32,537 nucleotides of DNA from a candidate division CPR2 bacterium GW2011_GWC2_39_10 (GCA_000993275.1 LBVV01000011.1:1-32537); one strand, 5' to 3'. Shown: positions 1 to 32,537, numbered from the stretch's first letter. The notes: generated by a model not told the origin, from the sequence alone. Made by a program: numbers and translations.

Positions 1-98
1 TTGCGAGTGAAACGAAGCAATCTCCTCTGCTTGAAACAAGATTGCCGCACTCTCCGGCGGCTGCCGGATCGTTCGCAATGACGATTGTGAGCAGTTAC
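1..98. repeat. 98-bp repeat, left copy; perfect inverted match to 4638-4735
   Basis: 1-98 (ttgcgagtgaaacgaagcaatctcc...gattgtgagcagttac) equals the reverse complement of 4638-4735. Ends resemble TTGCGA / TCGCAATGAC inverted termini. Confidence 0.95.
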
Positions 99-109
99 TC
101 CCGTTTGTC

Positions 110-138
110 TTGTTTTTCTTAACTATTTGTGTTATAAT
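110..138 (+). promoter_or_regulatory. Sigma70-type promoter for the gene at 185
   Basis: TTGTTT (110-115), 17-nt spacer, TATAAT (133-138). Confidence 0.5.
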
Positions 139-184
139 ATTTAATCAAGCTATGGATCTGGAATGAAATTTAACAACAGAAGGA

Positions 185-1141
185 GTGGTGAAGGTGAAAG
201 CGACAATTATTGGATACAAGGGCGGCTACTTAAACGGCATGGAAATTTCCGATGATTTGTCAAAAATCTTTGTTGCTCAAAAGTTAATTGACGGTAAAAA
301 ACAAATCCAGCAAACAGGCATAGATCTTAGAGTAAAAGCAATTACCAAAACTTGGAGCCAAATAGACATCCGTCCGCCGGAAATTCCTTTTAACAAAGAG
401 GGCTGGGTTTTTCTACCGGCGGGATCTTATTGGTTTGAATTTCATGAACAATTAAAGAATCCGGATTACGTGTTAGAACTACATCCCAGAAGTACCTTAA
501 TGAGAGCAGGTTTAACTGTGGCAATTGGTACAGGAAAACTTATATTGGCTGATGATATTTTTCGGGGTGCTGGTATCAGGGTTTTAAACCCATATGGTTT
601 TTGGTTGGAACAAGAATCGCGTGTTTCTCAGGCCTTGTTAAGATCAGAATCAAGGGTATTTTTTACACCTCATAACCTGATCGGCATTTCAAGGCCCCTT
701 ACGGTAGACAAGATATTTGTTTATAAAAAACCAGGGCGGTTGGGGGTTAATAAATACGATTGCGATATCGATGTAGTGTCGGAAATCGAGGATTCGATTG
801 TTTTAAATCCTGGCGAATGCTGTTTTTTAAGGTTTAAAGAAACCATTGCCGTTGGTAGAGACGAAGTCGTGGTAACATGCAATGATTTTATCAGGCATTC
901 TCTTTATGCCATGGGGGCAATTGCCGATCCGGGATATATGGGGAAGCTTCATGCCAACATTCAGCACGCTTCAATTTCCTTTCCGAATTCTTATAGGATC
1001 TCAATAGGTGATAAAATATTGCGTCTTAAGAAGTTCAGGATTACACCCGTACCTAAAGAAAAGCTTTACAACGGATCCTACAAAGGACTTGGTTTAGAAA
1101 AAGGTGCCAAAACAGGTGACGAAGTGGAATGGGATCTATAA
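185..1141 (+). CDS. dCTP deaminase/dUTPase-superfamily protein, apparently two-domain
   Basis: Motifs ELHPRSTLMRAGLTV, IADPGYMGKL and YNGSYKG resemble the conserved motifs of the dCTP deaminase/dUTPase fold. Confidence 0.65.
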   Translation: MVKVKATIIGYKGGYLNGMEISDDLSKIFVAQKLIDGKKQIQQTGIDLRVKAITKTWSQIDIRPPEIPFNKEGWVFLPAGSYWFEFHEQLKNPDYVLELHPRSTLMRAGLTVAIGTGKLILADDIFRGAGIRVLNPYGFWLEQESRVSQALLRSESRVFFTPHNLIGISRPLTVDKIFVYKKPGRLGVNKYDCDIDVVSEIEDSIVLNPGECCFLRFKETIAVGRDEVVVTCNDFIRHSLYAMGAIADPGYMGKLHANIQHASISFPNSYRISIGDKILRLKKFRITPVPKEKLYNGSYKGLGLEKGAKTGDEVEWDL

Positions 1142-1152
1142 AGAATGATGCC

Positions 1153-1188
1153 AAACGGGCAATGAATTGTTTTTCATTGCCCGTTTTT
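1153..1188 (+). terminator. Rho-independent terminator
   Basis: 14-bp stem AAACGGGCAATGAA / TTCATTGCCCGTTT followed by a T-run. Confidence 0.85.
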
Positions 1189-1212
1189 ATTATTTCAGTA
1201 TATAATCTGTCT

Positions 1213-1722
1213 ATGTTTAAAAATTTTTTCAAATTAGTGAATGAGGAAGATATTAGCAATCCCGAAATTGCTAATAATAGAATTAAAATAACGCTTGGGA
1301 CTAGCTTTGTTATGGTCGTAATAACTGCAATTTCTCTTTATTTAAATTATAAAGAGGCTTCCAATGATCCCTTTGCTATATTTATAATTTACAATATTAT
1401 GGGCGATCCCATGAAAATGGTTTTCTATTTAGCGTTGATGGTTTTTATTCTTTACTTTATAAAGTACTTGAAGATTATGGGAAAGTTAAGCAACAACTCT
1501 GAAAATGTAATCACTAAGTTGACAAAATACATTGGAAATAAAAAATTTGGTGGGATAAGAGGCGTGAAATACGGAGAAATCTTAAATGCCCCAAAAGTTA
1601 CTGAAAATTTAAACCAAAAACCCGCTTGGTTCAGGGCATTAAATTATTTTGTTACGATTGCAATTTTTACGTTCTTTTTATTGCTTGTAATATTTTTTGT
1701 TTTTGCATTAGTTGTGCTTTAG
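1213..1722 (+). CDS. Hypothetical membrane protein
   Basis: ORF track starts at 1129, but that overlaps the terminator. ATG 1213 lies 6 nt after TATAAT (1201-1206). Three predicted hydrophobic segments. Confidence 0.6.
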   Translation: MFKNFFKLVNEEDISNPEIANNRIKITLGTSFVMVVITAISLYLNYKEASNDPFAIFIIYNIMGDPMKMVFYLALMVFILYFIKYLKIMGKLSNNSENVITKLTKYIGNKKFGGIRGVKYGEILNAPKVTENLNQKPAWFRALNYFVTIAIFTFFLLLVIFFVFALVVL

Positions 1723-1822
1723 TTAAATTATATTCTATTCCTATCATCTTTTATCATTCAAGATGCAATCGGGTATCTAGAGATTTCGGGAAGATTTAAG
1801 CATAAGATTTAAGAATAATTAA

Positions 1823-1851
1823 TTGACGCCTAATCACTCCCATGGTATTAT
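1823..1851 (+). promoter_or_regulatory. Sigma70-type promoter for the decarboxylase/aminotransferase operon
   Basis: TTGACG (1823-1828), 17-nt spacer, TATTAT (1846-1851). Confidence 0.65.
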
Positions 1852-1968
1852 ATTTCAACTGTAATGGTAACGTCCTTTAACTTAAGGGTAGGTGATATAT
1901 TTATGTAGCAAACGTTTTTTTTCATTGCAACAGTATTGTCCATCCGCAAACCTTAGGAGGTGCTATGC

Positions 1969-3258
1969 ATGCCAATGTCAAAGGATTTTGAGGATCGATT
2001 ATTCCCGATCCTTCAAAACATGGTTGAGCAACCAGGATTTGAAACACCATTTCACATTTACGACGAGGTCGGAATACGCAAAACCTGTCAACAGTTGAAG
2101 CGCAATTTTGCTAACGTCCACGGGTTTCAAGAGTTTTTTGCAGTCAAGGCCAACCCAAATCCCGCCATACTTAAGATAATGATGGATGAAGGTTTTGGTT
2201 TCGACTGCAGTTCTGTCCCCGAACTGTATTTGGCAACTCAGGTTGGTGCAAAAGGTAAACAAATCATGTTTACTTCAAACAACACTTCGATTTCGGAGCT
2301 TCTCGTAGCCCAGAAATACAACTGCATCATCAACTACGATGACATCAGTATGATCAAAAAGGGAGGGCTAAGAGACCTTTTCTGTTGCCGCTATAACCCG
2401 GGACCGCGTCGTGATGGCAATGAGATCATCGGCAAGCCGGAAGAATCAAAATACGGTATTCCGCATAAGGATATCGTGTTGGCATACCAGCTGGCTCATT
2501 TTGAAGGCGCAAAACGCTTTGGACTGCATACAATGATATGCTCTAACATGCGCTCTAGGGGCTACCTTGAAGAGACAGTAGAGATGCTTCTAGGATTGAT
2601 CGAGGAGATTTCCGGCGCCACAGGCGGCATACTGTTTGAGTTCATAAACATGGGCGGAGGGCTTGGAATTCCTTATAGACCAGGAGAATCTTACCTAATG
2701 ATCCCCCAGATGGCCAAGAAGATCGAGGCGCTACTTGCAAACTTTAAATCTCGGAATGGTTACACACCAAAGCTTTTTATGGAAAGCGGCAGATACATGA
2801 CTGGACCACATGGCGTCTTAGTGACTACGGTAATAAACCGCATGTCTAAATATCGCCAATATATCGGCATCGATGCCAGCATGTCAGCACTGATGCGGCC
2901 TGCTATTTACGGCGCCTATCATCATATAACTGTTCCCGGCAAATGCATCCTAACAGACATTGAGAAGGAAAAGGTGGATGTAGTCGGCTCTCTCTGCGAG
3001 AACAACGATAAGTTTGCCATCCAACGAGAGTTACCGGTTACTGAAATTGGCGATCTTCTTGTCATCCACGATACGGGCGCTCACGGATATGCAATGGGAT
3101 TTAACTACAACGGTCGACTAAGACCTAAGGAGTTGCTGCTACGAGAAGACGGAAGTGTCGAATTAATCCGACGAAACGAAAGGATAGACGATTACCTCGC
3201 AACACTAAATTTCACGCGGCAGATATTTACACCGAAAAAAATGGAGGCGATAACATAG
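1969..3258 (+). CDS. lysA: Diaminopimelate decarboxylase-like fold-III PLP enzyme
   Basis: FFAVKANPNPAIL (PLP lysine region), NMGGGLGIPYRP, MESGRYMTGP, GSLCENNDKFA, DTGAHGYAMGFNYNGRLRP. AGGAGG at 1955-1960 places the start at ATG 1969, not the track's 1960. Confidence 0.8.
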   Translation: MPMSKDFEDRLFPILQNMVEQPGFETPFHIYDEVGIRKTCQQLKRNFANVHGFQEFFAVKANPNPAILKIMMDEGFGFDCSSVPELYLATQVGAKGKQIMFTSNNTSISELLVAQKYNCIINYDDISMIKKGGLRDLFCCRYNPGPRRDGNEIIGKPEESKYGIPHKDIVLAYQLAHFEGAKRFGLHTMICSNMRSRGYLEETVEMLLGLIEEISGATGGILFEFINMGGGLGIPYRPGESYLMIPQMAKKIEALLANFKSRNGYTPKLFMESGRYMTGPHGVLVTTVINRMSKYRQYIGIDASMSALMRPAIYGAYHHITVPGKCILTDIEKEKVDVVGSLCENNDKFAIQRELPVTEIGDLLVIHDTGAHGYAMGFNYNGRLRPKELLLREDGSVELIRRNERIDDYLATLNFTRQIFTPKKMEAIT

Positions 3259-3278
3259 ATTAATAACCGCAATCAACC

Positions 3279-4514
3279 ATGATAAATAAATCAGATAAAG
3301 AAACGAGGTGCATTCGTTTGAAAGTTCAAACAGATTTACGAAGCAGGTTGCCAAAAGGGGGAGTCAATCTATTTCAAGGCATTAAGGCAAAAAAAGCTGA
3401 AGCAGAAGCAAGAGGTATTTTGGTCGTTAACTTATCAATCGGTCAACCAAAAGGGCCGGCTTTAATGACAGCCAGGGTGGCAGCGTCCCAAGCAGTAATG
3501 AGTGGCGATGAGTCGATGCATGAATATCAAGACAATGGAAGTCCCGGCGTCTCAGACTTCGCTCTCAAATTTGTAATGAAGCAGGTTGAAACTGCGTTTG
3601 TCTCCAAGACAATTGATTTTGTACCAACGCCCGGCACAAAACCTATGCTCGGTCTAATTCCTCAGGCATGCGGGGCAATTGATGGCAAAAAAATCACGGT
3701 AGCCACAACTACCAGTCCCGGATACCCGACCCCAAAGGACCAATGCCTTTATCAGGGAATCGAGCATTACGCATTGCCCACAAATAGCGCTAACAAATTC
3801 CTCTTTAGTCCGAAGGATATCCGCCCGGGAACCGATTTATTGATGATAAATTATCCACACAATCCAAGCGGACAGGTTGCCTCGCAAAAATGGCTAAGGG
3901 AGGTTTGTCGGTATTGCGCCGAAAACGGTATCCGCATTTTTAATGACGCGGCGTACATCGGATTGTCTCATACCAAAGACAGCTGTGCGCTTATTGAAGT
4001 GGCACAAGAATTCAACAACCTTTCCTATTCCGAAGCATTCTCCGCCTCCAAGATCGGTAATTTCACCGGCTGGAGAATAGGCGCAATCGCCGGTTCTTGG
4101 GATTTCATCCAAGATATCAAAACCATAAAGGGCAACACCGATAGCGGTTTTGCCGCTTTTGCTGCAGCTGGCATTTTAAATGCGCTGCAAATCGAGAGAG
4201 GTACGATCCAACATCTTCGCGAAAGCTATGCCAATCGGCTAAAACTGCTCATAGAAATTCTTACTGGGCATGAAATGAGATTGGCAGTTGAGCCAAAAGC
4301 TGGTTTCTTCGCCCTTTTCGAAGTGCCCAAAATGGCCTTTGGTCTGAGTATAAGAGACGCTGAAGAGTTCAATTTATTGATGATCGAAAAGACCGGCATC
4401 GTAGGCGTTCATTTTCACCCGTATATACGATACGCTGTGGTTGAAAACATCGACAACATGAATACAATCAAAGCTATAGCAAGCGGCTTTAAAATGGCTA
4501 ACGTTTCATACTAG
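3279..4514 (+). CDS. Class I/II PLP aminotransferase (fold type I)
   Basis: SIGQPKG, NYPHNPSGQV, NDAAYIGLS, SASKIGNFTGWRIG (Schiff-base lysine). Exact start uncertain; an in-frame TTG preceded by GAGGTG lies at about 3318. Confidence 0.85.
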   Translation: MINKSDKETRCIRLKVQTDLRSRLPKGGVNLFQGIKAKKAEAEARGILVVNLSIGQPKGPALMTARVAASQAVMSGDESMHEYQDNGSPGVSDFALKFVMKQVETAFVSKTIDFVPTPGTKPMLGLIPQACGAIDGKKITVATTTSPGYPTPKDQCLYQGIEHYALPTNSANKFLFSPKDIRPGTDLLMINYPHNPSGQVASQKWLREVCRYCAENGIRIFNDAAYIGLSHTKDSCALIEVAQEFNNLSYSEAFSASKIGNFTGWRIGAIAGSWDFIQDIKTIKGNTDSGFAAFAAAGILNALQIERGTIQHLRESYANRLKLLIEILTGHEMRLAVEPKAGFFALFEVPKMAFGLSIRDAEEFNLLMIEKTGIVGVHFHPYIRYAVVENIDNMNTIKAIASGFKMANVSY

Positions 4515-4557
4515 GCACTACGCCTGAAACATAGACATTTTAGACCCCAACAAACTG

Positions 4558-4588
4558 CCTAGTGGCGACAATTAACGTTGCCACTAGG
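4558..4588. other. Hairpin downstream of the aminotransferase
   Basis: CCTAGTGGCGAC / GTTGCCACTAGG, 12-bp stem with one mismatch, no immediate T-run. Confidence 0.6.
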
Positions 4589-4637
4589 TTCCTCCCAAGA
4601 AAATCAAAAATTGGTTTTTTTAGGAGGAAAAATGACC

Positions 4638-4735
4638 GTAACTGCTCACAATCGTCATTGCGAACGATCCGGCAGCCGCCGGAGAGTGCGGCAATCTTGT
4701 TTCAAGCAGAGGAGATTGCTTCGTTTCACTCGCAA
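4638..4735. repeat. 98-bp repeat, right copy (inverted relative to 1-98)
   Basis: Perfect reverse complement of 1-98. Confidence 0.95.
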
Positions 4736-4777
4736 ACTTATAATATTGGAGTCATTTTTATTTTATATGAATTTTAG

Positions 4778-4827
4778 CTAGACAGTAAAAAGGCCTTAAT
4801 TTAATTAATTAAGGCCTGACAGTCTAG
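4778..4827. terminator. 50-nt palindrome, possible bidirectional terminator
   Basis: CTAGAC..AGGCCTTAATT/AATTAAGGCCT..GTCTAG nested inverted repeats, with an A-run on the left arm. Confidence 0.6.
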
Positions 4828-4833
4828 TCGAAA

Positions 4834-5175
4834 CTATTTTTTTCTCTCAAATGTCTTTATCCCGTTTTCCCCGTGTTTTTCGTCATCGTCACTTATTATT
4901 TTTTCCCTACTTTGGGAGGCTTCAAACGGAACAAATGGAGATGACATAATTACATCATCGTTTTTAAGTAAATAAACTCTTTTTTCCGTCATTCTGTCGG
5001 GATAACCCAACATAACAAAGTATGTTTCTTGTTCAACGACAAAATGAATGTGACTGTCGCCTACATATAACTTTTGCCCCATTTTTGTGAGTTGCAGCTT
5101 TGTTAGCGGCCAATCTATTTCGCCGTGGTCGATCTCTGCTCCTTTAACACGCAAAGCATACGTTATTTTGTCCAT
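4834..5175 (-). CDS. Hypothetical protein
   Basis: 113-aa ORF with GGGGGT SD-like sequence upstream; ends at the palindromic terminator. Confidence 0.65.
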   Translation of the reverse strand: MDKITYALRVKGAEIDHGEIDWPLTKLQLTKMGQKLYVGDSHIHFVVEQETYFVMLGYPDRMTEKRVYLLKNDDVIMSSPFVPFEASQSREKIISDDDEKHGENGIKTFERKK

Positions 5176-5327
5176 GACTACCCCCTTGTTAAAGAACTTT
5201 CCAAACCGATTATTACATTAAAGCGAAAAAATATAAAAAAGCATTGTAAAGAAACACCAAAGATATATTTCCCCCCGTTTATTGCTCTCGGTATAAACAT
5301 GCCTTCCCGCTAAGCCATGATATATAT

Positions 5328-5359
5328 TGTTCGACTCCTCTAAAGAGGGTGGAGAACTT
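5328..5359. repeat. Short intergenic repeat, copy A (TGTTCGACTCCTC..GGTGGAGAACTT)
   Basis: Similar to 15128-15180. Confidence 0.6.
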
Positions 5360-5536
5360 GAAACTCTGATAATTCTCGATTACGTTTCACTTCGCTCGTC
5401 ATGCGACCCGTATGGGAAGGGTAATTGCGATCATTTTATGCAAAGTGTGAAATGCGTGTTTAAGATAATGTTTGGCTAAATGCCTAAAGAAATTGCTGTT
5501 TAAGCGAATAAAATAAGGTAAAGAAAAGGAGGTTTT

Positions 5537-5791
5537 ATGTGTCCGTTTTGCCCGCATAGTTATGAATTAGGTTTTGGATCGCAGGTTTTTTGGGTAGGAG
5601 CCGTACTAAGCATTCTTTTTTGGATGGCGATTATATATTTTATTTATTGGCTTATAAAGCAAGTCGGTTGGTTGGAAAAACCCGAAGAAAAGGGAAAAAG
5701 CAACGCCTTAAGGATTCTTGACGAGCGTTTTGCCAAAGGGGAGATCGATAAACAGGAATATGAGGAAAGAAAAAAAGAACTACAAAAATGA
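5537..5791 (+). CDS. SHOCT-domain-like small membrane protein
   Basis: One TM segment followed by ALRILDERFAKGEIDKQEYEERKKEL, typical of SHOCT; GGAGG SD. Confidence 0.8.
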   Translation: MCPFCPHSYELGFGSQVFWVGAVLSILFWMAIIYFIYWLIKQVGWLEKPEEKGKSNALRILDERFAKGEIDKQEYEERKKELQK

Positions 5792-5850
5792 TTGATAGCA
5801 ACAACCAAGCGGGTAAGGACTTAAATGATTCATCTTTATTAAATCAAAAC

Positions 5851-5888
5851 CTTAACATTTTTGAGACGACCGTCTCATAAGTGTTAAG
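5851..5888. other. 38-nt near-perfect palindrome
   Basis: CTTAACATTTTTGAGACG-AC-CGTCTCATAAGTGTTAAG. Confidence 0.8.
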
Positions 5889-6028
5889 TATGAGTTTTGA
5901 AAAGGTGAAGATAAAATTAAAGATTTTGATGAAATTGATGGCTAGATCAACCTAAAAATCAGCACTAAGCGTCAATAAACAAAGCAAAATCTTCTTATTT
6001 GGAGACGCTACTTCTATTAAGTGCTTGC

Positions 6029-6661
6029 TTAATTTTCGGAGTTCTCAGCTTCGGTTTCTCGACCCTTGCCCAACACAAGCTTAAAGAAAGCCGTTAAAAA
6101 ACGGAGGATTTTATCCAAAGATCCTTCCTTGCCCTCTTTTTCTGCCATTTCTTGAATTTCCTCTTTGTTTCCGGCAATAAGGAGCTGCATTAATTCTTTG
6201 TTTTGCAAAGCTTGGACTTCGAAAAATAGCGAAAAAGCCTCAACCATTTCCTGTTTTAACTCGTTATTTAGAGAATTAATTTGTTCAACCAAACTTTCCG
6301 GTAAAATTTTACTTAAAATTTCCTCAACTTGTTCGGGGGTAAGCTTTTCAATTTGCTCTACCCGTCCCACTTGTTCTTCTTCTTTTTTTTGACCTAAGGA
6401 TTCTCGTAATTGATCAATTTCTGATTGATCTTCGGGGCTTATGTTTGACCTCTCCATCTTAGAATTTGGGGCATAAGACTCTTCTCTTTCCTCTGTGACA
6501 TTGTCTGATTTTTCCTCGGTCTTTTCCCCGGCTAAGACTTCTTCCTGTTTTAAATTCTCAACTTTAGTCTCTACCAAGTCCTTTAAAGATTCGGGTTGTT
6601 GGACTTGAGGAAAAGAAGATTCCGGGCTCTCGCCGCCAAAAGAAATATTTTCACCCATCAA
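6029..6661 (-). CDS. Hypothetical Glu-rich, coiled-coil-like protein
   Basis: 210-aa ORF, strongly acidic; SD AAAGGAGT before ATG. Confidence 0.65.
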   Translation of the reverse strand: MMGENISFGGESPESSFPQVQQPESLKDLVETKVENLKQEEVLAGEKTEEKSDNVTEEREESYAPNSKMERSNISPEDQSEIDQLRESLGQKKEEEQVGRVEQIEKLTPEQVEEILSKILPESLVEQINSLNNELKQEMVEAFSLFFEVQALQNKELMQLLIAGNKEEIQEMAEKEGKEGSLDKILRFLTAFFKLVLGKGRETEAENSEN

Positions 6662-6710
6662 AGACTCCTTTATTAAAATTCGCTTAGTGAAATTATAATA
6701 GCATAATTAA

Positions 6711-6871
6711 CTGAACTTACGCAAACCTACCACACCTCCCAAACCACCCCAAGTGGCTAAAATCCCTTTTTCTTCTGTCTGCGTATCTACAAATACGCTT
6801 CCAGTAGAGAAAAGAGATTTTATCTCACTTGTTTTCGGTTTGGATAGATGCGCTATTTTGCGTAAGTCCAG
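6711..6871. mobile_element. MITE-like foldback element, copy 1 (161 bp)
   Basis: Termini CTGAACTTACGCAAA / TTTTGCGTAAGTCCAG; same length and about 90% identical by eye to 8186-8346. Confidence 0.85.
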
Positions 6872-6957
6872 TAAAAGAAAAAAAACATGCCATTTCAATT
6901 TATTAATCCATGCTTTTGCACCGTGTAATTTTTAGATGACTTTAGTATTATTTGCAA

Positions 6958-7599
6958 ATGATAGAAATATCGATCCCAATTAACAAGCAGCAACTTAAGG
7001 GAAATTTAGTTGTACCGGAAGACGCTAAAGCGATAATTTTGTTTGCTCATGGCAGTGGAAGCAGCCGGTTTAGTCCTAGAAACCAATATGTTGCAACGGT
7101 GCTAAATAATGCCGGTTTGGCAACGCTTCTTTTTGACCTCTTAACTGAAAGCGAAGAGCAAGTTGATGAAATAACCGGGGTGCTTAGGTTTGATATTGAA
7201 TTATTAGCTTATCGGCTTATTAAGGCTACTCAGTGGGTACTAAAAACCCCCGAACTAAAAGATTTAAAGATCGGTTATTTTGGGGCCAGCACCGGCGCGG
7301 CTGCAACTTTAATTGCAGCCAATGCTAACCCGAAATGGGTCTATGCCATTGTCTCCAGGGGTGGCCGGCCAGACCTAGCCAAGGATGCACTGCCGAGAGT
7401 CATTACTCCAACTTTGCTCATAGTAGGGGATCTAGACACTGAGGTTATAGAATTAAACAGAGAGGCCATGAGTCATATGTCTCCTAAAACTGAAAAGTAT
7501 ATGGAGCTGGTGCCGGGAGCTACGCATCTTTTTGAAGAATCCGGAGCATTGGAAGAAGTAGCTTCTAAAGCCAAGGATTGGTTCCTGCAACATCTTTAA
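6958..7599 (+). CDS. Alpha/beta hydrolase (dienelactone-hydrolase-like)
   Basis: LFAHGSGSSRFSPRN, GYFGASTGAAATL (nucleophile elbow), LLIVGDLDTEV, GATHLFEE. ATG 6958 chosen over TTG 6952. Confidence 0.8.
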   Translation: MIEISIPINKQQLKGNLVVPEDAKAIILFAHGSGSSRFSPRNQYVATVLNNAGLATLLFDLLTESEEQVDEITGVLRFDIELLAYRLIKATQWVLKTPELKDLKIGYFGASTGAAATLIAANANPKWVYAIVSRGGRPDLAKDALPRVITPTLLIVGDLDTEVIELNREAMSHMSPKTEKYMELVPGATHLFEESGALEEVASKAKDWFLQHL

Positions 7600-7714
7600 A
7601 AAAACTTAATTTTGCATATCACTTTTTCGCTAAATTTAGAAAATGCCATAATCCAATTTATATTTGTTTCGATAAACTAAACTTGAAAATAAAATTTATG
7701 AAGGAGGTGAATTT

Positions 7715-8128
7715 ATGGACATAATTAGATGGAGTCCGCTAAGCGAGATTGACGAATTTTTTGAAGAGGCTTTTAGGCCGGCTTTGCCAAGGAAAATGGC
7801 ACCGGCAATGGATGTTTTAGAGACAGATAGCGATATTGTCGTTATAACCTCTGTTGCTGGAGTTAAGCCGGAAGACATCGATATTACAGTCGGCGACGAC
7901 TATGTTGAGGTTATGGGAGAAAGAAGAGAAAAAGAGGAGGAGAAAAAAGCAAACATTTATAGACGGGAAATTTCTTATGGATCTTTTTATCGCATGACAA
8001 AACTACCTAAAAAAGTTGATAGGGAAAAAGCCGACTCGGAATTTGAAAACGGTATCCTAACCGTAACTATGCCTAAATTAGAAGGAGCAAAGCCGGAGGT
8101 TAAAACAATCAAGCCAAGAGTAAAATAG
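7715..8128 (+). CDS. Small heat-shock protein, Hsp20/alpha-crystallin family
   Basis: APAMDVLETDSDIVVITSVAGVKPEDIDITV..GERREKEEEKKANIYRREISYGSFYR..FENGILTVTMPK; SD gaaggaggtg. Confidence 0.92.
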   Translation: MDIIRWSPLSEIDEFFEEAFRPALPRKMAPAMDVLETDSDIVVITSVAGVKPEDIDITVGDDYVEVMGERREKEEEKKANIYRREISYGSFYRMTKLPKKVDREKADSEFENGILTVTMPKLEGAKPEVKTIKPRVK

Positions 8129-8185
8129 TTTTCTAAAAAGGGTTAGACCCTTTTAGGTAAAGCGGTTGTTTTAAAAGGCGGTTTA

Positions 8186-8346
8186 CTGGACTTACGCAAA
8201 CCTACCACACCTCCCAAACCACCCCAAGTGGCTAAAATCCCTTTTTCTCCTGTCAGCGTATCTACGGATATGCTTCCAGTAGAGAAAAGAGATTTTATCT
8301 CACTTGGTTCTGGCTTGGATAGATGCGTTATTTTGCGTAAGTCCAG
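8186..8346. mobile_element. MITE-like foldback element, copy 2 (161 bp)
   Basis: Perfect CTGGACTTACGCAAA terminal inverted repeats; flanked by TTTA on both sides (8182-8185, 8347-8350). Confidence 0.88.
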
Positions 8347-8423
8347 TTTACTATTTTGCGCCTTGAAAAATAGCATTCCCTTTGTAGAAGTAGTACAGTA
8401 TTATTGATGCAGAAGGAGGGTTA

Positions 8424-8591
8424 ATGGCACAGAAAAAAAGTTATTCAAAAAAAAGACCGTCGTCAAGGCCGCGGCCGAAATCTAGTTCGAGAAAGAAGTC
8501 GTCCTATAAAGGAAAGAAGAAGTCTTCTTCATCTTGTTTGGTGTTTGGGCTAGCGCTGCTTTCGCCAATTATTTTGTATTTGGCCATGTAA
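8424..8591 (+). CDS. Small cationic protein with C-terminal TM (55 aa)
   Basis: ATG with GAAGGAGGG SD. MAQKKSYSKKRPSSRPRPKSSSRKKSSYKGKKKSSSSCLVFGLALLSPIILYLAM. Below the ORF-track length cut-off. Confidence 0.65.
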   Translation: MAQKKSYSKKRPSSRPRPKSSSRKKSSYKGKKKSSSSCLVFGLALLSPIILYLAM

Positions 8592-8599
8592 GGAGGTTT

Positions 8600-9223
8600 T
8601 TATATTCTTAAGTCGCTACCCTTAATTATTTCGACTACAATGCCCTGAACTGCTAGGTTGTCTTTGACTATTATTGGTTTATGGTCCGGGTTGGTGGATT
8701 TGGGAAGTAGGACGGCATAACCGTTGCCAAGTTTATAAAACTTAACGGTTGCTTCGTCGCCTATAAGCGCCAAAACCTTATCTCCCGGGTTAGCTGTGCT
8801 TCTGGATTCTATAAGAAGCAGATCTCCGTCGTCAATGCCGGCTTCGTTCATGGAGTCGCCCTGAGCTTTAAGAAAAAAATATTTTTTAAACTGATTTTTG
8901 AAGAAATTTTTCTGCACCGGAATATATCCCTCTATGTTTGCTTCGGCAAACATAGGCATGCCGCAGGAAACAGAGCCAATTAACGGAATGTTTACGGTTT
9001 CTTCATCTTTGGTTTTCAATTTAACCCCCCTCTTTTTATTTTCTTCTATTTCTAAATAACCTTTCTCTTTTAAGGCCAATAAATACTGACGAACAGAATT
9101 GAAATATTTAATTCCCAGCCCCTCAGCAATTTGTTCGTAAGTAGGCATTTCATTAAACTGCCTTTCATAGTCTTTCATAAAGTTAAGGACGCGTTGTTGT
9201 TTTGAAGTAAGTAAATTTTTCAT
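8600..9223 (-). CDS. lexA: LexA repressor
   Basis: N-terminal wHTH (TSKQQRVLNFMKDYERQFNEMPTYEQIAEGLGI), cleavage region SVSCGMPMFAEANIEGYI, catalytic Ser GDSMNEAGIDDGD and Lys EATVKFYK. Confidence 0.93.
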   Translation of the reverse strand: MKNLLTSKQQRVLNFMKDYERQFNEMPTYEQIAEGLGIKYFNSVRQYLLALKEKGYLEIEENKKRGVKLKTKDEETVNIPLIGSVSCGMPMFAEANIEGYIPVQKNFFKNQFKKYFFLKAQGDSMNEAGIDDGDLLLIESRSTANPGDKVLALIGDEATVKFYKLGNGYAVLLPKSTNPDHKPIIVKDNLAVQGIVVEIIKGSDLRI

Positions 9224-9229
9224 ATATTA

Positions 9230-9258
9230 ATAATAACAACCGATATGTATAGAGTCAA
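9230..9258 (-). promoter_or_regulatory. lexA promoter
   Basis: Minus strand TTGACT, 17-nt spacer, TATTAT, then 6 nt to ATG. Confidence 0.7.
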
Positions 9259-9271
9259 GTAAAATATGTAA

Positions 9272-9298
9272 AAAAGGACTGCTTAAAGCAGTCCTTTT
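9272..9298 (-). terminator. Terminator overlapping the end of the 9283-10029 CDS
   Basis: AAAAGGACTGCTT-AA-AGCAGTCCTTTT; the stop codon lies within the hairpin. Confidence 0.8.
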
Positions 9299-10029
9299 GT
9301 TTTCACGCCTAGGTTTATTGGGTGAAGCACAAGCTTCTTAAAAAGTTCTTGATCAACTGCATATAATTCAACCCAAAAAGTGGTTTTGTTTGCCTCCATG
9401 AATTTTAAGACCATTTCATAGTCATTTTTATTATTAATGACAAAGCCGTATCGAACCAAATTTGAATCTTCAAAAACCGCTACCAGTTTGTCCGTTTCTT
9501 CGCTTGGAGCTATAAACTCGTACGTTCTAAGAAACGGTATTTTTCGACCGCACAAAATGACAGTTTCTTCATCAAAATAGGCATAATCATTTTTTTCAAA
9601 ATAGAAGAAAAGCGAAGACTGAGTTTTTAGCACATCTTCTTCCAAACAGGCTTTTTCAGGATAGTAACTCCAACGCATACCTTCTTTGCGGGCAAGCAGA
9701 ATATGGTACAGCTCCAAGTCTGATGCTCTAAAGCTTTCGCCGCGTTTGGCCGTTACAACTACTTGCTCTAACCCCTTTTCGTACAGCCTGTATACCAGTT
9801 CAAAGCCTAGCTTTTCGCCTTCTCTGGCAGAATGTGTTCCGGGAACAAATATTGAATTACCTTTGGGCTTGCGGCCGTTTAGCAGAATATATTTTCGCAG
9901 ATATTCGTTTGGTTCTTTTATGCCGATTTCTTTGAAGATTTCAAAAGTTTCCGGCACCAAGATAAAGCTACTTTTGTTAGCGTTCAACATAACGTGCTTG
10001 GTCAGATCAATGGCAGGTAAGGCATTCAC
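9283..10029 (-). CDS. Hypothetical protein
   Basis: 248-aa ORF, SD AAAGGAG upstream; no recognised family. Confidence 0.7.
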   Translation of the reverse strand: MNALPAIDLTKHVMLNANKSSFILVPETFEIFKEIGIKEPNEYLRKYILLNGRKPKGNSIFVPGTHSAREGEKLGFELVYRLYEKGLEQVVVTAKRGESFRASDLELYHILLARKEGMRWSYYPEKACLEEDVLKTQSSLFFYFEKNDYAYFDEETVILCGRKIPFLRTYEFIAPSEETDKLVAVFEDSNLVRYGFVINNKNDYEMVLKFMEANKTTFWVELYAVDQELFKKLVLHPINLGVKTKGLL

Positions 10030-10154
10030 GCTTATCAGCTCCTTTAAATTTTTAAGTTGCCTTTTCGGGCATTATAATTAAAATTATTCAGTTATGCAAT
10101 GAGTAATTCGAGCGCTTTATTTTTATTTTTAAAACAAAGTGCTATTATATATTC

Positions 10155-12881
10155 ATGCAAAAAAGCAAACGTTTTTTAGTTTTTAAATACTTACTTTTAC
10201 TTATCTTGTTGTCCGTTGGCTTATTTTTAGTGGTTATTTTAGAACAAAAGATTGCTCTTGGGATTAATGTTAGTCAATGTAAAAAGGGAGACTTAAAAAG
10301 CTGTAATAATGCGGTTCAAATAGGAATTAAGAGGGACAGAAGCAGCGTCGATAATACAATAAACTTAAGAAGCGAGATTTTAGATAGGAAGCTTAAGGAA
10401 AATCCGCAAGAAATTTTAGACAATCAGTTGTTAGGCGAAAAGTTAAATTTAAAAAGTGAAAAAATGGAAAAAAAACAGACCGTAGAAGGCGATTTAGTTT
10501 TGGCTCATTTTGACGAGAAAATAGGAGAAAAAAGCCGAGAAGAGTATCACTTTATAGAAAAGGGTAAAAAGAAAAAATGGAACGTCTATTTCGGCAAGAA
10601 AGATAAAAAAGTATATGCCAGGCAAAATTTAAGACTGGAGGTTTTGACGTACGGCAATAACCTGGTATTGGAATCTACCGGCCAAATTGCACAGGCTGAG
10701 GATAGAAAAATTGGGCCAAACGGGGCTATAAATACTTTGGTGATCATGTTTAATTTTTCCAATAATACAAGTCAACCGTTTACAACGTCTACAATTAATC
10801 AAAATATTTTTGGTACCGGCAGTTCGGCAACAAAATATTTTGAGGAAGTGTCCTATAATAAAACCTCTGTAGTCGGAGACGTGAAAGGGTGGTACACCAT
10901 ACCGGATACCGATGCTTCATGCGATTATTTATCATGGGCATATGACGCTGATGATGCGGCCATAGCAGATGGCGTAAATGTCAATGCTTACGATAACTGG
11001 GTTTATGTTTTCCCCTATACCGCTAGTTGCGGATGGGCGGGATTGGCATATCTGGGAAGTTACGGAATGTGGAGCAACGGATACTCCGATGTTGAACTGT
11101 TTACGCATGAAATAGGCCACAATTACGGAGCAGAACATGCGTCCTATAGGGATTGTGGAACCAAAACAATAGATGTTTACTCTAGTTGTTCTACCAGCGA
11201 ATATGGTGATATCTATGACACTATGGGCTATTGGAATCCTTATCATTTTAATATTCCTCATAAGCTGGAGGTGGGCTGGCTTCCCAACGCGCGAATTCAA
11301 ACCGCAACGGTAAACGGAAATTATACTATCAGGCAACTCGAAAACGAAAGCAGCGCTTATCAGGCGGTTAAAATTTTAAAGGCTGATACGGGGGAATATT
11401 ATTATTTCGAATATAGGAAGGCTACCGGTTGGGATCTGGGTCTTCCGGCCGGAGTAACTAGAGGCTCTATTGCGCATGTTTATTCTGAATACGGCGGCAA
11501 CAGTTATCTTTTGGACATGACTCCCCAAGACGGTTGGTCCGACGTTGCCCTTAGCGACGGCAACTCATTTGCCGATACAATTAACAATATAACCGTAACT
11601 CAAGTAAGTCATGATGCGGAAACAGTAACATTAAATGTTCAGTTTGGGTCAACCCATACAATTACCGCCACCGCCGGTGCAAACGGCAGTATTTCGCCAA
11701 GCGGCAATGTTGAAGTAGGGCATAGTCAAGATATTATGTTTACAATTACTCCGAATAGCGGGTATAAAATTGATGACGTTTTAGTTGATGGATCATCTGC
11801 GGGCATAGTTGCTAACCATACATTCAACAACGTTGTGGCAACTCATACTATTTCCGCCTCTTTTGTTGAATTGTCAACGCCCTTAGATCATTTTTCCGGC
11901 AATATTTCCGGAACGAAAACGGCCGGACAGGCGTTTAATTTTACTTTATCGGCATATAATGCTTCGAATTCATTGATAAGTGATTACGGGGGTCTGGTGA
12001 ATTTTACGTCAAGCGACAGTTTAAGCACTTTGCCGTCAGATGATGGCGCGGGATGGACGAACGGCCAGAAAAACTTTTCGTTAACTTTAAGGACGGCAGG
12101 CGATGTGAGTTTTGAAGCTCGAGACATAGCTACAAATATTTTTTATGGAATTAACATAACTGTTCAGCATGGTAATTTATTCGATGTTCGAATAACCGCC
12201 TTAGATAACACATCCATTACGGCAGGCCAAGCGGTACGCTTTTCGGCAGTAGGCGTAGATAGTTTTTATAATGAAATACCGGAAGCGGCAATTACATGGG
12301 TTGTCGCCGATGCCGATGGAGTATTTAGAAAAACACAGAAAGGAACTCACTTTGTTTATGCCTGTAGCGGGGCGGTTTGCAGTTCGTTGCACTTAGGAGT
12401 AACAGTTAAACCGGACGTCATTAATACTATTTCAATTACTACAAATAAGGCACGTCTAATGGCGATTTCGGCTAACAAAATTATAATTACCATTAAAGCA
12501 ACAGACCAATATAACAATGGCATAGATAGCATCGCCTATAGCGTTACCGGCAAAAGGTCTCAGGATTCCTTGTTGGTGGGGACAAACACTTATGCGGGTA
12601 CAGAAACTACCAATGCTGCCGGCGAACTAGTGTTAAATTTAAAATCCACTTTGGTGGGAACAATTAGTCTATTGGCGCAAAATGGCTTGGTTTCCTCAAC
12701 TAAAACCATAAGTGTTGTAAAGGCGGGCGACATAAACGGTGACGGCAATATAAATGGGTTAGATGCATCGCTACTGGTTAATAGCTGGGAAAAGTTAACC
12801 AGTCTTATGTCTGATATAAATTGCGATTCAATTGTAAATGGCTTGGATGCCTCATTATTAGTAATTAATTGGAGTGGTTGA
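10155..12881 (+). CDS. Secreted metzincin-type metalloprotease (M11/gametolysin-like) with Ig-like domains and C-terminal dockerin
   Basis: N-terminal signal/TM. HEIGHNYGAEHAS (HExxHxxGxxH) and Met-turn YDTMGY. Bacterial-repeat and Ig-like segments. C-terminal DINGDGNINGLDASLLVNSW and DINCDSIVNGLDASLLVINW (two dockerin-type Ca loops). Confidence 0.88.
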   Translation: MQKSKRFLVFKYLLLLILLSVGLFLVVILEQKIALGINVSQCKKGDLKSCNNAVQIGIKRDRSSVDNTINLRSEILDRKLKENPQEILDNQLLGEKLNLKSEKMEKKQTVEGDLVLAHFDEKIGEKSREEYHFIEKGKKKKWNVYFGKKDKKVYARQNLRLEVLTYGNNLVLESTGQIAQAEDRKIGPNGAINTLVIMFNFSNNTSQPFTTSTINQNIFGTGSSATKYFEEVSYNKTSVVGDVKGWYTIPDTDASCDYLSWAYDADDAAIADGVNVNAYDNWVYVFPYTASCGWAGLAYLGSYGMWSNGYSDVELFTHEIGHNYGAEHASYRDCGTKTIDVYSSCSTSEYGDIYDTMGYWNPYHFNIPHKLEVGWLPNARIQTATVNGNYTIRQLENESSAYQAVKILKADTGEYYYFEYRKATGWDLGLPAGVTRGSIAHVYSEYGGNSYLLDMTPQDGWSDVALSDGNSFADTINNITVTQVSHDAETVTLNVQFGSTHTITATAGANGSISPSGNVEVGHSQDIMFTITPNSGYKIDDVLVDGSSAGIVANHTFNNVVATHTISASFVELSTPLDHFSGNISGTKTAGQAFNFTLSAYNASNSLISDYGGLVNFTSSDSLSTLPSDDGAGWTNGQKNFSLTLRTAGDVSFEARDIATNIFYGINITVQHGNLFDVRITALDNTSITAGQAVRFSAVGVDSFYNEIPEAAITWVVADADGVFRKTQKGTHFVYACSGAVCSSLHLGVTVKPDVINTISITTNKARLMAISANKIIITIKATDQYNNGIDSIAYSVTGKRSQDSLLVGTNTYAGTETTNAAGELVLNLKSTLVGTISLLAQNGLVSSTKTISVVKAGDINGDGNINGLDASLLVNSWEKLTSLMSDINCDSIVNGLDASLLVINWSG

Positions 12882-14410
12882 TGATAAAAAAGAAAATTAT
12901 TAGTATAATTGTTACATTTTTTGCGATGATGTCGTTATTTAACTTCGCTCCGGTTTATGCGGCAAATTCCAGTTTGATATTATCTCCCAGTGGAACTTAT
13001 GTTGTGGGCAATACTTTTAGCGTCGGTTTTGGGGTTCAGTCAGCCGTTTCAGTAGATACTATTAAGCTATGTCTTAACTATGATGCAAGTTTAATAACTT
13101 TAACTAGTAGCAGCTATATAAGACAGCCTATATTAGATTTACCCAATGGTGGTTGTATTTTTTATGCTGCTTTTAATCCTGGTTTTACAAGTGGAACTTT
13201 GGCCACCTTAAACTTTAGGGCTAATAGTGCTGGTAGTACAAATATAAGTATTACTGGTAGCTCCTTAGCTATTTCTGCCGGAGGGTATACAACCATAACC
13301 AATCTCGGGAGTGTTAATATTACGGTAAATAATCCTCCTGTTGTTACGGTTGCGCCTTCCAAGCCTTATGCGCCTGCAGTTTATTCATCGAGTCATCCGG
13401 ATGAAACGAAATGGTATAAGGAAAAAAACGTTAAATTAAGTTGGGCAAAAGCGGGCGGTGTAACTGATTTTAGTTATTCATGGGATTCAAATGCCGGTAC
13501 GGTACCTGACGAGGCTACAGAAGGATCTGCGGTAACCAAGGAATATCAGAGTGTTGCTGATGGCACTCATTATTTTCATATTAAAGCTAAAAATGGAGTA
13601 GGCTGGGGAACCGTCAAGCATTTTAAAGTAGGGACTGATAACGTTAACCCGGAGAACTTAAATATTATTTTTGAGGCTGGTGGCAATTCACTTGAGCCGC
13701 AAAACTTAGTAAAAGCAGAAGCAACTGACGCCTTATCAGGAATCGATCATTATGCAGTAAAAGTTGATAATGGAGAGTATATCGACCAAGCCATTCCATA
13801 CGTACTGCCATTTAAAGACACAAATAGTCATGATATTTCCGTTAAAGCATTTGATAAGGCCGGAAATTTTATTGAATCCAGTAAAAAGTTTTCGGCCAAA
13901 GAAGTTAAAATACCCCTTCCCGTTATTGGCAGTATTTCCTCTAATTTTACGGTTACAGCCGGAAATTCAACAAATATGACCAAAGAATATATCATTAAAG
14001 GTACGGGCACGGCAAATACTACCGTTAAAATTACTATAGACGGTAAAGAAAAAGGCGAGGCTAATGTAAATGACAAAGGCGTCTGGTCTATAACGGTAAA
14101 GGATTTGGGAGCCGGGGAGCATAATTTATCCGCTAAGACAAAGTTTGGTGATAAGAATAGTGAAGAAACAAGTAAAATCAAATTTCATATCAATGAGGAT
14201 GGGTCGCTAGTTCTTGGTGATAAAACACAAAAAAGCGGGTTTAATTATATTTATTTATATATATTGGGTGGCGTCATTGTCTCGGGGGCAGTTGGCTTTG
14301 TCGGTTATAAATTCTGGTTTAAAAAAAGAAAAGTTAAGAAGAATAAATATACAAATGATAATAAGGATGACACAGACATTAGTAATCTTGGTGATTTTTT
14401 AAAGCATTAG
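12881..14410 (+). CDS. Surface protein: signal peptide, cohesin-like domain, Ig-like domains, C-terminal TM anchor
   Basis: SSLILSPSGTYVVGNTFSVGFGVQSAVSVDTIKLCLNYDASLITL..SGTLATLNFRANSAGSTNISI resembles cohesin; C-terminal YIYLYILGGVIVSGAVGFVGYKFWFKKRKVKK. ATG 12881 overlaps the upstream TGA (TGATG). Confidence 0.75.
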   Translation: MIKKKIISIIVTFFAMMSLFNFAPVYAANSSLILSPSGTYVVGNTFSVGFGVQSAVSVDTIKLCLNYDASLITLTSSSYIRQPILDLPNGGCIFYAAFNPGFTSGTLATLNFRANSAGSTNISITGSSLAISAGGYTTITNLGSVNITVNNPPVVTVAPSKPYAPAVYSSSHPDETKWYKEKNVKLSWAKAGGVTDFSYSWDSNAGTVPDEATEGSAVTKEYQSVADGTHYFHIKAKNGVGWGTVKHFKVGTDNVNPENLNIIFEAGGNSLEPQNLVKAEATDALSGIDHYAVKVDNGEYIDQAIPYVLPFKDTNSHDISVKAFDKAGNFIESSKKFSAKEVKIPLPVIGSISSNFTVTAGNSTNMTKEYIIKGTGTANTTVKITIDGKEKGEANVNDKGVWSITVKDLGAGEHNLSAKTKFGDKNSEETSKIKFHINEDGSLVLGDKTQKSGFNYIYLYILGGVIVSGAVGFVGYKFWFKKRKVKKNKYTNDNKDDTDISNLGDFLKH

Positions 14411-14533
14411 AGTTTTGTTCAATGTTCTAAAACAAAGCATTACCGCGACCGGCATAAATTGTTATAAAGAACAATGGTAATGCTTATTTGCTTTGGTAAA
14501 ATTTCTTAAGTTAGTTAATTAAGGGAGATTATC

Positions 14534-14722
14534 ATGGCTGGAACAAAAAACGGCGGACAAAAAGCCGCAAAGACTAATAAAGATAGATACGGAATGGATT
14601 TTTATGAAAGAATAGGCCGGGTAGGTGGGCAAATAGGAACAACCGGCGGATTTGCCAAAAATCCTGAGCTTGCCAAAATTGCGGGAAGCAAAGGCGGAAA
14701 AGCCATCAAAAAAAGAAGATAA
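14534..14722 (+). CDS. KGG-repeat (YciG-like) small stress protein
   Basis: NGGQKAA..RYGMDFYERIGRVGGQIG..IAGSKGGKAIKKRR; SD gggag. Confidence 0.75.
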   Translation: MAGTKNGGQKAAKTNKDRYGMDFYERIGRVGGQIGTTGGFAKNPELAKIAGSKGGKAIKKRR

Positions 14723-14729
14723 TGACTTA

Positions 14730-14760
14730 AAGTGACCGCCTAAAAGGCGGTTATTTTAAG
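14730..14760 (+). terminator. Rho-independent terminator
   Basis: ACCGCCtaaaaGGCGGT followed by TATTTT. Confidence 0.75.
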
Positions 14761-14898
14761 TTAAATAGTCAAAAGACTAAATTCATCTACAAAAACCCAT
14801 AAATTTTTTGTCGTTAGATTTGATGAAGATAATATAGTAATCATTTATAGTATATACAAATTTTATAATAGTAAGTTAATAAAAAAGGGGTGATTATT

Positions 14899-15063
14899 AT
14901 GGCAGAAGAAAAAGGGAAGATGACAGTTGCGGAAGCCGGTAAGAAGGGTGGCACAACAACTTCAAAAAAATATGGCCCGGAATTTTATTCCGAAATAGGA
15001 CATAAGGGCGGTCAGAAGGTTAAGAGGTTGATTGAAGAAGGAAAAAAATCCACCAAGATGTAA
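14899..15063 (+). CDS. KGG-repeat small protein (54 aa), paralogue of 14534-14722
   Basis: MAEEKGKMTVAEAGKKGGTTTSKKYGPEFYSEIGHKGGQKVKRLIEEGKKSTKM; SD aaaggggtg. Not in the ORF track. Confidence 0.75.
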   Translation: MAEEKGKMTVAEAGKKGGTTTSKKYGPEFYSEIGHKGGQKVKRLIEEGKKSTKM

Positions 15064-15100
15064 AAAAAAAGGAGCTTATAAATTACTAAGCTCCTTTTTA
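15064..15100 (+). terminator. Rho-independent terminator
   Basis: AAAAAGGAGCTTA..TAAGCTCCTTTTT. Confidence 0.85.
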
Positions 15101-15127
15101 ATTTTCACATATTTCTCACATCGATAC

Positions 15128-15180
15128 TGTTCGACTCCTCAAAGAGGGCCCGCCTTGGCGCGAGACAGGTGGAGAACCTT
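15128..15180. repeat. Short intergenic repeat, copy B
   Basis: TGTTCGACTCCTC-AAAGAGGG..[extra ~20 nt]..GGTGGAGAACCTT, as at 5328-5359. Confidence 0.6.
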
Positions 15181-15239
15181 TAACAAAGTTTAGGACAGGC
15201 TTGCGCTTAACAAAATCCTGTCAAAATCATCCTTTATAA

Positions 15240-15284
15240 CCAAGCCTTTTTCTGTTATAATCCAAAGTCAAGCAAGTAATACCG
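15240..15284 (+). promoter_or_regulatory. Duplicated promoter region, copy 1
   Basis: CCAAGCCTTTTTCTGTTATAATCCAAAGTCAAGCAAGTAATACCG; extended -10 TGTTATAAT. 42/45 identical to 17071-17115. Confidence 0.8.
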
Positions 15285-15372
15285 GCAAATTAACAAAAGA
15301 AAAATTCTAACCTCATTTTTAAGTCAAAGAGCTTTAAATAGATAAAACCGAACTCATAAGGAGATGATAGTA

Positions 15373-16437
15373 ATGGCAACGAGAAGAGATGTATTGAAAA
15401 TGTATCAAGGCTTTAATTCGAGCTTCATTATCACCAATGTTGAGTTTCAGGAAGGGAGTGTCAAGGCTGACGTCGATATAACCAACAAGGAAAATGAATC
15501 AAAAGGTAAAGGTTGGGGACTCTATATCGCCCAGGAATTATTCAACAGGCTTGCAAGGTTGCAGATTATCCCGAGGATGGATAAGTGCTACTACTTTGAG
15601 GCCATTCAGGGCATGCGGGTTATTAACGACACTGCTGAAAAGCTTGGCAAGTTCACAATGGAAGTTGTCTTTTCCGGCGAGTTTCTGGGCATGTTCGACG
15701 TGGGAGTAAAAATCTGGGACGATCAAGGGAACGAGGTCATTGATTATAACCTACTCCATACAAATCCAGTTGATTTGGATCCAGAACTTTACAAGGAATT
15801 CTTCCCAGATGCCGAAGTTCCAGCTAAAGCATTGGAGCTCATAACTCTTCCAATTCCAGAGTGTCCGCCGAGAAACATGCCTAATCCGATTGTGTTGCCG
15901 CGTAATGCAAGACTCGCGCTTAGTGCTGATATTCGAACGGATAAGCAAGTTAAACGTTACATTCAAAAAGGCTATCACGCTGAACTTGGCATGTCGGAGC
16001 AAGAGTACAAAAACACGATACCAATGCTGAATTGGAATCTCTATCTTCTTGGCGCAGGATTTTGTTTATTCCTTCTCGTTGATCCCAGGATTCCGGGTTC
16101 TAAGCAGTATGAGCTAGTTACAGGTCGAGCTGCCGATTTGTATAAACCAATCATTGCAGTCCCAAATAAGCCTTATTGGGTTCAGTTCAAACTCACGAAG
16201 TTCAAAGAGGAATCTGATTATTTCAACGCTAAAGAACCGTGGGAGTCTGGACTAACAGATGCGGAAGGACCAGCCTTAAGACTTCAATTTCCAAGTTTGT
16301 TGAAAAAAGGTGTTTTGCTAGCTGGTGCCGAAGGTGCTCCCGCTTACAAAGATTCCACACCGGCAGATCGCCAAGGTGCTATGTGGGGGTTTAGGCCAGG
16401 ATCTGCAGTTGTAGCTTCAGTTGGAACAAGACTTTAA
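15373..16437 (+). CDS. Hypothetical protein, no recognised family
   Basis: Long ORF; AAGGAG SD favours ATG 15373 over the track start 15364. Confidence 0.75.
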   Translation: MATRRDVLKMYQGFNSSFIITNVEFQEGSVKADVDITNKENESKGKGWGLYIAQELFNRLARLQIIPRMDKCYYFEAIQGMRVINDTAEKLGKFTMEVVFSGEFLGMFDVGVKIWDDQGNEVIDYNLLHTNPVDLDPELYKEFFPDAEVPAKALELITLPIPECPPRNMPNPIVLPRNARLALSADIRTDKQVKRYIQKGYHAELGMSEQEYKNTIPMLNWNLYLLGAGFCLFLLVDPRIPGSKQYELVTGRAADLYKPIIAVPNKPYWVQFKLTKFKEESDYFNAKEPWESGLTDAEGPALRLQFPSLLKKGVLLAGAEGAPAYKDSTPADRQGAMWGFRPGSAVVASVGTRL

Positions 16438-16523
16438 AATCTTAGGTAAGGAGGAAGCAAAATTAAAATGATTGGCTTAGAGTTAAAAGATAGTTTTGGG
16501 TTTATGACAGGAGATGTAAATTT

Positions 16524-16847
16524 ATGGCATTCACAGACGAAACTGTTAGATCAATTCTAAGAAAGGCTGGTGCTGAAGATCTGCTGCCTGTTATAAGTCT
16601 GGGTCAAGTTTGGCTTAGGACGAAAGATCTCGGATTGGGGAATAACAAGTTTGAATATGAACTTGGCAAACAGGTAGCCCTAAAGTTTGGGATTTCTTGC
16701 GAGCGATATGATACGGGAATAGTCTTCTCGGCCACCGCTTTCAATTATTCAGAGATCCAAGAATTCGCAAAGAGGATTAAGGATGCCCAATCTTTCCTCG
16801 AAGAACGTATTCGTAAGCTAGCCAGCTTAGTCATAAGTTTGGAATAA
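16524..16847 (+). CDS. Hypothetical protein (107 aa)
   Basis: ORF with GGAG SD-like sequence, downstream of the 15373 gene. Confidence 0.7.
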   Translation: MAFTDETVRSILRKAGAEDLLPVISLGQVWLRTKDLGLGNNKFEYELGKQVALKFGISCERYDTGIVFSATAFNYSEIQEFAKRIKDAQSFLEERIRKLASLVISLE

Positions 16848-16879
16848 ACTTGAGAAACAGGAATAAGATATAAAGGTAC

Positions 16880-16926
16880 AAGACCCCGTCTGCTCATTTG
16901 CAGATTGCCTCAAAGGGTCTTTTTTC
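16880..16926 (+). terminator. Terminator, cassette 1
   Basis: AAGACCC..GGGTCTT enclosing TCTGC..GCAGA, then T-run. Confidence 0.8.
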
Positions 16927-16938
16927 TTACTTTAATTT

Positions 16939-16995
16939 TCATTTTACTTCTTCCCAAATCTCGCTTGTAACTCCCCTGAATAAGATTTTGACGAA
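16939..16995 (-). pseudogene. C-terminal coding remnant (..FVKILFRGVTSEIWEEVK*)
   Basis: Antisense translation resembles that at 18176-18310 (..GITSEIWGEMS*). Confidence 0.35.
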
Positions 16996-17070
16996 TTATT
17001 AATCATTTCAAGATGAATGATATTACTAGAACATTTTCTCTGCTTCGGTGAAAATTATTAATCTTCAATT

Positions 17071-17115
17071 CCAAGCCTTTTTCTGTTATAATCCAAAGCC
17101 AAGCAAGCAATACCC
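17071..17115 (+). promoter_or_regulatory. Duplicated promoter region, copy 2
   Basis: See 15240-15284; TATAAT at 17087-17092. Confidence 0.8.
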
Positions 17116-17192
17116 GTAACTTTTAAATTGAATACTAGCCTAGTGCTATTAATAATAGATATTTTTAATTCTATTAAGGAGTGTGATGCAAG

Positions 17193-17432
17193 GTGAAAGA
17201 AGGTAATCAGATGCTCGGTTTTAATCTAATACCTTATACGGAAGAACCAGAAGAAACAGTAATAGAGATACTAAACGGCAACGAGGTTGTTGGAACCATA
17301 TCTATTACTAAAAATGGTTTTAGGATCGATGGTGGCTTGATTGAGGGCAAGGAGGCCGAAAGTGGCTTTGCGGATCGAACATACTTTGATAGTAATATGC
17401 GCTTTCTTAGTCACCAGAGTGCGGTTTTATAA
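17193..17432 (+). CDS. Hypothetical protein (79 aa)
   Basis: ORF downstream of duplicated promoter copy 2; upstream aaggag/aaggtg context. Confidence 0.5.
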   Translation: MKEGNQMLGFNLIPYTEEPEETVIEILNGNEVVGTISITKNGFRIDGGLIEGKEAESGFADRTYFDSNMRFLSHQSAVL

Positions 17433-17444
17433 TCCAGAAAGGAC

Positions 17445-17642
17445 ATGCTGTGGAAAAAGTTCGAAAATATGGCAAGAATCGGCGATCCGTTTACAAACGA
17501 AGACCTCCTACCCTATATTGGGGGATTTCTTCAGGCCGGAGATTGGCTGGGGAGAAGGGTACTAATGGGTGAAATCAAAACCGCACGAATTATATGCATC
17601 CGGAAAAGCAGACGGCCACTGGTAAGAAAATACGATAACTGA
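17445..17642 (+). CDS. Hypothetical small protein, possibly frameshifted
   Basis: 65-aa ORF with SD aaagga. Confidence 0.35.
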   Translation: MLWKKFENMARIGDPFTNEDLLPYIGGFLQAGDWLGRRVLMGEIKTARIICIRKSRRPLVRKYDN

Positions 17643-17729
17643 ATTGCATAACGGTCATAAGACCGCTCTTGGGAATAGCCATAATGATGATGCTAAGTAT
17701 CAAAATAATAAAAGGAAGAGGGCGATATC

Positions 17730-18056
17730 TTGTCTACAGACATGAATAAAGATCCGAGATGGCAAGGTCTTGCAAGAGCCTTCATTGACTTTCAAAATGG
17801 GGTTACGCCGCTTATTCAGAAGGCACTGGAAGATCCAAAAGCTGATATTATCGAACTCAATCAAAATGTCCAGAATCTTTCCATAATGCATGAAGATCAG
17901 CCTAAGGGGAAAAATGAGAGTTATGCTCTCGTTATATTTGCTCCAGAAATAGCTGCCGGTGACCTTCAAAGTTACGCGCTGAATTGCAAGATCGGTATAA
18001 AGAACATCAACACTCAAGAAATTGAGGAAAGAAGAATGTTTCCTGTCATTTTCTAA
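17730..18056 (+). CDS. Hypothetical protein (108 aa)
   Basis: ORF with aggaagagggcg SD-like sequence, ends before a terminator. Confidence 0.65.
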   Translation: MSTDMNKDPRWQGLARAFIDFQNGVTPLIQKALEDPKADIIELNQNVQNLSIMHEDQPKGKNESYALVIFAPEIAAGDLQSYALNCKIGIKNINTQEIEERRMFPVIF

Positions 18057-18108
18057 GACTGATGCCGACGAGAGCAAGAAATCCAAACAAATAAGAACTT
18101 ACAATAAC

Positions 18109-18155
18109 GGGTAGACCCGTGCCAAAAGCACATGTCTACCCTTCTTGCTTTTTAT
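18109..18155 (+). terminator. Terminator, cassette 2
   Basis: GGGTAGAC..GTCTACCC, then TTCTTGCTTTTT. Confidence 0.75.
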
Positions 18156-18175
18156 AGGATAACTTTATATAAAAC

Positions 18176-18310
18176 TTAACTCATTTCTCCCCAGATTTCG
18201 CTTGTAATGCCAAATTGTTTTACTTCCTCAGCTAATGAAAATCTTTCGGGTTTTGGTTATATTCGAGAATTTTTATAAATGGACGTTTAATACATACAAA
18301 GTGCGAAATG
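18176..18310 (-). pseudogene. Decayed coding remnant (..IKRPFIKILEYNQNP//ERFSLAEEVKQFGITSEIWGEMS*)
   Basis: Two antisense frames join with one apparent frameshift; ending resembles the remnant at 16939-16995. Confidence 0.4.
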
Positions 18311-18320
18311 TGAGATAATC

Positions 18321-18770
18321 TTACGAATTATGCTTTATAATTTTTCGCATCACTCTTTTGTCTTTTCGGTTATTAACTTTCCACTCCGTCTCACAGCTTT
18401 TACAATAAAATACTTGGTTATTCATTTGTTCGCCAAAAAATTTGCATTTTGGACAGGAAGATCGTTTACTAATCCATTCTCTGTAAGTGGACAGACATTC
18501 TTCAATATGCTCCTCATCAATTAAAAGGGTATATTTTTTTGAATCATTTTTAACTTCATTCCAAGCGTCTTCCTCCATTTTTAGAAGCTCAAGATCATAT
18601 TTGTAAGTTTTGTGTCCGAGTTTGGCGTGGGCAATTTCGTGAAGCAGCGCCATATTGCCCCTTACTTTTCCTAAATCTTTAGGCACATAAGTAATAATCC
18701 CTGAAGCAGAATTATAGGCAAATCTTTTTCCCGGAACACATTTGTATTTCTCTAACAGCTGTTTATGCAT
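18321..18770 (-). CDS. ImmA/IrrE-like zinc metallopeptidase with C-terminal zinc ribbon
   Basis: ALLHEIAHAKLGH (HExxH) and CPKCKFF..YCKSCETEW. Likely start MHKQLLEK at 18770 rather than TTG 18839. Confidence 0.7.
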   Translation of the reverse strand: MHKQLLEKYKCVPGKRFAYNSASGIITYVPKDLGKVRGNMALLHEIAHAKLGHKTYKYDLELLKMEEDAWNEVKNDSKKYTLLIDEEHIEECLSTYREWISKRSSCPKCKFFGEQMNNQVFYCKSCETEWKVNNRKDKRVMRKIIKHNS

Positions 18771-18845
18771 GATGTCTAATATTAGAAAAAAAACAAAAAT
18801 AGTCAATAAGATGATCTGATTATTTGTAGAAAATACCAAGAAAAA

Positions 18846-19661
18846 TTAAACTTCTATTAAGTCTAAATACTTTTGGGCTGAAATTAAATTTTTATGCCCG
18901 CAAATTTTTGCCAGTTCATAAATTGGCATTCCATTTTTTAGCATATCAACACAAAAAGTATGTCTAAGATCAAAAAGGGAGGCTTTTTTAATGCCGGCCC
19001 TAATAAAATATCTGTTAATTTGGCGCCTTAAATTTCGAATATTTAAGGGCTTGCCGTTTAAGGATATAAAAAAAATTGAACTGTCTTTTTTGGGCCTAAT
19101 TGCCAAATATTTTAGAAGAGCATGAAGCGCCTCGTCTGTAATTTTAATCTCTCTATCAGGTAAGCTAATTTTTCCGACATTATCCTTAAGTTGAAACTCA
19201 TTAACTTTAAGGTCAATAATTTCGCCCACCTTAATGCCGGAATGTAAGAGTAAATTAATAATAGCCGAAGACCTAATATCTTTTTGGGTAATTTGCTTTA
19301 ATTTCGTTATCTCCCCTTTTGACAAAATGTAAGGCTTTTTATTATCTTTTTTAAGAGATTCTTTGGGGGACATACTGGGTATTATTTCGGAAGACAAAGA
19401 TTTTTTATTCAAAAATAATGCAAAATTATTAATAGCTGATGATTTGGAATCCAAGCTTTGTTGACTATATCCCTCACCCTTTAATTTTTGCATAAAAAGA
19501 TCAAATGATCGATCATTTAAGGTTGAGGTATCTTTATGGAGACCCCAAAAATTGCAAAATTGCCCTATAGAATTAATGTATGATTTTCGGGTTGATGCGG
19601 TTAAATTGGAGGAATTGATAAATTTAACATATTTATTATAAATATTTAACAGTGTATCCAT
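18846..19661 (-). CDS. Tyrosine recombinase / phage-integrase family
   Basis: SAM-like N-terminal domain; LLHSGIKVGEIIDL, LFDLRHTFCVDMLKNG, ICGHKNLISAQKYLDL (candidate nucleophile Tyr). Confidence 0.88.
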   Translation of the reverse strand: MDTLLNIYNKYVKFINSSNLTASTRKSYINSIGQFCNFWGLHKDTSTLNDRSFDLFMQKLKGEGYSQQSLDSKSSAINNFALFLNKKSLSSEIIPSMSPKESLKKDNKKPYILSKGEITKLKQITQKDIRSSAIINLLLHSGIKVGEIIDLKVNEFQLKDNVGKISLPDREIKITDEALHALLKYLAIRPKKDSSIFFISLNGKPLNIRNLRRQINRYFIRAGIKKASLFDLRHTFCVDMLKNGMPIYELAKICGHKNLISAQKYLDLIEV

Positions 19662-19727
19662 TGCTAGATATTATAATGGAAACTTTCTAACTGTCAAAAT
19701 AAAAAATACCCTATAAATACAATATGA

Positions 19728-19756
19728 TTGACAAATTGGGGTTTTTAAAGTAAACT
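19728..19756 (+). promoter_or_regulatory. Sigma70-type promoter before the hairpin/leader
   Basis: TTGACA (19728-19733), 17 nt, TAAACT (19751-19756). Confidence 0.6.
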
Positions 19757-19770
19757 GTAGGCAGTACATT

Positions 19771-19861
19771 ATAGTTTGTTTAAACAAGAATGTTAGCTAA
19801 CTGTGCAAATGGAATAAGCCCCTTTGTCTGGTGATCTAGCATTCCTATTTAAACAAATTAT
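19771..19861 (+). ncRNA. Candidate structured RNA/leader or recombination site: 26-bp imperfect stem
   Basis: ATAGTTTGTTTAAACAAGAATGTTAG (19771-19796) vs reverse complement of 19836-19861: 22/26 identical. Confidence 0.5.
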
Positions 19862-19948
19862 CCATATAAAATTAAAATTGATGATAATAGCCATTGAATT
19901 AAGAAGGCATATAGTGTATTTATATTCAATAAAAGGAGATAATTTACG

Positions 19949-20473
19949 ATGACTCCAACGTTAAGAAACATTTTGGTACCGGTACTAATTATTATTGCCT
20001 TTGTGGGCATAGCATTAGGTATCGCGAATTACCGCAAACAGGCCACTCAAAATAAGGAAAATGAAGAGGTAACGCAAATGGCGCCGGAAATTAACTTAAC
20101 TTCTCCTCAGGATCAAGAAAAAATTTCCGGAAGCGATGTAACGGTTAAGGGCACCACTGATCCTGAAAATAAAATAACCATTAATTCTAACGATGTAATG
20201 GTTGGCAATGACGGATTTTTTGAAACTACAGTGCCGCTAGACAACCCTGAAAATAGGGTAATTGTTGAAGCCACGGATAAAAACGGCAATAAGACTTCCG
20301 TTGAAAGAATAGTAATAAAAGAAGGGGCAACTATTGTTACAACGGAAAACGGAGAATTAAGCCAAGCAGGACCGGAAACTACAATTATTTTCGCTTCCGG
20401 CGCAATATTTGTGGCTTATCTTGCGAGACGGTTTACCTTTAGAAACATTGCAACAAGTCTAAAAAAATACTAA
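19949..20473 (+). CDS. Membrane-anchored protein with Ig-like domain
   Basis: N-terminal TM; INLTSPQDQEKISGSDVTVKGTTDPENKITINSNDVMV..VIVEATDKNGNKTSVERIV; second hydrophobic segment near the C-terminus. Confidence 0.7.
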   Translation: MTPTLRNILVPVLIIIAFVGIALGIANYRKQATQNKENEEVTQMAPEINLTSPQDQEKISGSDVTVKGTTDPENKITINSNDVMVGNDGFFETTVPLDNPENRVIVEATDKNGNKTSVERIVIKEGATIVTTENGELSQAGPETTIIFASGAIFVAYLARRFTFRNIATSLKKY

Positions 20474-20476
20474 AAT

Positions 20477-20501
20477 AAGAGCCGTTAATAAGACGGCTTT
20501 T
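20477..20501 (+). terminator. Rho-independent terminator abutting the next start codon
   Basis: AGCCGTtaataagACGGCTTTT, then ATG at 20502. Confidence 0.7.
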
Positions 20502-21230
20502 ATGATATCTAAATTCGAAATAGGAACATCCGGCTGGGTATATAAGCATTGGAGAGGAATTTTTTATCCCGAAGTTTTAAGTCAATCCAATTGGCTAGGT
20601 TTTTTTTCTCAGCACTTTGATACGGTAGAAATAAATTCCAGTTTCTATCGTCAACCGACAGAGCAAACGGTCAAAAAATGGTCAAACCAAGTTGTAAACA
20701 GCGATTTCTGCTTTGCAGTAAAAATAAATAAATATATCACTCATTTAAAGAAGCTTGATGTGACCAAGGATGAGCTTTTAAGTCATCTGGCGCCTTATTA
20801 TTATTTTGGAAATAATTTGGGGCCAATTTTAATTCAACTGCCGCCCTTTTTAGAAGCAAATTCCGAAACAATAATTAGATTTTTGTCGTTGCTTCCTTCC
20901 GGATATAAATTCGCTATTGAACCCAGGCACGAGAGTTGGTTCTCACCGGACATGATTAGTAAATTATCGAGATATAATGTGGCACTGGTTTTGGCAGATT
21001 CTGCAAAATATCCGGTAAAAATTGAAAAAACTGCTGATTTTGGATATGTAAGATTTCACGGTTCAAAGTTCGGAGAGTCCTTGTACAGCGAGGAAGAACT
21101 TATAAAATGGGCTATAAAATTAAGGAAAATGGCCAAAGACTTAAAGAAAGTTTATATTTATTTTAATAATGATTTTGCTGGGAATGCCATAAGAAATGCG
21201 ATAGAATTAAGGCAGATATTAAGAAAGTGA
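20502..21230 (+). CDS. DUF72 (YecE-like) protein
   Basis: EIGTSGWVYKHWRGIFYP..FDTVEINSSFYRQPTEQTVKKW..VRFHGSK..YIYFNNDFAGNAIRNA. Confidence 0.92.
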   Translation: MISKFEIGTSGWVYKHWRGIFYPEVLSQSNWLGFFSQHFDTVEINSSFYRQPTEQTVKKWSNQVVNSDFCFAVKINKYITHLKKLDVTKDELLSHLAPYYYFGNNLGPILIQLPPFLEANSETIIRFLSLLPSGYKFAIEPRHESWFSPDMISKLSRYNVALVLADSAKYPVKIEKTADFGYVRFHGSKFGESLYSEEELIKWAIKLRKMAKDLKKVYIYFNNDFAGNAIRNAIELRQILRK

Positions 21231-21233
21231 CCA

Positions 21234-21716
21234 ATGGGCTTAGAGGAATACCAAAAAAAAAGGAATTTTGATAAAACAAGCGAGCCATTTTTGGGGGACA
21301 GTGAGACGGGTGAGAATGCTTTTGTTATCCAAGAGCACAATGCTTCGAGTCATCATTTCGATTTTAGATTGGCAATGAAGGAAGACTTTTTGGATAGCGA
21401 CAAACCCAAAGGGGCGATAGTTTTAAAGAGCTGGGCTATCCCTAAAACGGTTCCGGTTGTTCCCGGAGAAAAAAGGCTAGCGGTTATGACCGAAGATCAT
21501 CCGGTGCAATACTTAAATTTTGAAGGAGAAATTCCAAAAGGAGAATATGGCGCGGGCAGCGTAAAAATTTGGGACAAAGGTGATTATCAGGTTCTTTCTC
21601 AGTCAAAAAATAGCTTTAAAATCCACTTAAACGGCAAAAAAATTAATGGTAATTATGCATTGGTTAATGCAAAGTTTACAAAAGAAAACCAGTGGCTTAT
21701 ATTTAAAGTTGATTAG
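21234..21716 (+). CDS. Standalone LigD 3'-phosphoesterase-domain protein
   Basis: FVIQEHNASSHHFDFRLAM..LKSWAIPKTVPVVPGEKRLAVMTEDHPVQYLNFEGEIPKGEYGAGSVKIWDKG. Confidence 0.92.
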   Translation: MGLEEYQKKRNFDKTSEPFLGDSETGENAFVIQEHNASSHHFDFRLAMKEDFLDSDKPKGAIVLKSWAIPKTVPVVPGEKRLAVMTEDHPVQYLNFEGEIPKGEYGAGSVKIWDKGDYQVLSQSKNSFKIHLNGKKINGNYALVNAKFTKENQWLIFKVD

Positions 21717-21819
21717 AGGGCTAAAAAACTATTTTTTAATTTTGTAAAAGCATTTACAAAACCTTTATTTTATGCTAAATTCTAATGGTCAAAAATTCTT
21801 TGAAGGAGGTTCTTAATTT

Positions 21820-22941
21820 ATGCCAAAAACTGATAATGAACTGACAATGGCAGATCTGCTTGCAGAAAATAATGTTAAAACAAAGCAGGCGGGTGATATT
21901 ATTGAAGGTCAGATTATATCCAAAACCAGAAAAGAGGTTTGGATAGATTTGGGCGGCAGCGGAACCGGAGTTATTGCCGGACGCGAGCTGCACGAAAACT
22001 TCTCGATAGTTTCCGAACTTAAAGTAGGAGACTTTATTACTGTTTCTATTATAGAGGCAGAGATGGATGACGAGGGTTATGCCCTATTGTCGCTTAGAAA
22101 AGCGGCCAAAGATCGAATTTGGGACCGTCTTGAGGGTAAGAAAGCTAAGGAAGAGAAATTGATGGTTAAAGCTTTTGATGCCAACAAGGGCGGACTTTTA
22201 ATTGAAATTGAGGGAGTTCGAGGATTTTTGCCGGTTTCTCAATTAGCACCCGAACATTACCCCAGAGTATCCGGCGGCGATAAAGACGAAATTCTAATTA
22301 AATTAAATTCTTTGGTGGGAAGACCATTGGAAGTTGTTGTTTTGGATGTCGACAAAAAAGAAGGCAAGCTAATATTTTCCGAAAAGTCAGCCTTAAAAGA
22401 TATGACGCGAAATATTCTTTCTAAATTTGATGTTGGACAAATTGTTAAGGGAAAAATTACCGGAGTAGTAGATTTTGGCATTTTTATGAATGTTGCCGGA
22501 GTTGAGGGGCTGGTACATATTTCCGAAATTTCATGGGATAGAGTTGACGACGTTAGAAGTCATGTCAAAGTTGGCCAGGAAATTGAAGCAAAAATTATCG
22601 GCATAGAAAAAGATAAAATCTCTTTAAGTTTAAAACAGCTAACCGAAGATCCGTGGAGAAAAGCAATAGAAGGATTTAAACTAAGCGATTCTGTTGACGG
22701 AAAAGTTACCAGAATTACGCCCTTTGGCGCATTTGTTGCCATTCATGACGATATCGAGGCGTTAGTTCATATAACCGAACTTTCGGACGATGCCATAAAT
22801 TCTCCTAATGACGTGGTGAAAGTCGGTCAGTCTTATAAGTTTAAAATTATATCAATTGAACCTGAAAACAGAAAGCTTGCATTAAGCCTTAAAGCTGCAA
22901 CAGTAGAGAAAAAGGCTAAAAAAACAAACAAGGACAAGTAA
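21820..22941 (+). CDS. rpsA: 30S ribosomal protein S1 (four S1 repeats)
   Basis: Repeated S1 motifs: GIFMNVAGVEGLVHISEISWDRVDD, GAFVAIHDDIEALVHITELSDD; SD gaaggagg. Confidence 0.9.
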   Translation: MPKTDNELTMADLLAENNVKTKQAGDIIEGQIISKTRKEVWIDLGGSGTGVIAGRELHENFSIVSELKVGDFITVSIIEAEMDDEGYALLSLRKAAKDRIWDRLEGKKAKEEKLMVKAFDANKGGLLIEIEGVRGFLPVSQLAPEHYPRVSGGDKDEILIKLNSLVGRPLEVVVLDVDKKEGKLIFSEKSALKDMTRNILSKFDVGQIVKGKITGVVDFGIFMNVAGVEGLVHISEISWDRVDDVRSHVKVGQEIEAKIIGIEKDKISLSLKQLTEDPWRKAIEGFKLSDSVDGKVTRITPFGAFVAIHDDIEALVHITELSDDAINSPNDVVKVGQSYKFKIISIEPENRKLALSLKAATVEKKAKKTNKDK

Positions 22942-22943
22942 TG

Positions 22944-23004
22944 GGACGCTCATAGCCTGTTAATTTATATCGAAGTAAGAAGCGTCCTTTGAGGCGCTTT
23001 TTAT
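22944..23004 (+). promoter_or_regulatory. Candidate attenuator upstream of infB
   Basis: GGACGCT (22944-22950) can pair with AGCGTCC (22981-22987). Alternative terminator hairpin AAGCGTCC..GGCGCTT + TTTTT shares the AGCGTCC segment. Confidence 0.5.
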
Positions 23005-23023
23005 CTTTTAAAGGAGCTAAAAA

Positions 23024-24790
23024 ATGGCCGAAACAATGAATAGTAAAATCGAAATACCGGAAGTAGTTACCGTTGGCGAATTGGCGGCTAAATTGGGGCT
23101 ACCCATTTCCAAGGTCATCTCGGAACTCATGAAGAACGGCATTATGGCCACTATTAATGAAAATGTTGATTTTGAGACGGCTCAGATTATCGGCGAATAT
23201 TTGGGATTTAGTGTTGAGCTTGAAAAGAAACGGGTGGTAAGTGAAGTTGCCGCTACAAAAAAAGTTGATTCAAAAAAAATGATTTCTCGTCCTCCTATTG
23301 TTGCCGTAATGGGGCACGTTGATCATGGCAAAACAACTCTTTTGGATGCTATTAGGAGCAGCAAGGTTGCCCTAAAGGAAGCCGGTGGTATAACCCAGCA
23401 TATCGGCGCATATCAAGTGGAAAAAAACGGCAAAATTATTACCTTCTTAGATACTCCGGGTCACGAAGCTTTTGAAAGCATGAGGGCTAGGGGAGCAGAA
23501 GCTACTGATATTGCCATTATTGTTGTTGCCGCAAATGACGGGATAAAGCCTCAAACCAGGGAGGCTATTAACCATGCCAAAAAAGCCAATGTGCCAATGA
23601 TTATTGCTATTAACAAAATTGATCTTGCCGAAGCTAATATTGACAAAACCAAACAGCAACTATCGGAAATTGGTTTAGTGTCCGAAGATTGGGGCGGTGA
23701 TACAATTGTTATCCCCGTCTCTGCCAAAACTAGCAAGGGTTTAGAGGAATTATTGGAAATGGTTCTTTTGGTGGCCGATATGAAGGCCTACAAGGCCGAT
23801 CCGACCGAACTTGCTACGGGACTCGTTATAGAATCACATATGGCTCTCGGTAAGGGTCCTGTGGCGACCATTCTTGTTAAAAATGGCACTCTTAATATAG
23901 GAGACGTCATCCAGGCGGGATCTACTTACGGAAAAATAAAAATGATGGAAGATTATAAAGGAAAAAAAATTAAGATTGCCGGTCCTTCCATGCCGGTGAG
24001 AATTAGCGGTCTGAAGAATTTGCCGGCGGTTGCCGATATCGTTCAGGTATTTGAGAATGAAAAAACAGCCAAAGATCAGGCGGTAATATTCCAGAGACAG
24101 CAAGGCTCTAAAAAAATTGGTGATTTGAAAAAACTTACCCTGGCTGACTTAACGGCGTCATACGAAGCCACTAATATGAAAGAATTAAATATAATATTAA
24201 AATCGGATGTTCAGGGATCGCTCGATGCCATTAAGGAGTCTTTGGATAAGTTAAAAACTCCGGCGGTGCAGGTAAAAATAATTGCTGAAGGTGTGGGTCC
24301 TGTTAGCGAATCGGATGTAATGATGGCATCTTCTTCTAAAGCTTTAATTATAGGGTTTAACGTTTCCGTGGGGGCAGCGATTAATCAGCTGGCCCAAAGA
24401 GAAAAAGTCAAAATTTTGACGTATAAAGTCATATATGAACTTTTAGACGTCCTTAAGGATGCTCTAGAGGCCATGTTGCCGGTAATTATTAACGAAGTTA
24501 CGGTTGGAAAACTTGAAATTCTTAAAATATTCAGGACTATAAAAGGCCACGTTATTAGCGGCGGAAAAGTGGTTTCAGGAAAAATAGAGAAGAATGCGGA
24601 GGCTAAAATAATTCGGGGTGACGAAGAAATCGGAAGAGGAAAAATTGAATCCGTAAAAAGAGAAAAAGATGAGGTAAAAGAATGCTTAATTGGTATGGAA
24701 TGCGGGCTTGGCATTGAAACTGCCGTTAAAGTAGAAGAAAAAGATATTATTGAAGTCTATATAATTGAAGAGATAAAACAGCAGCTATGA
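23024..24790 (+). CDS. infB: Translation initiation factor IF-2 (short form)
   Basis: PPIVAVMGHVDHGKTTLLDAIR, DTPGHEAFESMRARGA, INKIDL; C-terminal IF-2 domains. Confidence 0.97.
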   Translation: MAETMNSKIEIPEVVTVGELAAKLGLPISKVISELMKNGIMATINENVDFETAQIIGEYLGFSVELEKKRVVSEVAATKKVDSKKMISRPPIVAVMGHVDHGKTTLLDAIRSSKVALKEAGGITQHIGAYQVEKNGKIITFLDTPGHEAFESMRARGAEATDIAIIVVAANDGIKPQTREAINHAKKANVPMIIAINKIDLAEANIDKTKQQLSEIGLVSEDWGGDTIVIPVSAKTSKGLEELLEMVLLVADMKAYKADPTELATGLVIESHMALGKGPVATILVKNGTLNIGDVIQAGSTYGKIKMMEDYKGKKIKIAGPSMPVRISGLKNLPAVADIVQVFENEKTAKDQAVIFQRQQGSKKIGDLKKLTLADLTASYEATNMKELNIILKSDVQGSLDAIKESLDKLKTPAVQVKIIAEGVGPVSESDVMMASSSKALIIGFNVSVGAAINQLAQREKVKILTYKVIYELLDVLKDALEAMLPVIINEVTVGKLEILKIFRTIKGHVISGGKVVSGKIEKNAEAKIIRGDEEIGRGKIESVKREKDEVKECLIGMECGLGIETAVKVEEKDIIEVYIIEEIKQQL

Positions 24791-25113
24791 GTGATAGGCA
24801 AGAAAAAGTAAGAACTCTTATTAAGGAAGAAGTTGCAAAAGAATTATTACGTTTAGACCTACCATCCTTGGTTACTGTTAAGGATGTCTTTTTGACCGGG
24901 GATTTTAAAAAAGCCGAGGTTTGGGTAAGTATTTTAAACGGTGACGAAACGCAAGTTCTTGAAAGCTTAAATAAACACATTGTCGAAATTCAGCGCGTCT
25001 TAAATTCTAAAATAGTGATGAAATTTGTTCCAAAAATTGTCTTTAAAATTGATCATTCCCGAGACTATGCGGAAAAAATAGATAATATTTTTAAATCTAT
25101 AGAAGATGAATAA
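24787..25113 (+). CDS. rbfA: Ribosome-binding factor A
   Basis: Follows and overlaps infB; VRTLIKEEVAKELLRL..VTVKDVFLTGDFKKAEVWVSIL. Confidence 0.9.
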   Translation: MSDRQEKVRTLIKEEVAKELLRLDLPSLVTVKDVFLTGDFKKAEVWVSILNGDETQVLESLNKHIVEIQRVLNSKIVMKFVPKIVFKIDHSRDYAEKIDNIFKSIEDE

Positions 25114-26050
25114 GTCGGAATTAGTAAAAAGGATACTGAAGGCTCATAAAATTGCCGTGGTTTCGCATAAAAAACCGGATGGCGACGCGGTTTCCTCTTT
25201 AATGGCTTTGGTTTTAGCTTTACATAAACTTAATAAAGAAATTATTGCTTATACGAAGACAGATTTTTTAAGTCAGTTTCCTTTTTTGCCCGGTGTCTTG
25301 TTCACTAAAGATAAACTTGACGCGAAAAATATTGATTTGGTTATTTTGCTAGACCACAATGTGCTCGTTAGGGGAGAATTTCAAGAAGAATTGTCCAAAA
25401 GAAAACTGCCCATGATTATTGTAGACCATCACCCGCTAACAGTTAATCCGGACGGTTTGCTGTACTACATTGATGATAAGGCGGCCGCAACAACGGAAAT
25501 ATTGTTTGAAATCATCGGTTTGCTAGGAGTAAAAATTGATAAACAAATTGCCACATGCTTGCTAACCGGTCTCGTAACGGACACCAATTCATTCCAAAAC
25601 CAAAACACTACCTTAAAAACTTTAAATATGGCAAGCGACCTGTTAAATAAAGGGGCAAACCTTTCGAAAATTATAAAATCCACTTATCGCGAAAAGCCTT
25701 TAAGCGACTGGAAACTAATGGGGCGAGCACTAAATAATTTAAAATATATCAAAAAATATGGCATGGCTTATGCATTTCTTTCGAGTCGAGACCTTAAAGA
25801 ATTAAATATTGATAAAGAAAAGGCTTCCGGCATTTCAAATTATTTAATCTTATCCCTCAAGGAAGCAAAAATAGTTTTAACCCTTATTGAAGAAGATCCT
25901 GGTCTGATAAAGGGAAGTCTTAGAACGAGAGACGCTTCAATTAATTTAAATAAAATTGCGGAAGTTTTTGGCGGCGGCGGCCACAGGGGCGCATCGGGTT
26001 TTACGATTAATGGAAAAATCAGTCATCAAACCGGGGAAATAAAATATTAA
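25106..26050 (+). CDS. DHH/DHHA1 phosphoesterase (NrnA-like)
   Basis: VSHKKPDGDAVSSLMAL, VDHHPLTVN, FGGGGHRGASGF. Confidence 0.92.
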   Translation: MNKSELVKRILKAHKIAVVSHKKPDGDAVSSLMALVLALHKLNKEIIAYTKTDFLSQFPFLPGVLFTKDKLDAKNIDLVILLDHNVLVRGEFQEELSKRKLPMIIVDHHPLTVNPDGLLYYIDDKAAATTEILFEIIGLLGVKIDKQIATCLLTGLVTDTNSFQNQNTTLKTLNMASDLLNKGANLSKIIKSTYREKPLSDWKLMGRALNNLKYIKKYGMAYAFLSSRDLKELNIDKEKASGISNYLILSLKEAKIVLTLIEEDPGLIKGSLRTRDASINLNKIAEVFGGGGHRGASGFTINGKISHQTGEIKY

Positions 26051-26099
26051 ATCTTGACTAGTTTAGGCGAAAAAACTATAGTTTGTATAGGAGGATCTA

Positions 26100-26480
26100 A
26101 TGGCAGAAAAGCCCTACATATTAATAATAGAAGATGACCCGTATATTTTAAAAATGTATGAATTAAAACTCGGTATGGAGGGATACGAAGTAAAAACTGC
26201 AATTAACGGCAAGATTGGGGTTGATAAGGTAAGTGAAAGAAAGCCCGATCTTATTCTTTTGGATATTTTAATGCCGGAAATGGATGGTTTTGAGGTGTTA
26301 GAACATTTAAAGGGCGATCCGGACACGAAGAATTTGCCGGTATTGGTTTTAAGTAATTTGGGGCAAGAAGACCACATCAATAAAGCCATGAGCTTTGGGG
26401 TGCAAGGATTTATTGTGAAAAGCCAGTACACTCCCTCGCAGGTTGTAGACGCAATTAAGGGTGTTATTAAAAAGAAATAA
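26100..26480 (+). CDS. Single-domain response regulator (CheY-like)
   Basis: ILIIEDDPYILKMYELKLG..PDLILLDILMPEMDGFEVL..PVLVLSNLGQ; no adjacent kinase. Confidence 0.93.
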   Translation: MAEKPYILIIEDDPYILKMYELKLGMEGYEVKTAINGKIGVDKVSERKPDLILLDILMPEMDGFEVLEHLKGDPDTKNLPVLVLSNLGQEDHINKAMSFGVQGFIVKSQYTPSQVVDAIKGVIKKK

Positions 26481-26491
26481 TTCAAGCTTAA

Positions 26492-27268
26492 CTGGACTTA
26501 CGCAAACCTACCACACCTCCCAAACCAAACCAAGCGGCTAAAATCCCTTTTTCTCCTGCCCAAGTATCTACGGATATGCTTCCAGTAGAGAAAAGAGATT
26601 TTATCTCAATTCTTCAAGAAGGGCTTCGTGTTCTTTTTTAATTTCTATGTTTTCTCTTTCGAAATTAATTTTTAGTATTAGCATTTGTAAAAGGGAAATA
26701 AGAAAATACCAGAAAACGAAAATCGAAAAGTAGGCGATAACTTGCCATAATATATTATTTTTATCTTGGGCGCTATAAAGAGCCATAAAAACTAGCCTAA
26801 AAAGTGATTTGAGCAGCTCAAATACTGCCGGAATTGATAGAATTATCAAAAAGACGGTAATTGACAGGCTAATCTGAATAATTGGGAGTAATGATTTTAA
26901 TTTTTTCATTTTAGGTTCGTATATTTACTTCTTATTATGATAAAGTTTTCAATTTTGGTAATTATAAGCTGCAAGATCCATATGCCTGAATAAACCGTTG
27001 TGGAAAAGGCAAACCAAAATGAAAAAAGAATTAAAAACTTTGTCGGCAAATTAATGTTCAGTTCTACAAAGTAGGATTTGAATAAGTTTATCAGTAAAAA
27101 ACTGTCATTATTGCCAAGATTTGCTTTATCGATCACCTGAACGTAGGTAATATAAAGGTAAGTAAAAAAAGTGGCGGAAAAAGCAAAAATTAATTTAAAA
27201 GTATTCCATTTAAAACATCTAAAATATTCCATAATATGATTATACAGGACTAAATTGCGTAAGTCCTG
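26492..27268. mobile_element. Extended derivative of the MITE family with two internal ORFs
   Basis: Left arm 26492-26608 aligns with copies 1/2; right terminus TTGCGTAAGTCCTG at 27255-27268 pairs with the left CTGGACTTACGCAA; the ~650 bp between is unrelated. Confidence 0.7.
26601..26909 (-). CDS. Small membrane protein inside the extended element
   Basis: 102 aa, two or three hydrophobic segments; stop codon lies in the repeat arm. Confidence 0.55.
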   Translation of the reverse strand: MKKLKSLLPIIQISLSITVFLIILSIPAVFELLKSLFRLVFMALYSAQDKNNILWQVIAYFSIFVFWYFLISLLQMLILKINFERENIEIKKEHEALLEELR

Positions 27269-27277
27269 TTTAAACAT
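26906..27277 (-). CDS. Small membrane protein inside the extended element
   Basis: Hydrophobic segments; overlaps the downstream ORF by 4 nt. Start at 27277 reads through the TIR; internal ATG (MEYFRCFK) possible. Confidence 0.5.
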   Translation of the reverse strand: MFKQDLRNLVLYNHIMEYFRCFKWNTFKLIFAFSATFFTYLYITYVQVIDKANLGNNDSFLLINLFKSYFVELNINLPTKFLILFSFWFAFSTTVYSGIWILQLIITKIENFIIIRSKYTNLK

Positions 27278-28184
27278 TTAGAATCTTGCCATTTAACCGT
27301 TTGTAGCCATTTGCAAAAGCAACATTGTCCATTTCCTTTTTTCCGGATGGCTGGATAAATAAGATTCTTAAATAGTAGTCACTTGCAGAAACTAACACCT
27401 CGCCATTATTTATTGTAATTTGGCCGGGTTTATTTGCGGGAAGTTTTGTCACTTCCGCTTTCCTAATAATTAATATAAGGTTATCCACTCCGGTAAAACA
27501 TGTTGGCCAAGCAGCAAAGGCTTTAATTTTGGCATTAATTGTATGAGCGCTCTCGTTCCATTTAATAAGTCCGTCATCTTTTAAAATAATTGATGTATAG
27601 CTTGCCATTTTTTCATTCTGCATAGAAGGTTTAAGGTCTTTAAAATTTTGCATAACTTCTTTTAATAATACGGCGCCATCCGTGGCTAGCTTTTGACTTA
27701 AAGTTATATAATTATCATCCGGAGATATTTTAATTTTAGATTGTTTGAATATTGGGCCGGCGTCAAGTTTATCGGTAATTTTTATTATTGAATTTCCGGT
27801 TACTTTGTCTTCGCTTAACAGGGTTTGCTGAATGGGTGAAGAGCCTCGGTATTTGGGGAGAAGGGAAGGATGCAAATTCAGGGATTCTAAGTGTGGCATA
27901 TTCAAAATATCGTCAGCAATAATTTGACCAAAAGACGCTACCACAAAAAAATCGCAGGGGAATTCTTTAAGCTTTTCTTTTTCTGAGTTAATTCTAGGGC
28001 TTTTAATGACTTTAAGGCCGGCATTATTTGCAAAAATGGCTACCGGATTTGGAGTCGGAGTCAAAGACCGGCCTTTAGGCTTATCAGTCTCAGTTACGAT
28101 AGACTTAACCTCAAAATCTTTTAGCAAAATTTCTAAAACAGTTTTTGAGAAATCACCGGAACCAAAAAAAACGATAGATTTCAT
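27270..28184 (-). CDS. fmt: Methionyl-tRNA formyltransferase
   Basis: VFFGSGDFSKTVLEIL, NLHPSLLPKYRGSSPIQQTLL, AWPTCFT. Confidence 0.95.
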   Translation of the reverse strand: MKSIVFFGSGDFSKTVLEILLKDFEVKSIVTETDKPKGRSLTPTPNPVAIFANNAGLKVIKSPRINSEKEKLKEFPCDFFVVASFGQIIADDILNMPHLESLNLHPSLLPKYRGSSPIQQTLLSEDKVTGNSIIKITDKLDAGPIFKQSKIKISPDDNYITLSQKLATDGAVLLKEVMQNFKDLKPSMQNEKMASYTSIILKDDGLIKWNESAHTINAKIKAFAAWPTCFTGVDNLILIIRKAEVTKLPANKPGQITINNGEVLVSASDYYLRILFIQPSGKKEMDNVAFANGYKRLNGKILNV

Positions 28185-28185
28185 G

Positions 28186-28707
28186 CTATAACGTCTTCAT
28201 TTGCTTATTAATGAGAGTTCCGTCTTTTGACAGTGTGTATATTTTATTATCGTCCGTAATATGATCCGTGAATAGAATTCCGTTTAGATGGTCAATCTCG
28301 TGCTGTAAAATTCTGGCCATCAATCCATCCGTGTCTAAATATATGTTTTCTCCCTTAATATTTTGGGCACTAATTTTTACTTTTTTTGACCTCATAACGA
28401 ACCCGTATTTTTGCGGCACGCTCATGCATCCCTCCAGGTCCTCTTCTGCGGATTTTGATTTTTTGATAACCTTCGGATTTGCAAGAGCAATAAATTCATC
28501 ATCTTCTTTAAGCACAACAAGTCTTACCGGATAGCCAATTTGAACTGCCGCCAAAGCTACGCCTGCTTCATTTTGATTGCCATAAGATTCAATTGTATCG
28601 GCCATATCTAAAGCGATTTTTTCTATATCCTTATTAAAAACCTTAATTTCTGCAGATTTGCTTCTTAATGTATCGTCTGGAATTGTGATAATTTGTTTTT
28701 TTGTCAT
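28186..28707 (-). CDS. def: Peptide deformylase
   Basis: GVALAAVQIG, EGCMSVP, LQHEIDHLNGILF. Start MTKKQIITIP preferred over the track start at 28740. Confidence 0.95.
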   Translation of the reverse strand: MTKKQIITIPDDTLRSKSAEIKVFNKDIEKIALDMADTIESYGNQNEAGVALAAVQIGYPVRLVVLKEDDEFIALANPKVIKKSKSAEEDLEGCMSVPQKYGFVMRSKKVKISAQNIKGENIYLDTDGLMARILQHEIDHLNGILFTDHITDDNKIYTLSKDGTLINKQMKTL

Positions 28708-28711
28708 ATGG

Positions 28712-30673
28712 TTAGTTAAGTAGGTTTGTTGGATCAACATCTATTGAGCCGGAAACGTTCTGTAATAGCTTCCAATCAGCCTTAATGTATTTATCAAATT
28801 TTAATATTAGAATATATCTATATTTATTGTTAATTTTGGGTATAAATGACGGTATTGGCCCTTCTACATTGATACCGTTGCCATGCAGATAATTAAAATC
28901 TTTAAGAGCATTTTTAAGCGCGGTATTTTTATCCTCGTTATTATATAATATTTTGACAAATTTAGCAAAGGGCGGGTAATTGTGTTTTTTTCTGTTTGAA
29001 ACTTCAGAATTATAAAAATTTTCCGTATCATATTTTGCGCTTGCCACGATGGCTAGATTGTCCGGACAATAGGTCTGGATAACAACCTCGCCTTCATCCC
29101 CCTTTTTTCTGCCGGCTCTGCCCGATACCTGCACCAATAACTGATGGGTTTTTTCCTCCGCCCTAAAATCCGGTAAATATAATGCATTATCTGCATTAAT
29201 GACGCCAACAAGCGACACGTTGCCTATATCCCATCCCTTGGCGATCATTTGAGTTCCAATTAGTATGTCAATTTTATGACTTAAAAAATCTTGATAAATT
29301 TCCCCATGCGAACCTCTTTTTGAAGTCGAGTCTTTGTCCATTCTTTTAACTATTGCCTTGGGGAATAATTTATTTAGCTCATATTCGATTTTTTGGGTTC
29401 CTTTGCCGTAATATTTTATTGAATAACTCTTACAAATAAAGCAAGAAGTTGGAATTTCTTGGACTCGCGTGCAGTGATGGCATATCAGCTTATTTGAATC
29501 GAGATGGTATGTAAATGGTATGTCGCAAGCGGGGCATTTATAGACCCAACCGCAATCTTTGCATAAAATATATGTTGATGCGCCGCGTCTGTTTAAAAAA
29601 AGCATTATTTGTTTTTTAGCTACAAGAGCTTCTTCCATTTTTTCTTGAAGAATTGATGAAAATGGACTATAATTTTTGTTTCTAAATTCGTCTTTTAAGT
29701 CTACGATTGTAATTTTGGGGGGTTTATTTTCTGTTACTCGCTTGGGAAGTCTTAATAATTTATATTTACCGGTAATAGCTTCGGAGTACGCATCTATGCT
29801 CGGAGTGGCAGAACCTAACACCAAAATTGATTTTGTAATAGCGGCAATTTCTTTGGCAACGGTTCTGGCATGGTATCGCGGGGATTGGTCTTGTTTAAAT
29901 GAGCTCTCTTGTTCCTCGTCAATAATGATGATTCCCAAATTTGCAAGCGGTGAAAAAATGGCCGATCTTGATCCAACTACTACCGTTTTTTTGCCGGATC
30001 GTATTTCTTGCCAAATTAAGTGTTTCTCGGTTTCTTTAAGATCAGAATGCCAAAGAGCAACTTTATCCGGAAATCTGTCATTAAAATAATTAAATGTTTG
30101 AGGGGTTAAGGAAATTTCCGGTACCAAAACAATAGCATGTTTTCCCTTTTTTATGACCTCATCAATTAAATGAGCGTAAATTTCAGTTTTGCCGGAACCG
30201 GTAACTCCGAAAATTAAATACTTATCGAGAGATTTTCCGTCTAAACTTTCTTTAACTACGTTAAAAATAGCTGATTGATCAGGAGTTAGTATTTTTAAAT
30301 TCGTAATCTTCTTTTCAACTTCCTTTCCGGCCGGATTTGCTCTTCTATTTTTAGTAAAAAGATTAAGAGGAATAACGGATGAGAGAGCAGAGCCATATGA
30401 AGTTATGTAATAGTCGCTTATAAAATTGATGATTTTAAGTAAATGGTTGGGAACCGAGTTATTCAAAATAATCTTTTCCAATTTTTTTGTTGCAAAAAGA
30501 GGCTTTGTTTCGGTAATTTCCAATACTAAGCCGGCAATTTTTTTATTTCTAAACGGAATAAGAACAATTTGTCCAACTTCAATTTTGTCGGACAGTTCTT
30601 CCGGAATTTCATAGGTATAAAAACCATCTGAAGTTTTTATATTAATACCGACGGCAACTTTAGCAAAAAGCAT
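28712..30673 (-). CDS. priA: Primosomal protein N' (replication restart helicase)
   Basis: IFGVTGSGKTEIY, IIDEEQESSFKQDQSPRYHARTVA, zinc-binding CKDCGWVYKCPACDIPF, GTQMIAKGWD. Confidence 0.95.
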   Translation of the reverse strand: MLFAKVAVGINIKTSDGFYTYEIPEELSDKIEVGQIVLIPFRNKKIAGLVLEITETKPLFATKKLEKIILNNSVPNHLLKIINFISDYYITSYGSALSSVIPLNLFTKNRRANPAGKEVEKKITNLKILTPDQSAIFNVVKESLDGKSLDKYLIFGVTGSGKTEIYAHLIDEVIKKGKHAIVLVPEISLTPQTFNYFNDRFPDKVALWHSDLKETEKHLIWQEIRSGKKTVVVGSRSAIFSPLANLGIIIIDEEQESSFKQDQSPRYHARTVAKEIAAITKSILVLGSATPSIDAYSEAITGKYKLLRLPKRVTENKPPKITIVDLKDEFRNKNYSPFSSILQEKMEEALVAKKQIMLFLNRRGASTYILCKDCGWVYKCPACDIPFTYHLDSNKLICHHCTRVQEIPTSCFICKSYSIKYYGKGTQKIEYELNKLFPKAIVKRMDKDSTSKRGSHGEIYQDFLSHKIDILIGTQMIAKGWDIGNVSLVGVINADNALYLPDFRAEEKTHQLLVQVSGRAGRKKGDEGEVVIQTYCPDNLAIVASAKYDTENFYNSEVSNRKKHNYPPFAKFVKILYNNEDKNTALKNALKDFNYLHGNGINVEGPIPSFIPKINNKYRYILILKFDKYIKADWKLLQNVSGSIDVDPTNLLN

Positions 30674-30774
30674 AGGCCTATTTTAACAGCTTGGTTTAAT
30701 TTGCCAAGATTAAGCTTTACTTTTTATCGATTTTTGCCTATTATTATGGGGATTTAAAAGAAGGCTTAAGCTAC

Positions 30775-32079
30775 ATGAAGAGAAAATGGTTAAAAATGTT
30801 TCTTATTTTTTTATTGACCTTAGGGTGTCTTATTGCCGTTGCCCCGAAAAAATATAGGGACAAAATTAAGGTTACGTTACCGAGCGATGTCAAAATTAAG
30901 CTTGGTTTGGATTTGCAAGGCGGCTCTCATATAGCCTATGAAGCAGACTTAAGCAAATATAATACTGCCGGTGATAAGGATAAGGCCATGGAGAGCTTGC
31001 GGAACGTAATTGATAAAAGGGTCAACGCGCTAGGAATTGCAGAGCCCAACATTTACACAACGGTTTTTGGCAATACCAGAAGAATTGTAATTGAGTTGCC
31101 CGGTGTTGATGTTAATCAGGCCAAGGATTTAATTGGAAAGACGGCCAAATTAGAGTTTAAAGTTCCCGCTACCGATAGTTCTGCCTGGGTGACGTCGAAC
31201 CTTACCGGAAAGAACTTAAAAAAATCGAATGTTGTTTTCGATCCGCAGACTAATGCCCCTCAGGTTTCAATTGAATTTGATTCCGAAGGAGCTAAAATGT
31301 TTGCCGAAATGACTAAAGTAAATATTGGAAAAAATATTGGCATATTTCTTGACGGAGAGCTAGTTTCTGCGCCAACAGTTCAGGCGGAAATTGTTGACGG
31401 AAATGCCGTTATTACCGGCGGCTTTGATTATAAGGAAGCTAACAACTTAAAAATACAATTGAACGCGGGTGCTTTGCCGGTTAACGTAAAATTGGTTGAA
31501 GAGCGTACGGTTGGAGCTACTTTAGGTCAGGAATCTGTAAGAAAGAGCTTATTTGCCGGTTCTTTGGCTCTGGTGTTTGTTTTCTTGTTTATGACTGTTT
31601 ACTATCGCTTGCTTGGCTTTGTTGCTTCCATAGCACTCATTATTTATACCTTACTTACCATATCCATTTTTAAGGGGGCCTTGTTTATATTTCCGCCAGT
31701 TACTCTTACTTTGGCTGGCATGGCTGCATTTATTTTATCAATTGGTATGGCAGTAGACGCTAATATCTTGATTTTTGAAAGGATGAAGGAAGAATTTAGA
31801 TCAGGCAAAGGTTATGCGGCAGCCTTAGAGGCGGGCTTTAAAAGGGCATGGCCATCTATTCGAGACTCAAATACGTCAACATTTATCACAAGTGTAATTT
31901 TAATTGCTTTTGGCTCCACTTCGGTTAAAGGATTTGCTTACACGCTACTCATTGGTGTTGGGGTTTCGATGTTCACGGCAATCATAATAACCAAAACGCT
32001 TCTCAGGTCGCTAATTAATACTCGATTTACTAAAATGCCGAAATTGTTTGGGTTTCATGTTTCAGGAGGTGATAAATGA
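30775..32079 (+). CDS. secD: Protein translocase subunit SecD
   Basis: IKLGLDLQGGSHIAYEAD, VNALGIAEPNIY, TLAGMAAFILSIGMAVDANILIFERMKEEF. Confidence 0.95.
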   Translation: MKRKWLKMFLIFLLTLGCLIAVAPKKYRDKIKVTLPSDVKIKLGLDLQGGSHIAYEADLSKYNTAGDKDKAMESLRNVIDKRVNALGIAEPNIYTTVFGNTRRIVIELPGVDVNQAKDLIGKTAKLEFKVPATDSSAWVTSNLTGKNLKKSNVVFDPQTNAPQVSIEFDSEGAKMFAEMTKVNIGKNIGIFLDGELVSAPTVQAEIVDGNAVITGGFDYKEANNLKIQLNAGALPVNVKLVEERTVGATLGQESVRKSLFAGSLALVFVFLFMTVYYRLLGFVASIALIIYTLLTISIFKGALFIFPPVTLTLAGMAAFILSIGMAVDANILIFERMKEEFRSGKGYAAALEAGFKRAWPSIRDSNTSTFITSVILIAFGSTSVKGFAYTLLIGVGVSMFTAIIITKTLLRSLINTRFTKMPKLFGFHVSGGDK

Positions 32080-32537
32080 ATATAATGGGTAAAAGAAAGT
32101 ATTTATACCTACTGTCGCTTGCAGTAATTATTCCCGGCGTAATTTCTTTATCAATCTGGAAGTTGAAACTTTCGATAGATTTTACGGGCGGTTCGGTAAC
32201 AGAGGTTTCCGGAACTTATGACGAAAGCAAGGTTAGATCCATAGCCGAAAAAAATGGATATCAAAATATTGTATTAACAAAGTCTGATAATGTTTTAATC
32301 TTAAAGACCAAGGAAATTTCGGATGCAAATCACAGGAAATTTACTGCCGAACTAATTAAAGAAATACCGTCCGCCAAAGAAAGCCGTTTCGAAAGTGTCG
32401 GCCCTTCTGTCTCGAAAACTTTGGCACGAAATGCTTTCTATTCAGTGGCATTGGCCTCATTTTTTATCGTTATTTATCTTTCAATGGCCTTTAAAAAGGT
32501 TTCAAAGCCATTAAATTCCTGGGAGTTTGGTTTAATG
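32076..32537 (+). CDS. secF: Protein translocase subunit SecF (truncated at window end)
   Basis: ATGA overlap with secD; LKLSIDFTGGSVTEVSG..ESVGPSVSKTLARNAFYSVALASFFIVIYLSM. Confidence 0.92.
   Translation, partial: MNIMGKRKYLYLLSLAVIIPGVISLSIWKLKLSIDFTGGSVTEVSGTYDESKVRSIAEKNGYQNIVLTKSDNVLILKTKEISDANHRKFTAELIKEIPSAKESRFESVGPSVSKTLARNAFYSVALASFFIVIYLSMAFKKVSKPLNSWEFGLM

Follow-up and report, generated by a model that had tools for sequence, protein, structure and literature searches.

The window analysed here, a stretch of 32,537 nucleotides, belongs to a Patescibacterium of the CPR2 clade. It carries on its plus strand two genes, ORF1 and ORF2, whose coordinates had been given correctly in a preliminary description made from the sequence alone. 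Two relatives served for comparison: bacterium CG2_30_37_16 (G001), from the same genus as the window, and candidate division CPR2 bacterium GW2011_GWC2_39_35 (G002), from the same family. The upstream gene has the following features.

10155..12881, plus strand: ORF1 (908 aa), predicted secreted metzincin metalloprotease with a C-terminal dockerin; Pfam and NCBIfam matches; orthologues in G001 (L026/L033) and G002 (L027/L034)
11106..11138, plus strand: zinc site HEIGHNYGAEH (HExxHxxGxxH), read from the sequence; conserved in G001 and G002
about 11217..11228, plus strand: Met-turn DTMG, read from the sequence; DxMG conserved in G001 and G002
12723..12878, plus strand: type I dockerin with two calcium loops; PF00404 above cut-off and family comparison
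12729-12764, plus strand: dockerin calcium loop 1, DINGDGNINGLD
12813-12848, plus strand: dockerin calcium loop 2, DINCDSIVNGLD

ORF1 begins with a hydrophobic signal or anchor and a pro-region, which are followed by the catalytic domain (residues 195-500, approximately), an InlB-B-like repeat (501-570), Ig-like modules (Big_1-like at 759-854) and the dockerin. Both the zinc site and the Met-turn that had been noticed in this gene are present and kept in the two relatives, and together they characterize ORF1 as a metzincin. Its assignment to peptidase family M11, which had also been proposed, is one among several weak metzincin matches (M11, M12, M6). Peptidase_M11 (PF05548) scores above its cut-off (E 3e-8; 33.4 bits vs 21) and Reprolysin_5 matches as well (E 7e-7; 30 bits), though M12B-type models also pass their cut-offs in the Pfam and NCBIfam scans, and the M6-type model TIGR03296 scores higher (E 1e-13; 51.8 bits) but under its own cut-off. 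At the C-terminus, the two dockerin-type calcium loops of the preliminary description were recovered; in type I dockerins, a helix follows each such loop. Dockerin_1 (PF00404) matches there with an E-value of 2.9e-7 and 31 bits, above the curated cut-off of 22.9, and the same dockerin reached 35.3 bits in a search of its own genome. The recognition residues are nearly symmetric, as both repeats carry GL at positions 10-11 followed by DASLLV.

The downstream gene starts inside the stop codon of ORF1, as had been read: the A of its ATG at 12881 is common to the TGA of ORF1. This ATG is preceded, at a distance of about 6 nt, by an SD-like GGAG. The features of ORF2 are as follows.

12881..14410, plus strand: ORF2, predicted membrane cohesin anchor protein with signal peptide, cohesin, Ig-like modules, transmembrane helix and basic cytoplasmic tail
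12881..12961, plus strand: signal peptide MIKKKIISIIVTFFAMMSLFNFAPVYA (MIKKK...APVYA), read from the sequence and from the alignment with homologues
12962..13339, plus strand: predicted cohesin domain (AlphaFold2 model, PDB matches and our own cohesin HMM)
13361..14235, plus strand: Ig-like stalk (PKD/fn3-like, OmpL47-like, Big_13), which is the conserved anchor family; domain scans
14246..14317, plus strand: C-terminal transmembrane helix, then the basic tail KKRKVKKNK; sequence

The signal peptide and the C-terminal transmembrane helix with its basic tail, both noted before, are visible on reading the sequence. The cohesin-like beta-domain that had been claimed for ORF2 was less straightforward. 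PF00963 reached 19 bits on the window domain, under the cut-off of 24.1, so that a sequence search alone could not have decided its identity; the proposed Pfam assignment thus failed for the window and held for the homologue of the same family in G002 (39 bits, above the cut-off). Our own cohesin HMM matched the window domain with an E-value of 4e-27, the window sequence itself being among the rows of the model. Searched against the PDB, the ORF2 sequence gave no match and the family profile gave mostly weak cohesin matches. The structure predicted by AlphaFold2 from an alignment of 39 N-terminal domains has a mean pLDDT of 91 and the beta-sandwich fold of cohesins. When this model was compared with the PDB, the first 22 matches were all cohesins, with TM values of about 0.55-0.67 by query length. 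The best was the cohesin of Clostridium thermocellum OlpC (4dh2_C; E 5.6e-9), with 5nrm and 2jh2 near the top and further cohesins of Acetivibrio ScaB, C. perfringens and Archaeoglobus fulgidus among the matches. Because of this predicted fold, and because the G002 homologue is a Pfam cohesin, we consider the assignment firm despite the sub-threshold Pfam score, the domain being a divergent member. The window cohesin had no match among plasmid records.

Comparison with G001 revealed an uneven pattern of conservation. The proteases are about 82% identical and the anchors 89-92%; per block of 60 residues, identity is mostly 75-92% in the protease (57% in one block) and 75-97% in the anchor. Between these parts lies a stretch of very different behaviour.

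12752..13314, plus strand: putative cassette of exchangeable specificity (the larger part of the dockerin, then the gene junction, the signal peptide and the cohesin), non-alignable or highly diverged relative to G001, with flanks at 80-95% DNA identity

DNA identity to G001 falls to about 35-55% in this interval, and the collapse is confined to the region from the first dockerin loop through the end of the cohesin. In control pairs of loci whose anchors are similar, conservation of the cohesin usually equals or exceeds that of the anchor, which makes the window and G001, at 92% in the anchor versus 36% in the cohesin, an outlier. The recognition positions of the dockerin also differ, being GL/GL in the window and IL/IF in G001. 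Since dockerin and cohesin diverge together in two proteins that are otherwise near-identical, these sequences suggest that the two domains are matched partners swapped as one unit. A drop in identity could also result from gradual, accelerated co-diversification in place, or from a local assembly problem. The edges of the diverged stretch are, however, abrupt and meet conserved DNA, with BLASTN matches breaking off at 12751 and restarting at 13315. Moreover, the spacing of the genes has shifted from an overlap in the window to a gap of 170 bp in G001, and both versions are intact open frames. The window cohesin is also less like its same-locus counterpart than like cohesins of other classes: the G001 cohesin ranks 27 of 115 for it, the query itself counted (reciprocal rank 57), and 25 cohesins from other patescibacterial loci score ahead. 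Change in place would better explain why the two dockerins are still reciprocal best matches (47 bits), and the pattern is known from a single species pair; we regard it as possible, though unlikely. Exchange or replacement of a matched cassette, probably by recombination, is the reading that we favour for this pair of species.

The preliminary description viewed the two genes as a minimal one-enzyme surface complex that might serve in prey or host attachment or in protein scavenging. A protease-dockerin/cohesin pair is indeed present, but it is one of several such modules in the genome. Profile searches with PF00404 and PF00963 detected three dockerins and four weak or strong cohesin matches, including a second adjacent pair on contig C14, formed by a paralogous dockerin and a cohesin with a transmembrane helix; cohesins beyond that of the window lie at C14 and C9. 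Given this second pair, together with one more dockerin and additional cohesins, the window does not hold a lone minimal system. Dockerins in general are able to bind non-adjacent cohesins, and the dockerin of the window might therefore bind a cohesin at C14, at C9 or on partner cells, adjacency then reflecting shared regulation and not pairing. The recognition residues argue against such cross-binding, as the GL/GL of the window dockerin differs from the C14 (LG/LA) and C9 (IV/LI) dockerins. This possibility also fits poorly with the co-divergence of the dockerin and the adjacent cohesin as a block, and with the correlation of neighbouring dockerin and cohesin distances across the phylum (see below), and we consider it improbable.

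In both G001 and G002, a metzincin-dockerin gene is directly followed by a cohesin-anchor gene. The adjacency expected in relatives is thus kept in the same genus and the same family, and a general dockerin-cohesin order extends across the phylum. Of 380 sampled genomes, 55 have the anchor family and 148 have dockerins; dockerins are present in 38 of the 55 anchor-bearing genomes versus 110 of the 325 without the anchor (Fisher p 1e-6, a value that ignores genome relatedness). The listing for anchor-bearing genomes contains 31 dockerins. Of these, 22 directly precede the cohesin on the same strand, at 0.5-1.9 kb from the anchor domain. HMMs built here identified a dockerin ORF followed by at least one adjacent cohesin ORF in 45 fetched loci, 36 of which have at least two cohesin ORFs; these loci were recruited via the anchor, so the counts describe anchor-bearing loci.

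The usual form in the phylum is a dockerin-cohesin-cohesin cluster with Ig-like cargo. Outside the family of the window, the cargo scanned with Pfam carries Big_6, Big_13, fn3 or MG2 modules and not enzymes, and a protease as cargo was seen solely in the window's family. We therefore rejected the idea that all patescibacterial dockerin cargo are enzymes, as the scans gave mainly Ig-like, fn3 and MG2 modules. Likewise, the metzincin family is not generally dockerin-bearing. It comprises 17 copies in 16 of the 380 genomes, and only three of the 17, all from the window's family, have a dockerin and a neighbouring cohesin. Neither domain was found near the other 14, some of whose stretches stop at contig edges, and a metzincin paralogue in the same genome (C7) lacks both the dockerin and the neighbouring cohesin.

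Two further lines of evidence bear on docking. Distances between dockerins and their first downstream cohesins correlate when the anchor is controlled for (partial Mantel r 0.46, p 5e-4, n=36 loci); with shared ancestry poorly controlled, this correlation is supportive only. In addition, several relatives have the dockerin and cohesin genes in one frame, unlike the window, whose two genes are in different frames. Reading their natural DNA past the stop codon joins dockerin, signal peptide and cohesin in one chain. For one such natural chain (L077), the fold predicted from 12 paired rows has a pLDDT of 91 and a pTM of 0.82, as compared with the approximately 0.57 that we estimate from domain lengths for unoriented domains; pLDDT is mostly above 90 in the dockerin and 64-76 in the linker. 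The predicted dockerin-cohesin interaction asked of the preliminary hypothesis was thus obtained for a homologous pair, as a single prediction without negative control from a relative whose recognition motif differs from that of the window.

Cohesin-like and dockerin-like modules are widespread outside cellulosomes, and the window cohesin is divergent. Hence, both domains could be relics of their folds, a calcium-binding stability module and a generic beta-sandwich adhesin module that do not bind each other. The kept order and strand across the phylum, the linked divergence relative to G001, the correlated distances and the docked prediction of L077 are not expected of unrelated modules, and this explanation seems to us very improbable.

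Altogether, our data bear out the features read in the preliminary description, support its interpretation and favour a coupled two-gene module. Translationally coupled genes would yield an exported, dockerin-tagged metzincin and its dedicated receptor, a membrane protein whose Ig-like stalk presents one cohesin to the outside. Once exported, the calcium-loaded dockerin would bind this cohesin non-covalently, keeping the protease at the cell surface, where the module may act in protein degradation. The pair would be insulated from the other pair or pairs of the same cell, and it would be exchanged or replaced between close species as one cassette. We estimate the probability of this whole account at roughly 0.8. 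Alternatively, the protease could be held by its own uncleaved N-terminal helix, the dockerin-cohesin contact then only joining two membrane proteins, for instance so that the protease is positioned or regulated. The N-terminus of ORF1 is a long hydrophobic stretch in which we read no clear AxA cleavage site or unmistakable signal-peptidase site, and its hydrophobic character is the same in G001 and G002. However, signal peptidase could cleave at the ALG/VLG that follows this stretch, and other dockerin cargo proteins of the phylum appear, from their sequences, to be exported with signal peptides. Anchoring by such an uncleaved helix is rather unlikely in our opinion, though it is the main alternative to retention by the cohesin.

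At the level of the phylum, the window may represent the protease version of a common device, in which an exported dockerin protein is encoded immediately ahead of a membrane cohesin, or of several, and the interface is a modular, insulated cassette. Recombination would move this cassette as one piece spanning both genes, leaving the cargo in place while the docking code changes. We see even odds for this generalization.

The locus does not encode a cellulosome, a possibility that we rejected: the pair has no scaffoldin, carbohydrate-binding module (CBM) or glycosidase domain, the cohesin is single and the genome has only three dockerins. Cellulosomal type I pairs, including those with single-cohesin surface anchors such as OlpC (PDB 4dh2), whose cohesin is the best structural match of ours, likewise combine a duplicated-loop dockerin on an enzyme with a cohesin fold on a surface protein. 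Unlike them, the window pair comes without scaffoldin, carbohydrate-binding module or glycosidase; its cargo is a protease, its predicted anchor is a transmembrane helix, and its single cohesin is encoded beside the cargo. The non-cellulosomal modules of A. fulgidus (PDB 2xdh) and C. perfringens GH84C (2jh2, 2w1n) have cohesins that structurally match that of the window, but cargo and phylum differ. The same applies to the non-cellulosomal cohesin/dockerin modules of ANME archaea (PMC9012536), which also lie outside cellulose degradation and have another cargo and phylum. Intraspecific sequence variation has been reported in the dockerin module of the Ruminococcus flavefaciens cohesin/dockerin protein ScaC (PMC3197198). 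There, the cohesin is conserved and the dockerin alone varies, whereas the difference between the window and G001 involves both the dockerin and the cohesin, encoded by two neighbouring genes.

In Patescibacteria, SEML1_0315 is an essential dockerin-domain protein of a saccharibacterial epibiont (PMC10633639), which shows that a dockerin protein can be important for fitness in this group. It is also envelope-associated and carries a cargo different from that of the window; the paper on SEML1_0315 does not mention a cohesin. The protease-cohesin pair may bear on this protein. We found no literature description of a patescibacterial dockerin/cohesin gene pair, prior notice being possible in older reviews of non-cellulosomal modules (Peer et al., 2009), and no report of a dedicated metzincin-dockerin and membrane cohesin pair or of pair swapping.

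A dedicated, swappable dockerin-cohesin pair for a surface protease would provide a concrete and testable mechanism for Patescibacteria. To our knowledge, little is known about how these ultra-small, mostly host-dependent bacteria retain enzymes and adhesins at their surface. The window and its relatives also supply protein engineering with candidates for new orthogonal cohesin-dockerin pairs. In addition, the same protease seems to carry a different docking code in each of two sister species, a natural experiment that opens specificity to direct testing.

The protease-cohesin region is flanked in the window by two genes on the reverse strand:

8600-9223, (-), LexA repressor
18846-19661, (-), tyrosine recombinase (integrase)

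An integrase likewise lies close to the homologous locus in bacterium CG2_30_37_16, of the same genus (G001; L026:10280-11095), and in CPR2 bacterium GW2011_GWC2_39_35, of the same family (G002; L027:11847-12677).

Within the window's own genome (G000), the metzincin has a paralogue on contig C7 (G000:C7:3299-4345; L163:2576-5140), which ends in an Ig-like module and has neither a dockerin nor a cohesin neighbour. The third dockerin protein of this genome, with IV/LI as recognition residues of repeats 1 and 2, is encoded on contig C9 (41114-44654; L023:5115-8655). Ig-like ORFs follow 347 bp past its gene in three overlapping pieces, the last containing a TM, and no cohesin was recognised in them. 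These pieces look like a single surface protein split by frameshifts, reflecting either decay or an assembly error.

A conserved cluster is found on the same contig (L024:4088-6637) and in G002 (contig C4; L030:1503-4102). It opens with a surface protein that has a C-terminal TM and whose N-domain is ISISPLTFDLSANPGD-like; a pair of small membrane cohesins comes next. In both clusters a dockerin gene is absent alongside the cohesins, whose partners may be distant dockerins.

Among other patescibacterial genomes, G183, G106, G082, G081 and G317 hold 8-15 dockerin matches each, a high count given their size of ~1 Mb. Giant dockerin proteins with about nine MG2 (macroglobulin-type) domains are encoded at L079:1-4560 and L071:3-5381, each gene with two cohesin genes downstream. 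At L038:2-6828, one dockerin gene precedes five tandem cohesin-anchor genes, an array that comes close to a scaffold divided among separate proteins.
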